Positions 1 to 64,000 of a stretch of DNA of 64,000 bases are shown piece after piece. The number at the start of each line of letters is the position of its first letter. Within the stretch, counting starts at the first letter, position 1. The notes under the pieces are model-generated. The model saw nothing but the letters and a program-made list of their open reading frames with translations. It ran no database searches and was not told the DNA's origin. Both the position numbers and the translations under genes were made by a program. The stretch comes from Acidobacteria bacterium AB60 (GTDB taxonomy: Bacteria; Acidobacteriota; Terriglobia; Terriglobales; Acidobacteriaceae): the NCBI GenBank assembly GCA_008682415.1, contig VANK01000002.1:62001-126000 (forward strand), in the 5' to 3' direction.

Positions 1-112
1 CGGCATTGATTGTCGCACCGCCCCCTTCCGGGTGGAAACACCACTCGTCCCTTTCCCCGCCCGCTCCTCGCGGGCCGCCTGGACCTTGCTACCATTCAGT
101 CGAGAGTTCAAC

Positions 113-1018
113 ATGTCGAACGTCGACAGCCCGCATTCACCCGGCGCCCGCTTCCGCGCCGCCCTCCAGCTCGAAAGGCCCCTCCAGGTCGCCGGCGCCA
201 TCAACGCCTACACCGCTCGCATGGCTGAAGCCACCGGCTTTCGCGCCCTCTACCTCTCCGGCGGAGGCGTCGCCGCCAACTCCCTTGGCCTCCCCGACCT
301 CGGCATCAGCACCATGGAAGATGTCCTCACCGACGTCCGCCGCATCACCGACGCTTCCTCTCTCCCCCTCCTCGTCGACATCGACACCGGCTGGGGATCC
401 GCCTTCAACATCGCCCGCACCATTCGCTCCATGATCAAGGCCGGCGCCGCCGCCGCGCACATCGAAGATCAGGTCGGCGCCAAGCGCTGCGGCCATCGCC
501 CCGGCACAGAGCTCGTCCCCGCCGCCGAGATGGTCGACCGCATCAAGGCCGCCGTCGACGCCCGCACCGACCCCCACTTCGTCCTCATGGCTCGCACCGA
601 CGCCCTCGCCAATGAAGGCCTTGCCGCCGCCATCGATCGCGCCCAGGCCTACGTCGCCGCCGGCGCCGACATGATCTTCGCGGAGGCCGTCACCACCCTC
701 GCCCAGTACACCCAGTTCCGCCAGGCCCTCGGCGTCCCCATCCTCGCCAACATCACCGAGTTCGGACAGACCCCCCTCTTCACCCGCGACGAACTCGCCG
801 CCGCCGGCGTCGACATCGTCCTCTACTGCTGCGGAGCCTATCGAGCCATGAACGCCGCAGCCCTCAAGGTCTACCAGGCCATTCGCGCCGAGGGCACCCA
901 GCGCTCCGTGGTCGACCTCATGCAGTCGCGCGCCGACCTCTACCGCTACCTCGACTACCACGCCTACGAAGCCAAGCTCGACGAGCTCTTCGCCCAGAAC
1001 AGGAAGCCTGCCGAATGA
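113..1018 (+). CDS. prpB: Methylisocitrate lyase
   Basis: Cleaves 2-methylisocitrate to pyruvate and succinate, the last step of the methylcitrate cycle in the cytoplasm. The 301-aa protein has the ICL/PEP-mutase TIM-barrel layout: a VDIDTGWG metal-binding segment at about residues 88-95 and the catalytic loop KRCGH at 124-128 (Cys126), followed by an ARTDA segment. Length fits PrpB. I chose the ATG at 113 rather than 32 because family homology begins about there and the upstream extension looks non-coding. It heads the prpB-prpC-prpD run; its stop overlaps the next ATG. Family call is firm. Confidence 0.95.
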
Positions 1019-1380
1019 GCACCGATCCCTTCATCAGCCACAAAATCCACTTCCTCGGCGAGCTGGAGGGCCCACCCGTGCAGGAGTTCAAACACCAGCT
1101 CTCCGCTTATCTCAGCTGCGAACACCAGATCCGCAAGGCCTTCCTCGTCCGCATCAACCGCGAGGAATCTCCCAAGCCCCGCCTCGCCCTCTGCCTTGTC
1201 GGCGAGCGCACCAACGCCATCGAGCTCGCCCGCACCGTCGGCGCCATCTTCAAAGAACTCTTCCCCGGAGCGGACAACATGGAGGTCGTCTTCCTCAACG
1301 ACCCGCAGATCCGCGAGGTCACCCTCCTCGCCCAGCCTTTTTATGTGTCCGACGGCTCCGATCAATGCCGTCCAAATTGA
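1015..1380 (+). CDS. Small protein resembling the SseB C-terminal domain
   Basis: This 121-aa protein starts in an ATGA overlap with prpB, so it is translationally coupled to the methylcitrate operon. It has no signal peptide or membrane segment. The pattern of a VxxAFLVRI strand, a [10 protein letters not shown] strand and a C-terminal [13 protein letters not shown] strand resembles the C-terminal domain of enhanced serine sensitivity protein SseB; this is a weak resemblance recalled from the family. No catalytic motif is visible. Its conserved position suggests a role linked to propionate metabolism, but that is inference. Confidence 0.7.
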
Positions 1381-1450
1381 TATCCCACCTTCGTTGCTGG
1401 ACACTCTTTCGCCGCATCCATTACGTTGATCCTCGCTGGAGCCCGCACGC

Positions 1451-2605
1451 ATGAGCCAGACCGAGCCCGCCGCCTTCAAACCCAAGAAATCCGTCGCCCT
1501 CTCTGGAACCCCCGCCGGTAACACCGCCCTCTGCACCGTCGGGCACAGCGGCAACGACCTCCACTATCGCGGCTACGACATCCACGACCTCGCCCGTCAC
1601 TGCGAGTTCGAAGAGGTCGCCTGGCTGCTCATCCACGGCAAGCTTCCCAACACTGTCGAGCTCACCGCCTACAAGACCTCGCTCGCCCAGGTCCGCAGCC
1701 TCCCCGCCGCCGTCAAGCAGGCTCTCGAACTCCTTCCGCCCACAGCCCATCCCATGGACGTCCTCCGCACCGGCGTCTCCGTCCTCGGCTGCGTGCGCCC
1801 GGAGGCCCTCGATCACAACGAGGAAGACGCGCGCGCCATCGCCGACTGCCTCCTCGCCTCCCTCGGCTCCATGCTCCTCTACTGGCACCACTACGCGCGC
1901 AACGGCCGCCGCATCGAGGTCGAAGCCGGCGAAAACTCCATCGCCGCCCACTTCCTCCACCTCCTCCATGGCCAGCCGCCCTCCGCCGAGTGGGTCGCCG
2001 CCATGCAAACCTCCCTCATCCTCTACGCCGAGCACGAGTTCAACGCCTCCACCTTCACCGCGCGCGTCATAGCCGGCACCGGCTCCGACATGTACTCCTG
2101 CATCACCGGCGCCATCGGCGCCCTCAAGGGCCCCAAGCACGGCGGCGCCAACGAGGTCGCCCTCGAGATCCAGAACCGCTACCCCACCCCGGGCGAAGCT
2201 GAACAGGACATCCGACGCCGCGTCGCCAATCGCGAGGTCATCATCGGCTTCGGCCATCCCGTCTACACCATCAGCGACCCCCGCAGCGACATCATCAAAG
2301 ACGTCTCCCGCGAGCTCGCCGAGTCCGCCGGCGGCCTCACCCACTTCGAGATCGCCGCCCGCATCGAGGGCGTCATGTTCGAAACCAAGCGCATGTTCCC
2401 CAACCTCGACTGGTTCAGCGCCGTCGCCTACCACCAGATGGGCATCCCCATCGACCTCTTTACTCCCCTCTTCGTCATCGCCCGCACCGCCGGCTGGTCC
2501 GCCCACGTCCTCGAACAGCGCGCCGACGGCAAGATCATCCGCCCCTCCGCCCACTACACCGGACCCGAACCGCAAAAGTTCGTCCCCATCGAACAGCGCG
2601 ATTAA
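1451..2605 (+). CDS. prpC: 2-methylcitrate synthase
   Basis: Condenses propionyl-CoA with oxaloacetate to 2-methylcitrate. The 384-aa citrate-synthase fold shows all three catalytic positions: His230 in GPKHGGANE, His269 in GFGHPVY and Asp320 in NLDWFSA; His195 lies in EHEFNAS. The short single-domain length and operon with prpB and prpD favour methylcitrate synthase over TCA citrate synthase, though substrate preference cannot be proved from sequence. It lies 70 bp after the SseB-like gene and 33 bp before a small secreted-protein gene. Confidence 0.94.
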
Positions 2606-2638
2606 GCGATACTCTCTTACAAAAGGATCCCGAAAAAT

Positions 2639-3139
2639 ATGACCCGCAAAAAATATGGTTCCGTCGCGGCCCTCGCTTTGCTCTGTGCCCTCATTACGCT
2701 TCCCTCAAGCTTTGCCCCAGCACAGTCCAAAGCCGAGCCGGCCAAATGCGAAAAGCCCACCGTCGTCGACGACCCCACCTATAAGCCCGGGCAGGTCTGG
2801 AGCTACAAAAACCGCCCCGGCGAGGATGCCTCCACCATCACTATCCTCAAGGTCGAAACCACCTCCAAAATGGGAACCATCGTCCACGTCCGCATCGACA
2901 AGTTCAACCTCGAAAACTGCAAGGGCAACAAGGGCGACTCCTCCATGGACCATGCCCCCTTCTCCCGCGTGGCCATCAACAAGAGCGTGGTCAAACTCCT
3001 GCGCACCGAAAAAGATGTCCCCGACTTCAGCGAAGGCTACAACGACTGGCTCTCGCACTGCGGGGGCATCTACACCATGCCCGTCGCCGAAGCCCTCACC
3101 CTCACCAACAAAACCATGAAGGATCACGGCTGCAACTGA
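2639..3139 (+). CDS. Hypothetical secreted protein in the prp operon
   Basis: The 166-aa product begins with a typical signal peptide (charged MTRKK, hydrophobic core, cleavage after about residue 28, FAPAQS). The mature part contains a PGQVWSYKNRPGEDASTITILKVE segment of beta character and paired cysteines late in the chain. I do not recognise the family. Its stop TGA overlaps the prpD ATG, so it is co-transcribed. A secreted protein wedged between prpC and prpD is unusual and its role is unknown. Confidence 0.8.
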   Translation: MTRKKYGSVAALALLCALITLPSSFAPAQSKAEPAKCEKPTVVDDPTYKPGQVWSYKNRPGEDASTITILKVETTSKMGTIVHVRIDKFNLENCKGNKGDSSMDHAPFSRVAINKSVVKLLRTEKDVPDFSEGYNDWLSHCGGIYTMPVAEALTLTNKTMKDHGCN

Positions 3140-4587
3140 TGTCGTCCCATATCAGCAACAACTGTCCCCCCTTCGACCAGGTCCTCACCGACATCGCCGA
3201 CTACGCCCTCGACTACCAGGTCACCAGCGACCTCGCGTACTCCACCGCCCGCGCCTGCCTCATCGACACCCTCGGCTGCGGCCTCGAGGCCCTCGAATAC
3301 CCCGCCTGCACCAAGCTCCTCGGCCCCATCGTTCCCGGAACCGTCGTCCCCAACGGCGCGCGCGTCCCCGGCACCACCCATCAGCTCGATCCCGTCCAGG
3401 CCGCCTTCAACATCGGCGCCATCATCCGCTGGCTCGACTTCAACGACACCTGGCTCGCCGCCGAATGGGGACATCCCTCCGACAACCTCGGCGCCATCCT
3501 CGCCACCGCCGACTGGCTCTCCCGCACAGCCATTGCCGCAAACAAACCGCCACTCCTCATGCGCGATGTGCTGACCGCCATGATCAAGGCTCACGAGATC
3601 CAGGGCTGCCTCGCCCTCGAAAACTCCTTCAACAAGGTGGGCCTCGATCACGTCGTCCTCGTCAAAGTCGCTTCCACCGCCGTCGTCTGCAAGCTCCTCG
3701 GCCTCACCCGCGACCAGACCCTCAACGCGCTCTCCCTCGCCTGGGTCGACGGACAGTCCCTCCGCACCTATCGCCACGCCCCCAATACCGGGTCGCGCAA
3801 AAGCTGGGCCGCTGGCGACGCCACCTCCCGCGCCGTGCGCCTCGCCCTCATCGCCCAGGCCGGCGAGATGGGCTACCCCTCCGTCCTCACCGCCAAAACC
3901 TGGGGCTTCTACGACGTCTCCTTCCGCGGCAACGCATTCAAGTTCCAGCGCCCCTACGGCTCCTACGTCATGGAGAACGTCCTCTTCAAAATCAGCTTCC
4001 CCGCTGAGTTCCACGCCCAGACCGCCGTTGAAGCCGCCATGAAACTCCACGCCCGCCTCGCCCAGCGCAACCTCGATGCCTCTGCCATTGGCGAGATCAC
4101 CGTCCGCACCCACGAGGCCTGCATCCGCATCATCGACAAGAAAGGCCCCCTCGCCAACCCCGCCGATCGCGACCACTGTGTCCAATACATGATCGCCGTC
4201 CCTCTCCTCTATGGCCGCCTTACCGCCGCCGACTACGAAGACTCCGTCGCATCCGACCCGCGTATCGACGCACTGCGCGCCCGCATCACCTGCATCGAAG
4301 AGCCGCAGTTCACCCGCGACTACCACGACCCCGACAAGCGTTCGATTGCGAACTCCCTCCGCGCCGTCCTCAACGACGGCACCATCCTCGAAGAAACCGT
4401 CGAATACCCCATCGGCCATCGCCGCCGCCGCGAAGAAGGCCTTCCTCTCCTCGTCGAGAAATTCAAGACCAACCTCCGCCGCCGCTTCCCCCAGGCACAG
4501 CAGGAGCGCATCCTCGCCGCCTCCCTCCATCCCCAACAACTCGACGCCATGCCCGTCCACGCCTACGTCGACCTCTATATCCCGTAG
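3139..4587 (+). CDS. prpD: 2-methylcitrate dehydratase (MmgE/PrpD family)
   Basis: Dehydrates 2-methylcitrate to 2-methylaconitate. The 482-aa protein has the PrpD hallmarks LDFNDTWLAAEWGHPSDN near residue 100 and the GNAFKFQRPYGSY segment in the middle. Length agrees with PrpD. The ATG overlaps the preceding stop. No AcnD, PrpF or PrpE gene is visible in the window, so rehydration presumably depends on an aconitase elsewhere. The 3' end is followed by a 75-bp gap before the next gene. Confidence 0.94.
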   Translation: MSSHISNNCPPFDQVLTDIADYALDYQVTSDLAYSTARACLIDTLGCGLEALEYPACTKLLGPIVPGTVVPNGARVPGTTHQLDPVQAAFNIGAIIRWLDFNDTWLAAEWGHPSDNLGAILATADWLSRTAIAANKPPLLMRDVLTAMIKAHEIQGCLALENSFNKVGLDHVVLVKVASTAVVCKLLGLTRDQTLNALSLAWVDGQSLRTYRHAPNTGSRKSWAAGDATSRAVRLALIAQAGEMGYPSVLTAKTWGFYDVSFRGNAFKFQRPYGSYVMENVLFKISFPAEFHAQTAVEAAMKLHARLAQRNLDASAIGEITVRTHEACIRIIDKKGPLANPADRDHCVQYMIAVPLLYGRLTAADYEDSVASDPRIDALRARITCIEEPQFTRDYHDPDKRSIANSLRAVLNDGTILEETVEYPIGHRRRREEGLPLLVEKFKTNLRRRFPQAQQERILAASLHPQQLDAMPVHAYVDLYIP

Positions 4588-4662
4588 GCATCGCATTTGC
4601 GGAGTTTTTCATCGTGCGTTCACAAAAGCACCGCGGAACCCCGATTTAAAGTGAACTTGCAA

Positions 4663-5520
4663 ATGATCCCCTGGCGCCTCGTCCTCCTTGCCATCCTTGG
4701 CACCATCGCGAATCCGGCACTCCTCCGCGCCCAGATGCCCTTCTACACCGACAACGCCGATGTCACCGACCTCGGCACCCTGCACATCGAGATCTACAAC
4801 GAGTACGACGGGCTGCAGTCCGCCCAGTACCCCGATCTCCGCCAGAACACCGCCAACTTCAAGGTCAACTACGGCCTCCCCCGCGGCCTCGAGCTCGACT
4901 TCGATATCCCCTGGCTCGACATCTACCGCGCCCCCGGTGCTCAGGCCTCAAACGGCAACGGCGATGCCGACATGGGTATCAAGTGGAACTTCCGCAAGTC
5001 CACCACCCCGCTCAGGGTCCCCGCCCTCTCCGCCAGCCTCTACATCGAATTCCCCACCGGCAATGAAAAGCAGGAGCTCGGCTCCGGGCTCGCCGACTAC
5101 TGGCTCAACTCCATCGCCGAAGAGCCCCTCTCCGACAAGACCCGCGTCAACGCCAACTTCGGATTCCTCTTCGCCGGCAACACCAGCACCGGCGTCCTCG
5201 GCACTCAGAACACCCGCGGGCACGTCTATACTGGCGGCCTCTCCGTCGCCCACGACTTCTCCCCCCGCGTCAGCCTCGGGATCGAGGCCTATGGCGCGAT
5301 CGCCGACAAGAGCGCCCTCGGCAAAGACCAGCTTCAGGGCCTCGCCGGCGGCTCCTACCAACTCACGAAAACTACCGCCTTCACCTTCGCCCTCCTCGGC
5401 GGCAGCCACATCGCCGCTCCCCGGATCGGCGGTCAGATCGGCTTTGAAGTAGACTTTCCTCTGCGCCACGCCCCAAATCCAAGCCAACTCGGGCCATCCC
5501 CACTCTGGAGAATCCCATGA
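4663..5520 (+). CDS. Outer-membrane beta-barrel-like protein (MetA-pathway/phenol transporter type)
   Basis: The 285-aa protein starts MIPWRLVLLAILG with a signal peptide ending about ALLRAQ, followed by alternating strands such as LHIEIYNEYDG, LELDFDIPWLDIYR and a C-terminal GGQIGFEVDFPL, consistent with an outer-membrane barrel of the type annotated 'MetA-pathway of phenol degradation'. I prefer the ATG at 4663 over 4597 because only this gives a clean signal peptide. The stop overlaps the next start (ATGA), implying co-expression with the cNMP-binding protein. Substrate unknown. Confidence 0.7.
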   Translation: MIPWRLVLLAILGTIANPALLRAQMPFYTDNADVTDLGTLHIEIYNEYDGLQSAQYPDLRQNTANFKVNYGLPRGLELDFDIPWLDIYRAPGAQASNGNGDADMGIKWNFRKSTTPLRVPALSASLYIEFPTGNEKQELGSGLADYWLNSIAEEPLSDKTRVNANFGFLFAGNTSTGVLGTQNTRGHVYTGGLSVAHDFSPRVSLGIEAYGAIADKSALGKDQLQGLAGGSYQLTKTTAFTFALLGGSHIAAPRIGGQIGFEVDFPLRHAPNPSQLGPSPLWRIP

Positions 5521-6368
5521 CCTGCAAGCCGGAAATGCTCAAGAGCGTCCCCCTCTTCTCCTTGCTTGATGACGACGAGACCGCCGTCCTCGCCAGTCAG
5601 GTCGATGTCAAAACCTTCGCTGCCCGCGAGCGCATCTACAAGGCAGGAGAACCAGGCACCCACGCCTACGTCGTCGTCTCCGGCAAGGTCCGCATCACCA
5701 CCATCGACGAAGACCAGCAGGACGTCGTCGTCGATGAGCCCGGCAAAGGCGAGTTCTTCGGCTTCGCCTCCATGCTCGAACAGACTCCCCACCACACCAG
5801 CGCCCTCGCCGAAGAGGAATGCGTCTGCCTCGAAGTCTCCCGCGACGACATCGCCACCCTCCTGCAGCGCAAGCCCATGGCCGGCATGGACCTCCTCACC
5901 ACCCTCGGCCACCAGATCCACGTCACGCATCAACTGGTCCGCCTGCGCGCCGCCCGCAATCCCAACGAGGTCATCGAAAAGGAAATGACCTGGGGCGAAC
6001 GCCTCGCCGACAAGGTGGCCTCCTTCGGTGGCTCCTGGACCTTCATCATTACCTTCTCCGTCGTCCTCACCGTCTACGCCAGCGTCAACGTCCTGCTCGA
6101 CAAAAAGGCCTGGGACCCCTATCCCTTCATTCTCCTCAACCTCTTTCTCTCCATGCTCGCCGCCATCCAGGCCCCGGTCATCATGATGAGCCAGAACCGC
6201 CAGGATCTGAAAGACCGCCTCCGCGGCGAACTCGACTTCGACGTCAACCGCCGCGCCGAAGCCGAGATCCAGTCCCTCACCCGAAAAATCAACCTCCTCG
6301 ACGAAAAATTCGACGACCTCTCCGCACTCCTTCGCGAGAAAAACAGCGTCACTCAACCCGTGCGCTGA
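5517..6368 (+). CDS. Cyclic-nucleotide-binding domain fused to DUF1003 membrane domain
   Basis: Residues about 1-120 form a Crp-like cNMP-binding fold (LFSLLDDDE, GEPGTHAYVVVSGKVRI, GEFFGFASMLEQTPHHTSALAEE). No helix-turn-helix follows; instead residues about 150-250 carry the DUF1003 signature, with a FGGSWTFII segment, two transmembrane helices and the AAIQAPVIMMSQNRQDLKDR motif, then a coiled-coil tail. It is therefore a probable nucleotide-responsive inner-membrane protein, not a transcription factor. It is translationally coupled to the upstream barrel gene and overlaps the convergent hydrolase by 20 bp. Confidence 0.88.
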   Translation: MTCKPEMLKSVPLFSLLDDDETAVLASQVDVKTFAARERIYKAGEPGTHAYVVVSGKVRITTIDEDQQDVVVDEPGKGEFFGFASMLEQTPHHTSALAEEECVCLEVSRDDIATLLQRKPMAGMDLLTTLGHQIHVTHQLVRLRAARNPNEVIEKEMTWGERLADKVASFGGSWTFIITFSVVLTVYASVNVLLDKKAWDPYPFILLNLFLSMLAAIQAPVIMMSQNRQDLKDRLRGELDFDVNRRAEAEIQSLTRKINLLDEKFDDLSALLREKNSVTQPVR

Positions 6369-7491
6369 CGCGCTCTCCGGTTATTGAGGTCTCTCCGCCT
6401 GTTTCGCCCGTCGCGCCCGCTCCACCTGCCCGCTCCAGCGCCAGCGGTCGCACATGGCTCAACAACAGCCGCAGGAATTCATCGGGCTGCAGAAACGCCG
6501 CGAAGTGCCCGGCATCGGCAATCAGCGCGAAATGCTTCTCCGGCGCAACTACATCCTCGAAATAGGCCCGCGCCAGCGCCGGTGTGGTCAGCACATCGCA
6601 CGCGCCCTGAAAGACAAAGAACGGAATCTCGAAGCGCACACCCTCCGTCCAGGCATCGAAACGCACCATCTCCCCCAGAAGCTCCTCCGTGCTGAAGTGC
6701 ATTCCTTGCACAAAGGCCCGGATATCGCGAAGACTCCATCCCGGCGCATGCCACACAGCGTCCTTCAACAGTTTCATGGCCCTGCGGAAACCGGCCGCAT
6801 CCGACCGCATCGTCCAGCGCGCCACCGCTTCGTAGTCCCTGGCGCTCCAGCGCGTCGGGTCAGCCCCCTTGCGCTCCATCTCCCGAACTCCCCGCATCGC
6901 GCGCTGCGCCCGCAGTCGCTCCACCACGGCCGCGTGGCCCTGCTCCCGTCGCCGCCTCATCCCCGTGTTCTGATCCACGCCCACATATGCGTAGAACAGC
7001 TCGGGACGCCGGCGCGCAACCCTCATCCCAAACGTCGTTCCCAGGGAACTGGCCAACAGCACGATCCGCTCTTTGCCTAGCCGCTTCCGCGCATACTCCG
7101 CCACCTCCTCCGCGTCCCGTGCAAGCTGCTCCAGGCTGAGCGGCCTGCATCCGGCAGCCCTATTCCGTCGATAGGTGCGGCCCCCGCCCCGCTGATCCCA
7201 TTGCACAATCGTGAAGTGTTCCTCCCACCGGCGCATGTGCGGCGCAAACATCGTGTAGGAACTCCCCGGCCCTCCATGCAGCACAAGAAGCACAGGATTC
7301 TCCCGGTCCTCTCCGCGAATCCCAATCCATTGATCGATTCCCCCGATGCGCGCAAACCCCTCCTCCACAACGCCGCGCGGACTTCGGATCCCCATCTCCG
7401 CGCGTGTAGCCCGCTGGCGCGCGCTCCTCCGCAACAGCACCGTCAACGCCATCCCCACGCACGCAGCCAACACCAAACCCAGATACACCAT
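6349..7491 (-). CDS. Membrane-anchored alpha/beta hydrolase (proline iminopeptidase-like)
   Basis: The 380-aa protein has an N-terminal hydrophobic anchor (MVYLGLVLAACVGMALTVLL), the oxyanion motif HGGPGSS, WDQRGGGRT typical of proline iminopeptidases, and a nucleophile elbow read as ASSLG, with Ala in the first position where Gly is usual. A late GHF segment probably holds the catalytic His. It diverges from a TetR gene and its start lies about 19 bp from a perfect dyad, so it is the likely target of that repressor. Substrate unknown. Confidence 0.85.
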   Translation of the reverse strand: MVYLGLVLAACVGMALTVLLRRSARQRATRAEMGIRSPRGVVEEGFARIGGIDQWIGIRGEDRENPVLLVLHGGPGSSYTMFAPHMRRWEEHFTIVQWDQRGGGRTYRRNRAAGCRPLSLEQLARDAEEVAEYARKRLGKERIVLLASSLGTTFGMRVARRRPELFYAYVGVDQNTGMRRRREQGHAAVVERLRAQRAMRGVREMERKGADPTRWSARDYEAVARWTMRSDAAGFRRAMKLLKDAVWHAPGWSLRDIRAFVQGMHFSTEELLGEMVRFDAWTEGVRFEIPFFVFQGACDVLTTPALARAYFEDVVAPEKHFALIADAGHFAAFLQPDEFLRLLLSHVRPLALERAGGAGATGETGGETSITGERVSARVE

Positions 7492-7509
7492 CGTCAGTCA
7501 GCTCCTAAT

Positions 7510-7526
7510 TGTGTATCATATACACA
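7510..7526. promoter_or_regulatory. Perfect dyad, probable TetR operator
   Basis: TGTGTAT-CAT-ATACACA has two perfect 7-bp arms around 3 bp. It sits in the 90-bp divergent gap between the hydrolase and the TetR gene, where such repressors normally bind both promoters. Confidence 0.75.
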
Positions 7527-7581
7527 GTTCGCAGCGCCGCCGTCAACATCAGTAGACAATCCCGCCCATTACCCTCAGATC

Positions 7582-8358
7582 ATGAAGAGCTCCAGAACTG
7601 GAAAAGGCCCTGATCCCTCCGCCAGACGAAGCGGGAAACCGGCTCGTGCTCGCGGTCCCAGGCCCGGCTACAGCCCCCTCGAAGTCGGAAAGGCTGCCAT
7701 CCGCATCGCCGACAAGGAGGGCCTGGAGGCCGTCACCATGCAGCGGGTCGCGCGCGAGCTCGGCCTCACCACCATGGCCGTCTATCGCTACTTCCCCGGA
7801 AAAGCCGAACTGATGGCCGTCATGATCGACTCCGCGGGAGAATCCTCCCCCGCATTTCACGACTCTGCCCTTTCGTGGAACGATCGTATGCGCGCATGGG
7901 CGCGCAGCTGCGCCGCCATCTACCGCAACCACCCCTGGTTTCTCGAGGCCACTTCCATCCGCCGCACGCCCCTGGGTCCCAATGAGCTCTCCTGGATGGA
8001 GTCCGCCCTCGCCATCCTCACCGAGGCCGGACTGCCGCCCGCCAAGGCATACAACGCCTTCTTCGCCATCATTGGTCACGTCCGCGCCCATGCCATGTTC
8101 CACGCGATGGCACGGCTCGCAGTCTCCCCGCGTGAGGGAACACAGGACCTCGCCCACACCCTCCAGTCCCACCCCGCAACCTACCCCACCCTCTACGCCG
8201 CGCTCCAGGCCGGCGCCTTCCAGGCCGGCGCCGCCGAAGCCTTCGAATTCGGCCTCACCTGCATCCTCGACGGAATCGCCGTCCAGGTGCGCACCGCCTC
8301 GTCAGCCAATACCCCCACACTCCGGGAGCCCAAAACCCGGCGAGGGCCCGGCAAATAA
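7582..8358 (+). CDS. TetR-family transcriptional regulator
   Basis: The 258-aa protein has a basic N-terminal tail of about 40 residues and then the TetR HTH: AAIRIADKEGLEAVTMQRVARELGLTTMAVYRYFPGKAELMAVMID. The C-terminal half resembles the TetR_C ligand-binding region. I chose the ATG at 7582 because the open frame upstream runs through the operator and the divergent hydrolase gene. It probably represses itself and the divergent hydrolase through the dyad 56 bp upstream. The inducer is unknown. Confidence 0.9.
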   Translation: MKSSRTGKGPDPSARRSGKPARARGPRPGYSPLEVGKAAIRIADKEGLEAVTMQRVARELGLTTMAVYRYFPGKAELMAVMIDSAGESSPAFHDSALSWNDRMRAWARSCAAIYRNHPWFLEATSIRRTPLGPNELSWMESALAILTEAGLPPAKAYNAFFAIIGHVRAHAMFHAMARLAVSPREGTQDLAHTLQSHPATYPTLYAALQAGAFQAGAAEAFEFGLTCILDGIAVQVRTASSANTPTLREPKTRRGPGK

Positions 8359-8359
8359 C

Positions 8360-8389
8360 CTGACCGACCCTCCGCCCATGGGTTATACT
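8360..8389 (+). promoter_or_regulatory. Candidate sigma-70 promoter
   Basis: CTGACC, an 18-bp spacer and TATACT lie 39 bp before the ATG of the small secreted protein. The match is moderate. Confidence 0.5.
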
Positions 8390-8428
8390 CCGGGTCGCAA
8401 TCAACTAGTTTTTTCGGGAGGATTTTGG

Positions 8429-8953
8429 ATGCGTCTCAATCGTTTGTTCCGGTTTGCCCTGCTCGCCCCTCTCGCGCTCGGCCTGCTGCTGGCCCCGGGA
8501 GCGCTCATCGCACAGGCAGGCGGCGACCAGCTCCTCAAGCCGGCCGACACCCAGAAGCTCTTCGCCGACAAGGTCTACTACAAAGGCCAGTCCGCCCCCA
8601 CCCAGCTCCGCAACTCCGGCGGCGTCAAGTTCTCTGACGGCTCCTACGTCCTCGCCACCCTCGTCGACAACAGCGGCTACTCCAGCGACGTCCAGGCCAA
8701 GTACCAGGCCTACTTCATCACCGAGATCCCCCTCAAGATCGGCGGCCACGACCTCCCCGCCGGCATCTACGGCGTCGGCTTCGTCGCGGATAACAAGTTC
8801 ATCGTCACCGACGTCGGCGCCCACGACCTCTTCACCGTCGACTCAACCACCGACGAAGCCATGAAGCGCCCCACCCCTCTCCAGGTCACTGCCGACCCCG
8901 CCGGCGGCTACCGCCTCTACTCCGGCCGCCGCTACGTCCCGTTCAACAAGTAA
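8429..8953 (+). CDS. Hypothetical secreted protein
   Basis: The 174-aa product begins MRLNRLFRFALLAPLALGLLL with a signal peptide ending near ALIAQA. The mature chain is beta-rich (KFSDGSYVLATLVDNSGYSSDVQAKYQAYFITE, then GGHDLPAGIYGVGF). I do not recognise the family. A strong Shine-Dalgarno GGGAGGA at 8416-8422 fixes the start, although the open frame extends much further upstream inside the TetR gene. A candidate promoter lies just upstream. It is followed by a repeat cluster. Confidence 0.8.
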   Translation: MRLNRLFRFALLAPLALGLLLAPGALIAQAGGDQLLKPADTQKLFADKVYYKGQSAPTQLRNSGGVKFSDGSYVLATLVDNSGYSSDVQAKYQAYFITEIPLKIGGHDLPAGIYGVGFVADNKFIVTDVGAHDLFTVDSTTDEAMKRPTPLQVTADPAGGYRLYSGRRYVPFNK

Positions 8954-8963
8954 ACGGATCTCC

Positions 8964-9171
8964 GTGCCCCGGCACAAAAGTCCCGTGCCCCGGCACAAAA
9001 GTCCCGTGCCCCGGCACAGAAGTCCCGTGCCCCGTCCTTGCGGCTTTTTTCTGCCGCAAGGGCGGGAAAGCAACAACCTCACCCCTCCGCAATCTGCCCC
9101 GCACGTCGCCCCCGTGCCCCGTCCTTGCGGCTTTTTCCTGCCGCAAGGGCGGGAAAGCAACAACCTCACCC
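8964..9171. repeat. Tandem 21-bp units plus two hairpin repeats
   Basis: Three units of period 21 bp (starts 8964, 8985, 9006), each containing the inverted repeat GTGCC-CC-GGCAC, lead into a hairpin element at 9027-9069 that opens GTGCCCCGTCCTTGCGG and closes CCGCAAGGGCGGG. The hairpin element with its CAACAACCTCACC tail recurs at 9114-9171. The region fills the gap between two genes and can form several strong stems, so it may also terminate transcription. Confidence 0.85.
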
Positions 9172-9174
9172 GTC

Positions 9175-9762
9175 TTACTTCGCGCTCGCCGGCGGCACAA
9201 TGCCGTTCATGCGCAGGTATTCCACCATCTGGCCGTAATGGTCGAACCCGTGAGCGGCGGCAAAACCGGCGATCGTCGTTCTCGTCGTGAGCCCGTCAAC
9301 CGGCTTCACAGACACAAACGCATTCTCCGGCGTGATCGTCGCGATCGCCTTGTGCGCATACACAAACGATCCCTCCAGCGCAGCCACCGCTTCGTCCTTC
9401 GTGGTGATGGACCCGATCGCCTTCAAATCCCGGTCCGGCTTGATGCCGCTCCAGCCGAAAAAGAAGTAATTCGCCTCCGCCAGGTGCGTCACCTGCCCCA
9501 CAAAGGTCCGAACCTTATCGAACTCCGTGGTCTGGCCCGCCGCAAAGATCCCCTGCGCCGGCGCAAAGCTGTACTTCTCCGCAGGCATCGCCTTGGCCGC
9601 CCCCACAACCTCCGATTCCATCATGGAGAGCAAACCATCCATCGCTTTTGCAGGGTCTTCCTTCGCGCCCACCGCCGGGGGAGATCCGCTCATCTGCCCC
9701 CGCATCTCCACACCGCTCATCGAGAGCACCGCAACCGCAAGAACCAGAGTGCCAATGCGCAT
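9175..9762 (-). CDS. DinB-family protein with signal peptide
   Basis: The 195-aa protein starts with a signal peptide (MRIGTLVLAVAVLSMSGVEMRGQ) and continues with a DinB/YfiT four-helix bundle: MMESEVVGAAKAMPAEKYSFAP, FVGQVTHLAEANYFFFG and the late AAHGFDHYGQMVEYLRMNG helix, whose His residues with the earlier THLA His form the expected metal triad. Members are putative metal-dependent thiol-linked enzymes. An exported DinB is common in Acidobacteria as far as I recall. The specific substrate is unknown. Confidence 0.85.
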   Translation of the reverse strand: MRIGTLVLAVAVLSMSGVEMRGQMSGSPPAVGAKEDPAKAMDGLLSMMESEVVGAAKAMPAEKYSFAPAQGIFAAGQTTEFDKVRTFVGQVTHLAEANYFFFGWSGIKPDRDLKAIGSITTKDEAVAALEGSFVYAHKAIATITPENAFVSVKPVDGLTTRTTIAGFAAAHGFDHYGQMVEYLRMNGIVPPASAK

Positions 9763-9858
9763 CGTTTTTCCTCGATCGAAGTTTGATTCAAAAACGACTC
9801 CATCCTAGCAGCCCCTCGGCTTCCCTTGCCTCTCCCCCTCTGCAGTACCATCGTCTCC

Positions 9859-11607
9859 ATGAAGCAAGTCGCTGCTCTTCTCGCCCTCGGAGCCTCCATG
9901 ACCGCCAGCGCCGCCAATGCTCCCGCCACCCCCAAAGAGCAGTTCCTCAAACTCGCCGATGCCTACTTCGACCAGCTCTACTTCCCCTGCAATCCCACCC
10001 TGGGCACCTTCGTCGGATACCACCAGTACGACGCCCAGCTCGAAGACTTCTCCCGCAAGGCCATTGACGCCCAGGTCGCCGGGCTCAAAGACTTCGAAGC
10101 CCGCGTCTCCGCCATCCCCGCGGCCCCCCTCGGACCCTCCACCGGCGCCGATCGCGAGCTCGTCCTCGCCAGCATCCGCTCCACCCTCCTCACCCTCGAA
10201 ACCATCCGCCCCTGGGAGAAAAATCCCGACACCTACTCCAGCGGCATCACCAACTCCGCCTTCGTCATCATGGAGCGTAAATTCGCCTCCCCCGACGACC
10301 GCCTCCGCTCCCTCATCGCCCGCGAAAAGCTCATGCCCTCCCGCCTCCAGCAGGCCCGCGCCAATCTCAAAAACCCGCCCCGCATCTATACCCAGATCGC
10401 CATCGACCAGCTCCCCGGCAACATCAGCTTCTTCCAGCACGACCTCCCCCTCGCCTTCGCCGACGCCAAAGACCCCGCCCTCGTCGCCGACTTCGCCAAC
10501 ACCAACGCCGCCGTCATCGCCGCCCTCAACGATTACCTCGCCTGGCTCAAGTCCGATCTGCTTCCCCAGTCCAACGGCGACTTCCGCATCGGCGCCGACG
10601 CCTTCTCCAAAAAACTCCTCTACGAGGAGATGGTCGACCTCCCCCTCGACCGCCTCCTCGCAATCGGCCGCGCCAATCTCCGCGAAAACCAGCAGCGCTT
10701 CATTGCCCTCGCCAAAAAGCTCGAGCCCAACAAGGACCCCAAGGACGTCCTCCTCCAACTCGGCGCCAATCACCCCGCGCCAGACCAGCTCCTGGCCACC
10801 TTCCGCGCTACCTTCGACAGCCTCATCGGCTTCATCAACTCCCACCACATCGTCACCATCCCCTCCACCGTCCGCCCCATCCTCGAAGAGACCCCGCCCT
10901 TCATGCGCGCCACCACCTTCGCCTCCATGGACACGCCCGGCCCCTTCGAAAAACACGCCACCGAGGCCTACTTCAACGTCACCCTCCCCGACCCCAAGAT
11001 GACCCCCGCCGAGGTCGAGGACTACATGCATGCCTTCAACATCGGCACCGTCATCTCCACCGCCGTCCATGAAACCTATCCCGGACACTACGTGCAGTTC
11101 CTCTGGGTCCCGCAGGCCCCCAGCCGCGTCCGCAAGCTCCTCGGCGCCAACACCAACGCAGAAGGCTGGGCCCACTACTGCGAGCAGATGATGCTCGATG
11201 AGGGCTACGGCCAACCCGGATCCGGTGCCAAAGACCAGCACGAAGCCAGCCTTCTCCGCCTCGGCCAGCTCCAGGACGCCCTCCTCCGCGACGCCCGCTT
11301 CATCGTCGGCATCCAGATGCACACCGGTGCCATGACCTACGACCAGGCCATCGACTTCTTCCAGAAAGAGGGCTATCAGTCCAAAGAAACGGCGATCGTC
11401 GAAACCAAGCGCGGCACCAGCGATCCCACCTACCTCTACTACACCCTCGGCAAGCTCCAGATCCTCAAGCTCCGCGAAGACCTCAAAAAGAAACAGGGCG
11501 CCGCCTTCAGCCTGGAGAAGTTCCACAACGACTTCCTCCGCCAGGGCTTCCCCCCCATCAAAATCATCCGCGAAGCCATGCTCGGCGACACCTCCCCCAC
11601 CCTCTAA
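9859..11607 (+). CDS. DUF885-family secreted metalloprotease-like protein
   Basis: The 582-aa protein has a signal peptide (MKQVAALLALGASMTASA) and the DUF885 hallmark HETYPGHY at about residues 412-419, with a downstream NAEGWAHYCEQMM segment; together these resemble a zinc HExxH-like site. Length is normal for the family. I chose the ATG at 9859, which begins the signal peptide, over 9826. It stands alone, followed by a repeat-filled gap. Peptidase activity is inferred from the family and not proven. Confidence 0.88.
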   Translation: MKQVAALLALGASMTASAANAPATPKEQFLKLADAYFDQLYFPCNPTLGTFVGYHQYDAQLEDFSRKAIDAQVAGLKDFEARVSAIPAAPLGPSTGADRELVLASIRSTLLTLETIRPWEKNPDTYSSGITNSAFVIMERKFASPDDRLRSLIAREKLMPSRLQQARANLKNPPRIYTQIAIDQLPGNISFFQHDLPLAFADAKDPALVADFANTNAAVIAALNDYLAWLKSDLLPQSNGDFRIGADAFSKKLLYEEMVDLPLDRLLAIGRANLRENQQRFIALAKKLEPNKDPKDVLLQLGANHPAPDQLLATFRATFDSLIGFINSHHIVTIPSTVRPILEETPPFMRATTFASMDTPGPFEKHATEAYFNVTLPDPKMTPAEVEDYMHAFNIGTVISTAVHETYPGHYVQFLWVPQAPSRVRKLLGANTNAEGWAHYCEQMMLDEGYGQPGSGAKDQHEASLLRLGQLQDALLRDARFIVGIQMHTGAMTYDQAIDFFQKEGYQSKETAIVETKRGTSDPTYLYYTLGKLQILKLREDLKKKQGAAFSLEKFHNDFLRQGFPPIKIIREAMLGDTSPTL

Positions 11608-11770
11608 CCACAACGCTCCCCGCTCTCCTTCACCTTTTCACGTCTTCACTTCTTCACTTCTTCACCTTTTCACCTCTTCACTTCCTCACGTCTTCACTCG
11701 TTCACTTCTTCACTTTTTCACGGCACCCCCGCTATCACTCCGCCAGCAGCATCTAACCCAGCACCGGCGC

Positions 11771-11805
11771 TGTCCACTGTCCACTGTTCACTGTTCACTG
11801 TCCCC
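11771..11805. repeat. Heptanucleotide tract upstream of galU
   Basis: Five 7-bp units TGTCCAC, TGTCCAC, TGTTCAC, TGTTCAC, TGTCCCC end 10 bp before the galU ATG. The preceding 11632-11720 segment is a related degenerate run of CTTCAC-type units. Nothing coding is seen in 11608-11815. Confidence 0.85.
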
Positions 11806-11815
11806 TGAGGAACTC

Positions 11816-12691
11816 ATGACCCAGCCCGTCCGCACCGCCGTCTTCCCCGCCGGAGGCCTCGGCACCCGCTTTCTGCCCGCCACCAAAGTTGTGCCCAAAG
11901 AGATGCTCGCCCTCGTCGACAAGCCCATCATCCAGTACGGCGTCGAAGAGTGCCTCGCCTCCGGCATCGAGCACATCATCTTCGTGACCGGCCGCGGCAA
12001 GTCCGCCATGGAAGACCACTTCGACTTCAGCCCCGAGCTCGATGCCACCCTCGAACGCCGTGGCAAGAAAGAGCTCCTCGACGTCTCCCGACGCGTCGCC
12101 ACCATGGCCCGCATCAGCTACGTCCGCCAGAAGGAACCCCTCGGCCTCGGCCACGCCGTCCTCTGCGCCAAACAACTGGTCGGCAATGAGCCCTTCGCCG
12201 TCGTGCTCCCCGACGATGTCATCGAAGCCCCCCGCCCCTGCATCGCACAGATGATCGACGTCTTCAGCCAGCACGGCGGCTCCGTCCTCGCCACCATGAC
12301 CATCGAAGGCCCCGCCATCAGCGCCTATGGCGTGCTGGCAGGTTCAGCAGATTCGGCCAACCCCCGCCTCTACAACTGCACCGGCATGGTCGAAAAACCC
12401 AAACTCGCAGACGCTCCGTCCAAGCAGGCCATCATCGGCCGCTACATCCTCACGCCGCGCGTCTTCGAACTCCTCGAGACCACCAAACCCGGCGCCGGTG
12501 GCGAGATCCAGCTCACCGACGGCATCCTCGCCCTTCTCCAGCACGAAAAGGTCTACGGCTACACCTTCGAAGGCAAACGCTACGACGCCGGCGACAAGTT
12601 CGGCATGCTGCAAGCCACAGTAGAGTTCGCCCTCAACCGCCCCGAGTTCGCAGACAAATTCCGCGCCTACCTGAAGTCCCTGCCGCTCTGA
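11816..12691 (+). CDS. galU: UTP-glucose-1-phosphate uridylyltransferase
   Basis: Makes UDP-glucose from UTP and glucose-1-phosphate for envelope polysaccharides and glycolipids. The 291-aa protein opens with the nucleotidyltransferase motif FPAGGLGTRFLPATKVVPKEM and has VDKPIIQYGVEE, VLPDDVIE and GGEIQLTDGI in order, as in bacterial GalU. Length is normal. A GAGGA Shine-Dalgarno at 11807-11811 fixes the start. It is preceded by a heptamer tract and followed 59 bp later by apaG. Confidence 0.95.
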   Translation: MTQPVRTAVFPAGGLGTRFLPATKVVPKEMLALVDKPIIQYGVEECLASGIEHIIFVTGRGKSAMEDHFDFSPELDATLERRGKKELLDVSRRVATMARISYVRQKEPLGLGHAVLCAKQLVGNEPFAVVLPDDVIEAPRPCIAQMIDVFSQHGGSVLATMTIEGPAISAYGVLAGSADSANPRLYNCTGMVEKPKLADAPSKQAIIGRYILTPRVFELLETTKPGAGGEIQLTDGILALLQHEKVYGYTFEGKRYDAGDKFGMLQATVEFALNRPEFADKFRAYLKSLPL

Positions 12692-12750
12692 CCGCATCCC
12701 GCGGTGTGGCACGGCCGCCCCACGCCGCGTGCTTCCACTAAACTTCTTCC

Positions 12751-13158
12751 ATGACGAATAGGACATCATATACGGCAAACACCCGCGGTATCGCGGTGAG
12801 CGTTGAGCCAACCTACCTTGAAGAGCGATCCTCTCCCGAGATTTCGGAGTATGTCTGGGCGTATCGGGTAGTCATCGAAAATCAGGGACGGGAGACCGTC
12901 CAGCTCTTGAGCCGCCACTGGATGATTTCGAACTCCCGCGGCGAATTGACCGAGGTCAAGGGACCCGGTGTTGTCGGGAACCAGCCCATCCTCAAGCCGG
13001 GCGAAAGCTTTGAATACACCAGCGGCGCGCCTCTCGACACGCCCTCCGGAATGATGGGCGGCGCGTACCAGATGGAGGCAGAAAGCGGAGAACGCTTCGA
13101 CATCGAGATCCCGACGTTCTCCCTCGATCGCCCCAATCAAGGCGCAGTCCTCAATTAG
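12751..13158 (+). CDS. apaG: ApaG domain protein
   Basis: The 135-aa protein is a full-length ApaG fold, an immunoglobulin-like beta sandwich linked genetically to Co/Mg efflux and Ap4A metabolism. Visible family features are EYVWAYRVVIENQGRETVQLLSRHW, the GPGVVGNQPILKPGESFEYTSG segment and the closing MGGAYQME strand. Base composition is a little lower in GC than neighbours. It is the last gene before the long repeat array. Confidence 0.93.
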   Translation: MTNRTSYTANTRGIAVSVEPTYLEERSSPEISEYVWAYRVVIENQGRETVQLLSRHWMISNSRGELTEVKGPGVVGNQPILKPGESFEYTSGAPLDTPSGMMGGAYQMEAESGERFDIEIPTFSLDRPNQGAVLN

Positions 13159-13198
13159 CAAAGTATCGCGCGAGAACCACCGTGCACCTTCGTGGCCG

Positions 13199-13620
13199 GT
13201 TCCTGCTCCACCCCACCGGCACCATCCTCCGTTCCACCACAGAAGTGTCATGCCGAGCACAGCGAAGGACCCGCGGTTGCTCTTGCTTTTGCTCTCTCAT
13301 GACCAGCCACAACAGCTCCGTGCCCCGTCCTTGCGAGAGGCCTCTGGTCGCAAGGGCGGGAAACCACGAAAGCCGGTTCCTGCTCCACCCCACCGGCACC
13401 ACCCTCCGTTCCACCACAGAAGTGTCATGCCCAGCGCAGCGAAGGACCCGCGGTCGCTCTTGCTTTTGCTCTCTCATGACCAGCCACAACAGCTCCGTGC
13501 CCCGTCCTTGCGAGAGGCCTCTGGTCGCAAGGGCGGGAAACCACGAAAGCCGATTCCTGCTCCACCCCACCGGCGCCATCCTCCGTTCCACCACACAAGT
13601 GTCATGCCGAGCGCAGCGAA
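13199..13620. repeat. Tandem 176-177-bp repeat containing the GTGCCCCGTCCTTGCG hairpin
   Basis: A unit starting GGTTCCTGCTCCACCCCACCGG begins at 13199 and 13375, and a partial third copy at 13552. Copies are nearly identical. Each full unit contains a hairpin element (13320-13363 and 13497-13540) of the same family as those at 9027 and 9114, with a different loop, and a tract CAGCGAAGGACCCGCGGT. No convincing gene lies here; the open frames are repeat translations. Confidence 0.85.
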
Positions 13621-13626
13621 GGACCC

Positions 13627-14010
13627 ACAGCCGTGTCATTCCGCAGCAGCGCGGAGCGGTGCGGAGGAATCCGCAGTTCTCCCACAGCTGTGTCATTCCG
13701 CAGCAGCGCGGAGCGGTGCGGAGGAATTCGTGGTTCTCCCACAGCCGTGTCATTCCGCAGCAGCGCGGAGCGGTGCGGAGGAATCCGCAGTTCTCCCACA
13801 GCGGTGTCATTCCGCACCAGCGCGGAGCGGTGCGGAGGAATCCGCAGTTCTCCCACAGCGGCGTCATTCCGCAGCAGCGCGGAGCGGTGCGGAGGAATCC
13901 CTGGTTCTCCTACAGCCGTGTCATTCCGCAGCAGCGCGGAGCAAGACCGCAGTTCTCCCACAGCCGTGTCATTCCGCAGCAGCGCGGAGCGGTGCGGAGG
14001 AATCCGCAGT
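13627..14010. repeat. 57-bp REP-like tandem array, seven copies
   Basis: GTGTCATTCCGCAGCAGCGC starts at 13633, 13690, 13747, 13804, 13861, 13918 and 13966, giving period 57 bp except one copy shortened by 9 bp. Each unit carries an imperfect palindrome ATTCCGCA...TGCGGAGGAAT, typical of REP-type elements. Because 57 is divisible by 3, several frames stay open by chance. Confidence 0.88.
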
Positions 14011-14476
14011 TGCTTTTGCTTTTGTTCTTTGCGGCGCCCAGTACGGCCGTGTCCCATCCAAGCTTCACTCGGGCGAGATTGGAAAACCGCCCCGCGCTCG
14101 TGCACCCCGCCTCGTGTTCCTGAGCGCAGCAACCCGAGCCCGGGAGTGGGGCGCCCCAGGTCTCAATCTTGAGACCAGTTCGCTCTCCCACCGCACTCTC
14201 ATCCCGTAGCAGTGGTCTCTCACTGAACAGCCACACGCCGGCCCACCCTCCCCTGAGCGCTGTCATCCCGCGGCGAAACGAAGGGGCATACCGGAAACTT
14301 GCCAAAGAGCTCGACAGCCGATTCGAGCAAGACCGCAGTTCTCCCACAGCCGTGTCATTCCGCAGCAGCGCGGAGCGGTGCGGAGGAATCCGCAGTTGCT
14401 CTTGCTTTTGTTCTTTGCGGCGCCCAGTACGGCCGTGTCCCATCCAAGCTTCACTCGGGCGAGATTGGAAAACCGC
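13941..14476. repeat. 150-bp direct duplication
   Basis: Positions 13941-14090 and 14327-14476 are the same sequence with about one mismatch, offset 386 bp. The copy includes one full REP-like unit and the flank GCGGCGCCCAGTACGGCCG up to GATTGGAAAACCGC. The 236 bp between the copies hold no gene that I can support. Confidence 0.85.
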
Positions 14477-14733
14477 ACCCCGCTCGTGTTCCCGAGCGCA
14501 GCGACCCGAGCCCGAGGGTGGGGCCCCTGAAGGACGTTCTTTCGACGAATCTGACCAATGGCGGGAGACGGGTTCTTCAAGCCCCTGGAATTGTCCCGCT
14601 TGACGAGTTCTCTGGAACCGACTCCGCCATCGCCAATCAGGAGAAGGGATTTCAACTCCGAGCGCGTCATCCCAATCGAATCATTGTTTTCACCCATCAA
14701 CTCTTCGCGCACCGCTCCCCCTTCGCCCCTCAG

Positions 14734-14773
14734 TCCCTATTCCCTATTCCCTATTCCCTATTCCCTATTCCCT
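14734..14773. repeat. Heptanucleotide tract TCCCTAT
   Basis: Five perfect TCCCTAT units and a partial sixth end 24 bp before the ATG of the thioredoxin-fold gene. Confidence 0.9.
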
Positions 14774-14797
14774 CATAATGTTCCTTGGAGGAACTCC

Positions 14798-15349
14798 ATG
14801 GCCCTCACCGAATCCACCATGCTCGAGCTCGGCACCACCGCACCTGACTTCTCCCTCCCCGACGTCGTCTCCGGCAACACCGTCAGCTTCCGCGATCTCA
14901 CCGGCAAGCCCCTGCTCGTCCTCTTCCTCTGCACCCACTGCCCCTACGTCAAGCACATCGAAAAGGGCATCGCCCAGCTCGGGAAGGACTACGCCTCCAA
15001 GCCCCTCCACATCGTCGCCATCAGCTCCAACGACGCCGACAACTACCCCGATGACAGCCCCGCCGGCCTCCGCGCCCAGGCCCAGCGCCTCGGCTTCACC
15101 TTCCCCTACCTCTACGATGAGACCCAGCAGGTCGCCCGCACCTACCACGCCGCCTGCACCCCCGATATCTACCTCTTTGATAAGGACCACCGCCTCGCCT
15201 ACCGCGGCCAGTTCGACGCCAGCCGCCCCGGCAACAACGTCCCCGTCACCGGCTCCGACCTGCGCGCCGCCCTCGACGCCGTCCTCGCCGGCAAACCCGT
15301 CCCCGCCGACCAGCGCCCCAGCATCGGCTGCAACATCAAATGGCGTTAG
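14798..15349 (+). CDS. Thioredoxin-fold redoxin (AhpC/TSA type)
   Basis: The 183-aa cytoplasmic protein has a peroxiredoxin/redoxin fold: GTTAPDFSLPDVVSGNTVSFRDL, the active-site-like CTHCPYVKHIE at about residues 47-57 (two Cys, CxxC), and the C-terminal PSIGCNIKW motif seen in a widespread redoxin subfamily. It is probably a thiol reductase or peroxidase of unknown partner. The start at 14798 is set by Shine-Dalgarno GGAGGA at 14787-14792; the open frame upstream is repeat sequence. Confidence 0.88.
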   Translation: MALTESTMLELGTTAPDFSLPDVVSGNTVSFRDLTGKPLLVLFLCTHCPYVKHIEKGIAQLGKDYASKPLHIVAISSNDADNYPDDSPAGLRAQAQRLGFTFPYLYDETQQVARTYHAACTPDIYLFDKDHRLAYRGQFDASRPGNNVPVTGSDLRAALDAVLAGKPVPADQRPSIGCNIKWR

Positions 15350-16232
15350 TCCACAAGTCCATCCCATCGGCGCCGGTCTCGCTGATCCCGGTGCACCTCC
15401 CATGGCTGAGCGAATCGGCGCGCCATCTGCACACCACCTGCGCCGTAGGCGCAAGGGACATGAGCCCCGCGCTTCAGCGTGGGGCGGGGTCCCGTCTCGA
15501 GGCCCGGAAGTCCCGTAGGGACGACACCCAAAACCGCACCATTCCGGCGGATCCGGTTGCCGCCCCCCCGCGCTAATCGACCCTCCGCGCCCTGCGGCCG
15601 TGGAACACGGAAACAACATTAACCCCCACAACCCACGGTCCTTGCAGGCTTGGCGGTTCCTCACTATCACACAAACAGTCCAATTTGGGTTTTTACTACA
15701 AATGCAGTATGTTTTAACCGCACCTAAATCAGTCCTGTATTCACCTTGTCTTCGCCTCGCTCGCTCCCTCTTCTCCGCCGCGTCGCTCTTCCCCTCCACG
15801 CCTCCTCCCGCCTGCCCGCTCCTGCCCCGCGCGAAATCCTGTCAAGCCCCCGCTCTGTGGAAATCGCTGCAGCCTCCAGAAAACAAAACGAAAAAACTTG
15901 AAAATAGTTTGGAGGTTAATTCTGCGAACCTGCCATACTGGTATCAGAGATCGACAAAGGCCCGCCGAAGCGGGCTTTTTGCTTTTGAGCGTCAGTTAAC
16001 GTCAACAGAGACAACTGGAAACGAGCCAAACTGGGACAGCCGCGGGGTCCGCCGGTTCCTTCCAGACCCTCAAAACACAGCACTTCTCCCGCGGAAGCCG
16101 TCGGGCCCCGACGCAGGGGTATCGGAATGCTTGCTTGGCCTCTGCGGGTGATTTAACTCACATTCAGCACCAAGTAGCCCCTAATGCGCTCATCCGGAAG
16201 GGCTTGCTCGTTTTTATTTGTGTGCGCGCGCC
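15350..16232. other. Long non-coding gap with hairpins and an AT-richer stretch
   Basis: No gene is convincing. The left part has three tight inverted repeats: GCGCC-GTA-GGCGC at 15440-15452, GCCCCGCGC-TTCA-type stem at 15464-15485, and GTCCC-GTA-GGGAC at 15510-15522. From about 15600 to 16130 the base composition becomes distinctly more A/T-rich than anywhere nearby. A terminator-like hairpin is at 15960-15980. Open frames of 60-180 codons here lack ribosome sites and recognisable motifs. Confidence 0.6.
15960..15980 (+). terminator. Rho-independent terminator-like hairpin
   Basis: GCCCGC, loop CGAA, GCGGGC, then TTTTT. No gene ends just upstream, so it may close a short untranslated transcript or be remote from its gene. 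Confidence 0.65.
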
Positions 16233-16676
16233 TCAACGCCCATACGTGAAGGAGCCGCACAGGTCGGGGGAGTTGTTCAGCGCCTCGAAGGTGAACACCG
16301 GCGGCTTGGGGTTGGAGAAGAAGGCCAGGCGCAGCTTCCGGCCCTGGACGTAAGTTGCCATCCACTCCACCTCTTCGCTGCCGCACAGGGTGTTCTTGTG
16401 CAGAAATCGCTGGTTGGCCGCGATCCCCAGGCGGTAGAGGTGCCCGGCGCCCCCGGCCTCGGCGTCGAAGGCCGCGCTCGCCTCCTCCGGCTTCAGCTCG
16501 CGGATCTGTGCGATGGGAAAGTTCACCAGCGCTATGCCGATCTTGTTTTCGGAGAAGATCACGTCGCCGGTGATGGCCTTGGCGTTGGAGCTTTCGGCCG
16601 TCCAGGCCCCCTTCTCCTGGGCGGCGAGGAGGAGCGGGCTGGCAAGCAGGAGCGCGGAAACCAGAAGAGACCTCAT
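16233..16676 (-). CDS. Hypothetical secreted protein
   Basis: The 147-aa protein begins MRSLLVSALLLASPLLLAAQE, a clear signal peptide. The mature part is beta-rich with LCGSEE and DLCGSFTYGR, giving two cysteines that may pair. I do not recognise the family. It diverges from the radical SAM gene with an 87-bp gap. Its plus-strand complement is G-rich, marking the right side of the composition switch. Confidence 0.75.
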   Translation of the reverse strand: MRSLLVSALLLASPLLLAAQEKGAWTAESSNAKAITGDVIFSENKIGIALVNFPIAQIRELKPEEASAAFDAEAGGAGHLYRLGIAANQRFLHKNTLCGSEEVEWMATYVQGRKLRLAFFSNPKPPVFTFEALNNSPDLCGSFTYGR

Positions 16677-16763
16677 GGGTTGAGGATAGCCGCTGGCGGG
16701 TTTGCCGGAAATTCATGACGGTTTTCGGCCTAAATGCGTCTGAAATGGAGGGTGAGGTGGCGC

Positions 16764-17879
16764 ATGAGCGTGGCACGGAGGTTACGGAGGCCGGGGCGGA
16801 TCTTCCGCCAGGCGCGGATGATCGCGCGGGCGATGCAGTCGCGGGGGCACCCGATCCTGGCGCACATCATCCCGGTGCGCCGCTGCAACCTGTCGTGTGG
16901 GTACTGCAACGAGTACGACAAGGTGTCGCAGCCGGTGGCAACCGAGGTGATGGCGGGGCGGATCGACCGGCTGGCGGAGCTGGGGACGGAGATCATCACC
17001 TTCAGCGGCGGGGAGCCCCTGCTGCATCCGGATCTCGATGACCTGATTCGGCGCATCCGGAGGCACGGGCGGATTGCCACGCTGATCACCAATGGCTACC
17101 TGCTGAGCGTGGAGCGGATCCGGCTGCTGAACCGAGCGGGGCTCGAGCATCTGCAGATCAGCATCGACAACGTGCAGCCCGACGAGGTCTCAAAGAAGAG
17201 CCTGAAGGTCCTGGACAAGAAGCTGGAGTGGCTGGCGGAGCATGCGGCGTTCGACGTGAGCATCAACTCGGTGGTGGGCGCGGGGGTGAAGCATCCGGAA
17301 GACGCGCTGGCGATTACGCGGCGGGCGCTGGAGTTGGGGTTCGATACGACGGTGGGAACGATCCACGACCACAAGGGGCAGCTCAAGGCACTGCCCGATG
17401 CGGATCGCGCGGTCTACGACCAGATCCAGCGGGAGCGCAAGCCGGGGATGTGGGCGTTCGCGTATGACAACCTCTTCCAGAAGAATCTGACGGCGGGGAT
17501 GGCGAACGAGTGGCAGTGCCGGGCGGGAAGCCGGTACCTCTACGTGTGCGAGGACGGGTTAGTGCACTACTGCAGCCAGCAGCGCGGATATCCCGCGATT
17601 CCGCTGGAGCGATATGGAGCCGAGGAGTTGGAGCGGGAGTACTGGACGAAGAAGGCGTGCGCGCCGTTCTGCACAGTGAGCTGCGTGCACCGGGTGGCGA
17701 TGATCGACCTGATGCGCGAGGAACCGCGGCGGGCGCTCAAGGAGTTCTTTCCGGCGGGGATGCCGGCGCCGGTTCGGATGCTCTCGAACCTCTTCCTGCC
17801 CGCGGAGACGGGCAAGCCTCAGGGGTGGGCGACGAGAGTGACGGCGGGCGCGGTGAAGAGGGTGCTGGGGATCAGGTGA
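16764..17879 (+). CDS. Radical SAM protein with C-terminal Cys-rich (SPASM-like) region
   Basis: The 371-aa protein carries the radical SAM cluster motif CNLSCGYC (CxxxCxxC), the FSGGEPLLHPD motif and an LQISIDN strand, as expected of the family. The C-terminal part has Cys in WQCRAG, YVCEDGLVHYCSQQRG and CAPFCTVSCVHR, suggesting an auxiliary Fe-S cluster as in SPASM proteins. I chose 16764 because a GGAGGGTGAGG Shine-Dalgarno precedes it; an in-frame ATG at 16734 is possible. It overlaps the convergent PAP2 gene by 61 bp. Substrate unknown. Confidence 0.85.
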   Translation: MSVARRLRRPGRIFRQARMIARAMQSRGHPILAHIIPVRRCNLSCGYCNEYDKVSQPVATEVMAGRIDRLAELGTEIITFSGGEPLLHPDLDDLIRRIRRHGRIATLITNGYLLSVERIRLLNRAGLEHLQISIDNVQPDEVSKKSLKVLDKKLEWLAEHAAFDVSINSVVGAGVKHPEDALAITRRALELGFDTTVGTIHDHKGQLKALPDADRAVYDQIQRERKPGMWAFAYDNLFQKNLTAGMANEWQCRAGSRYLYVCEDGLVHYCSQQRGYPAIPLERYGAEELEREYWTKKACAPFCTVSCVHRVAMIDLMREEPRRALKEFFPAGMPAPVRMLSNLFLPAETGKPQGWATRVTAGAVKRVLGIR

Positions 17880-18667
17880 TAGTGCCAGGCGGCGTAGACG
17901 AGGATGGCGAGCGCCGCGCCCAGGATGACGTCTAGCGCGTAGTGATAGCGGCCGACGACGGCCGCAACGGCGATCCAAAATGCGATGAAGATGCCGATGT
18001 ATCCGGCTACGGGCAGGTAGTGGCGGAGCACGAGCGCCACGGCCAGCGCGGAGGCGACGTGCGCGCTGGGGAAGGATATGGCGTGGATGCTGCCGTGCTG
18101 GAGGATCCAGAGATTGAGGAGGCGGCTCTTGGAGCGGCGGGGGCCGGACTCGAGATCGCGGGGTGGAAGCGCGGGAAAGAAGGGCGTAAGGGCGTAGCAA
18201 ACGTAGGTGGGAACGAGGACCACGAACCAGAAGGTATCGGCGTACCGCTGAAGGCCGGCGCTGTAGAGGACGGCGAGGCCGAGGGGGACCAGAGGGTAGC
18301 AGAGGGCGTAGGCCCACTCGATGGAGAGGCGAATCCAGGTGGGCGTGCGGGACTGGCCGGCGAGGCGGAAGATGCGGCGGTCGGAGGCGAGGAGCCAGGC
18401 CTGGAAGCGGGTGTTGGGCGCGGTGAAGAACTGGCCGGTCTGCCAGTAAGGAATGAGGGTGAGGGGGGCGGGAAGCCAATCGCGGAGGATGGATTCCGTG
18501 GTGGGATCGAGAACGAACGCGGCGACGCGGACGAGCGCAATGGCGGCGACGGCGATGAGCGCGAGCAGGGTGACCGCGGTGCGCCGCCGGTCCGAGATGG
18601 GGAAGAGCCACGCGGCGAGCGCGAGGATGACGGCGAAGCCGGCCTGGATGATCTCAGCGAGACGCAT
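17819..18667 (-). CDS. PAP2-family membrane phosphatase
   Basis: The 282-aa integral membrane protein has about six hydrophobic helices and the PAP2 motifs PSAHVAS (C2, Ser-Ala-His) and GRYHYALDVILG (C3, Arg, His, Asp). It probably removes phosphate from a lipid phosphate such as phosphatidate or undecaprenyl diphosphate, or acts as an inositolphosphotransferase-like enzyme. I set the start at 18667 (MRLAEIIQAGFAV), the first Met before the first helix; the longer open frame upstream is antisense to PadR. It converges on the radical SAM gene. Confidence 0.85.
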   Translation of the reverse strand: MRLAEIIQAGFAVILALAAWLFPISDRRRTAVTLLALIAVAAIALVRVAAFVLDPTTESILRDWLPAPLTLIPYWQTGQFFTAPNTRFQAWLLASDRRIFRLAGQSRTPTWIRLSIEWAYALCYPLVPLGLAVLYSAGLQRYADTFWFVVLVPTYVCYALTPFFPALPPRDLESGPRRSKSRLLNLWILQHGSIHAISFPSAHVASALAVALVLRHYLPVAGYIGIFIAFWIAVAAVVGRYHYALDVILGAALAILVYAAWHYHLIPSTLFTAPAVTLVAHP

Positions 18668-18855
18668 TGGACTGCCTTGACACAGGAGGCGGGCGAAACA
18701 ATCCCCTCTCCACAGTATTGGACGCAGCGGACGGGGTGGTGAATGGAAGGTTAAGAGAACAGGGATGCGATGCCGCCTGGGCCGGCCTGCGCCGGCGCTC
18801 TCCTTGACGAGAAAGGAGAGAGCGGCGTACTCTCCTTTTCCAGATAGGAGAGGGC

Positions 18856-19197
18856 GTGACGAAGACCGTGGATTTGCCGCAGGGCACACTGGAGATGCTG
18901 ATCCTGAAGGCGGTGTCGCTGGGGCCACTGCATGGCTACGGCATTCTGCTGCGCATTCAGCAGATCTCGGGGGAACGTCTCGAGATCCTGCAGGGATCGT
19001 TCTACACCGCAATCTACCGGCTGGAGCGGCAGGGGTGGATCGAGGGGGAGTGGGGGGAATCGGACAACAATCGCCGGGCGCGTTTCTACTCGCTGACGGC
19101 AGCGGGCAAGCGCCATCTGAAGGCGGAGACGGCGAAGTGGGCGGACATGGCGGCGGTGGTGGCCGGCATTCTGAATGCGCGGGCGGATGAGATATGA
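18856..19197 (+). CDS. PadR-family transcriptional regulator
   Basis: The 113-aa protein is a minimal PadR winged helix: LPQGTLEMLILKAVSLGPLHGYGILLRIQQ, then LQGSFYTAIYRLERQGWI and RRARFYSLTAAGKRHL, with a short C-terminal dimerisation helix. It is coupled to the downstream permease through an ATGA overlap. PadR plus long permease is a pairing I know from Acidobacteria; the regulator presumably controls that permease. Confidence 0.93.
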   Translation: MTKTVDLPQGTLEMLILKAVSLGPLHGYGILLRIQQISGERLEILQGSFYTAIYRLERQGWIEGEWGESDNNRRARFYSLTAAGKRHLKAETAKWADMAAVVAGILNARADEI

Positions 19198-21884
19198 GCG
19201 TCCTGGGCGGGATGCGCAAACGCCTGCGGTCGTGGATGCCGCGCGCCGCGGCCGACGTGGACGAAGAGTTTCGTTCGACCCTGGAGGCGTATGCGCAGGA
19301 TCTGATGGGGCGGGGGATGCCCGCGGAGGAGGCGCGCCGCAAGGCCCGCATCGATCTCGGGCGGCCGGACGCTCAACATGAGAGATACCGCGATGCGCTT
19401 GGTTTGCGCCTTTTCGATGAGTTGAGCGGAGACTTTCGCTACGGCGTTCGCGCGATCCGCCGCAACCCGGGGTTCGCGGCGGTGGCGGTAGTCTCGCTGG
19501 CGCTTGGGATCGGGGCCACCACGGCCATGTTTTCACTGATCTACGCTGTCCTGCTGCATCCGTTTCCGTACGCCGGAGCGGACCGGATCATGAATCCGGT
19601 GATCGTGAACGAACAGCATCCGGATCAGCCGCAGTGGTTCCCGCTGACTGAGGCACAGTTCCAAGTGATGCGGCAGGCGGGACCCATCAATTCCCTGCTC
19701 GGGTTCAACAATTCGCACATGGAGATGACCGGGAGCGGACTGCCGGAGGCTGTGTTCGGCGTGTACCTGACCGAGAACGCGGGGAGTTTCTTTGGCGTGC
19801 GGCCGCTGCTGGGCCGCAACCTGGAGCCGTCGGATGGGGAGAACGGCGGCCATGCGGTGGTTGTGCTCAACTACCGCTTCTGGCAGCGCCGGTTCAGCGG
19901 CGACCCGCAGGTTGTGGGGCAAACGCTGGAGCTCGATCACGCCGCTTATACGGTGATCGGGGTGATGCCGCGAAGCTTCGCATTCAACAACACCACCGGG
20001 GTGGGCGACGTGTACCTGCCGAGCAGCCGGATGCGCGCGGTGGCCCGCGTTCCTTACATGGCCTATATACCGTGGATCAAGCTGAAGCGGGATGTGACTC
20101 TTGCGCAGGCTGACGCGGCGCTGGAGCCGCTGGTGCGGCAGTTTGCCAAGGAACATCCCGAGCGGTATCCGGATCACTGGCATCTTGCGCTGCAGCCTCT
20201 CGTGGTTCCCTACGAGCAGCAGACGGGGAAGGCTCTGATGCTTCTTCTGGCGGGCGTGGTGCTTCTGCTGATCATCGGGTGCGTCAACTGCTCGGTTCTT
20301 TTGCTGGCGCGCGGCAGCACCCGGCAGCAGGAGCTGGCGGTCCGGCTGGCGATCGGCGCGAGCCGCTGGCGCATCGTCCGTCAATTGCTGGTGGAATCGG
20401 TTGTGATCTCCTGCGCGGGCGCGCTGGTGGGGGTGGGGGCGTCGCACTGGCTGGCGAAGGTGCCGCTCCTGCTTTCGCCGGATTCGTTTCCGCCGGAGTC
20501 GGAGATCCGCGTGAACGCTCCCATGCTGGTGTTTTCGGTGGCGCTTGCGATCGCCTGCGGAGTCGTCTCCGGCCTGGCGCCGGCGCTGCGGCTTGCGTGG
20601 CGCGGCTCTGAGGGCGCGCTTTCTCCGCGGAGGGCCGGGGTGACGGCTTGGCACAGCACGCGCCGGTGGAGTGTTCTGATTGCCGCGCAGGTGGCGCTCA
20701 CGCTGGTTCTGATGGGCACGGCGGGAACCGCCATCCGCAGCTTTTTGCAGCTGACGCGCGAGCCGTTGGGCTACGATCCGGAAGACGTGATGAGCCTGGG
20801 GATCATGCTGCATGTGCATGATCCGGGGGAGTGGGGACGGCGCATTCAACTGCACGATGTGCGCGCGGCCTATATCGAGAAGATCCGAGCGAGTATCGCA
20901 TCCGTGCCCGGTGTGACGGAGGCGGCGGTGAGCACCGATGCGACCCCGCCGTACGCGGGCGCGGCGAGCACCTTCGAGTTGGACGGAGAACCCGCTCGCG
21001 AGCAGCCGCAGGCCCGGGTGCTGCTGACGGGACCGCAATACTTTGCCGCGCTTCGCATTCCGCTGATTGAGGGACGCATGTGGAGCGCGGATGAAAACGC
21101 GCGCGGCGATTTTGTGGCGGTTGTGAATCGAGCGTTCGCGGCGCGCTACCTTGCGCAAGGGAGCACGCTGGGACGGCGAGTGCGTGTTCCCGGGCTCACG
21201 ACGCAGAACCGCTTTGCTTCGGCATCGGCACAGAGCGCGGGCTGGCGGACGATACTCGGCGTGGTGGGAGACGCGCGCAATGATGGGCTGGATCGTCCGG
21301 CGGTCCCTGCCCTCTACGTTCCCTACACCGCCCTGATGCAGCCATACGAGCAGTTCCTCGTGCGTACGCAGGGCGATCCGCGCACCTATCTACATTCCAT
21401 TCGCGCGGCGATCGCCTCCGTGGCGGCCGATCAGGAGGTCTCGCGGGGAGCAGCGCCGTTGCGTGAGGACATCGAGCGCGATGCGCAGTACAGCCGGCAG
21501 CGCCTGTTTTCGATTCTCTTCGGTGCGTACTCGGCGATGGCGCTGGGGCTGGCCCTGGTGGGGATCTTCAGCGTGGTGGCGTACAGCGTGGCGCAGCGCA
21601 CAGTGGAGTTCGGGCTGCGCATGGCGCTGGGCGCACCGCGCCGGCATGTGTTGTGGATCGCGGGGCGCATCGCGCTGGCGAGCGCGGTGGCGGGGATTGC
21701 GCTCGGTCTGGGGTGCGACGGCTTTCTTGGCGCGGTCCTGGCGCACTGGATGCAGAACGCGTTTGCCGCAGACACGCTGCTGGCGGCCGCCGGGCTGCTG
21801 GCAATTTGCGCGCTGACGGCTTGCCTGTTGCCCGCACGCCATGCCATTGCGGTGCAGCCCGCCGAGGCTCTCCGCAACGAGTAG
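19194..21884 (+). CDS. FtsX/MacB-type ABC permease (ADOP type)
   Basis: The 896-aa membrane protein has an N-terminal prefix of about 75 residues (DVDEEFRSTLEAYAQDLMGRGMPAEEARRKA), then FRYGVRAIRRNPGFAAVAVVSLALGIGATTAMFSL at the first helix, a MacB-like periplasmic domain, three central helices, a second periplasmic domain and a C-terminal FtsX domain with FGLRMALGAPRRHVL. This is the acidobacterial duplicated-permease architecture. No ATPase gene is adjacent, as is usual for the group. Substrate is unknown. Confidence 0.93.
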   Translation: MSVLGGMRKRLRSWMPRAAADVDEEFRSTLEAYAQDLMGRGMPAEEARRKARIDLGRPDAQHERYRDALGLRLFDELSGDFRYGVRAIRRNPGFAAVAVVSLALGIGATTAMFSLIYAVLLHPFPYAGADRIMNPVIVNEQHPDQPQWFPLTEAQFQVMRQAGPINSLLGFNNSHMEMTGSGLPEAVFGVYLTENAGSFFGVRPLLGRNLEPSDGENGGHAVVVLNYRFWQRRFSGDPQVVGQTLELDHAAYTVIGVMPRSFAFNNTTGVGDVYLPSSRMRAVARVPYMAYIPWIKLKRDVTLAQADAALEPLVRQFAKEHPERYPDHWHLALQPLVVPYEQQTGKALMLLLAGVVLLLIIGCVNCSVLLLARGSTRQQELAVRLAIGASRWRIVRQLLVESVVISCAGALVGVGASHWLAKVPLLLSPDSFPPESEIRVNAPMLVFSVALAIACGVVSGLAPALRLAWRGSEGALSPRRAGVTAWHSTRRWSVLIAAQVALTLVLMGTAGTAIRSFLQLTREPLGYDPEDVMSLGIMLHVHDPGEWGRRIQLHDVRAAYIEKIRASIASVPGVTEAAVSTDATPPYAGAASTFELDGEPAREQPQARVLLTGPQYFAALRIPLIEGRMWSADENARGDFVAVVNRAFAARYLAQGSTLGRRVRVPGLTTQNRFASASAQSAGWRTILGVVGDARNDGLDRPAVPALYVPYTALMQPYEQFLVRTQGDPRTYLHSIRAAIASVAADQEVSRGAAPLREDIERDAQYSRQRLFSILFGAYSAMALGLALVGIFSVVAYSVAQRTVEFGLRMALGAPRRHVLWIAGRIALASAVAGIALGLGCDGFLGAVLAHWMQNAFAADTLLAAAGLLAICALTACLLPARHAIAVQPAEALRNE

Positions 21885-21901
21885 ACGGAAACAATTCGCG
21901 G

Positions 21902-22846
21902 TCAGGATGCGGGGCGGCAGGAGTTGGCGGGGAGATTGGCGAAGTCTGGGACGCGGATGCGGAGGGCCTGATCGGGGGTGACGCGGATGTTGCCGGCGAC
22001 CATCTGGCACCAGTAGCGGCGCAGGTAAAAGTCGAAGGGATCGGCAGGGGTGGAGTCGATCATCATCAGGTCGGCGTTGTCCATCTCTTCGCGGCCGTAG
22101 CGGATGGAGCCGCCGCGGATGGCGATGTAGTTGCGGGCGTGCGTGTCTGCGGATGGAGGAAGGCCTTTGCCGAAGGTGAGGAGGATGGCGGCGCCGGAGA
22201 CCTGAACGCCGGTGATCTGGCCGCGGACCTGGGGCGGGGGGAACGCGGTTTGCGGATCGATGAGGAAGGCGTCGCCATCGACGGACATGCCCTTGAGGCC
22301 TTTCTGGCTGACGAGATCCTCCATGGTGATGCCGAAGGTGTCGAGGAGGCCTTTGACAGGAAGGTGCGCGGCCTTGACCTGGCGGAGATCGATGCGAATG
22401 CGGTTGTCGCGGGTGAGGCCGAGCGCGGCGGCGGCGTGGAACGGAAGGGGGATGCCCTTCTTCATGGTTCCGTCGATGACGAGCTGATTGCCGGCGGTGG
22501 CGATGCGCACGCTCTTGATTTGCGCGCGCGGCGAACTGAGGAGCCAGGAGTTCATGAGTGCCGCGAGCTGCGCGGTGGTCATGCGGATCTGGGCCGCATC
22601 GGTAGCGATGACGAAGGAATCGGGTTCATTGAAGCTGGGAACGGCGTGGCCTTGCGTGGGTACGAGCGAGCCGCTGAGGCGGATGACATTGATGCTGAGA
22701 TCGGGCGAGTAGCGGAAGAGGACGTTAGCAACGTCGACGTGCGGGACGTTCTGCGGATGTACGGCGGCCTGCTGGCGCGGGGTTTGCGCGAGGGCTGGAG
22801 TGAGAAGAAGGAGAACGATGCTGCGTGTCGCGCGGAGTAGAGGCAT
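21902..22846 (-). CDS. Hypothetical secreted protein
   Basis: The 314-aa product starts MPLLRATRSIVLLLLTPALAQ, a signal peptide, which is why I prefer the ATG at 22846 over 22969. The mature part alternates strands (SINVIRLSGSLVP, NQLVIDGTMKKGIPL, NRIRIDLRQVKAAHLPVKGLLD, GQITGVQVSGAAILLTFG), a layout that recalls LmeA/DUF2993 lipid-binding proteins, but I am not confident of that family. It converges on the permease gene with a 17-bp gap. Confidence 0.75.
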   Translation of the reverse strand: MPLLRATRSIVLLLLTPALAQTPRQQAAVHPQNVPHVDVANVLFRYSPDLSINVIRLSGSLVPTQGHAVPSFNEPDSFVIATDAAQIRMTTAQLAALMNSWLLSSPRAQIKSVRIATAGNQLVIDGTMKKGIPLPFHAAAALGLTRDNRIRIDLRQVKAAHLPVKGLLDTFGITMEDLVSQKGLKGMSVDGDAFLIDPQTAFPPPQVRGQITGVQVSGAAILLTFGKGLPPSADTHARNYIAIRGGSIRYGREEMDNADLMMIDSTPADPFDFYLRRYWCQMVAGNIRVTPDQALRIRVPDFANLPANSCRPAS

Positions 22847-23195
22847 GCCGGGTTTCAAGAGGTTCCGATCCTGAAGAGTTGGAGGAGATTCCTTCGTCCG
22901 GGGTTGGCAGTGCGAGGTTTTGCGCGGGGGTTGCAGCGGATCGGAAAAAAGCGGGCGGGAATATCCCACGGTTGGGGAAGGGGCGGCAACGGAGGAGGAA
23001 TTTTCCGGGGAAGCGGATCATGGTCTTCTCTTAGACAAGCAAAGCCATTCAGAACAGGTTCGGGGCGCCACCTGCCGCTAAGACATGAGGGCAGTGAAGT
23101 TAGGCGAGTCTGGCTGGGGAGTGCGCGGGCCGCGGCGGAACTTCCGTGGCGGAGATGGGTTTCTATCAATGTAGTTGGCAAGACCGGAGGTCGTG
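22847..23195. other. Intergenic gap, no feature recognised
   Basis: The segment separates two diverging genes and presumably contains both promoters. I see no convincing hairpin, repeat or near-consensus promoter in it. Confidence 0.5.
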
Positions 23196-23408
23196 ATGAG
23201 CATTGAAGGAAGCACATTTTGCGATGTATGCGGAGGGGCGATCTCGCGCGACGATCTGACCGCTGTGAAGATGGAGCGGGAGGGTCACATGGTTCTGTTC
23301 CATTTCCACAACCGGCATGAGGCAGATTGTCTGGGGCAGAAGCTGATGGAGCTGGATGAGAAGTACGCCAACGCGGCGCAGGGCGCCAGCGAGTCGATGG
23401 CGGCATAA
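23196..23408 (+). CDS. Small CxxC protein, hypothetical
   Basis: The 70-aa protein has a CDVCGG motif at residues 8-13 and a FHFHNRHEADCLGQKLMELDEK stretch with three His and a Cys, so it may bind zinc as a small ribbon. It is not a known family to me. The ATG at 23196 is preceded by GGAGGTCG, which acts as a ribosome site; the in-frame ATG at 23175 is less likely. Confidence 0.7.
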   Translation: MSIEGSTFCDVCGGAISRDDLTAVKMEREGHMVLFHFHNRHEADCLGQKLMELDEKYANAAQGASESMAA

Positions 23409-23783
23409 AGATCAGGAAACCGTCCGCTGCGCGGGCGCGTTTCGGATAACGGCGCAGCAAGCAGCGTCGTGGAACCCGGGTCCCAAACGGTTGGGACCTG
23501 GGAACCCAATCAAAAGCATGAAACAGCGCAGCTCCTGCGCTGACCTCCCGGCGACAATTCAGCTGATACAAGCGCCGATGCAACGGGGGCTGCTCTTTCG
23601 GGCGCACGTTTTCGCTTTGCTCAAGACACCCGCAGTCATGGATGGCGCTTTGCGGTACGCGCAACTTCAAGTACAACTGCGGATCCCTCCGCTACGCTGC
23701 GGGATGACACCTCTTTGGAGGAACGGGCTTGGGGATGCGGAAGGAAGCTGCGCTCGGAGACAACCACGGATTCTTCGCTGCGC
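23409..23783. other. Gap with a perfect hairpin and a REP-like unit
   Basis: A perfect stem GGTCCCAA-ACGG-TTGGGACC lies at 23479-23498 without a T-run. At 23681-23709 there is a REP-like unit, GGATCCCTCCGC...TGCGGGATGACA, which is the reverse-complement relative of the 57-bp array unit near 13.6-14.0 kb. No gene is supported in this gap. Confidence 0.7.
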
Positions 23784-24836
23784 TCAGAAGAGGCCGGGCT
23801 GGCGGCCGGGCATGCTGATGCCGAAGTGTTCGTAGGCGAGGCGTGTGGCGACGCGCCCGCGCGGGGTGCGGTCGAGGAAGCCGATCTGGATGAGGAAGGG
23901 CTCGTAGACCTCTTCGAGGGCGTCTTCTTCTTCGGCGAGGGTGGCGGCGAGGGTGCCGAGGCCGACGGGTCCGCCGTCGTATTTCTGCATGATGGTGAGG
24001 AGGAGGCGGCGATCGACTTCGTCGAAGCCGTGGGCGTCGACCTCGAGCATGGTGAGGGCGGCGTTGGCGATGGGGCGGTCGATGGAGCCGGTGCCGCGGA
24101 CCTGGGCGTAGTCGCGGACGCGGCGGAGGAGGCGGTTGGCGATGCGGGGGGTGCCGCGGGAGCGGAGGGCGATTTCCGCGGCGCCGTCGGGGTCGATGGG
24201 GACGCCGAGGACTTCAGCGGAGCGCTGGACGATGATGCGGAGGTCGTCTTCGGTGTAGAACTCGAGGCGCAGGAGGATGCCGAAGCGGGAGCGGAGGGGC
24301 GAGGAGAGCAGGCCGGGGCGGGTGGTGGCGCCGATGAAGGTGAAGGGGCGGATGTCCATCACGTGGGTGCGGGCAGCGGGGCCCTGGCCGATGATGATGT
24401 CGAGCTTGTAATCCTCGAGGGCGGTGTAGAGCTTCTCTTCGAGGACGGGCTGCATGCGGTGGATCTCGTCGAGGAAGAGGACCTGGCGCTCGCGGAGGTT
24501 GGTGAGGATGGCGGTGAGGTCGCCCTGGATCTGGAGGGCGGGGCCGGAGGTCTGCTGGAAGGCGACATCGAGCTCGTTGGCAATGATGGTGGCGAGGGTG
24601 GTCTTGCCGAGGCCGGGGGGGCCGAAGAGGAGGACGTGGTCGAGGGCTTCGCCGCGGGATTTGGCGGCTTCGAGGGCGATGGCGAGCTGCTCCTTGGCTT
24701 TGGGCTGTCCGATGAACTCGCGGAGCCAGCGGGGGCGCAGCTTGAGCTCGAAGTTCTGCTCTTCCTCGGCGCGGGAGGCGCTGACGAGGCGGTCGGGGGC
24801 GTTGTCGCGGATGGCCACTGAGGAGAAGTTTAGCAA
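23784..24836 (-). CDS. ruvB: Holliday junction branch-migration ATPase RuvB
   Basis: Motor of the RuvAB complex in recombination and fork repair. The 350-aa AAA+ protein has Walker A GPPGLGKT at residues 72-79, Walker B FLDEIH at 121-126, the sensor [18 protein letters not shown] and the C-terminal winged-helix [10 protein letters not shown] region. Length is typical. RuvA and RuvC are not in the window. The exact start is uncertain within about 25 residues because the N-terminal segment before the [11 protein letters not shown] motif is variable. Confidence 0.96.
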
Positions 24837-25206
24837 GGCGCCGGGTGAGCGCGGCGTCCTGAGCCGCCTGATGAACGGAAACTGAGGGACCGATACCCGA
24901 CATCAACAAGGGATAAAAGGGCCTGCAGGCTGGAAACTGGCGTAGCCAGAGGGGAAAACTGCGCGTATACGGGAGTGCACACTCCCCGGACAAGTTCTTC
25001 GATTGACGGCCGTTAAGTAATGTTTCTGCGGGGTTCGAGCCTATTTGATCTATGGCAAGTTACTTGCAAAGTAGGAAGTACCAATCGGGGATAGAAACGC
25101 GCGGAGGGGGCCCGGAGTGTGGCGCGCCTGACCGCGCGATAGATTATTCGCCCCAACCGAAACGCCCGTTTACTGACGGAGCGGGGCACGATAAAGGAGC
25201 TTTTCG
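24837..25206. other. Leader region upstream of the Ig-like lipoprotein gene
   Basis: The gap contains a short dyad GGGAGTG-CA-CACTCCC at 24971-24986 that could be an operator. A TTGACG hexamer is at about 25002 but has no good -10 at standard spacing. No open frame here is convincing. Confidence 0.5.
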
Positions 25207-26877
25207 ATGGTCAACGTTGTGGGTCCGGACCGTAACGGGTTGCGTGCGATCGCGCTATGTGCGCTGGCGCTTTGTGTACTGGGATTCCTGCTGGGGTGTT
25301 CGGCATCGCAGGTGGACACGCTGGCGGTTTCCCCGACGACGCAATCGCTTGCGGTGGGACAGACGGCGCAGTTTTCCGCGACGGGGACTATCGGCCACGG
25401 GCAACATCCCTCGAGTAATCAGAATGTCACCAGCGCGGTGAGCTGGACATCGAGCGCGCCGGCGGTGGCAACGATCAGCGCGAGCGGCATGGCGACAGCG
25501 GTCTCGCCGGGGACGACAACGATCACGGCGAGCATGGCAGGATTCGGCGGAACGATCTCAACGACGGCCACGGTGACGGTAACGGGCACGACGGGCAGCG
25601 CCGGCGGAAACATCGTTTCGGTGGCGGTGATTCCGGGATCGCAATCGGTTGCAGCGCCGAATCAGACGACGCAGTTTATCGCCGTGGGGACCAACTCCGC
25701 AGGTGGCACGGTAAATGTGACGAACCAGGTGGCGTGGACCTCGAGCAGCACACAGATTGCGACCATCGGAGCATCAACAGGATTGGCCACCTCGGTGAGC
25801 AAGGGCTCTACGACGATCTCCGCCATCTTCGTCAATAGCGACAAGACGGTGGCAACCGGTACGGCGACCTTCACCGTATCCGGCGGTGCGGCGGAGCAGA
25901 TTACGGCGCTCACGGTGAATCCCAACGCGGAGACGCTGTCGGCGAGCCAGCAGGGGCAGCTGATTGCGATTGGAACCGCGGGCAGCACCGGACTGCAGGA
26001 GGATGTGACCAGTTCCCCGCAGACGACGTGGAGTTCCAGCATTCCGTCGGTGGCGAGTGTGAGCAGTTCGGGCCAAGTGACGGGAGTGAGCCCGGGCAGT
26101 TCGTTGATCACGGCAGAGTGGAAGAACACGGATGGCAGCGTGGTATCAGCAACTGCGACGGTGACCGTGAGCGCTACCACCGCACCGGAACCGCTGCTGT
26201 CTCTCACGATCATTCCCAGCACGATCACGGTGGGCAATCTACAGGGCACTGGCAACTTCATGGCGATCGGAACATTTTCGACGGCGCCGACGGTGCGGGA
26301 TCTCACGAACTCGGTGAAGTGGATTTCCTCAGCGCCGAATGTGTTCCCGGTGAACACGAACGGAAGTGGCACCAACCAGGGAGCGCCCGGCGGAATTGTG
26401 ACGGCCTACGGAAACGGCGGAGCGGTGATTATCGCCGAAGCGACGGATCCGACGACAGGATCAATTCAGACCGCGACGGCCACATTCAATTGCCCGCTGG
26501 TTTTGCCGAATCCGCCGACCACGGCGGGGTCCTGCTTCCCGGGATCGCAGGCCTCGGCTCTGCTGTCGACGGTGACGGTGTACAACGAAGGCCTGAACAC
26601 AACGAACTGGCTGGTAACCGCTCCGTCTGCGACGGGCACGCAGGACGTGCTGCATTGCGGGCCGGGATGGACGGGAGCGGGTGGGTCGGTGTGCGTGGCG
26701 ACTTATCCGATCGGGACAACGCTGACGTTGACGGCTCCGGCGCAATCGGGGGTGTCGTTCGGCGGGTGGTCAGACAACTGCACGCCCAGCCCCAACCCAG
26801 CATCGCAGGCAGGACCAAACCAGTGCACGATGATCTTGACCGACACCAATGTGACGGTGGGGGCAATTTTCAACTAG
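25207..26877 (+). CDS. Lipoprotein with bacterial Ig-like (BIG2) repeats
   Basis: The 556-aa protein has a lipobox FLLGC with Cys31 after a hydrophobic core, so it is probably lipid-anchored. It then has about four BIG2 repeats (about residues 35-120, 130-215, 220-315 and 320-420), each with the ATxxGxxTAVSPGxxTITA pattern, and ends in a region like the divergent InlB B-repeat (LTLTAPAQSGVSFGGWSDNC...VTVGAIFN). It is a likely surface or adhesion protein. Shine-Dalgarno AAAGGAGC precedes the ATG, and a terminator follows. Confidence 0.88.
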   Translation: MVNVVGPDRNGLRAIALCALALCVLGFLLGCSASQVDTLAVSPTTQSLAVGQTAQFSATGTIGHGQHPSSNQNVTSAVSWTSSAPAVATISASGMATAVSPGTTTITASMAGFGGTISTTATVTVTGTTGSAGGNIVSVAVIPGSQSVAAPNQTTQFIAVGTNSAGGTVNVTNQVAWTSSSTQIATIGASTGLATSVSKGSTTISAIFVNSDKTVATGTATFTVSGGAAEQITALTVNPNAETLSASQQGQLIAIGTAGSTGLQEDVTSSPQTTWSSSIPSVASVSSSGQVTGVSPGSSLITAEWKNTDGSVVSATATVTVSATTAPEPLLSLTIIPSTITVGNLQGTGNFMAIGTFSTAPTVRDLTNSVKWISSAPNVFPVNTNGSGTNQGAPGGIVTAYGNGGAVIIAEATDPTTGSIQTATATFNCPLVLPNPPTTAGSCFPGSQASALLSTVTVYNEGLNTTNWLVTAPSATGTQDVLHCGPGWTGAGGSVCVATYPIGTTLTLTAPAQSGVSFGGWSDNCTPSPNPASQAGPNQCTMILTDTNVTVGAIFN

Positions 26878-26913
26878 AGCTACACTAGACGGGCATACAT
26901 TAGGGGGGAACGG

Positions 26914-26946
26914 GAGCCGCTCGCAGGGGAGCGGCTCTCGTTTTTA
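26914..26946 (+). terminator. Rho-independent terminator
   Basis: GAGCCGCTC at 26914-26922 pairs with GAGCGGCTC at 26930-26938, followed by TCGTTTTT. It lies 37 bp after the Ig-like lipoprotein stop. Confidence 0.88.
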
Positions 26947-27101
26947 CGCGGGATCAAGAGATCGAATCCGATGTAAGACTGATGAGTCCCGCCACCAGCT
27001 TGTAATGGAGTCCGTGGAACGGAATCGCGGCGAGGCTGACGGTGAGCAACACGAGAGCGGCGTCGAGTCACAGCTCAGTCAATTCTCGCATCCTGTTTCC
27101 T

Positions 27102-28631
27102 CTATGAAGGCACGTTGACCCGAGGCCAGTAGCGGAAGTTGCGGAAGGTGGCCTGTCCCTGGCCGGCGGCGAAGAGCGCGGGACGGAGGTCGAGGAACCC
27201 GCCGAGCACGTTGTGCTGCATGCCCGAGACCTCGGCGGACTCTTCGGTCTTCTTCCAGGGTTGGCCGGGAAGCTTGTAGTAGAAGTCGACCTCCTGGTCG
27301 TCGTTGACGATGCGGAGGGTGGCGCGGGTCGCACCCTTGTGATAGCGGCTGGCGATGTATCCGTTGGCGACGCGGACGCCAATGCCAGCGTCTTCAAGGA
27401 GGATGCCGGTGGTGTGTTCGGGGTCGTAGAAGAGGAGCAGGCCGGAGGAGCAGCCGGGGGCGATCTCGATGTCGGCTTCGACGGTGTAGGAGTGGCCGCC
27501 GACGGGTGTAGTGAGGGCGGGGCTGTGGGCGATGCCGTCGCCTTTGGCCTGGAGGACGAGCGCGCCATTTCCGGTGGTAAAACGAGCGGGGTCGAACTCG
27601 TGCCAGAAGCCCCAGTGGAGGCCGAACGTGGGGCTGGTGAAGTCGTCGGAGGGGTCGAGCGCGGGCTGCTGGGATGAGCCGGGAACGGGGAGCGGGAGGG
27701 GGCCGGCGGTATGGGCGCCGGCGGGGAGGCGGAACCAGCCATCGGGCGTCCACTCGATGGGGAGCAGGAGAAGCTGGCGGCCGAGAGCGCGGTAGCCGTT
27801 CTCGTAGGAGTGGACGGTCATGTACCAGCGGCCGTCAGGGGTGTCGACGAGACGGCCGTGGCCCACGCTCATCCAGCGGTCGTGGCGCGCGGTGGTGCGA
27901 ACGATGGGGTTGTTAGGGGCGAACTCCCAGGGGCCCTCGGCGTGGCGGCTGCGCGCGGCGACGACGCCGTGGCTGGTGGCGGGGCCGGCGGTGCCGCCCT
28001 CGGCGACGATGAGGTAGAACCAGCCGTTGCGCTCAAGGAGCTTGGGCGCTTCAAGACAGGTGCACTCCATACGCGGCGGCGTGGGCATGGGCCACGGGTC
28101 GAAGATCTTGCGCGGCGGGGTTTTGACGGAGAGGCCGTCGGGGGCGAGTTCGGCCATGAGGCCGCCGGCCATGTAGAGGAAGCGGCGGCCGTTTTCGGCG
28201 ATGTGGCCGGGGTCGATAGCGGCGATGCCAAGGTCGATGGGCTCGCTCCAGGGGCCGGTGGGATGGTCGGCGTGGACGACGTGAAGCTTCTGGTCAGCGG
28301 GGAAGTAGATGTAGAAGCGGTTCTGGTACTCGCAGAGATAGGGGGCCCAGACGCCGCCGTGGTAACGGGTGAGGGCGGCGGCAATGGGCTTCCAGTTGAC
28401 GAGATCGCGGGAGTGCCAGATAAGCAGGCCGGGGGCGTAATCGAAGGAGGAGTGGGTGAGATAGAAGTCGGACCCGACACGGATCGGGCTGGCATCGGGG
28501 TGATCGCCGGGGAGGATGGGGTTGGTGTAGGTGCCGCCGGATTCGGCAAAAGCGAGAGGCGAGGTGGGGGCGAGAGAGACGGCGGCGGAGAACGCGGCGG
28601 CGTTTGCGGCAAAACGGCGGCGGGTGATCAT
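27102..28631 (-). CDS. Glycoside hydrolase family 43 protein
   Basis: The 509-aa protein has a twin-arginine-type signal (MITRRRFAANAAAFSAAVSLA) and a GH43 five-blade propeller. The three catalytic carboxylates can be placed: Asp46 in PGDHPDAS, Asp140 in IDPGHI and Glu194 in CLEAPK. A C-terminal beta-sandwich of about 190 residues (DDFTSPTFGLHWGFWHEFD onward) follows, as in xylosidase/arabinosidase subgroups. It probably cleaves plant xylan or arabinan side chains outside the cytoplasm. The 26947-27101 gap before its end shows nothing. Confidence 0.9.
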   Translation of the reverse strand: MITRRRFAANAAAFSAAVSLAPTSPLAFAESGGTYTNPILPGDHPDASPIRVGSDFYLTHSSFDYAPGLLIWHSRDLVNWKPIAAALTRYHGGVWAPYLCEYQNRFYIYFPADQKLHVVHADHPTGPWSEPIDLGIAAIDPGHIAENGRRFLYMAGGLMAELAPDGLSVKTPPRKIFDPWPMPTPPRMECTCLEAPKLLERNGWFYLIVAEGGTAGPATSHGVVAARSRHAEGPWEFAPNNPIVRTTARHDRWMSVGHGRLVDTPDGRWYMTVHSYENGYRALGRQLLLLPIEWTPDGWFRLPAGAHTAGPLPLPVPGSSQQPALDPSDDFTSPTFGLHWGFWHEFDPARFTTGNGALVLQAKGDGIAHSPALTTPVGGHSYTVEADIEIAPGCSSGLLLFYDPEHTTGILLEDAGIGVRVANGYIASRYHKGATRATLRIVNDDQEVDFYYKLPGQPWKKTEESAEVSGMQHNVLGGFLDLRPALFAAGQGQATFRNFRYWPRVNVPS

Positions 28632-28699
28632 GGCGGAACAAGTGTACGCGATGGGCGTGGCTGAATCGTTTGATCGGGACGATGCCTACCGTAGTGCTC

Positions 28700-28741
28700 T
28701 CCCGCCCTTGCGACCAAAGCCATCTCGCAAGGACGGGGCAC
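28700..28741 (-). repeat. Dispersed hairpin repeat, reverse orientation
   Basis: Read on the minus strand it begins GTGCCCCGTCCTTGCGAGA and ends CGCAAGGGCGGGA, matching the elements at 9027, 9114, 13320 and 13497. It lies between the GH43 gene and a divergent membrane-protein gene. Confidence 0.85.
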
Positions 28742-28796
28742 GGAGAGCGGCGCGCGAATCGGGCAGGTAGACTGGTAGTTGGTCCCCTCGCTTGAA

Positions 28797-30011
28797 ATGA
28801 CGCATCGTTTTGCTCGCCTACGACGATTCCGATTCAATCTGCCGCAACGCATCGCAGCGGGGCTGCTTGCGCTTTTTCTGGCGCAGGGGCTTTGGCTGAC
28901 GAGCCGGCAGACCCTCAGCGATCGCGATTACCAATACGCGCGGTGCGGGCGCGAGGTGTGGGAGAAGCCGTCGCCGCTGGCGGGGTATTACACGAGTTGC
29001 GGGAATATCCACGATGGGGTGCTGGCGTATCGCGCGGCGGGATTGCCGCTGACGTTGAACGTGCTGGTGGAGCGCGGGCTCGATACGTTTCGCAAGCCCG
29101 AGGATCGGGTGGTGCAGACGGGCGGCGTGGCAGGGTTGAGCACGTGGGAGATGCGGCATCAGTTGCCCTACGTGCTGGTGTTGCTGCGGCTGCCTTTTCT
29201 GTTTGCGGGAGTGGTGCTGGGTGGGGCCCTGTGGTGGGTGACGAGGCGGCTGTATGGAGATCTGGGCGGGTACACGGCGCTGGCGTTGTACTGCTTTTGC
29301 CCGGCGATTCTGAAGGCGTGCGTGGCGCCCAGCGCGGAGATCCTGGCAGCGGTGGGCGTGTATGGAGGCGTCTACACGTGTGTGGGCGTAGCCCATGCGA
29401 TGCAGGGGCCCCGGCGCAAGTGGCGGCCGCGCATTGCGCTGCTGACGGTGCTCTTCGGAGTAGCCGCGGCGGCGCACATTGCGGCGCTGCCGGTGGTGGC
29501 GTTGCTGGGGCTGGTGCTGATGTGGTGGGTGGCGGAGGGGCGGCGGAGCCAGGTGCTGCCGGTAGTGCTGATGGCAGTGCTGGGGGCGCTCCTGCTGCTG
29601 TTCGCCTGCTATGGGTTTTCGCCGGATGCGTTCAGCTATGTGTTTCGCTCGGCGGCGGGATTCGTGTCGCTGTCCGTTGATCCTGTGCGGCGATTCTTTG
29701 AGAACCTGAGCCAGGCGGGCATGACGATCGCGGCGGCCGCGGCGGGGGTGATGTACCTAGGAGTGCGGCGGTCGCGGTACTTTGGCAACACTGCTCCGCT
29801 GCTGTGCTTCCTGGTTCTGGTGTCGCTGATGACCACGGGAGTTCCTTCGGAGCCTTGGCTTTGGGGATTGCCGTTCCTGCTGACGTTCGTCGGCGGGGTA
29901 TTTGCCGATGCGTACGAGAGCCCGCGAAGGAAGATGGCGCTCGCAGCGGGGAGTGCGGTGGTTCTCCTGCAGGTGGTTTTTTGCCTGTTGAGCCTGCCTG
30001 GACTGCTGTGA
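28797..30011 (+). CDS. Multi-pass membrane protein, possibly a GT-C-like glycosyltransferase
   Basis: The 404-aa protein has about nine hydrophobic helices and an N-terminal loop with LSDRDYQYARCGREVW and a later HDGVLAYRAAG segment, resembling the first periplasmic loop of GT39-like mannosyltransferases. This resemblance is weak and no diagnostic Asp-Glu motif is clear. I chose the ATG at 28797; a start at 28779 is also open. It stands alone between a hairpin repeat and gyrA. Confidence 0.7.
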   Translation: MTHRFARLRRFRFNLPQRIAAGLLALFLAQGLWLTSRQTLSDRDYQYARCGREVWEKPSPLAGYYTSCGNIHDGVLAYRAAGLPLTLNVLVERGLDTFRKPEDRVVQTGGVAGLSTWEMRHQLPYVLVLLRLPFLFAGVVLGGALWWVTRRLYGDLGGYTALALYCFCPAILKACVAPSAEILAAVGVYGGVYTCVGVAHAMQGPRRKWRPRIALLTVLFGVAAAAHIAALPVVALLGLVLMWWVAEGRRSQVLPVVLMAVLGALLLLFACYGFSPDAFSYVFRSAAGFVSLSVDPVRRFFENLSQAGMTIAAAAAGVMYLGVRRSRYFGNTAPLLCFLVLVSLMTTGVPSEPWLWGLPFLLTFVGGVFADAYESPRRKMALAAGSAVVLLQVVFCLLSLPGLL

Positions 30012-30156
30012 TCTGGCCGGCCGGGAAGGCAGATTTCCGGGCTGCGGAGGTCGGGATTCTGCCGGATGAGGAGCCTTGGGGGGAGAGGTGCCTTTGGAGT
30101 ACCTGGTGATATGGATAAATCGTTGAAAATATTGGTTTTTAATTGCACCCATCGCC

Positions 30157-30186
30157 TTGCTGAATGGCCGGTCGGGCCGGTAAAAT
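30157..30186 (+). promoter_or_regulatory. gyrA promoter candidate
   Basis: TTGCTG, an 18-bp spacer and TAAAAT lie about 80 bp before the gyrA ATG. The spacer contains a GGCCGGTCGGGCCGG dyad. Confidence 0.65.
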
Positions 30187-30264
30187 AGCAGGTAGAGCCC
30201 GCGGAGTTCCCGGCCACCTTCTGAGCCCTCCTTCCGCCGTCCTTCGGCGGGCCCGAAAACCTCT

Positions 30265-32850
30265 ATGGCAGACGATAAGAATCCCCAGCTCCCTCTTGAC
30301 GGCGGTACTCCGCCGGGCGGCTCCAACCTGGTTTCCATCAATATCGAAGAGGAGATGCGCCGCTCCTATCTCGATTACTCGATGTCGGTGATCATCGGGC
30401 GCGCGCTGCCGGATGCCCGCGACGGGCTGAAGCCGGTGCATCGCCGGGTGCTCTACACCATGAGCGAGATGGGCCTGGAGTTCAACAAGAAGTACACCAA
30501 GTGCGCCAAGGTGGTGGGCCAGGCGATGGGTGTGTATCACCCGCACGGCGACTCGGCCATCTACGACACGCTGGTGCGCATGGCGCAGCCGTTCTCGCTG
30601 CGGTATCCGCTGATTGACGGGCAGGGGAACTTTGGCTCGGTGGACGGCGATCCGCCGGCGGCCATGCGGTACACCGAGTGCCGTATGGAGCGGATTGCGG
30701 GCGAGCTGCTGGCCGACATCGAGATGGAGACGGTGGATTTCACGCCGAACTACGACGAGTCGACGCTGGAGCCCACGGTGCTGCCGACCCGGATTCCGAA
30801 TCTGATCGTGAACGGGTCGAACGGGATTGCGGTGGGCATGGCGACGAACATTCCGCCGCACAATCTGACGGAGATTATCAACGCGGCGATCGAGCTGGTG
30901 AATAATCCGCAGGCCGGCTTGATCGAGGTGTTGAAGCACGTGCAGGGGCCGGACTTCCCCACCGGCGGATTTGTGTACGGCAAGACGGGGATTGCGCAGG
31001 CCTACAAGACGGGGCGCGGCCGCTTCATGATGCGCGCCCGTGTGGCGACGGAGAACCTGACGAAAGAGAAGCAGGCGATCATCGTCACCGAGATCCCTTA
31101 CCAGGTGAACAAGTCGAAGCTGATCGAGCGCATCGCCGAGCTGGCGAACGAGAAGATCATCGACGACATCTCGGACGTGCGCGACGAGAGCGACCGCGAT
31201 GGCATGCGCATCGTGATCGAGCTGAAGCGCGGGTCGCAGCCGGAGATTGTGCTGAACCAGCTTTACAAGCACACGCAGCTGCAGGAGAGCTTCTCGATGA
31301 TCTTCCTGGCCGTGTTGAACGGCCAGCCGCGGGAGATGGGCCTGGACCAGGCGATCCGCGCGTTCATCGATCACCGCGTGGACGTAGTGCAGCGGCGCAC
31401 GGTGTTCCTGCTGCGCAAGGCGCGCGAGCGGGAGCACATCTTAGAGGGCTACAAGATAGCCCTGGACAATTTGGACACCGTGATCCGGATCATTCGCGGA
31501 TCGGGTTCGAGAGCCGAGGCGCGGGAGAACCTGTACGCGTGGGGAAAGGGCACGGATATCGTGGTCAATCTGGACCGCGAGCGGCTCCCGAGCGAGGAGC
31601 GGGGGTTGAGCTTGCGGCAGGTAGACGCGATTCTGGAGTTGCAGCTGTATCGCCTCACGCAACTTTCGGTCGACGAGATTCTGAATGAGCTGAAGGAGAT
31701 TCGCGACAAGATTGCGGAGTACGAGTCGATCCTGGCCAGCGAGAAGAAGCTGCGCAAGGTGATTGTGAAGGAGCTCGAGGAGGTCCGCAACAAGTACGGC
31801 GACGAGCGGCGCACCCAGATAGTGGACGAGAGCGCGGAGCTGCAGTTGGAGGACCTGATCGCGGACGAGCAGGTGGCGGTGACGGTGAGCCATCAGGGGT
31901 ATCTGAAGCGCACCCCGATCACGACCTATCGGCAGCAGCGGCGCGGCGGCACGGGGCGGATGGGGATGAAGACGCGCGAGGAGGATTTCGTCGCGCAGCT
32001 CATTGTGGACTCAACCCACGCGTACCTGCTGTGTTTCACCAACACGGGCCGCGTTTACTGGCTCAAGGTGTACGAGATTCCCGACGTAGGCGCTGCAGGC
32101 AAGGGCAAGAGCATGCAGAGCCTGTTGAACCTGCAGGCGGGCGAGAATGTGCGCGCGATTCTGCCGGTCAAGAATCTTGAAGAAGAGGGCAAGTTCATCT
32201 TCTTCACGACGCGGCAGGGCACGGTCAAGAAGACGCCGCTCAAGGACTTCTCGAACGTGATGTCGAAGGGGATCATAGCGATCGGCATCGACAAGGAAGA
32301 TGAACTGGTGGCGGCGCGCATCACGGATGGCTCGCAGATCGTTTTCCTGGCGACCCATCTGGGGATGGCAATCCGCTTCGATGAGGCGGATGTTCGCTCG
32401 ATGGGACGCCCCGCCTTTGGAGTGCGCGGCATCGAGCTGGCCAAGAACGACTATGTGGTCGGTGTCGCCATCACACCGAAGGAGCACGAGGCGGGCGCGT
32501 ACCGGATCCTGGCGGTGACGGAGAACGGCTTCGGAAAGCGGACCGATGTGGAGGAGTATCGCCTGCAGACGCGCGGCGGCAAGGGCGTGAAGAACATGGC
32601 CGTCACTGAGCGCATCGGCAAGGTGAACTCGATCCAACTGGTCGACGATACCAGCGAGCTGATGGTCATCAGCCAGTGGGGCAAGATCATCCGCATCGAC
32701 ACCAAGCAGATCCGCGCGGCGGGCAGGGCCACGCAGGGCGTGCGGCTGCTGAACCTGGATGCCGAAGACAAGGTGGCGGCAGCCGTCATCATCCCGCCGG
32801 AAGAAGCAGCGAAGGACAAGGATGACGACCAGGGAACGCTGATTCAGTAA
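30265..32850 (+). CDS. gyrA: DNA gyrase subunit A
   Basis: Cuts and rejoins DNA in the gyrase A2B2 complex that introduces negative supercoils. The 861-aa protein has the catalytic Tyr136 in AAMRYTE, and the quinolone region [13 protein letters not shown] with Ser97 and Asp101 (wild-type-like residues). The gyrase-specific box QRRGGTG at 558-564 separates it from ParC. The C-terminal beta-pinwheel extends to about residue 840. Start at 30265 gives the conserved [18 protein letters not shown] 30 residues in. gyrB is not in the window. Confidence 0.98.
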
Positions 32851-32852
32851 GA

Positions 32853-32883
32853 CAGTGATCAGTGAACAGGGGTCAGTGATCAG
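32853..32883. repeat. Heptanucleotide tract
   Basis: CAGTGAT, CAGTGAA, CAGGGGT, CAGTGAT, CAG run immediately after the gyrA stop and end 18 bp before the next ATG. It is the reverse-complement relative of the tract before galU. Confidence 0.8.
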
Positions 32884-32901
32884 ACGTGGGCGCGAGGTCC
32901 T

Positions 32902-33120
32902 ATGAGTGACGCACAGGAGATCGATGAATCCCAGTTCGATTACGACTACGTGCCGCCGCATCTGGTAGAGCGAAGGAATAATTGGCGCAATCTGTCCTTT
33001 GGCGAGCGCCTGGAGCTGGTCCGGGAAATGAGCATTGCGGCCTGGGCCAAGCTTGGCGTTGTGCACGACCCCAGCAAACCAATGGATAGAACGATCCGGC
33101 GGGTTGCGCGAAAAGGTTGA
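32902..33120 (+). CDS. Small hypothetical protein
   Basis: The 72-aa protein has an acidic N-terminus (MSDAQEIDESQFDYDYVPPHL) and a basic helical C-terminus (NLSFGERLELVREMSIAAWAKLG...). It lacks a signal peptide and membrane helix. I do not recognise it. Coding is supported mainly by its position 51 bp behind gyrA, an ordinary amino-acid mix and codon use; the ribosome site is weak. Confidence 0.55.
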   Translation: MSDAQEIDESQFDYDYVPPHLVERRNNWRNLSFGERLELVREMSIAAWAKLGVVHDPSKPMDRTIRRVARKG

Positions 33121-33234
33121 GTCGTTGATAGATCACCGGAACCTTCCACGATTCCGGTGATCTCGGGAACTCTGCCGGCGCGACTGTCGTATTCGTAAGA
33201 GAAGCCGGCCAACACCGGCCAGGAGCCCTGCGCG

Positions 33235-33426
33235 ATGGTGAAGTTTCTGCTGTGGTGCATTCTGTTTGTGCTGTGCTGGCCGCTGGCGCTGGCGGCGCTG
33301 GTGCTGTACCCCATCGTGTGGCTGATCCTGCTGCCGTTCCGGCTGGTCGGCATCGCCGTGGGCGGCGTGCTGGAACTGGTGAGCGCGATCATCTTCCTGC
33401 CGGGCCGGCTGCTGCGGGCTATCTGA
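33235..33426 (+). CDS. Small membrane protein
   Basis: The 63-aa product is almost entirely hydrophobic, with two probable helices (LLWCILFVLCWPLALAALVLY and VWLILLPFRLVGIAVGGVLELV) and a basic tail. No family is known to me. Hydrophobicity is consistent along the frame and it lies between two genes in the same direction, which supports it as real. Confidence 0.6.
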   Translation: MVKFLLWCILFVLCWPLALAALVLYPIVWLILLPFRLVGIAVGGVLELVSAIIFLPGRLLRAI

Positions 33427-33473
33427 TCCACACCCGTTTGCCGCCTTTGCCCCCCAGCCGTTAGCGTGGCGGT

Positions 33474-34268
33474 ATGGCGAGTGTTGCTCTTTCCCTCGAT
33501 AACAAGGTAGCGCTCATTACCGGCGGGTCTCGCGGGATTGGAGCGGAGACGGTGCGCCTTTTCACGGCTGCGGGCGCCCGGGTGGCATTCAGCTTCCGGC
33601 AGGCCCGCGAACGAGCGGAGACGCTGGTGCTGGACTGCGGCGGCCCGAGCCGTTGCGTCGCGATCGAACAGGATCTCACCAACCCGGCGGACGGGCGTGC
33701 TCTGGTGGCGGGGGCGGTGCGGTCCTTCGGCCGGCTCGACATCCTGGTGGTGAATCACGGGATCTGGCCCTCCGATGATGCGCCGATCGCCGACATGACC
33801 GAGCAACAGTGGCGCGGGACAATGAGCGTCAATCTGGACTCAGTGTTTGGCCTGGTGCAGGCAGCTGTGGCGCAGATGGACCGGCAGGAGCGGCCGGGGC
33901 CGGACGAGGCCTGCGGGCACATTGTGTTGATCAGCTCCACGGCCGGGCAGCGCGGGGAGGCCTTCCACGCCGACTACGCAGTGACGAAAGGCGCTCTGAT
34001 CAGTCTGACCAAGAGCCTGTCGACCGAGCTGGCGCCGCGCGGGATTCGGGTAAACTGCGTAGCGCCGGGCTGGGTGACAACGGAGATGTCGGCAGCCGCG
34101 CTGGGACATCCGGAGCTGGGGCCGAAGATCGCGGCTGGAATTCCCGTGGGCCGAGCAGGAACACCCCGGGAGATTGCCGGCCCGGTGCTGTTCCTGTGCA
34201 CGCCGTGGGCGGGGTTTATCTCCGGAGAAGTGTTGAATGTGAACGGCGGCGCGGTGCTGGTGGGCTAG
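33474..34268 (+). CDS. Short-chain dehydrogenase/reductase (FabG-like)
   Basis: The 264-aa NAD(P)-dependent oxidoreductase has the Rossmann motif TGGSRGIG at residues 16-23, catalytic Ser154/155, and Tyr168 and Lys172 in YAVTK. The usual NNAG strand end reads NHG here. The C-terminus (PVLFLCTPWAGFISGEVLNVNGG) is classical for FabG-like SDRs. It is not linked to fatty-acid genes except fabZ 0.9 kb further on, so the substrate is unknown. Confidence 0.9.
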   Translation: MASVALSLDNKVALITGGSRGIGAETVRLFTAAGARVAFSFRQARERAETLVLDCGGPSRCVAIEQDLTNPADGRALVAGAVRSFGRLDILVVNHGIWPSDDAPIADMTEQQWRGTMSVNLDSVFGLVQAAVAQMDRQERPGPDEACGHIVLISSTAGQRGEAFHADYAVTKGALISLTKSLSTELAPRGIRVNCVAPGWVTTEMSAAALGHPELGPKIAAGIPVGRAGTPREIAGPVLFLCTPWAGFISGEVLNVNGGAVLVG

Positions 34269-34273
34269 AGGCA

Positions 34274-34297
34274 GGGAATAGGGAATAGGGAACAGGG
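34274..34297. repeat. Heptanucleotide tract GGGAATA
   Basis: GGGAATA, GGGAATA, GGGAACA, GGG lie 4 bp before a start codon. It is the reverse-complement relative of the TCCCTAT tract before 14798. Confidence 0.85.
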
Positions 34298-34301
34298 CGG
34301 G

Positions 34302-35123
34302 ATGGGGAGAAAGACGAGGATGCGGAGAGTTTTGACGGTCACGATCTTGGCTGTGCTGCTGGGCGGCAGTGTTGGCCTTTCGGCGCAAGACAGCACCCAG
34401 AAGGTCGAGGACGATGCGGCGAAGAATGCCAAGCAGGCGCGCGACGTCCTGGATGCCATGGTAGCGGCGCTGGGCGGCCAGGCGTGGCTGGACATCAAGA
34501 ACCGCACCGAACACGGGCACGTCGCTGGGTTCTTTCACGGGCAGCCGGATGTGGGGACGACGGAGATCCTGGAGTTCCACGCGTGGCCGGACAAGGACCG
34601 CATCGACGTGACGAAGCACCGGGACTATCTCCAGTTCTTTTTGGGCCGGCAGGGATGGGAGGTGACATACCGGGGGAAAAAGGCGATTCCGCAGGAGCAG
34701 TTGGACGACTATCTGCGGAGGCGAGATCACTCCATTGAGATGGCAGTAAAAGTGTGGCTAAAGGACCCCAAGACGATCCTGGTGTACGAGGGACAACACC
34801 TGGCAGAGCGTCATCTGGCGGACCAGGTAACGCTTATCTCCGCGGAGAACGAAGCCATCACGATCCTGGTGGATCTGCAGACCCACCTGCCGCTGCGGCG
34901 GTCGTTTCAGTGGCGCGATCCGGAGTACCACGACAAGAATACGGACGCCGAGGAGTACGACGACTACCACCTGATGGGGGGATTTCCGACGGCGCTGCGG
35001 GTTTCGCGGATGAAGAACGACGAGACGGTGCGGCAGTTCTACATCGACAAGGTGACGTATAACCAGGACCTGGGGCCGGATTTCTGGAGCGTTGAAGCCG
35101 CGGAGAAGAGGATCAAGAAGTAG
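34302..35123 (+). CDS. Hypothetical secreted protein
   Basis: The 273-aa protein has a signal peptide (MRRVLTVTILAVLLGGSVGLSAQ, starting at residue 7). The mature part has ALGGQAWLDIKNRTEHGH near residue 60 and a beta-rich middle (QGWEVTYRGKKAIP, LRRSFQWRDPEYHDKNTDAEEYDDY), as in many acidobacterial outer-membrane lipoprotein-sorting-like proteins. An in-frame ATG at 34320 also gives a good signal peptide and may be the true start, since 34302 lies only 4 bp after the heptamer tract. Confidence 0.75.
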   Translation: MGRKTRMRRVLTVTILAVLLGGSVGLSAQDSTQKVEDDAAKNAKQARDVLDAMVAALGGQAWLDIKNRTEHGHVAGFFHGQPDVGTTEILEFHAWPDKDRIDVTKHRDYLQFFLGRQGWEVTYRGKKAIPQEQLDDYLRRRDHSIEMAVKVWLKDPKTILVYEGQHLAERHLADQVTLISAENEAITILVDLQTHLPLRRSFQWRDPEYHDKNTDAEEYDDYHLMGGFPTALRVSRMKNDETVRQFYIDKVTYNQDLGPDFWSVEAAEKRIKK

Positions 35124-35198
35124 GGGATCGGCGGGCATTAGTAGTTGTCTCGATTGGTTATAATCCTGACGGAGCGCGATGCAGTCCGGAGCCAACGA

Positions 35199-35732
35199 AT
35201 GACCCTCGACATCCAGGAGATCCTGGGTTTGCTTCCCCACCGTTATCCCTTCCTGCTGATCGACAGGATCGTTGAGTTTGAGCGAACCAAGCGCCTGGTA
35301 GCGATCAAGAACGTCACCATCAACGAGCCTTTCTTCCAGGGACATTTCCCCGGATACCCGATCATGCCGGGCGTGCTGGTGGTGGAGGCGATGGCGCAGG
35401 CCGGCGGCATCATCATGATGTACGAGCTTGAGGATCGGAACAGCAAGCTGGTGGTGTTCACGGGGATCGACGAAGCGAAGTTCCGCCGGCCGATTACGCC
35501 GGGCGACCAGGTGCGGATCGAAGTGGAAGTGATCTCGTTCAAGCCGCGAAGGGGACGGATCTCCGGCAAGGCGTTTGTAGATGGGAAGCTGGCCTGCGAG
35601 GCGATCTTGAGCTGCCAGGTGGTGCCGCGGGCACGCGAGACGAAGCCGACGGCCCAGAGTGCCGAACCGTTGAACGAGGCGCAGGTGGAAGCCGAGGCGG
35701 CAGCAGCCGCGGCGGTCACGGGGACCGAGTGA
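35199..35732 (+). CDS. fabZ: 3-hydroxyacyl-ACP dehydratase FabZ
   Basis: Dehydrates 3-hydroxyacyl-ACP in fatty-acid and lipid A precursor synthesis. The hot-dog core shows [29 protein letters not shown] with catalytic His49 and Glu63. A C-terminal tail of about 38 Ala/Glu-rich residues extends beyond normal FabZ length (177 aa in all). I chose 35199 ([22 protein letters not shown]) over 35145 because family homology starts there and GGAG lies upstream; a TATAAT at 35159-35164 gives a plausible -10. It begins the lpx operon. Confidence 0.95.
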
Positions 35733-36499
35733 GCGTGCACCCGAGCGCGATTGTGGCTCAGGGAGCCGTGGTTCCGCAGTCGTGCACGGTTGGCCCCTAT
35801 TGCACCCTGGGGTCGGACGTTGTGCTGGGCGAGGGCTGCAACCTGGTCTCACACGTGGTGATTGACGGAAGGACGCGGCTGGGCGCGCGCAACGTGATCT
35901 ACCCGTTTACCTCGATAGGAGTGGCGCCCCAGGACCTGAAGTACCAGGGGGAACCGACAGAGACCGAGATCGGTGATGACAACACCATTCGCGAGTGCGT
36001 AACGATCAGCCGTGGCACGGCGAAGGGCGGCGGGGTCACCCGGGTCGGATCGGGAAACCTGCTCATGGCCTACGTCCACATCGGCCACGACAGTCAGGTA
36101 GGCAGCCACTGCATCCTGGCCAACGCAGCGACGCTGGCGGGTCATGTGGTCATCGAGGACTATGCCAGCGTGGGAGCTTTCTCCCCGATCCATCAGTTCT
36201 GCACTGTGGGGCAGTATGCGTTCATTGGGGGCGGGACGATTGTGACGCAGGACGTTCTGCCGTTCTCCCTGACATCCTCGCGTCGGGAGAACAAGGCGTT
36301 CGGGATCAACAAGGTCGGGCTGACGCGCAGGGGCTTCTCCCCGGAACGGCTGAATACGTTGCAGAAGGCGTTCCGGCTTCTGTTGTCTTCGCGGATCAAC
36401 ACATCGCAGGCTGTTGAGAAGATACGGGAGTTGGCGGGCGAGGACGCCAGGATCGTGGCCGACTTCATTGAGCGCAGCCAGCGGGGGATCATCAAGTAG
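35729..36499 (+). CDS. lpxA: UDP-N-acetylglucosamine O-acyltransferase
   Basis: Transfers a 3-hydroxyacyl chain to UDP-GlcNAc, the first step of lipid A synthesis. The 256-aa protein shows the left-handed beta-helix hexapeptide pattern throughout ([51 protein letters not shown]) and the C-terminal helical domain. It begins at GTG 35729 inside the fabZ stop (GTGA), showing coupling. Together with lpxI this indicates that the organism makes lipopolysaccharide. Confidence 0.95.
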
Positions 36500-36501
36500 C
36501 C

Positions 36502-37368
36502 ATGAAGCTCGGCCTGATCGCCGGCAACGGGCGCTTCCCTTTCCTGCTCCTGGAGGCGGCGCGGGCCCAGGGATTCGCCGTGACTGTGGCGGCGATTCGC
36601 GAAGAGACCGATCCGGAGATCAACCATCGTGCTGCCGCGGACGAAAAGATCACGGTGACGTGGCTGTCGCTGGGCGAGCTTTCGCGGCTGATCGAAACCT
36701 TCCACAAGGAAGACGTGAAGTTGGCTGTGATGGCGGGCCAGGTGAAGCACAAGCAGATCTTCTCGTCGATCCGGCCGGACTGGCGGCTGGCCAAGCTTCT
36801 GCTGAACCTGCGCACGCGAAATACGGACATGCTGCTGGGGGCGGTGGCCAAGGTGCTGGCCGATGAAGGCATCGAGTTGATCAGCTCTACGGCGTTTTTG
36901 GAGCCGTTGCTGGCCGAGGAGGGCGTGCTCACCGCGCGCGCGCCGGATGACGAGGAGCGCAAGGATATCGAGTATGGGTTGGGCGTGGCGCGGGCGGTGT
37001 CCGGGTTCGACATCGGGCAGACGGTGGTGGTGGCGGCCCAGGCATGCGTGGCGGTGGAGGCCATGGAAGGCACCGACGCGGCGATTGCCCGGGCCGGGGA
37101 GCTGATGCGGTCGCTGGAAGAGGATGCGCCCGGCGAGGCTTCGACGCTGCGGCGGAGACTCACGGTGGTCAAGGTGGCGAAGCCGAAGCAGGATATGCGA
37201 TTCGATGTTCCGGTGATCGGGATCCGCACGCTGGAGGCGATGAAGAGCGCCGGGGCGAGCTGTCTTTCGGTGGAGGCGGGGCGCACGCTGCTGTTTGACC
37301 GGGATGCCCTGATCGGGCGCGCCAATGAGGAAAATGTTGCAATTATCGCGGTTCCGCGCGGATACTGA
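36502..37368 (+). CDS. lpxI: UDP-2,3-diacylglucosamine pyrophosphatase LpxI
   Basis: Hydrolyses UDP-2,3-diacylglucosamine to lipid X; LpxI replaces LpxH in organisms lacking that enzyme. The 288-aa protein has the DUF1009 features IAGNGRFPFLLLEAARAQG at the start, VMAGQVKHKQIF, FDIGQTVVV near residue 170 and the FDVPVIGIRTLEAM segment, with AVPRGY at the end. It lies 2 bp after lpxA in the same operon. The family call is firm. Confidence 0.94.
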   Translation: MKLGLIAGNGRFPFLLLEAARAQGFAVTVAAIREETDPEINHRAAADEKITVTWLSLGELSRLIETFHKEDVKLAVMAGQVKHKQIFSSIRPDWRLAKLLLNLRTRNTDMLLGAVAKVLADEGIELISSTAFLEPLLAEEGVLTARAPDDEERKDIEYGLGVARAVSGFDIGQTVVVAAQACVAVEAMEGTDAAIARAGELMRSLEEDAPGEASTLRRRLTVVKVAKPKQDMRFDVPVIGIRTLEAMKSAGASCLSVEAGRTLLFDRDALIGRANEENVAIIAVPRGY

Positions 37369-37418
37369 GGAGCACAAGGCTCTTCTCCCCACATCTGAAC
37401 CGAAACTGGAGGAACACT

Positions 37419-37580
37419 ATGGATCCCTCATTGAAGCCGCCTGTTGGCACGTCGGAACTGGACGGTGCTCTGGAAGGTCTGAACTCCGAATCTGATTTCT
37501 CGCTCAAGCCGCCAGTGGGCAGCGAGTTCGACTCCTTGAAGCCGCCGGTAGGATCAGAGTTCGCCGAAGAGGCCCAGTAG
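37419..37580 (+). CDS. 53-aa protein with three SLKPPVG repeats, unknown
   Basis: This small ORF has a strong Shine-Dalgarno TGGAGGA ending 5 bp before ATG 37419. It contains SLKPPVG at residues 4-10, 28-34 and 39-45, followed by S/T and E, with GSEFD or a variant. Repeats 2 and 3 differ at about nine bases, nearly all synonymous, so the peptide rather than the DNA is conserved. The protein is acidic and has no signal peptide or membrane helix. It lies 50 bp after lpxI on the same strand. I do not recognise a family; a repeated motif for binding or a multi-core precursor peptide are both conceivable. Confidence 0.7.
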   Translation: MDPSLKPPVGTSELDGALEGLNSESDFSLKPPVGSEFDSLKPPVGSEFAEEAQ

Positions 37581-37790
37581 CCCGGGCGACTGCTTCCGAA
37601 CTGACGGACCCCCGAGTCCAACTTCATCGTTCTCGACCTTCGCATCGCGAGGGGAAACGTGTGGGCCATCGATCGGGGCCTTGTGTTGGGGCCCTGGGGT
37701 TTGCCGTGCGTGGTGTCTTGCGCGGATACTGGTTGCGCAGGGTTTTCCCCGATGTTCCGCCTGCACGATATCCAGATCGATGGAGGTCTC

Positions 37791-38345
37791 ATGAAGAAGT
37801 TTGCACGCCTGGCCGGCGCGGCAGCGCTGGCGCTTGCCCTGATTCCGATGGCGGTTCTGGCTGCTGACCAGACGATGCCCGCCCCCGGACAGACCGCTCC
37901 CACGTTCACTCTTCCCTCGCAGGACGGCACCAGCATTTCTCTGGACAGCTTTCACGGGAAGTGGGTCGTCTTGTACTTCTATCCCAAAGACATGACCCAG
38001 GGCTGCACGATCGAGGCCCACAATTTCCAACGGGATCTTTCGAAGTTCGAGGCGGACAACGCGGTGATCGTGGGGGTAAGCGTGGATACCCCGGACAGCC
38101 ACAAGCAGTTCTGCACGAAGGAAGGACTGACGTTCCGGCTGCTGGCCGATCCGGAGCACAAAGTGGTGGACCAATACGGCTCTCTGGGGCACTTTGGCAG
38201 CGCCACAATCGCCATGCGGAACACATTCCTGATCGATCCGCAGGGCAAGGTGGTGAAAGTGTGGACCAAGGTGGATCCGCAGCACCACTCCGAAGAGGTG
38301 CTGGCGGCTTTGGATGAGATGAAGAAGTCCGCCGGAACCCGATAA
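37791..38345 (+). CDS. Exported peroxiredoxin, BCP/PrxQ type
   Basis: The 184-aa protein has a signal peptide (MKKFARLAGAAALALALIPMAVLAAD) and a peroxiredoxin fold: GQTAPTFTLPSQDGTSISLDSFHGKWVVLYFYPKD, then MTQGCTIEAHNF with the peroxidatic Cys. Most family members read TPGCT here, so Gln replaces the usual Pro. A second Cys, in KQFCTKEGL, is in position to resolve. It reduces peroxides in the periplasm. Start is at 37791, preceded by GGAGGT. Confidence 0.9.
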   Translation: MKKFARLAGAAALALALIPMAVLAADQTMPAPGQTAPTFTLPSQDGTSISLDSFHGKWVVLYFYPKDMTQGCTIEAHNFQRDLSKFEADNAVIVGVSVDTPDSHKQFCTKEGLTFRLLADPEHKVVDQYGSLGHFGSATIAMRNTFLIDPQGKVVKVWTKVDPQHHSEEVLAALDEMKKSAGTR

Positions 38346-38365
38346 CCATTCGACTGGAGAACAAA

Positions 38366-38833
38366 TTGCCCCCTACACCTGTCGCCGTGAAATTCCGGGC
38401 CGATCTCGAGGAGCTGCAGCGGAGGCTCTCGGCGATTCCCGCGCAACTGGCAGACTCTCCCTGGGCACCGGGAAAGTGGACCCGCAAGCAGGTTGTCGGA
38501 CACTTGCTCGATTCCGCGGCGAACAACCGGCAGCGGTTTGTACGGGCGTCCCTTGATGGTGTCTACGCGGGCCCCAAGTACTCTCAGGATCTCTGGGTGG
38601 CGGCTCACGGCTACGCCGATCAGTCCTGGGAGGACCTGCTGCAGTGGTGGAAGGTCGAGCACCAGATCCTGGCGGCAGTGGTAGACCGCATCGCGGAGGA
38701 TCGACTGGAAGCTGCCTGCACGGTCGGGGACAACGCACCGGTAACACTGCAATTCCTGATCGAGGATTACGTGGAACATCAGCAGTGGCATCTTCGGCAG
38801 ATCGACGGGAAGGGACCGGAGGGAAGGCAGTAA
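38366..38833 (+). CDS. DinB-family protein
   Basis: The 155-aa cytoplasmic protein has a DinB/YfiT-like bundle: WAPGKWTRKQVVGHLLDSAANNRQRFVRASL with the first His, and FLIEDYVEHQQWHLRQIDG with the paired His residues that complete a metal site. Function in this family is usually unknown. The start codon is TTG at 38366 with GGAGA upstream. It is 20 bp after the peroxiredoxin gene, probably in the same operon, and ends at a bidirectional terminator. Confidence 0.85.
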   Translation: MPPTPVAVKFRADLEELQRRLSAIPAQLADSPWAPGKWTRKQVVGHLLDSAANNRQRFVRASLDGVYAGPKYSQDLWVAAHGYADQSWEDLLQWWKVEHQILAAVVDRIAEDRLEAACTVGDNAPVTLQFLIEDYVEHQQWHLRQIDGKGPEGRQ

Positions 38834-38849
38834 ATCTGAATCCAGACGC

Positions 38850-38880
38850 AAAAAAGCCCGGCGCGATGCCGGGCTTTTTT
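38850..38880. terminator. Bidirectional Rho-independent terminator
   Basis: A-run, GCCCGGC, loop GCGAT, GCCGGGC, T-run. It serves the DinB gene from the left and the histone-like gene from the right. Confidence 0.93.
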
Positions 38881-38910
38881 GCTTGCCTGTGGGTTCGTTC
38901 GTTGCCGGAA

Positions 38911-39435
38911 CTACTTCTTCTTGGCAGGCGCCTTCTTTGCGGCCTTCTTTGCGGGGGCCTTCTTGGCTGCCTTCTTCGCCGCCTTCTTGGCAGGAGCTTT
39001 CTTCGCTGCCTTCTTGGCGGGCGCCTTCTTTGCTGCTTTCTTTACGGCCAACTTTTTACCTCTTGAAGTGGATTTACTGGCGCTCTTGCCGGCTGCTTTT
39101 TTGGCAGCCTTTCCGCCCTTCACGCCAGCACTGCTCTTTTTCGGGGCGGATTTCTTCGCAGCCTTTTTGGCCGCAGCCTTTTTCGCAGGCGCCTTTTTGG
39201 CAGCCTTCTTTGCGGGAGCTTTCTTTGCGGGAGCCTTCTTGGCCGGCGAGGACGCCGGGGCGTCAGTTGGAGCGCTCTCCGGCACGCCCTCGTCGTCATC
39301 GGAGGAGGTCAGCACGCTGGAGGTTTCGATCTCTTCGTCTTCTTCGTCCAACTCATCATCATCCGCGTCCATATCCGCGGGCTCGGTTAGGTCGTCGTCT
39401 GCACTCATTGCGTACATTCTCAAAACTTCATCCAT
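38911..39435 (-). CDS. Histone H1-like Lys/Ala-rich protein with acidic N-terminus
   Basis: The 174-aa product has an acidic first 50 residues (DDDLTEPADMDADDDELDEEDEEIE) and a basic repetitive C-terminal two-thirds made of KKAPAKKAA and similar units, the pattern of bacterial H1-like DNA-binding proteins. The chain is polarised, unlike most KAPAKK proteins, which are basic throughout. I chose ATG 39435 because GGAGG lies 7 nt upstream; ATG 39408 is a possible internal start. It probably binds DNA; the acidic half may regulate or bind partners. Confidence 0.8.
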   Translation of the reverse strand: MDEVLRMYAMSADDDLTEPADMDADDDELDEEDEEIETSSVLTSSDDDEGVPESAPTDAPASSPAKKAPAKKAPAKKAAKKAPAKKAAAKKAAKKSAPKKSSAGVKGGKAAKKAAGKSASKSTSRGKKLAVKKAAKKAPAKKAAKKAPAKKAAKKAAKKAPAKKAAKKAPAKKK

Positions 39436-39560
39436 TCCCATGCCTCCAGCGGCTGGCGCTCGACTGCTGCGGACTTAGATGACTCCGCATGCGGAAGCCA
39501 TTGTAGCAATAGCTTGCATGCAAAGACCATCAAAAGACAAGTATGTAGTGAGGCTCATCG

Positions 39561-41390
39561 CTATTTTTGTGCTCGTGTTTGCGGCTTTGCGTGCGCATTG
39601 CGCCGGCTCGTTCCCGATCCCGCACGCGAGGTTCTGGGTGTTATGGATGATGAGCTGCGATGCCCGGGTTTGCCGGAGCGCGTGGCGTTCTTGAGATCCG
39701 CAGCAGTAATTGTGGTGCGATGGCGGCTCTTCGATTTGCTCACAGTGGCGGGCTCGGCAACATGCAGGCGGCGTCCCGATTCCACCTTGATGCCTGAAGG
39801 AATCTTGTTCCAGCGCCGTAACTGGTCCAGGGAAACACCAAACCGGTCGGCAATGGACACGAGCGTATCGCCGCGGCGGACGGTATAGAGAACCGTGTGG
39901 GCTCCGGGCGTTGCGGCGGGCGCGAGGGGAATCACAACCGCGTCGAGGCCGGAGAGGCTCTGGCCACTGGGGAGCTGATTGGCGGCAGCGAGGTCGGCCT
40001 GGCTCACGTGATAGGTGCGGGCAAGCGACTCGAGGGTGTCGTCTGCGGTGACGCGATGATAACGCCAGGCGTTGCGCTTGCTCTCGGGAATGGTCTCGAC
40101 CCGCTCCTGGAACAAAGCGGCCGTGCCCGCGGGCAGATGCAGATCGAAGGAGGTGTCCGGCGGCGTGGTCATGCGCAGCAGGCTGGGATTCAGGGCCATC
40201 AACTCGTCCACGGGCGCGTTCACAAGATCGGCGGCAAGGCGCAGGTCGATGGAGTAGTTGACGGTGACCGTGTCCGTGAGCACCGGCGGGTCGAGCGTTA
40301 CGTCATCAAACCCGTACTGGGTGGGATGGTTGGCAATGATGATGGCGGCGAGAATCTCGGGGACGTAGTTCTTGGTCTCGCCGGGCAGATTGTTGCGCTT
40401 GTAAAGCTCCCAGAAATCCGCGTACCCGGTCTTTTGAACGGCGCGCTGCACGTTGCCCGCCCCCCAATCGTAAGCGGCCATGGCCAGGTACCAGTCCCCG
40501 AGCTGGTCGTAGAGGTACTTCATATAGCGCGCATAGGATCGGGTGGATTTCTCCGGGTCGAAGCGTTCGTCGACATAGCCATTTCGCGTCAGTCCATAGT
40601 TCCCATAAGGCATGAACTGCCACATGCCCCCGGCGCCCGACTTGCGGTTGACGGCGCGTGGCTGGAAGCTGGACTCGGCTACCGCGAGATAAATCAGATC
40701 CTGGGGCACTCCCTCTTCCCCCATCACCCGCTGAATCATGGCGCGATAGCGACCGGCGCGCTGGAAGGAGTGGAGCAGAGTGGCATGGCCGCGCGGCGAG
40801 TTGGCGAAGAAGTTGATGAAGCCGGCGACGTATTCGTTGACCATAAGCGGCAAGTCGGACTTCGTAGTCGCCAGTTCGGTCTTCGCCTTGGCGACGATAT
40901 CGGGGGTGACCGCCTCGAAGGTCACGTCGGCGGCTACGTCCGCGGGCGCAGGTTCCACCTTGGGGACGAAGCCATTGCCCTGCTTGAGAGCTTCCATCTC
41001 CAGCGCGTTCACCTGGTCGATGACGTGGTCGAACTCATCCTGCAGCTGCGGTTCGCCCTTGATATCGAGGCCACTGGTGAGCATGAGGTCGACCGCATGA
41101 TCGAACTCTTCCTTGGCCTCCGGCAGACGGCCTTTGCGGTAGTCCGCATCCCCCGCGGTATAAGCCTTTTCCACCTGCTGAATGAGCTGCTGGATCCGGC
41201 GCTGCTTTTCGTTCCCCTGCTGAACCGGAGCCGGCGGAGGAGCCGGTTTAGGGGCGGGCGCCACTTGTACGGGTGCAGTCGCGGCGGGCTGCGCCCCGGG
41301 AGCACTCACCTTGTTCGCCGAGGGGCCACAACCTGCCAGCAGCAAGGCCAGCGCGGCGCAACCGATGATCCGAAATCGTCGCAAGCTCAT
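39561..41390 (-). CDS. mltD: Membrane-bound lytic transglycosylase with LysM domains (MltD-like)
   Basis: The 609-aa lipoprotein (lipobox LLAGC, Cys21) has an SLT-type lysozyme domain with AVAESSFQPRAVNRKSGAGGMWQFMP, the Glu being catalytic, and DWGAGNVQRAVQK. Two LysM repeats (YHRVTADDTLESLARTYHVSQADLAAANQ and LYTVRRGDTLVSIADRFGVSLDQLRRWN) bind peptidoglycan near the C-terminus. It cleaves peptidoglycan glycan strands. A Pro/Ala linker follows the lipobox. Start 41390 gives the lipobox; an upstream ATG at 41426 is possible. Confidence 0.92.
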   Translation of the reverse strand: MSLRRFRIIGCAALALLLAGCGPSANKVSAPGAQPAATAPVQVAPAPKPAPPPAPVQQGNEKQRRIQQLIQQVEKAYTAGDADYRKGRLPEAKEEFDHAVDLMLTSGLDIKGEPQLQDEFDHVIDQVNALEMEALKQGNGFVPKVEPAPADVAADVTFEAVTPDIVAKAKTELATTKSDLPLMVNEYVAGFINFFANSPRGHATLLHSFQRAGRYRAMIQRVMGEEGVPQDLIYLAVAESSFQPRAVNRKSGAGGMWQFMPYGNYGLTRNGYVDERFDPEKSTRSYARYMKYLYDQLGDWYLAMAAYDWGAGNVQRAVQKTGYADFWELYKRNNLPGETKNYVPEILAAIIIANHPTQYGFDDVTLDPPVLTDTVTVNYSIDLRLAADLVNAPVDELMALNPSLLRMTTPPDTSFDLHLPAGTAALFQERVETIPESKRNAWRYHRVTADDTLESLARTYHVSQADLAAANQLPSGQSLSGLDAVVIPLAPAATPGAHTVLYTVRRGDTLVSIADRFGVSLDQLRRWNKIPSGIKVESGRRLHVAEPATVSKSKSRHRTTITAADLKNATRSGKPGHRSSSSITPRTSRAGSGTSRRNAHAKPQTRAQK

Positions 41391-41684
41391 GCAGATGAAA
41401 GCCGAGTTCGAGACCCGGCCAGCCATGCCCCTGATATGACGGTACGACCCTTACCGCAAATCCCGTGTCGCGCTATGGCGTTACCTCTCCTCGCGGGCTC
41501 ACTTCCCCAGCGCCGGCAACGAGTTCTCGGGGCACAGGGTCGCTCAGGAATTGCTATAGCCGATGATAAGCTATGCCAAGGAGCTAACCCACGCCCGACC
41601 TAAAGAACCTTGCCTTTCCTGCGTGCGGCGGGAACCTTCATTGCGGGATTGGGCGCCGCAAAATACCCTCTCAGAAATGATTGA

Positions 41685-43496
<1,812 letters not shown>

Positions 43497-43834
43497 GGGA
43501 TTGGACGCCTAAGTCGCGCGCGCTGTTTCATGGAACGTTCACGAGCCCCTGTGGAAAGCAGCCCGGAAGAACCCGGTTTGGTGCATTCCGCAGGTACCCC
43601 GAGCCTGACCGGAAGGTCCCGCCGGAAGCAATTGAAAATAAGCGGCTTGCGCTTGCTAGCAGACTCACTGCCCGTTTGGCAAGAGGATAAATTCACCCAA
43701 TTGCAATGGGTTGCCCCTCGTAATCCACAAAATTTTCCACAGATTACCGCCGTGGACGGACCTGGGTCGCGGGAGGTTCAGCAGCATCGCCGGAAGGCAA
43801 CCCGGGAAGCCGGGTCGCCTTGGGGATTTTTGGG
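43497..43834. other. lepA/skp convergent gap with two DnaA-box-like sites
   Basis: TAATCCACA at 43721-43729 and TTTTCCACA at 43733-43741 are in the same orientation, 12 bp apart, in a locally A/T-richer stretch. The second fits the relaxed DnaA box TTWTNCACA; the first has one mismatch. No terminator is clear and no gene is supported. Confidence 0.45.
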
Positions 43835-44545
43835 CTATTGACTGGGTGGAGTCTTCGGAGCAGCAGGCTTGGGGGCGGGCATCCGTGGCGCTGAAGGAAC
43901 CTTCGGCGCAGTCGTTCCGGGTGCTGCGTTCCCCTGCTGCTGCGGAGGCAGGGGCGGAACACCGGACTTCGCGTTGTACCCCTCGATCACCGGCTTGGTA
44001 ATATCGGTGGCCGCATGCCAATAAAGTACGGGAGTCTGCTGGTTGGAATTGTCGAGCACCAGCGTGAAGCCGTTCTTCTGCGCATAGCTTGAAAGCACGT
44101 CATAGACTTTGGAGGCTGTGTTGGAGAACAGTTCCTGCATCTCCTGTCCGAAGTCATCCTGCGCATCCTGCTGTTGACGGTCGAACTGCTTCTTCTTTTC
44201 GTCAAGGGACTTGGCTTTGGTGGCCTGCTCTTCGGGGGTCAGCTTGGCTCCCTGGCCCTGCAGCTCTTTGGTGAGCCGGTCGATGTCGTCGCTGAGCGCC
44301 TTGAGCTGCTGGCGCTTGGGATCCCATTTCTTTTCCAGGTCGACGAAGGCGCGCTGGAACTCGTTGGTCTGGCTCACCGCCGCCTGAAAAGACACCACCG
44401 CGACCTTGGCCGCCCCGACCTCAGGCGAAGGAACGGCTCCCGCGCGAGCGGGGGCAGACGGCATGGGAGCGGCGGGCGTTTGAGCCAACGCAACGGCGGC
44501 AGTTCCCAACGCGAGCAATACAGGAAGTTCAAACAAGCGCTTCAT
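43835..44545 (-). CDS. OmpH/Skp-family periplasmic chaperone, copy 2
   Basis: The 236-aa protein has a signal peptide (MKRLFELPVLLALGTAAVALAQ) and a Skp-like region from about residue 45: KVAVVSFQAAVSQTNEFQRAFVDLEKKWDPKRQQLKALSDDIDRLTKELQGQ, then a long charged coiled coil and VYDVLSSYAQKNGFTLVLDNS near residue 165. A Pro/Ala tail ends the chain. It escorts outer-membrane proteins across the periplasm. It is a paralog of the neighbour at 44796-45452 and has its own strong promoter. Confidence 0.9.
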   Translation of the reverse strand: MKRLFELPVLLALGTAAVALAQTPAAPMPSAPARAGAVPSPEVGAAKVAVVSFQAAVSQTNEFQRAFVDLEKKWDPKRQQLKALSDDIDRLTKELQGQGAKLTPEEQATKAKSLDEKKKQFDRQQQDAQDDFGQEMQELFSNTASKVYDVLSSYAQKNGFTLVLDNSNQQTPVLYWHAATDITKPVIEGYNAKSGVPPLPPQQQGNAAPGTTAPKVPSAPRMPAPKPAAPKTPPSQ

Positions 44546-44706
44546 TTCGAACAGAAAACTCCTTCAGGAATCCTTGGACTGCGCGTAACCGCTTTCGAAA
44601 GCAGCCCGGAGCGCAGGCAAAATCCCGCCCGTCCTAAAACCCTTCGCCATTCTGAGGGGAGCACAGCAGAAGAGGACGCAGACCAAGACATGCGAGAACT
44701 AGGAGG

Positions 44707-44735
44707 ATTATAGGAGGGAGGGTTAGGAGCGTCAA
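44707..44735 (-). promoter_or_regulatory. Near-consensus sigma-70 promoter of skp copy 2
   Basis: On the minus strand TTGACG, a 17-bp spacer and a perfect TATAAT. It lies about 160 bp before the gene's ATG. Confidence 0.88.
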
Positions 44736-44795
44736 ACCAGGAAAAAGTTGAAAGGGGGCCGCGATGGGCCCCCCTTTGCTGACGTTTGCGGGGAC

Positions 44796-45452
44796 TCAGC
44801 GGCCGGCGGGTCCCTTGGGTGCGGCTGCGTGCGGCGTGGGAGCCGCGGGGGCCGCAGGAGGCGGCGCGGGCACGCCCGACTTGGTGTTGTACGCGTCCAC
44901 CACGGCCTTGGTGATGTCGGTGGAGGGTGACCAGTAGAGCACGGTGGGTGCCTGCTGCTGCTGTTCGGTCGCATCCACGACCAGCGTGTATCCCTGCTCC
45001 TTGGCGTAGTTATTCAGGAGCTCATCCACCTTCTGGGCAATCTTCCCGAACGTTTCCTGCATGGCCTGCTGATAATCGTTCTGGGCATCTTCGGCGATGC
45101 GCTGAGCCTGCTTCTTCTTGTCGTCGATAGACTTCGCCTTGCTGGCGCGCTCCGCGTCGCTGAGTTTGTCGCTCTGGGCCTGCAGTTGCTTGGTGAGGGA
45201 GTCCACTTCGTCGCCGAGGCTCTTCAGCTGATCGCGCTGGGGCTGGAACTTCTTCTGCAGGTCGCCGAAATCGCGTTGGAACTCGTTGGTCGAAGTGACT
45301 GCCTGCTGAAAGGCGATGACGGCCACCTTTTGCGGTCCGGCCGGAGCGGAGGCGGCAGCCGGTGCAGAAGCGGCGGGGGCTGCAGTTTGGGCGGCGGCGC
45401 TCAGGGCAAGACCCGAAGCAAAGATTGCTGCTACGACGGTAAAACGCTTCAT
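44796..45452 (-). CDS. OmpH/Skp-family periplasmic chaperone, copy 1
   Basis: The 218-aa protein has a signal peptide (MKRFTVVAAIFASGLALSAAAQ), an Ala-rich linker and the Skp pattern KVAVIAFQQAVTSTNEFQRDFGDLQKKFQPQRDQLKSLGDEVDSLTKQLQ, followed by coiled coil and VDELLNNYAKEQGYTLVVDAT. It differs from copy 2 mainly in the linkers. I chose 45452, the ATG that begins the signal peptide. Together with copy 2 it looks like a tandem duplication downstream of bamA. Confidence 0.92.
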   Translation of the reverse strand: MKRFTVVAAIFASGLALSAAAQTAAPAASAPAAASAPAGPQKVAVIAFQQAVTSTNEFQRDFGDLQKKFQPQRDQLKSLGDEVDSLTKQLQAQSDKLSDAERASKAKSIDDKKKQAQRIAEDAQNDYQQAMQETFGKIAQKVDELLNNYAKEQGYTLVVDATEQQQQAPTVLYWSPSTDITKAVVDAYNTKSGVPAPPPAAPAAPTPHAAAPKGPAGR

Positions 45453-45613
45453 TGAGATCCAAAACTCCTTGTTGTTCCCGATCCTGCCACGCGGAGAGCA
45501 CAAGCTCGCGCGTTCTGCCTGAAGGACGTCACGGTCTTTTGTCTTGGGGCTGTGCACCGGGCCGGTACAGGCAGGAAAAGACGCAGACGAAGATCGCACC
45601 AGGAACTAGCTGG

Positions 45614-45642
45614 ATTATAGGTTCCCGCAAGGGGAGCGTCAA
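45614..45642 (-). promoter_or_regulatory. Near-consensus sigma-70 promoter of skp copy 1
   Basis: On the minus strand TTGACG, a 17-bp spacer and a perfect TATAAT, about 160 bp before the ATG. The surrounding sequence resembles the copy 2 promoter region. Confidence 0.88.
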
Positions 45643-45730
45643 ACCTGGCGGAGGCGAATTTGCCCCGAATTTCGCAGGGTTTTCGCGTGTTCCGGGCCCC
45701 CGTTTGCCAGGCCCTGGCCTGGGATCGCGG

Positions 45731-46141
45731 CTAGCCGGAGGAACCGGCGTCGCCGACGGGACGAGCGACCTCCCAGTGGTGACCAAACGGGTCGACGAGC
45801 CGCCCCACCCGCCAGCCATGTTCTTCACTCACGGGACACACGACCTGTGCCCCTGCCGCGATTGCCCGCCCGAACACCGCATCCGGGTCGGGAACGGTGA
45901 GGATCATCCGAACGGCCGGAGCCGAATCTGACGTCCGAGAGGAATCATCGCTGAGCCAGAATTCGGCGCCGTCAATCGAGAGGCGCGCCACCACGTTTCC
46001 GTCCGGATCTTCGATCCGGTACACCTGCTCGGCTCCAAAGGAGGCCGTGTAGAACGCGACCGCGTCGGCACCCCCTGCGACCGAAAGCCAGGGCGCAATC
46101 GTGGTCGGAATGGTGGGTTGCGGCTGGGAGCCAGGGTTCAT
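45731..46141 (-). CDS. VOC-family (glyoxalase/PhnB-like) protein
   Basis: The 136-aa protein has two beta-alpha-beta-beta-beta modules of the vicinal oxygen chelate fold: AWLSVAGGADAVAFYTASFGAEQVYRIEDPDGNVVARLSIDGAEFWLSDD, and VRMILTVPDPDAVFGRAIAAGAQVVCPVSEEHGWRVGRLVDPFGHHWEVARPV. The sequence resembles PhnB-like proteins, with His and Glu in the final strand. It may isomerise or bind a small metabolite. It stands between bamA and the skp genes, which is not the usual bamA neighbourhood. Confidence 0.88.
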   Translation of the reverse strand: MNPGSQPQPTIPTTIAPWLSVAGGADAVAFYTASFGAEQVYRIEDPDGNVVARLSIDGAEFWLSDDSSRTSDSAPAVRMILTVPDPDAVFGRAIAAGAQVVCPVSEEHGWRVGRLVDPFGHHWEVARPVGDAGSSG

Positions 46142-46198
46142 GAGATCCCCCGTGACGAAGACGTCTGGCGGCTGGGGCCGGATAAGCGGCGCCCGGCG

Positions 46199-49177
46199 TC
46201 AGAACGTGGTGGAGACGGTCAGGCGGAAGGTCTTGCGCGGTTCGCGGAAGAGGTTCTGCGCGCCGTATCCCTGAACCGCCTGCTGATAGGTGAAGTCGCC
46301 GGCGCCCCCCGGAGGAAACAGATCGCGCGTGATCAGCTGGGCGCTGCAGCTTTGGTTGTGCGAGCCGTTCAGGTTCTCGTTGCAGAAGGGCCGTTCGTAC
46401 AGGCGAAGGGGGTTGTAGGCGTAGTAGAGCCGGAACGGCGCATTGATGATCGGCATCAGCACGGAAAGCTCCCCGCCCAGCGACATGCGAGGCACAAAGT
46501 TGGTTCCGGAGATGGGGCGAATGTCGCGCTGGAAGCCAACCTGGGATCCAGGGATCCCGCCCTGGCAGGCGCCGTTGTTATAGACCGGGCAGCCGTAGAG
46601 GGGAGCCAGCAAAGAGGCGAATCCCTCCGGGCTCTGCTTCAACTGGCCGCGGTTGAGGGCCGAGGTGATGCCGAAATCGTCGAAGAACGAGAAGGTCACT
46701 GGCCCGGCGATGGGAATCCGGTACTCGGCGTTGGTGGTGAGGCTCGTGTCACCGCCGATGGAGGCAATGCCGTACACCGGCAGCGGCACCTGGATGCACT
46801 GGTTCAATTGGGGATTGCCCGGGTCGCGCGGTACGCAGGTTCCGTCAGGATTGGTGAGCTGCACGGTGACACGGTTCGGCACCCAGCCATACGGAGTCGC
46901 CCCGCGGATATCGAAGCCGCGCAGTTCGTTCTCGCCGCCCGCGTAGAAGCGATTGTTGGGGGGCGCGACATCGCCTCCGAATCCCTGCACATAACCAAGC
47001 TGAGCGCGAAGCCCAAGCACGTTGCGCCCGTTCGGATTGGGCGTGAGGAAGTGCATGGAACGGAAGCTCTTGTAGGAGACGAATGGAGCGATATAGCGCA
47101 GGTTTCCGCCGATACCCGAGAACTGGAACGCGGCAGCATATTCCTTGCCAGAACGCGGCCGCAGAGGGTTATTGATGGTGTTGTAGGTGTATGTGAACGA
47201 GGCCGAGCTGTTCACAATGTTGTTCAGCGCATTGGAGCCCTGAATGCCGGACCGGAAGCTGATCGTCTGGAAGAACGTCTGCGAGGCCGTCGAGAACGCC
47301 GTGATAGACGAGCGTGTGAGCGAATACGTGAGGCCCACGCGCTGGAAGGCATGCCGCTTGAGCGGATAGCTGAGCGAGAAGTTGAACCCGGTGGAGGCCT
47401 GGTTGTAGTTCTGCGTCAGCGACTGCTGGGCCTGGCTCAGGTTCACCGCCTGGCCGGTGGTGGCCTGGTAGTTCTTCGCGGCGTTGAAGTCTTGCTTGGT
47501 GTTGAAGATCTGGAAACCGAAGTTCAGGGGCCGGTTGCGCACGTAAGGCTGCGTGAAGCCGAACAGGAATTGCCGGCTCACATTGCCCAGGTTCCCCTGC
47601 AGGCTGAGTGTCTCTCCCAGGCCAAGGAAGTTGTTGGTCTGGTAGTTCACCCCAAGGAAGGCCCCGGACAACCCGCTGACGCCCCCGTTCAGGCCGATGG
47701 AGTTCTTGCCCTTCTCCTTCACCTTCAGCAGCAGGTCGACCGTGCCGGCCTCGGGGTCCTGATGCGCTTCGGAGTCCTGATCGACCTTAAGGGGTTCGAA
47801 GTACTCGAGCTGGTTCAACCGCAGCAGGCTGTACTCCCAGAGCTGGGAGTTGTACACCTGGCCCTCGTCGAGCAGCAATTCGCGGCGGATGACGCGATCG
47901 CGCGTGATGGTGTTGCCCTGGAACTCGATGCGCGACACGTAAAACGGCTTGCCCTCGTCGATATCAATGTTGAGCGAGACCGTCTTCTTCTGGTCGTCGA
48001 AACTGGCCTTGGGGATGGCGCCGAAGTTGATGAACCCGAGCTGTCCGTAGGCCTTCTTCAGGTTCTCCAGACCCTTGCTGATCAGCGTCGCATTGAACCA
48101 GTCGCCATCCTTCACATTAAAGGTGGAACGGAGCGCCCTTTCGTTCTTGATGGCCTTGTTTCCCGTGAAGGTGATGGCTCCCAGACGATAGCGGGCGCCC
48201 TCTTCGATCGGCATCAGGATGTCGATGCGCTTGCCCTTGTTGGGCCGGAAGGTGAAGAAGTTCAACCCGCCCTGATCCCGAATCTGGGTCTTCGGCTCTT
48301 CCACCGCAGCGTTGTAATAGCCCTTGTCGCGGTAGGCCTGGCGGACGCGCTCGGTGTCTTCCTCCAGCTTGGAGGCATCGAAGGTCTTGGCAAACAGGTT
48401 CTCGAAGATCAGCGAACGAGGAATGCCGACGGGGCGAAGGTTGACCATCGCCCGGCGCAGCTGGAGGGCGCTGATGTGCTGATTCCCCGTGAAATGGATC
48501 TGGCCCACTTTGACGGTAGGGCCTTCCTTGATGTTGAAGTTGATCTGCACCTGTGCGGGCGGGATGGTCTTCACATCCGTTTTGATCGTCGCAAACTGAT
48601 GGCCGTGCTCCGCGAGCAGCTCTCGAAGAACCGCCTCGGCGCGCTTCACCTTCGTCGGATCGAACTGGCTCTCGACCGAGAGGGAGACCTTCTCCTTTTT
48701 GAATCGGTCCAGGACGTCGGATTGCGACACAACGTTCAGGCCCTTGTAATTGATCTCGCGGATGGTAGGCTTCTCGCGCACGAAGACATTGAGGATGATG
48801 CCCTTCTCGGTATCTTCGCGTTCGATGCGGAGGTCTTCGAAGTAGCCTGTGTTCCAGAGGGAATTGAAGTCGCGCTCGATCGATACCGGGTCATACTGAT
48901 CGCCAATGTGGGTGAACAGCCTGGCCAGCACCGTCTCCTTGGGGATGCGCCGGTTGCCGATAACACGGATATTTTCGATCGTCTGGGACTGCTGCGCCAC
49001 CGCGAGGACTGCCGTGCAAACCAGGCCCAGGACCAGCAGGGTGCGCGCATAACGGCTCGCGATCCGGAGAACGCGGGCAAGAGAACTCTGCGTGATCTTC
49101 ACCGGGCCAGAGCCCTGCGGCGAGCACACATCACACTGGTGCGGTCCATGGTTCAAGGTCACGGGAAAAATATGCAC
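46199..49177 (-). CDS. bamA: Outer-membrane assembly factor BamA
   Basis: Central pore of the BAM complex that inserts beta-barrel proteins. The 992-aa protein is longer than the about 800 aa of E. coli BamA. Five POTRA domains run from about residue 65 (IENIRVIGNRRIPKETVLARL, then VGQIHFTGNQHISALQLRRAM, LGAITFTGNKAIKNERAL, VSRIEFQGNTITRDRVIRREL), followed by the barrel with the GGENELRGFDIRG lid motif and a C-terminal Phe. Start is uncertain: a GTG at 49102 could also begin before the signal helix. It is upstream of VOC and two skp genes on the same strand. Confidence 0.95.
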   Translation of the reverse strand: MHIFPVTLNHGPHQCDVCSPQGSGPVKITQSSLARVLRIASRYARTLLVLGLVCTAVLAVAQQSQTIENIRVIGNRRIPKETVLARLFTHIGDQYDPVSIERDFNSLWNTGYFEDLRIEREDTEKGIILNVFVREKPTIREINYKGLNVVSQSDVLDRFKKEKVSLSVESQFDPTKVKRAEAVLRELLAEHGHQFATIKTDVKTIPPAQVQINFNIKEGPTVKVGQIHFTGNQHISALQLRRAMVNLRPVGIPRSLIFENLFAKTFDASKLEEDTERVRQAYRDKGYYNAAVEEPKTQIRDQGGLNFFTFRPNKGKRIDILMPIEEGARYRLGAITFTGNKAIKNERALRSTFNVKDGDWFNATLISKGLENLKKAYGQLGFINFGAIPKASFDDQKKTVSLNIDIDEGKPFYVSRIEFQGNTITRDRVIRRELLLDEGQVYNSQLWEYSLLRLNQLEYFEPLKVDQDSEAHQDPEAGTVDLLLKVKEKGKNSIGLNGGVSGLSGAFLGVNYQTNNFLGLGETLSLQGNLGNVSRQFLFGFTQPYVRNRPLNFGFQIFNTKQDFNAAKNYQATTGQAVNLSQAQQSLTQNYNQASTGFNFSLSYPLKRHAFQRVGLTYSLTRSSITAFSTASQTFFQTISFRSGIQGSNALNNIVNSSASFTYTYNTINNPLRPRSGKEYAAAFQFSGIGGNLRYIAPFVSYKSFRSMHFLTPNPNGRNVLGLRAQLGYVQGFGGDVAPPNNRFYAGGENELRGFDIRGATPYGWVPNRVTVQLTNPDGTCVPRDPGNPQLNQCIQVPLPVYGIASIGGDTSLTTNAEYRIPIAGPVTFSFFDDFGITSALNRGQLKQSPEGFASLLAPLYGCPVYNNGACQGGIPGSQVGFQRDIRPISGTNFVPRMSLGGELSVLMPIINAPFRLYYAYNPLRLYERPFCNENLNGSHNQSCSAQLITRDLFPPGGAGDFTYQQAVQGYGAQNLFREPRKTFRLTVSTTF

Positions 49178-49625
49178 ACCCTCATGCTCGAAAGAAATCT
49201 GGCTCTGCCTTCGAGGAAAAGTCGATTATATTGGACCGCACCCAACCCTCCCAACCCGGACCCGGGACAAACCTCTGTCCCCGGGGGTGGTCGAAGCCGC
49301 TTCAAACGGTTCAGGCATCGTTTGGCCCGCAAACCTCGTTCCCTGTTCGTGTTGCTTTGCCGCGCTCAGGCCACCGTCGCCGCTCGCAAGCCGGGAGATG
49401 TCCGCAGATCCTGGGCCGCATTCAAAATGAGCCTTTCCCAGTCTAACGGACGATCCCGGCTCGGATGAGCAGGCTGCGGTTCCCTCTGACGCTCTCGCAC
49501 CCCGGAATAGGCAAAGGCACTGGACCGTCAAAGCGCTTCCGAAGCCTGCGATGGTTTCATGGCGCTGCATGGCTTTAGACGTGGCAGCCGCCAACATGAC
49601 ATCCTCGTAACGAGGGATTTGAACG
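49178..49625. other. bamA/GPx divergent gap
   Basis: A stem-like CCCGGGACA...TGTCCCCGGG lies at 49261-49287. I see no strong promoter and no gene; open frames on both strands have no recognisable motif. Confidence 0.5.
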
Positions 49626-50126
49626 ATGCCCTACGATGGCGGTTCGCTCTACGAGATCTCAGCCGAACTCCTGGACGGCGCTCCCGTCAGCTTGTCTCGC
49701 TTTGAGGGAAAGGTTCTGCTCATCGTCAATACCGCAAGCCGGTGTGGTTTCACGCCCCAATACGCGGCCCTGGAACAGCTCTACCGGAAATTTCAAGGGC
49801 AAGGTTTCGAGGTGCTCGGCTTCCCCTGCAATCAATTCGGCGCCCAGGAACCGGGGAGCGCTCAGGATATCGGCGAGTTCTGCGAGCGCAACTACGGAGT
49901 GAGCTTTCCCATGTTCGCGAAGGTCGATGTGAACGGACCCGCGACGCATCCCCTTTTTCGGCTCCTCAAGGCCGCCAGGCCGGGTCTTCTCGGCTCGCAG
50001 CGCATTAAGTGGAATTTCACCAAGTTCCTCGTGGATCGTCGCGGAGACGTCGTGAGCCGGCACGCTCCCCGGGTGAGCCCATCACGTCTGCAGCCGGAGG
50101 TCGAGGCACTTCTAGCACGCAGATGA
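49626..50126 (+). CDS. Glutathione-peroxidase-family protein
   Basis: The 166-aa cytoplasmic thiol peroxidase has the catalytic NTASRCGFTPQY (Cys), FPCNQFGAQEPG (Gln) and KWNFTKFLVDRRG (Trp, Asn) segments of the GPx tetrad. The cysteine-type bacterial enzymes usually use thioredoxin rather than glutathione as reductant. The start has ACGAGGGA upstream. It is followed by DoxX and chrA on the same strand, suggesting a stress-related run. Confidence 0.93.
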   Translation: MPYDGGSLYEISAELLDGAPVSLSRFEGKVLLIVNTASRCGFTPQYAALEQLYRKFQGQGFEVLGFPCNQFGAQEPGSAQDIGEFCERNYGVSFPMFAKVDVNGPATHPLFRLLKAARPGLLGSQRIKWNFTKFLVDRRGDVVSRHAPRVSPSRLQPEVEALLARR

Positions 50127-50178
50127 GACCCTGCCGCTTGCCTTCTCCCCTTAAGATCATTGCTGGAAGGACTACCAG

Positions 50179-50613
50179 ATGCCCAGGAACCTGCCTCTGC
50201 TTCTCATTCGCGTCCTTGCGGGAATCGTATTCCTTACCGAAGGTATTCTGAAGTTCCTGTATCCAGGCGAACTTGGGTCCGGCCGGTTCGCGCACGTTGG
50301 CTTGCCCATGCCCAACGTGCTGGCGCCCGCAGTGGGCGCGGTCGAGATCGCCGCCGGGGGAGCTCTGATCCTCAACGCCTATGTGGGCCCCGCGGCGATC
50401 CTGCTGCTTTGCGTAATTACGACCGCCATCGTGACCACCAAGGTTCCAATTCTGCTCGGGCACAACCTGGGTCCCTTCCCGGTTCCCAAAAATACCGCGC
50501 ACACCGGGGTGCTCGGGTTCCTTCACGAATCCCGGACCGATCTGGCGATGCTCTTTTCGCTGGCCGCGATTCTCGTGGACCTTCGCGGCGCCGGATCCCG
50601 CCCCAGGCGCTGA
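50179..50613 (+). CDS. DoxX-family membrane protein
   Basis: The 144-aa protein has four membrane helices and the DoxX entry LLIRVLAGIVFLTEGILKFLYPGELGSGRFAHVGLPMP, with AVGAVEIAAGGALIL in helix two. The family includes quinone-linked and redox-stress proteins of poorly known function. It lies 52 bp after GPx and 4 bp before chrA, so it is probably co-transcribed with both. Confidence 0.88.
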   Translation: MPRNLPLLLIRVLAGIVFLTEGILKFLYPGELGSGRFAHVGLPMPNVLAPAVGAVEIAAGGALILNAYVGPAAILLLCVITTAIVTTKVPILLGHNLGPFPVPKNTAHTGVLGFLHESRTDLAMLFSLAAILVDLRGAGSRPRR

Positions 50614-50617
50614 GCCC

Positions 50618-51745
50618 ATGACCGCATCGCGAGCCCGCCTGGCTGAGCTCTTCCGATTCTTTTCCCGCCTCGGGCTGACAGCATTCGGCGGCCCGGCAGC
50701 CCACATCGCTCTGATGGAGCATGAAGCGGTTGAAACGCGGCAATGGCTGTCGCGCGAGCAGTTTCTGGATCTGGTCGGTGCCTGCAATCTGCTTCCCGGT
50801 CCCGGTTCCACGCAAGTGGCCATGACCCTCGGCTACACCCGCGCGGGGTGGGCCGGACTCGCGGTTGCGGGAGCATGCTTCATCGTCCCGGCAGCGTTCG
50901 CAACTCTGGCACTCGCCTGGGCCTATGTCCGCTTCGGCAGCATGCCGCGAGTGCAGGGCCTGCTCTACGGCGCCAAGCCGGTGATGATCGCGATCATCAC
51001 GCAAGCCATCTGGCGTCTGGCGCGGATGGCGCTGCGCCGCCGCATCCTGGCCGCGCTCGGGCTCATCTGCTTCGCCGCGATCATCGCCGGAGCGCAGCCG
51101 CTCCTGGTCCTGCTTGGGGCGGGAGCGCTGCTGGCGGCACTTGCGGCCGTACGACGGCTCCAGGTCCCGCGCGCCCACTCCCTCATCCCACTCTCCCTGG
51201 CACTCCTGGCCGGCGCTCCCGCCGCCGGGGGTCTCACCTCCATCTTCCTGATCTTTCTCAAGCTCGGCATTGTCGTCTTCGGGTCTGGGTACGTGCTGCT
51301 CGCCTTCCTGCAAACGGACCTGGTGGACCGGCTGCATTGGGTCACGCAGGCGCAGCTGCTGGATGCCGTAACCGCCGGCCAGGTCACCCCGGGCCCCGTC
51401 TTTGCGACCGCCACCTTCCTCGGCTATGTCATCCACGGATTCAGCGGAGCAGCTACGGCGACCGCGGCCATCTTCCTGCCTTCCTTCTTCATGGCCGGAC
51501 TGGTGGCAGCGTTGGCCTCGCGTATGCGGAGGTCCCCGGTTGCCGCGGCTTTTCTCGACGGAGTGAATGCCGCCGCCATCGCGTTGATGGCGGACGTCGC
51601 CATAGCCCTGGGCCGGGCCACATTGATCGATGTCTTCACCTGGGCGCTCGCCGCCGCCAGCGCCATTCTTCTGATTGCCTTCAGAGTGAATGCAACATGG
51701 CTAATTCTCGGCGGAGCGCTCCTCGGCATGCTGCTCCAGCACTAG
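50618..51745 (+). CDS. chrA: Chromate transporter
   Basis: The 375-aa protein is a two-domain CHR transporter. The N-terminal half has LGLTAFGGPAAHIALMEHE and LLPGPGSTQVAMTLGY; the C-terminal half repeats the pattern as LGIVVFGSGYVLLAFLQTDLV and GQVTPGPVFATATFLGY. About ten hydrophobic segments are visible. It exports chromate or takes up a related oxyanion; chromate specificity is not shown by sequence. It starts 4 bp after DoxX. Confidence 0.92.
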   Translation: MTASRARLAELFRFFSRLGLTAFGGPAAHIALMEHEAVETRQWLSREQFLDLVGACNLLPGPGSTQVAMTLGYTRAGWAGLAVAGACFIVPAAFATLALAWAYVRFGSMPRVQGLLYGAKPVMIAIITQAIWRLARMALRRRILAALGLICFAAIIAGAQPLLVLLGAGALLAALAAVRRLQVPRAHSLIPLSLALLAGAPAAGGLTSIFLIFLKLGIVVFGSGYVLLAFLQTDLVDRLHWVTQAQLLDAVTAGQVTPGPVFATATFLGYVIHGFSGAATATAAIFLPSFFMAGLVAALASRMRRSPVAAAFLDGVNAAAIALMADVAIALGRATLIDVFTWALAAASAILLIAFRVNATWLILGGALLGMLLQH

Positions 51746-51760
51746 CGCGCCTGCCCGCGA

Positions 51761-52585
51761 TTAATCGAACCGGTATGCGCTGATTGCTGCATCCATCGGC
51801 TCGTCGGAGAAGATCCGCTTCCCGGCCGCCTCGCTCCCGGCTCCGGCAGCTACCATCAGCGGAATCAGGTGCTCTTCGCGGGGATGAGCAAATTTTGCGT
51901 GCGGAGCTTGAGCCCATTGCTTCAGCAGGTCGCCCCGCTTCGGCTCCGGCGACTCCGCTGCGCGCGTCAGCCAAGCATCGAATTCGCGCGCCTGCTGCCG
52001 CGTTCCGGCCCGCATGTAGGCACCCAGATTGTGAAAGCTCATCCCGCTCCCCACGATCAACACGCCTTCCTCGCGCAGAGGCGCAAGGGCGCGCCCGGCT
52101 GCCAGATGCTGTGCGGCATCGAGCTGCCCTGCCGACCCGGCCGCAAGGCTCAGCGTCACCACCGGAATGTCGGCTGCGGGGAACGCCACCTTGAGCGGCA
52201 CGAAAACCCCGTGATCAAATCCACGCGCCGCACTCTCGGCGGCAGGCAGACCAGCGTTCGCAAGAAGACTCTTTACCTGCTGCGCCAGGACGGGATCCCC
52301 CGGCGCGGGCCAGGTCAACTCGTAAGTGTGTTTCGGAAAGCCGTAATAGTCGAAGATGAGTGGAGGCCGTTCGGCGCTGCTGACCGTGAAGGCCGGCTCC
52401 TCCCAGTGTCCGCTTACCACCACGAGTGCTCGTGGCCTCTCCGGCAGGGTACCCGCCAGCCCCTCGAGAAACCGCTTGGTCATCTCCCAGGTGTCTGCCG
52501 GCCCCCAGGTCCAATCCATGAAGAAGCAGGGGCCGCCTCCATGGGGGATGAACAAAGACGGCTGGCGCTGGGGCGACGCGTTCAT
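51761..52585 (-). CDS. ygiD: LigB-family extradiol dioxygenase (DODA/YgiD-like)
   Basis: The 274-aa protein resembles 4,5-DOPA extradiol dioxygenase: SLFIPHGGGPCFF at the N-terminus (first metal His), VVVSGHWEEPAFTV, RGFDHGVFVPLKVAFP in the middle and VLIVGSGMSFHNLG, with HPREEHLIPLMVAAGA late. These His residues form the zinc/iron site. It opens catechol rings. Start 52585 follows a GAGGTAA ribosome site. A long dyad lies immediately upstream (52598-52621). Confidence 0.9.
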   Translation of the reverse strand: MNASPQRQPSLFIPHGGGPCFFMDWTWGPADTWEMTKRFLEGLAGTLPERPRALVVVSGHWEEPAFTVSSAERPPLIFDYYGFPKHTYELTWPAPGDPVLAQQVKSLLANAGLPAAESAARGFDHGVFVPLKVAFPAADIPVVTLSLAAGSAGQLDAAQHLAAGRALAPLREEGVLIVGSGMSFHNLGAYMRAGTRQQAREFDAWLTRAAESPEPKRGDLLKQWAQAPHAKFAHPREEHLIPLMVAAGAGSEAAGKRIFSDEPMDAAISAYRFD

Positions 52586-52597
52586 GAGATTACCTCG

Positions 52598-52621
52598 ATT
52601 TAGTCGTTCAAACAACTAAAT
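52598..52621. promoter_or_regulatory. 24-bp near-perfect dyad upstream of the dioxygenase
   Basis: Left arm ATTTAGTCGTT and right arm AACAACTAAAT with CA between; only one mismatch. It starts 12 bp before the dioxygenase ATG, so a bound repressor would block expression. The cognate regulator is not adjacent. Confidence 0.8.
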
Positions 52622-52700
52622 CAGAGATGCACAAGACCCCGGTCGCGACTCCGAAACCTCCGCCCTGCGAGTCGCACACCCGGCCAATCGCCCTCCCCCG

Positions 52701-53420
52701 CTACTCGATCGCAAACACCGCGTAGACGGTTGCATCCCGCTCCACCTTCTCCGGGGAGATCGCCAGCGGCGCCGACTGATCTGCCGCCTTTGCCGCGAAG
52801 GCGCGCACCATGGGCATGGGCCGGGCCACCCCGGAAACCTGGTTGCTCACGTAAAGGAGTGCACCCAGCTTGACGCCCATCCCTCGCGCCAGCGTGGCCG
52901 CATTCTCGCGCACTCGCCCCGCGGCCTTCTCCAGCGCCTGTCCTTCCAGCGCCTTCTCATCCTTCACGGTCCAGTCAATCGCGCCGGTATTGTTGGCGCC
53001 GTTGGTCACAGCTACATCCAGGATCTCCGCCGCCCGGGCGGGTTCCACGCGAACCGTCCATTGCTGCTGCAGCTTGAATTTGTGCTGCTTGGGCATCGTG
53101 TAGTCCGGGGCAAGAAACTGCGACTCGCTGCGGATCGCGTCGTCTGCCACACCAGCCTGCTTGAGCGCGGCGCGAATCGCATTGGATACGCGCGAACCCT
53201 CCGCGTAGGCCGACTTCGCATCCGAGGGAGTTGTTTCGAACCCGATATGCAGCACGGCGATCTCGGGCTCGATGCTCACGCTATCGTTGGCCGAAACCGT
53301 AAGGGTCCGGTTTGCAGAATCGATCTTCAATTGCGGCTGGCCCCCGTCCTGGGCGAGGCCTGCTCCGCAAGACACAACCAACAACAACGCTGCAGAGATG
53401 CGCATGACGTTCATAGCCAC
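52701..53420 (-). CDS. SIMPL-domain (DUF541) secreted protein
   Basis: The 239-aa protein has a signal peptide (MRISAALLLVVSCGAGLAQ, from residue 6) and the SIMPL/DUF541 pattern: RTLTVSANDSVSIEPEIAVLHIGFETT, then QQQWTVRVEPARAAEILDVAVTNGANNTGAIDWTVKDE and the late LARGMGVKLGALLYVSN. It is a periplasmic protein linked in other organisms to immune signalling mimicry or oxidative stress; here the role is unknown. It stands alone next to trpD. Confidence 0.88.
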   Translation of the reverse strand: MAMNVMRISAALLLVVSCGAGLAQDGGQPQLKIDSANRTLTVSANDSVSIEPEIAVLHIGFETTPSDAKSAYAEGSRVSNAIRAALKQAGVADDAIRSESQFLAPDYTMPKQHKFKLQQQWTVRVEPARAAEILDVAVTNGANNTGAIDWTVKDEKALEGQALEKAAGRVRENAATLARGMGVKLGALLYVSNQVSGVARPMPMVRAFAAKAADQSAPLAISPEKVERDATVYAVFAIE

Positions 53421-53477
53421 TCCTTACCAGAAGAACGCGCAAACACGAACTTTGTTGCGACCGCACCCATTCTGCGC

Positions 53478-54536
53478 CTACACCGTGCGTTCGCAGGACG
53501 CGCCAAACGCCCGCAATTTGGCCAGCGTCGCAGCGGCCTGTCCGGAGTCGATCGCCTCGGCGCCTCGCGCGACCCCCTCCTTCAAATCCCCCGCCAGTCC
53601 CGCCGCCACCAGCGCCGCCGCCGCATTCAACAGGACAATATCGCGTCGCGCCCCCCGGACCCCGGTGAGCACGTCATACAGCAACGCTGAATTGGTCGCG
53701 ATATCGCCTCCGGAAAAGTCATCGAGCTTTGCCCGTTCCAAGCCCGCCATCTCCGGAGTGATCCGTGCAGCCTTCATCTCCGGCTTCGCTCCGCTCCCCT
53801 CTTCGATCCGCGCCACAATCGACTCGCCGGTCGTGGTCAGTTCGTCGATTCCGTCCGTGCCATGGACTACGAACGCCCGCCGTGCGCCCAGTTCCGCGAG
53901 CGCCCGTCCCATCAGGAGCACCCGGCTTGGCGCCAAGACGCCGATCACCTGCGCCCGCGCACCCGCCGGGTTGGTTAGCGGCCCGCAAAGGTTGAAGATC
54001 GTGCGAAACCCAAGGGCCTTGCGCACCCCATTCACCGCCTTCATGGCGGGGTGATAATGCGGTGCATACAGAAACATGAAGTTGGTGGCGCGCAGGCACT
54101 CCACCGCCATCTCCGGGCCCAGCGTTACCGGCACGCCCAGCGCCTCCAGCACATCCGCCGAACCACACCGGGACGTCACCGCCCGGTTCCCGTGTTTGGC
54201 CACTTTGGCTCCGGCCGCCGCTGCCACCAGTGCGGCACCGGAGGAGATATTGAAGGTCAACGGCCCCCCGCCTCCCGTTCCGCAGGTGTCCACCAGCTCT
54301 TCGCGCTCCTCCTCGGTCAACGGCACAGGAAGCGCGTTCGCGCGCATCGTCTCCACAAATCCGGCCAATTCCGGAGCCTGCTCGCCCCGTGTCGCCAACA
54401 CCGCCAGCAATGCCGCCGTCTCCACCTCGTGGGCGCTCCCGGAAAGGATCTCGCGCAGCACTTCGGCGGCCTCTTCGCGGGTTAGCTGCCCGCCATCTTC
54501 GGCCAGCGGCTTCAACAGTTCTTTCACTCGAGTCAT
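53478..54536 (-). CDS. trpD: Anthranilate phosphoribosyltransferase
   Basis: Second step of tryptophan synthesis, joining anthranilate to PRPP. The 352-aa protein has the glycine-rich PRPP site DTCGTGGGGPLTFNISSGAALVAAAAG, the KHGNRAVTSRCGSADVLEALG segment and the metal-binding DEL in HGTDGIDELTTTG. Length is normal. No other trp genes are near, so this copy is not in a trp operon. It diverges from the ThuA-like gene. Confidence 0.95.
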   Translation of the reverse strand: MTRVKELLKPLAEDGGQLTREEAAEVLREILSGSAHEVETAALLAVLATRGEQAPELAGFVETMRANALPVPLTEEEREELVDTCGTGGGGPLTFNISSGAALVAAAAGAKVAKHGNRAVTSRCGSADVLEALGVPVTLGPEMAVECLRATNFMFLYAPHYHPAMKAVNGVRKALGFRTIFNLCGPLTNPAGARAQVIGVLAPSRVLLMGRALAELGARRAFVVHGTDGIDELTTTGESIVARIEEGSGAKPEMKAARITPEMAGLERAKLDDFSGGDIATNSALLYDVLTGVRGARRDIVLLNAAAALVAAGLAGDLKEGVARGAEAIDSGQAAATLAKLRAFGASCERTV

Positions 54537-54665
54537 GACTAGTCCGATGATACCGGCTGCGCCAACTCGTCTCGGAGCATTGATCTTCGAGCCTGCTTCA
54601 TCCTCGGTTGCACGAGAGCCGCACGGACACTAGACTGCTACCCGTAAACGGAATAAGGAGAAACC

Positions 54666-55547
54666 TTGCGCTTCTTCCCCGCACTCCCCTGCAGCCTTCT
54701 CGCCCTCGCCGTGACCGTCGTCTCCGCGCAATCCACGAACCGCGAAGGCATCGCACCGCCGCCCCACGGCAAGCAGATCCATCTCAAGCACGTTCTTGTC
54801 GTCGCACAGACCAAGGGCTTCGAGCACGACTCCATCTCCGCCGCCATGGACGCGGTCTATCGGATGGGCAAAGAGAGCGGCCTCTGGGACACCATGCTTC
54901 GCACCGATACCGAGCTGCTGACCAAGAAAAAGATGCCCATGAACAACGCCAAGAACCTGGACTACTTCGACTGCATCGTCTTTGCCAGCACGACCGGCGA
55001 GCTGGAGATGGACGACAGCCAGAAGGCCGACTTCCTGTCCGCCATCCACGACGACGGCAAGGGCTTTGTGGGCATTCATGCGGCGCTCGATACCAACTAC
55101 AAATGGCCCCAATACGGCGAAATGATCGGGGGCTGGTTCGACCAGCATCCCTGGATGACCTTTCAGGCGCCCATCATCAACGAAGACCCCGACTTTCCCG
55201 CGGTCCGGCACTTCCCCAAAGCCTTCGTGAAGTTCGATGAAATCTACCAACCCAAGGAATGGTCCCGTGACAAGGTCAACGTGCTGCTCAGCCTTGACCC
55301 CGACAAGCTGGACTACAACAACAACCCCCGCGTTCACCGCACCGATCACGACTTCGCCGTCGCATGGAGCAAGATGTACGGCAAAGGCCGCGTATTCTAC
55401 TCCACCCTCGGCCACACCGAAGAATCCTGGGAAGATCCCGATATCAAAAAGATGTACTTCGAAGCCATCAAGTGGGCGATGGGTATGACCGAGGGCAGCA
55501 CCGCCTCCCACCCCCGTCCCGCCCCTTTTCCGACCCCACCACACTAA
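54666..55547 (+). CDS. ThuA-like domain secreted protein
   Basis: The 293-aa protein has a signal peptide (MRFFPALPCSLLALAVTVVSAQ) and the ThuA-like glutamine-amidotransferase-like fold: VLVVAQTKGFEHDSISAAMDAVYRMG, LDYFDCIVFASTTGELEMDDSQKADFLSAIHDDGKGFVGIHAALDTNY and GKGRVFYSTLGHTEESWEDPDIKKMYFEAIKWAMG. ThuA relatives act on trehalose-type disaccharides; this fragment lacks proof of substrate. The start codon is TTG at 54666 with Shine-Dalgarno AAGGAGA. Confidence 0.9.
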   Translation: MRFFPALPCSLLALAVTVVSAQSTNREGIAPPPHGKQIHLKHVLVVAQTKGFEHDSISAAMDAVYRMGKESGLWDTMLRTDTELLTKKKMPMNNAKNLDYFDCIVFASTTGELEMDDSQKADFLSAIHDDGKGFVGIHAALDTNYKWPQYGEMIGGWFDQHPWMTFQAPIINEDPDFPAVRHFPKAFVKFDEIYQPKEWSRDKVNVLLSLDPDKLDYNNNPRVHRTDHDFAVAWSKMYGKGRVFYSTLGHTEESWEDPDIKKMYFEAIKWAMGMTEGSTASHPRPAPFPTPPH

Positions 55548-55559
55548 TTGCCCGCAGAT

Positions 55560-55575
55560 TGTGATTTAAGTCACG
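55560..55575. promoter_or_regulatory. Crp/Fnr-type dyad
   Basis: TGTGA-TTTAAG-TCACG matches the Crp half-site pattern TGTGA-N6-TCACA except for the last base. It is 34 bp before the ferredoxin-type membrane protein ATG, a position where a Crp/Fnr-family factor could act. Confidence 0.6.
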
Positions 55576-55609
55576 GTTCGGAGACTGCCGCTCCTCATAG
55601 CCTCTAGAC

Positions 55610-56731
55610 ATGGAGGTGTCTCAGATGGGCGCGGCTGCCATTCCAAGGGCTTCGGGCAACCCGGAGAAGAAAAAGCTGGTCCGCCGGTTCGCAAAGGATC
55701 GCTCGCAGAAGATTCGGCACCTCATTCAAGGCGCCTTTCTCCTCCTGAACGCCTGGCTCGGCGTGCAGTTCTATCTCTGGGTTCGCTATTTTGAGGGCGG
55801 GCCGGCAGCATGGCAGGTTTCCCGCCCCGCGGGGGCCGAGGGCTGGCTCCCCATCGCCGGCCTCATGAACCTTAAGTACTTCGTCCTCACCGGGCACGTA
55901 CCCCCTGTGCACCCTGCAGCCATGTACCTCTTCAGCGGATTCTTGCTGATGAGCCTCTTCCTCAAGAAGGCCTTCTGCTCCTGGCTCTGTCCCGTGGGGA
56001 CCTTCTCCGAATCCCTCGCCGCCCTGGGCCGCCGCATCTTGAGGCGAATGGGCATGCGCGACCTGCACCTGCCCAAGGCCGCCGATATACCCCTCCGCGG
56101 CCTCAAGTACGTCCTGCTGGGTTTCTTCGTAGCCATTATCGGAACCATGTCCGCCGAAGAACTCCTCGGGTTCATGAAGTCTCCGTACGGCCTCATGGCC
56201 GACGTGAAGATGCTCAACTTCTTCCGCGAGATCAGCCTCACCGCCGCCATCATCCTGGCCCTGCTGGTGCTTCTATCGCTTCTGATCCAGAATTTCTGGT
56301 GCCGGTATCTGTGTCCCTACGGCGCTCTGCTCGGCCTGGCCTCGCTCCTCAGCCCCGTCAAGATCCGCCGCGACACCCGTACCTGCATCGACTGCGCCAA
56401 ATGTGCCCATGCCTGCCCGTCCCACCTGCCCGTCGACAAGCTGGTCCAGATCCGCTCGGCTGAGTGCAACGCCTGCATGGCCTGCGTCGCCGCCTGCCCC
56501 GCTCAGGATGCCCTCCAACTGGCCCTCCCGCCGCGCAAAGCCGGCTTCGGCGAACCGCGCTGGTACCGCCGCAAGGTGGGCCCCGTAGCCATGACCTGCC
56601 TGCTGGCTTATATTTTCTTCGGCATCGTTCTCTATGCCCGCGTGACCAATCATTGGCGCGTTGACTTGCCCGACCATGTATACCAATACCTGGTCCCCCG
56701 CGTGGAGGAACTGAGTCACGGGGCTATGTAA
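55610..56731 (+). CDS. 4Fe-4S membrane protein (NapH/CcoG-like)
   Basis: The 373-aa protein has about five membrane helices, two cysteine loops typical of NapH/NosR-like electron carriers (KKAFCSWLCPVGTFSE and NFWCRYLCPYGALLG), and two 4Fe-4S motifs, CIDCAKCAHACP and CNACMACVAACP. It probably carries electrons between a quinol pool and a periplasmic or cytoplasmic acceptor. It is not a CcoG, which has a C-terminal Ig-like domain. A Crp/Fnr-type dyad lies upstream and hemerythrin follows. Confidence 0.88.
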   Translation: MEVSQMGAAAIPRASGNPEKKKLVRRFAKDRSQKIRHLIQGAFLLLNAWLGVQFYLWVRYFEGGPAAWQVSRPAGAEGWLPIAGLMNLKYFVLTGHVPPVHPAAMYLFSGFLLMSLFLKKAFCSWLCPVGTFSESLAALGRRILRRMGMRDLHLPKAADIPLRGLKYVLLGFFVAIIGTMSAEELLGFMKSPYGLMADVKMLNFFREISLTAAIILALLVLLSLLIQNFWCRYLCPYGALLGLASLLSPVKIRRDTRTCIDCAKCAHACPSHLPVDKLVQIRSAECNACMACVAACPAQDALQLALPPRKAGFGEPRWYRRKVGPVAMTCLLAYIFFGIVLYARVTNHWRVDLPDHVYQYLVPRVEELSHGAM

Positions 56732-56734
56732 ACC

Positions 56735-56790
56735 GGCCCGTTGACCGGCAAACCGCCCCGTTGGCCGGCAACCCGGCGCGCTGGCCGGCA
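56735..56790. repeat. Three imperfect 20-bp units
   Basis: CCGGCCCGTTGACCGGC, CCGCCCCGTTGGCCGGC and CCCGGCGCGCTGGCCGGC lie in series between the ferredoxin-type gene and hemerythrin. Each ends in an CCGGC stem base and they are GC-rich. Confidence 0.7.
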
Positions 56791-56812
56791 TCTTGCACCT
56801 ATTGGAGGTTCG

Positions 56813-57343
56813 ATGAGCGTTCAGATTGGAGCCCCGCCCGACAGCGGATTCGACGATCCCCTCGGCATGCTCCAGGATTGCCATCGCCGCATCGAACACT
56901 TCCTGCAGGTGCTCAGCACCGTCGCCTCCCGAGCGCGCGGCCGCGCCCTGGACCAGGAAGAGGCCGCCGCCGTCAAAGGCGCGCTGCATTACTTCCGCGT
57001 CGGCGGCTCCCGGCACACGGACGATGAGGAAATGTCTCTCTTCCCCCGCCTGAGCGCCCACCCCGAGGCGCCCGAAGCGACCGTCCACAGCCTTGAGAAC
57101 GAACACCAGCACGCTGAGGGACTGCACTACCTCGTCGATCGCCTGTTCTCGACCTGGATCAACAATCGGACCCTTCTCCCCGAAACCCAACAGCAGCTCG
57201 ATCAATTCCTGGACCAGCTGCTGCAGCTCTATACCCGCCACATCGATCTGGAAGAGCGCGTTCTCTTTCCGGCCGCGGCGAAACTGCTCAATGCAGAACA
57301 GCTAGCCGCGATTGGAGAAGAGTTCCGGCGGCGCCGGGCCTGA
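56813..57343 (+). CDS. Hemerythrin HHE-domain protein
   Basis: The 176-aa protein is a four-helix hemerythrin-like bundle with the iron ligands visible: DCHRRIEHFLQ, FRVGGSRHTDDEEMSLFPR, ENEHQHAEGLHYLVDR and YTRHIDLEERVLFPAAAKLL. It probably binds a di-iron centre for O2 or NO sensing or storage. I chose 56813 (ATG with GGAGG upstream) over the in-frame ATG at 56741. It follows the membrane ferredoxin gene and may share its operon. Confidence 0.9.
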   Translation: MSVQIGAPPDSGFDDPLGMLQDCHRRIEHFLQVLSTVASRARGRALDQEEAAAVKGALHYFRVGGSRHTDDEEMSLFPRLSAHPEAPEATVHSLENEHQHAEGLHYLVDRLFSTWINNRTLLPETQQQLDQFLDQLLQLYTRHIDLEERVLFPAAAKLLNAEQLAAIGEEFRRRRA

Positions 57344-57380
57344 GATCCGAAACCTCGCCCCCCAAGTTTCAAACCCAGAC

Positions 57381-59060
57381 TCAATCTCGCGTCGATTCCA
57401 TGACCTCGGCGCGTTCCATGGTCCGCACCGGCTGAACCTCCCGCCGCCCAGGCAAGTGGAAGTGAATCCGCCGCTCCAGCTCCCGCTCCACCGCGCGCCG
57501 GCGGCCCGTCAGCAGCTCATGCGCACTGATGTTTCCAACCGCCCGGTTGTGCTCGCGCTCCAGGACAGGCATCGTCAGGACCCCGCTGGTCGCCATCTGC
57601 TCCGCCACCGCGCGGCAGGTCTCGTCCTCGTAGGCGAAGACTTCCTGCACTTGGGGCGGTTTGTACTGCTCCTCGGGCCGCAGCTCGACCATCACGTCCG
57701 CAACGCTGATGGTCTCCAGAGGATCCACCCCGTATTCCCGGGAAAGGTGGTACCCCCGCCGCGCCAGCTTCTCCGTCAGAATCGACCGCGGCATCATGAG
57801 TGACGTCGCCAGGTACGCAGCCGTTGCGGCCAGGACCAGCGGTAGTAGTGCCGGCCACGCATGGGTAAGTTCCAGCGAGAACAAGATGGCGGTGAGGGGA
57901 ACCCCCAACGCTCCAGCGAGCATCGCTCCCATGCCCATCATGGCCCACAGCGCTTGTACCTGCCCCGGCTCCCGCAGAAGCACCGCAGCCGATTCCCCGA
58001 TGGAGGCTCCGATCATCAGCAGCGGCGCCAGCACCCCGCCCGACGTCCCCGAACTCAGCGAAAAGGCCCACATCAACGACTTGGCGATCAGGATCCCAAG
58101 AAGAAGAGAAAGGGGAGCATTGCCCCGCAACAGCTCGGCAATGTTGTCATAGCCCACCCCTAACCCGCGCGGGAAAAAGATGCCCCCGATTCCGATGCCG
58201 ATCCCCCCGATCGCCGGCCACCACATCCAGTGGATCCCCAGCTTTTCACTCAGGTGTTCGAACTGGTCCTCAAGCCCGTACATCAGCCGGCTCAGACCCG
58301 CGGCCGCGCAACCCACCACGATCCCAAGCGGCGCCGCAATCAGAAGCATGTGTGCCAGCGGGAGAGGCCCGTCGAATTGAACCGGAAACAGCGGCCCCTG
58401 TCCCAGCCATGCAATGCGCAGCATCCCGGCTGCCACGCTGGCCACGGCCACGGGAATCAAGGAACGCGGCCGCCACTCGAACAGCAGCAGCTCCACCGCA
58501 AGCAGGATCGCCGCAATGGGCGTGGCAAACGTGGCCGACATTCCCGCAGCCGCCCCCGCCACCAGCAGGGTCGTGCGTTCCGCGTCGCTCAGTTTGAGCC
58601 ACTGTGCGATCAGCGAACCAAAGGCGCCCCCCGTCATAATGATTGGCCCCTCGGCGCCGAACGGTCCGCCCGATCCGATCGCAATGGCGGCGGAGATCGG
58701 TTTGAGCACAGCCACCTTCGGCTCCACGCGCGCGCCGCGCAGCAGGATCGCTTCGATGGCTTCGGGAATACCGTGGCCGCGTATCTTGTCCGAGCCGTAG
58801 TAGGCCATCAGCCCTACCAGCAAACCGCCGACAATCGGGACGACAGGCTGCAGCCCCAGGGGTAGCGTGGATCCCGCTGGCCCCACCATCGCGAAACTGA
58901 GCCGGTGGTAGTAGAAGATGTTGGTCGCGAAGGCAATCGCCCGCAGCAGAAACACCGCCAGTCCCGCCGCGCCGGCTCCAATCACCAGAGCAACCGCGCT
59001 CAGCAGCCACACCCGCCGGTCTACCGTAAAATCGCGCAACACGGAAGGCCTCGACTTCAT
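57381..59060 (-). CDS. ClC-family chloride channel with CBS domains
   Basis: The 559-aa membrane protein has the ClC motifs GSGGPFGAEGP at residues 129-139 (gating Glu137) and GTSGGVLAPLLMIGASIGE. A cytoplasmic region with CBS-like pairs (SVADVMVELRPEEQ... through VFAYEDETCRAVAEQMATSGVLTMPVLERE) ends the chain. It exchanges or conducts chloride and may link to pH or salt stress. It overlaps the MarR gene by 4 bp at its start, so the two are coupled. Confidence 0.92.
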   Translation of the reverse strand: MKSRPSVLRDFTVDRRVWLLSAVALVIGAGAAGLAVFLLRAIAFATNIFYYHRLSFAMVGPAGSTLPLGLQPVVPIVGGLLVGLMAYYGSDKIRGHGIPEAIEAILLRGARVEPKVAVLKPISAAIAIGSGGPFGAEGPIIMTGGAFGSLIAQWLKLSDAERTTLLVAGAAAGMSATFATPIAAILLAVELLLFEWRPRSLIPVAVASVAAGMLRIAWLGQGPLFPVQFDGPLPLAHMLLIAAPLGIVVGCAAAGLSRLMYGLEDQFEHLSEKLGIHWMWWPAIGGIGIGIGGIFFPRGLGVGYDNIAELLRGNAPLSLLLGILIAKSLMWAFSLSSGTSGGVLAPLLMIGASIGESAAVLLREPGQVQALWAMMGMGAMLAGALGVPLTAILFSLELTHAWPALLPLVLAATAAYLATSLMMPRSILTEKLARRGYHLSREYGVDPLETISVADVMVELRPEEQYKPPQVQEVFAYEDETCRAVAEQMATSGVLTMPVLEREHNRAVGNISAHELLTGRRRAVERELERRIHFHLPGRREVQPVRTMERAEVMESTRD

Positions 59061-59497
59061 TGTTCCTCCGTCGCGTGTCGCCGGACGCGCTCCAGGTTCT
59101 CGATCAGCCGCGCCGCCATGACCGTAAGTTCGCGCGCGTGGTCGCCCGCCAGCCGGTCCAGCAGGCGCTCCCCTTTGCGGGTAAGCCGCACAATCGCCCT
59201 GCGCCGATCGGCCGGGTCCTCCTCCCGGACCACAAGACCTTCGTGCTCCGATCGATCCACCAGTTCCACCGCGCTGTTATGTTTCAGGCCAAGGCGCTCC
59301 GCAACGTACGCCACGGTCGTCGCGTTTGCCGGGTTCGCCCCCGCCACCTGCAGCATCAGTTGATGTTGTTGCGGCTGGATTCCGGCCTCAAGCGCCGCTT
59401 GCTCGCTGAATTGAAGAAAGTGCCGCAGCACGTACCGGAAATCGGCCAGCGTGGTCAGCAGCCGGGCATCAGCTCGTTGAGTCGCGGTCGTCCTCAC
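59057..59497 (-). CDS. MarR-family regulator
   Basis: The 146-aa protein is a MarR winged helix: LMLQVAGANPANATTVAYVAERLGLKHNSAVELVDRSEHEGLVVREEDPADRRRAIVRLTRKGERLLDRL is the recognition helix plus wing. The start codon is GTG at 59497 with no Shine-Dalgarno, and a perfect dyad lies 6 bp upstream, which may mean a leaderless transcript. It is coupled to the chloride channel gene and probably controls it. Confidence 0.93.
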   Translation of the reverse strand: MRTTATQRADARLLTTLADFRYVLRHFLQFSEQAALEAGIQPQQHQLMLQVAGANPANATTVAYVAERLGLKHNSAVELVDRSEHEGLVVREEDPADRRRAIVRLTRKGERLLDRLAGDHARELTVMAARLIENLERVRRHATEEQ

Positions 59498-59502
59498 TCT
59501 TA

Positions 59503-59517
59503 TATCGTGTCACGATA
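59503..59517. promoter_or_regulatory. Perfect dyad, probable MarR operator
   Basis: TATCGTG-T-CACGATA has two perfect 7-bp arms and lies just upstream of the MarR start, as expected for auto-repression. Confidence 0.8.
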
Positions 59518-59604
59518 GAAAGACAAGGTCAATTCCTAAGATCCCCGTTCCACAAGACATAGATTCTGGTCCCGCCCGCATCGAAGGCCCCAGGGAGAAA
59601 CCCC

Positions 59605-59790
59605 ATGCCCGACCAGCCGCCTGATCCGTTGCACTACGAGATGAAGTTGCCGCCCGAGCCGCGCAAGCCCGAGCCCCGCAAGAACGACGACTCGCCCACC
59701 CCACCGCCGTCTCCCGACCCCGCCGAAAAGGCACAGCAGGAAGCGCCCAACCACAAGAGCAAACCGGATTCCGATCAACAGCCGGGCTGA
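59605..59790 (+). CDS. Small Pro-rich protein
   Basis: The 61-aa product is Pro-, Lys- and Asp-rich (MPDQPPDPLHYEMKLPPEPRKPEPRKNDD...), likely disordered, with no motif known to me. GGGAGAAA lies 7 bp before the ATG, which supports translation. Low-complexity content limits confidence. Confidence 0.5.
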   Translation: MPDQPPDPLHYEMKLPPEPRKPEPRKNDDSPTPPPSPDPAEKAQQEAPNHKSKPDSDQQPG

Positions 59791-59828
59791 CCCGCCCCCG
59801 CCGCCTGCCGGATTTCGCGCTGCCCCCG

Positions 59829-60254
59829 TCAGGCGGCAAGCACCTCTTCGGCCCGGGCATCCTCGCTGTTCCAGTTCGTCATGCCCACCACGGCTCCCTC
59901 AGTGAAGCCGTTCGCCTGAAATACCTTCGCCGCTGGTGTTCCGTCGAAACCAAAGAGCTTCGGCACCATAAACGACGAGCCGGCGAAAGCCGCGTCCATC
60001 CTGCCGTGAACTTCGAACGGGATCACCTTCTTGACGCCCAGCGGATAGTCGGTCAGCATCGACTCCACCAGGATGAATGCCCCGGTCACCGCCGCGGCGG
60101 CAGCCGCCCGTGGCTCCTTCTTCCGGCAAAACCACGCCATCCCAAAGAAGAAGGCCGCGTGACAATAATCGATGATCCCATGCGTGCGCGCATCGATGAC
60201 CTTGGGTAGACGCGTCTCCAGCCCTTCCACGACTGCGTTCGACACGAGTGACAT
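59829..60254 (-). CDS. Hypothetical membrane protein
   Basis: The 141-aa product has a [49 protein letters not shown] core with two hydrophobic segments and a later HGRMDAAFAGSSFMVPKLFGF. I do not recognise the family. A clear AAGGAGGTTTTTG ribosome site fixes the start at 60254. It lies 121 bp behind the FMN reductase on the same strand and may be in the same SoxR-linked unit. Confidence 0.75.
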   Translation of the reverse strand: MSLVSNAVVEGLETRLPKVIDARTHGIIDYCHAAFFFGMAWFCRKKEPRAAAAAAVTGAFILVESMLTDYPLGVKKVIPFEVHGRMDAAFAGSSFMVPKLFGFDGTPAAKVFQANGFTEGAVVGMTNWNSEDARAEEVLAA

Positions 60255-60375
60255 CAAAAACCTCCTTGTGATCTCGGGCCACCCTGGCCCAGGTCCCCAG
60301 ATGGACATGGCCCGGATCGCCTGCTCGCCCCGTTTAGATGCGAGCCGCCGGCGCAAGGAGTCCGCACCATTCCTC

Positions 60376-60915
60376 TCACGCCACCTGCGTGTAGGGCTCC
60401 GCAGCTCTCGCGTTCCGGAGCGCCACCGCCCACCAGTGCAAGCGCTTCAGCATCGTTCCCATCGAGCGCTGCGCCCGCTCCGGGCTCTTGAGCGCACCCT
60501 CGGCGTCAAACTGCTCCCACACCCCCGCGAAGCTCACTGAATCGCGCACCGTCATCGCATGCAGCTCCGCGAACACCAGCCGTAGCTGCTCCACCGCGCG
60601 CAGTCCGCCCGACACGCCGCCATACGAGACGAACGCCACCGGCTTCGCGTGCCACTCCACTCCATTCGCATCGATCAGCGCCTTCAACGGCGCCGTGTAT
60701 CCGTGGTTGTACTCCGGCGTGACCACCAGGAACGCATCTGCTCGCCCAAGTTGTTCCTTGACCGCCGCGGCTCCCTCCGTCGCGGGATCGATGAGATCCA
60801 CCTCGAACTTGCCTCCGGCACGGATCTGCCCTGCGACCCAGCGCACCACCGTATCACAAAAGCGTCCTGGCCTCGTGCTTCCATAGATCACGCCGACTCT
60901 CAGCGTATGACTCAT
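60376..60915 (-). CDS. NADPH-dependent FMN reductase
   Basis: The 179-aa flavodoxin-like protein has the phosphate-binding GSTRPGRFCDTV at residues 12-23 and the VVTPEYNHGYTAPLKALID segment at about 65-83, both typical of the family (FMN reductase / azoreductase / chromate reductase-like). It reduces FMN or quinones with NADPH. The promoter in front of it has a 19-bp spacer centred on a SoxR box, so it is a probable SoxR target. Confidence 0.93.
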   Translation of the reverse strand: MSHTLRVGVIYGSTRPGRFCDTVVRWVAGQIRAGGKFEVDLIDPATEGAAAVKEQLGRADAFLVVTPEYNHGYTAPLKALIDANGVEWHAKPVAFVSYGGVSGGLRAVEQLRLVFAELHAMTVRDSVSFAGVWEQFDAEGALKSPERAQRSMGTMLKRLHWWAVALRNARAAEPYTQVA

Positions 60916-60965
60916 TCCCTTCCTCCGGGTTTAATGTGCTGCCTTCAGACAGGTCAGCTCTTCAA

Positions 60966-60996
60966 AGACTAGAACCTCAAGTAAACTTGAGGTCAA
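60966..60996 (-). promoter_or_regulatory. 19-bp-spacer promoter facing the FMN reductase
   Basis: On the minus strand TTGACC, a 19-bp spacer and TAGTCT. The long spacer is typical of MerR/SoxR-activated promoters. Confidence 0.8.
60975..60992. promoter_or_regulatory. SoxR box
   Basis: CCTCAAG-TAAA-CTTGAGG matches the known E. coli SoxR operator CCTCAAGTTAACTTGAGG except at one central base. Confidence 0.9.
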
Positions 60997-61006
60997 GGAG
61001 GTGAGA

Positions 61007-61552
61007 GTGCCCGATCCGTGCCAGAAACACATCCCGCTCGAGCTCACCGTCGGCCAGCTCGCCCAGCGCAGCGGCATCGCCGTCTCCGCGCTCCACTTCT
61101 ACGAGTCCAAAGGTCTCATCAGGAGCTGGCGCAACCAGGGAAACCAGCGCCGCTACGCCCGCGAGGTCCTGCGCCGCGTCGCTGTCATCAAGGTCGCGCA
61201 GCGGGCCGGCATCTCCCTTGACGCCATCCGTGACGCGCTCGCTGCCCTGCCTGACCAGCGCACACCCACCGCAGAGGATTGGGCGAAGCTGTCCGCCTCG
61301 TGGAAGCTCGACCTCACGGATCGCATCGAACGCCTCACCCGCCTGCGCGATCAGCTCGACGGCTGCATCGGCTGCGGCTGTCTCTCCCTCGGCGTATGCC
61401 CCCTGCGCAACCCCTGGGACATGCTCGCCGCAAAGGGGCCCGGGCCGCAGCTCCTCGATCCCAACACCGAGCCCGGCAGCGATCCCGCCTGCTGCGGCGG
61501 CGCAAAGGACGATGCCCCAAGTAAGCCCCGCCTTCCTCAGGCGATACGATAG
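61007..61552 (+). CDS. soxR: Redox-sensitive transcriptional activator SoxR
   Basis: Senses redox-cycling compounds through a [2Fe-2S] cluster and activates 19-bp-spacer promoters. The 181-aa protein has a MerR HTH ([45 protein letters not shown]) and the SoxR-specific Cys set [12 protein letters not shown] at 120-131 (Cys120, 123, 125, 131). I chose GTG 61007 because AAGGAGGTGA ends 2 bp before it; GTG 61001 lies inside the ribosome site. The C-terminus carries an extra CCGG pair. There is no soxS, so it acts directly. Confidence 0.95.
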
Positions 61553-61566
61553 TTCTGGAGATACGG

Positions 61567-62508
61567 ATGCCCAGAATTCTCGACGGCGCGGCCATCGCTG
61601 CCCAGATCAAGAAGGAAGTTGCAGAAGAGGTAAAGCACCTCGCCCAAAGCGGCGTTCGGCCCGGCCTCGCCGCCGTACTCGTCGGCCATGTCCCCGCCTC
61701 GGAGATCTACGTGCGCAGCAAGGTGCAAACCTGTGCCGAGCTCGGACTCTACAGTGACCTGATTACGCCGCCCGACTCCGTCACGACCGAGGAGATGCTC
61801 GACCTCGTCAGCGCTCTCAACTCTCGCGACGACATCGATGGCATCTTGATCCAGTTGCCACTTCCCAAGCAGGTCGACGCGAAGGTGCTTCTCGATGCCG
61901 TCTCTCCGGCCAAGGACGTGGATGGATTCCATCCCATCAATGCGGGGCGGCTCCAGGCCGGCCGTCCGGCGCTGGCCCCCTGCACCCCCGCCGGCGTCAT
62001 CGAGGTGCTCAGGCGCAATTCCATCCCCATCTCCGGCCAGAACGCCGTGGTTGTGGGCCGCAGTGACATCGTCGGCAAGCCCGCGGCCATGCTCCTCCTG
62101 CACCAGAATGCGACCGTCACCATCTGCCACTCCAAAACCCGCGACCTCGGCGCACTCACCCGTCAGGCCGACATTCTGGTGGCCGCCATCGGACGACCTG
62201 GCTTCATCACGCCCGAGATGGTCAAGCCCGGCTCCACCATCATCGATGTCGGCATCAACCGGATTGAAACGCGCGAGGACTTCGATCGCTTTTTCAAAGG
62301 AAACGAAAAGCGCGAGGCCGCCTTCCTCAAGCGCGGCTCGGTCATCGTCGGCGACGTTCACCCAGCCGCCTTCGAGCTCTCCAGCGCCTATACCCCCGTC
62401 CCCGGCGGTGTCGGCCTCCTGACGATTGCCATGCTCATGTCCAACACCGTTCGCGCCGCCAGAATGCGTCGCGGCCTCCTGGAGAACTCCGGGGAGACCG
62501 TCAGCTGA
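61567..62508 (+). CDS. folD: Bifunctional methylenetetrahydrofolate dehydrogenase/cyclohydrolase
   Basis: Interconverts 5,10-methylene-, methenyl- and 10-formyl-tetrahydrofolate with NADP. The 313-aa protein has the catalytic Tyr48 and Lys52 in SEIYVRSKVQTCAELG, the KDVDGFHPINAGRL substrate loop near residue 118, the dinucleotide motif VVVGRSDIVGKPAAMLL and the TPVPGGVGLLTIAML segment. Length is slightly greater than usual. It lies 14 bp after soxR on the same strand; a shared transcript is possible. Confidence 0.96.
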   Translation: MPRILDGAAIAAQIKKEVAEEVKHLAQSGVRPGLAAVLVGHVPASEIYVRSKVQTCAELGLYSDLITPPDSVTTEEMLDLVSALNSRDDIDGILIQLPLPKQVDAKVLLDAVSPAKDVDGFHPINAGRLQAGRPALAPCTPAGVIEVLRRNSIPISGQNAVVVGRSDIVGKPAAMLLLHQNATVTICHSKTRDLGALTRQADILVAAIGRPGFITPEMVKPGSTIIDVGINRIETREDFDRFFKGNEKREAAFLKRGSVIVGDVHPAAFELSSAYTPVPGGVGLLTIAMLMSNTVRAARMRRGLLENSGETVS

Positions 62509-62554
62509 CGTTCGACCCTCAGGGACCGGTCGGCCGGCGTCGATGGCTCCAAAT

Positions 62555-64000
62555 CTACTCGTCGCGCAAAGCCACCATCGGGTTGACATTTGCCGCGCGA
62601 CGGGCCGGCAGGTATCCGGCAGCCAGCCCCGCGGCCAGCAGAAGTGCCGTGGCCGCGCTGAGACTGAAAGGGTCCGTGCCCTTCAGGCCGAACAGCATGG
62701 CCTGGAACGAGCGCATGCCCAGGAACGTGACAGGCAGTCCAATAACAATGCCGAGGACAACGAGCAGGCTGATCTCGCGCATCACCTGCCAGCCCACCCG
62801 CGCGCGGTCGGCCCCCAGCGCCATACGAATGCCGATCTCTCCCGTGCGGCGGCCAACCAGATACGACATCAACCCGTACAGACCAATGCAGGCGAGGAAC
62901 ACCGCGACCAGCGCGAAGAACGCGGAGAGCTCGGCGATCATGGCTTCACCCGAGTACGCCCGCGCCACCTGCTGCTCCAGCGTCTTGACGTCGGAGATTG
63001 GCAGGCGCGGGTCGACCGCGTGGATGGTCTGCTGCACGGAATTGGAGATCGCGCTGAAGTCGCCCGTGTAGCGCACCTCGAAGTCTCCAAACCCCCAGCT
63101 GCGCTGTGTATAGGGCATGTAGTCGATGTAGCCGGCGGGCTTCTTCAGATTCCCGGCGAGCACGTCTTTCACGACGCCGATGACCTGGAGCTGCAGAGGC
63201 GGCTCCGCCCCGTCCTCGTCGCCGATCAGGTAAGTGCGGCCGATCGGCGACCCCGGCGGGAACAGCTTGCGCGCCATCTTCTCGCTGATGATAGCCACCG
63301 GCTGCGAGGTCTTCGTGTCCTGCGGGCCAAAGTTGCGGCCGGCCACGAGCGGAATACCCATAACGTTGAAGAATCCGTTCCCGACGATGTTGTGCTGCAC
63401 GTTCACCTTGTGATCGACCGGCATTCCCTGCGCGCGAATCCCGCTGTTCCACGTGCCTTCGCGAAACACAAAGGAAGAGAAGCTGGCCGCCTGCACGCCG
63501 GGCAGAGTGCTCACACGGTCTTCAATCTCGTGAAAGATCGCCTTGAGGCGCGGATCATCGTCCTTGTAGCCGGTGATATCGGAGTCGATGTTCAGGCGGA
63601 GAACATTCTCCTTGTTGAAGCCCGGGTTGACATTCGCCAGATTGACCAGCGTGCGCAGAAAGAGGCACGCGCCCACCATCAGCACAAGCGAGAGCGCCAC
63701 CTGCGTAACAACCAGACACTTGGCCAGCGGCGTGCGCGCCGCAAACGAAGGACCGCGATTGCTCTTCAGGCTGTCCGTAAGCTGCATCCGCGTGGCGCGC
63801 AGCGCCGGCAGAGTTCCGAACAAAAGTGCCGTGCACACCGTAATCGCAAAGGTGAAGGCGAGCAGGCGCAGGTTGAGCGAGACGTCGAGAGGCATCACAT
63901 CCGGGCCGTCAGAGATCATGCGCAGGAGCACCCGCTTGGCCATCGCGGCAAAAGCAATGCCCAGGGCCCCACCGGTGAGGGCGAGAATGAGGCTCTCGGT
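62555..64000 (-). CDS. FtsX/MacB-type ABC permease, 5' end outside window
   Basis: The frame stays open to the right edge (it reads TESLILALTGGALGIAFAA before the first internal Met), so the gene is truncated by the window. The visible 482 codons have the TLPALRATRMQLTDSLKSNRG linker, helices of the second FtsX unit, an alternating periplasmic domain and a C-terminal FtsX domain with GEIGIRMALGADRARV and LAAGYLPARRAANVNPMVALRDE. It is a second ADOP-type permease like the one at 19194. Substrate unknown. Confidence 0.92.
   Translation of the reverse strand, partial: TESLILALTGGALGIAFAAMAKRVLLRMISDGPDVMPLDVSLNLRLLAFTFAITVCTALLFGTLPALRATRMQLTDSLKSNRGPSFAARTPLAKCLVVTQVALSLVLMVGACLFLRTLVNLANVNPGFNKENVLRLNIDSDITGYKDDDPRLKAIFHEIEDRVSTLPGVQAASFSSFVFREGTWNSGIRAQGMPVDHKVNVQHNIVGNGFFNVMGIPLVAGRNFGPQDTKTSQPVAIISEKMARKLFPPGSPIGRTYLIGDEDGAEPPLQLQVIGVVKDVLAGNLKKPAGYIDYMPYTQRSWGFGDFEVRYTGDFSAISNSVQQTIHAVDPRLPISDVKTLEQQVARAYSGEAMIAELSAFFALVAVFLACIGLYGLMSYLVGRRTGEIGIRMALGADRARVGWQVMREISLLVVLGIVIGLPVTFLGMRSFQAMLFGLKGTDPFSLSAATALLLAAGLAAGYLPARRAANVNPMVALRDE

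Follow-up and report, generated by a model that had tools for sequence, protein, structure and literature searches.

A predicted microprotein at an acidobacterial lpxI-peroxiredoxin locus carries repeated S[VL]KPP motifs that also occur in peroxiredoxin tails

What might a gene of 53 codons do when its product repeats one short motif and ordinary homology searches find it in a single genome? We addressed this question for an open reading frame (ORF) at 37419..37580 on the plus strand of a 64,000-nucleotide stretch of contig VANK01000002.1 from Acidobacteria bacterium AB60, referred to here as the window. The ORF stands between the lipid A gene lpxI (36502..37368, plus strand) and a gene for a peroxiredoxin (prx) of the AhpC-TSA family (37791..38345, plus strand), and the next gene of the locus encodes a DinB-like protein (38366..38833, plus strand; Pfam DinB_2). 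A preliminary description had placed the ORF behind lpxI, and Pfam matches to LpxI_N and LpxI_C confirmed the identity of that anchor gene. The same description proposed that the peptide is under selection and may serve either as a repeated binding motif or as a multi-core precursor of the graspetide kind.

Results

Coding signals and repeats of the ORF

Judged from its sequence, the ORF looks like a real gene that is translated and under selection. Its start lies 50 bp from the lpxI stop, and the strong ribosome-binding site noted at the outset is indeed present, as a GGAGG at 37408..37412 (plus strand), six bases before the ATG. GC content by codon position is 0.63/0.44/0.69, the same order as in six neighbouring genes, with a third-position value below their 0.78-0.84. 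When scored with a codon-usage table built from these six genes, the ORF was the sole positive frame of six, at merely 4.6 bits. The product, MDPSLKPPVGTSELDGALEGLNSESDFSLKPPVGSEFDSLKPPVGSEFAEEAQ, has no signal peptide by eye and is probably a soluble, disordered microprotein; a single-sequence model, which is a weak test of disorder, gave a pLDDT of 65.5, a pTM of 0.20 and one helix at residues 12-21. Rfam returned no match above gathering score between 35 and 40 kb of the window, a simple scan of 37200-37900 found no promoter or terminator, and the spacer 3' of the ORF folded no better than shuffled versions of itself (z 0.43).

Three SLKPPVG copies lie at 37428..37448, 37500..37520 and 37533..37553, all on the plus strand. 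The three SLKPPVG-S/T-E motifs described earlier are thus present as to their SLKPPVG part, but the first repeat, SLKPPVGTSELD, has one extra residue relative to the others, and one further stretch of unit length, ALEGLNSESDF, lacks the core. Repeats 2 and 3 have ten residues in common (SLKPPVGSEF), and the earlier estimate of about nine mostly synonymous differences proved accurate: 9 of 30 bases differ, third codon positions account for 6 of these differences, and 9 of 9 are synonymous. In simulated sets of nine substitutions, the peptide was kept in 0 of 2 x 300,000 (two transition biases), and a repeated hexapeptide of any kind arose in 56 of 200,000 residue shuffles of the window peptide.

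Homology searches and relatives at the same locus

Searches with the window protein found no convincing relative (genome counts include its own genome). The whole protein had one match in its own genome and convincingly matched only itself among 80 genus genomes (best other E 0.12); no convincing relative was found among 60 relatives (best other E 0.23), 398 family genomes (four others, E 0.017 to 0.034) or 297 phylum genomes (best other E 0.063). The 27-residue repeat half retrieved 20 others from 399 class genomes at E 0.09 to 0.5, none of them convincing. The genome_contigs collection, viral contigs and phages gave no match, and plasmids matched solely at E of 6 or more. A portion of the weak matches was inspected by eye and judged to be other frames of unrelated genes. 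The protein had no match to a Pfam family (E up to 1), an NCBIfam family (E up to 10) or a PDB chain (E up to 10), and a genus search with the insert DNA gave no other convincing copy (the best other match spans some 30 bases at E 0.006). In the literature collection searched, we found no publication on the motif, or on a peroxiredoxin together with a linear motif in Acidobacteria.

Pattern searches were of two kinds, both blind to SVKPP variants. Paired KPPVG motifs occurred in 60 stretches of genome_contigs, none of which looked like a relative by eye. Single S[LF]KPP[VIM]G sites were present in 87 of 398 family genomes, and the 30 loci that were read appeared by eye to be antisense or chance frames with no second copy. 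Sites of this type occurred in 10 of the 80 genus genomes and were clustered solely in the window's genome (G000, three sites) and in G382 (two sites). As a separate observation, two loci from the paired-KPPVG search, L055 and L096, have similar-looking repeats; L096, on the minus strand of an Acidobacteria MAG (gp13 AA74), has an ORF with a hydrophobic start and two terminal IPKPPVGAT repeats, a likeness judged by eye.

Relatives emerged when gene order was followed instead. lpxI was matched in 73 genus relatives, and the stretch behind it was read in 69; in the other four (G031, G369, G376 and G379) the lpxI match stops at a contig end. The next gene after lpxI is a related small ORF in 2 of the 69. 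The G382 member has two SLKPP copies (SLKPPVGT and SLKPPIGT), and the G389 member, about 180 bp after lpxI, reads SVKPP, EIKPP, SVKPP. A further member, in G395, lies 80 bp after prx and has five SVKPP copies. For seven of the 69 relatives there was no wide stretch, and their gaps were covered by a scan for KPP motifs and by a ribosome-site-filtered scan, G020 by the filtered scan and by direct reading, without yielding a member; both scans overlooked the G389 member. At E up to 2, the genus search covered all three genomes and listed none of the three genes, giving only a single unrelated place in G395; these homology searches therefore overlook true members. The preliminary description had made conserved orthologs a test of the gene; a plain search would have failed to supply them, and synteny did so.

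By comparison of the four predicted microproteins (51 to 56 aa), their only conserved content is several S[VL]KPP copies on variable linkers. Spacing, linkers and net charge differ (-8 in the window, +1 in G382, +3 in G395 and -8 in G389), and beyond the core nothing could be aligned by eye except partly similar starts: MTNS is common to G382 and G395, and LNPxSVKPP to G395 and G389. G395 and G389 do not conserve the V, G, S/T and E that follow KPP, so that of the motif as first described the S[VL]KPP core has held and the remainder has not; the conserved Glu/Asp assigned to it is absent, with no acidic residue conserved across the four members. Individual units also depart from the core (SFKPS and SIEPH in G382, EIKPP in G389). 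Ribosome-binding sites similar to that of the window precede the G382 and G395 genes, and that of G389 is weak. None of the four members had an NCBIfam match or a Pfam match above cut-off (G382 had one sub-threshold Pfam match), and the G395 member found no convincing relative among PDB sequences.

The five units of the G395 member are contiguous and allow core and linker to be compared within one gene. Pairwise, core codons were identical in 30 cases, synonymous in 20 and nonsynonymous in 0, a zero that follows in part from picking copies by peptide; linker codons were identical in 3, synonymous in 9 and nonsynonymous in 28. Although the units were located via the motif, the contiguity of the array means that no unit was left out. 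Read from these codons, the core is held and the linker is not, and in both the G395 array and the window repeats a conserved core stands between divergent flanks, as expected of a docking microprotein. Across all genes, 22 motif copies comprise 21 distinct 15-mers encoding three peptides, which is weak evidence because the copies were chosen by peptide; synonymous differences between genes outside the window carry the same qualification, since copies there were found by peptide. The earlier suggestion of selection on the peptide is supported by the synonymous differences of the window and by relatives that keep little beyond the core.

The position of the small gene is not fixed. It stands before prx in the window and G382 and after prx in G395, and G389 keeps it with no prx found in its 6.8-kb stretch. 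In a tree of 59 LpxI proteins, from which G382 was omitted since a contig end truncates its lpxI, carriers were scattered and many forks unsupported; loss in most lineages and repeated movement both fit this distribution. Separately, 7 of 40 relatives showed no match to prx in the roughly 900 bp next to lpxI: L349 (G389), L353 (G019) and five other loci. G019 is the tree neighbour of G389, and no small gene was seen in it.

The motif in peroxiredoxin tails

Sequence comparison shows that, in the loci of six relatives, the adjacent and apparently exported prx has a C-terminal tail with one to four copies of the same core. An SVKPP tail was present in 6 of 61 complete prx C-termini (59 loci, window included; four further loci are cut or broken). 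The tails of G391, G013, G364 and G395 have one SVKPP, that of G229 has two, and that of G359 has three plus one SVRPP. No motif tail is present on the prx of either the window or G382. Among the four genomes in which the small gene was seen, G395 also has a tailed prx. The string PNSVKPP is identical in the G395 microprotein and in the prx tails of G359 and G229. G391 and G013 (loci L024 and L029) have two tandem prx genes with the tail on the first copy, which is about 51-52 percent identical to the window prx and ends in SVKPPIVH; the second copy is 82-84 percent identical and lacks this end. By eye, tailed prx have signal-peptide-like starts, as does the window prx, and the microproteins have no signal peptide. 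The presence of the core in a neighbouring enzyme's tail in some relatives favors the repeated binding motif of the preliminary description.

In the data read, the motif is nearly private to the lpxI-prx locus. A scan of 1.04 Mb of DNA surrounding the locus (62 relatives and the window) in every frame of both strands, with serine restricted to TCN, found 23 sites able to encode S[VLIFM]KPP, of which 21 fall in microproteins or prx tails and two elsewhere (L303 and L312, minus strands). Among 942 predicted CDS around the locus, called by a program that missed three known carriers, there were 17 matches in 7 proteins, all microproteins or prx, and four permuted motifs gave 0. In 864 kb of the window's own genome (691 predicted CDS), [ST][VLI]KPP occurs three times, all in the window ORF; four permuted motifs gave 1, 0, 1 and 1 matches there, so the argument is one of exclusivity, not frequency. 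Likewise, across 311 kb and 236 CDS of G229 the motif matches the prx tail alone.

A probable duplicated lpxI end

In both the window and G382, the spacer that separates the ORF from prx probably contains a worn copy of the lpxI 3' end, whose stop TGA reads TGG by eye. In the window this putative copy occupies 37687..37731 (plus strand), and a 12-bp direct repeat joins 37356-37367 to 37720-37731. When 68 lpxI ends of relatives were aligned to each spacer, 12 scored above every one of 50 shuffles with the window spacer and 13 with that of G382; an earlier test of the window spacer had given 7 of 29 better than 100 shuffles. We regard this as a moderate signal for a duplicated end. The two spacers align to each other with a score of 60, where 200 shuffles reach at most 49, and the window and G382 may descend from one common insertion at the lpxI end.

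Discussion

We think there is roughly an even chance (about 0.5) that the microprotein is a selected, probably disordered array of S[VL]KPP docking motifs for one partner protein, the motif being carried on the prx tail as well. A docking motif is suggested because five residues stay constant while their number, spacing, charge and gene position vary. S[VL]KPP would be the docking peptide itself, several motifs of one microprotein would bind the partner at once, and the microprotein would either serve as an adaptor or compete with the prx tail. Copy number and linkers would be free to vary because the motif alone makes contact. The shared tail suggests either a common partner for microprotein and prx or the descent of one from the other. 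The main difficulty for a docking array is that tailed prx look exported and microproteins lack a signal peptide; because the two may be sorted to different compartments, a common partner could be reached before export only. Few and scattered carriers, the G389 gene with no prx in its stretch, and the units that stray from the core in G382, G389 and the window also count against it.

At the level of class, the nearest likeness is to disordered microproteins and tails whose function depends on short linear motifs: a short conserved core occurs in several copies on variable linkers, within sequence that is probably disordered, and recurs as an enzyme tail. The members described here differ in having no Pfam or NCBIfam family above cut-off and a motif that, in the data read, is nearly confined to one locus. 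C-terminal cargo or targeting peptides of enzymes, such as encapsulin cargo peptides, are a further comparison, the common feature being a short and sometimes repeated C-terminal peptide on a peroxide-reducing enzyme. The present case differs in its motif, S[VL]KPP, in the apparent export of the tailed enzyme, and in a microprotein that bears the motif on its own, with no cargo attached.

More specific, and held only tentatively, is the idea of S[VL]KPP as a portable docking tag, able to move between exported prx, where it sits at the C-terminus, and stand-alone cytosolic microproteins at lpxI. The microprotein would then be a multivalent mimic of the tail, occupying or recruiting the tail receptor before export.

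It is also possible, if rather doubtful, that the microprotein is a detached prx tail: an ancestor of prx whose tail held multiple SVKPP copies would have split or lost its catalytic part, leaving a tail that works beside or instead of the fused one. The same motif on both proteins at the same locus fits such a history, as do the letter-identical PNSVKPP, the arrangement in G395, where a microprotein with five motifs lies 80 nt behind a prx whose tail has one, and the extra SVKPP-tailed prx of G391 and G013 at the place where the window has its microprotein. Against it, the microproteins have their own start sites with partly similar starts (MTNS; LNPxSVKPP), the gene precedes prx in the window and G382, by the probable duplicated lpxI end, and a search there with a prx query revealed no catalytic remnant.

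Ribosomes slow at Pro-Pro, which EF-P relieves, and repeated Pro-Pro could make the array a translation device that controls a neighbouring gene or paces prx export. This would account for the occurrence of a single motif, with Pro-Pro in every copy, in a cytosolic ORF as well as in an exported protein, but S and K are kept though such a device does not need them, Pro-Pro is followed variously by V, I, Q, T, E, S, R, A or P, and a gene found before, after or without prx has no fixed downstream target; we consider it unlikely. A regulatory leader peptide of prx was considered separately and is unlikely because the gene stands before prx (G000, G382), after it (G395) or without it, and not at a constant upstream position.

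A multi-core RiPP precursor, graspetide-like or other, with S[VL]KPP as core and its maturase encoded elsewhere, would suit the short size, the repeated units and the copy number of 2 to 5. Graspetides of the microviridin type have TxKxPSDxE cores in which hydroxyl and Lys donors meet Asp/Glu acceptors in a fixed pattern, and resemble the present case in a small precursor with repeated Lys-containing units. Here that core and any conserved Asp/Glu pattern are absent. The best match to the RimK-type ATP-grasp family (PF08443) in the window's own genome scored 20.3 bits, below the curated cut-off of 21, whereas 13 of 14 control genomes lay above it, and five neighbouring proteins scanned with Pfam included no ATP-grasp. 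A graspetide is unlikely because ligase and acidic pattern are both missing, and the proposal in the preliminary description is not supported on these grounds and since the motif sits on a folded exported enzyme. For RiPP precursors in general, that tail and the lack of NCBIfam or above-cut-off Pfam matches in all four members leave the idea quite improbable.

Least probable is a chance frame, or debris in decay that arrived together with the duplicated lpxI end. Detection in one genome by ordinary searches, an insert flanked on either side by a copy of the lpxI 3' end and a coding score of only 4.6 bits might suggest it. It is contradicted by differences that are all synonymous, by a composition like that of coding sequence, by ribosome sites and by the three other members that share the motif.

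If the docking array is correct, it represents a microprotein family unseen by plain homology searches and definable by a five-residue core plus synteny, and the same motif on an enzyme tail offers a concrete handle on microprotein function. The partner could be fished directly with a short motif peptide. It would also show that an apparent orphan ORF, one for which sequence searches return no relatives, can still have them at the same place.

Other features of the locus

Several smaller observations concern the surrounding DNA. A hexamer (TTGCAA or TTGCCG), 18 nt and GATACT follow one another at the lpxI end (37337-37366) and again before prx (37701-37730). GATACT overlaps the lpxI stop in many relatives by eye and is possibly a promoter -10 for prx, though the simple promoter scan found none. 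Between two convergent genes, a GC-rich hairpin at 38850-38880, with an A run and a T run on its flanks, is likely a two-way terminator, and sub-threshold Rfam leader matches overlie it. Facing the operon on the minus strand (38911-39441) is a Lys/Ala/Pro-rich, histone-H1-like protein with weak sub-threshold Pfam matches only; it has an acidic start (MYAMS..., TSSDDDE), and similar proteins lie near the same place in several relatives.
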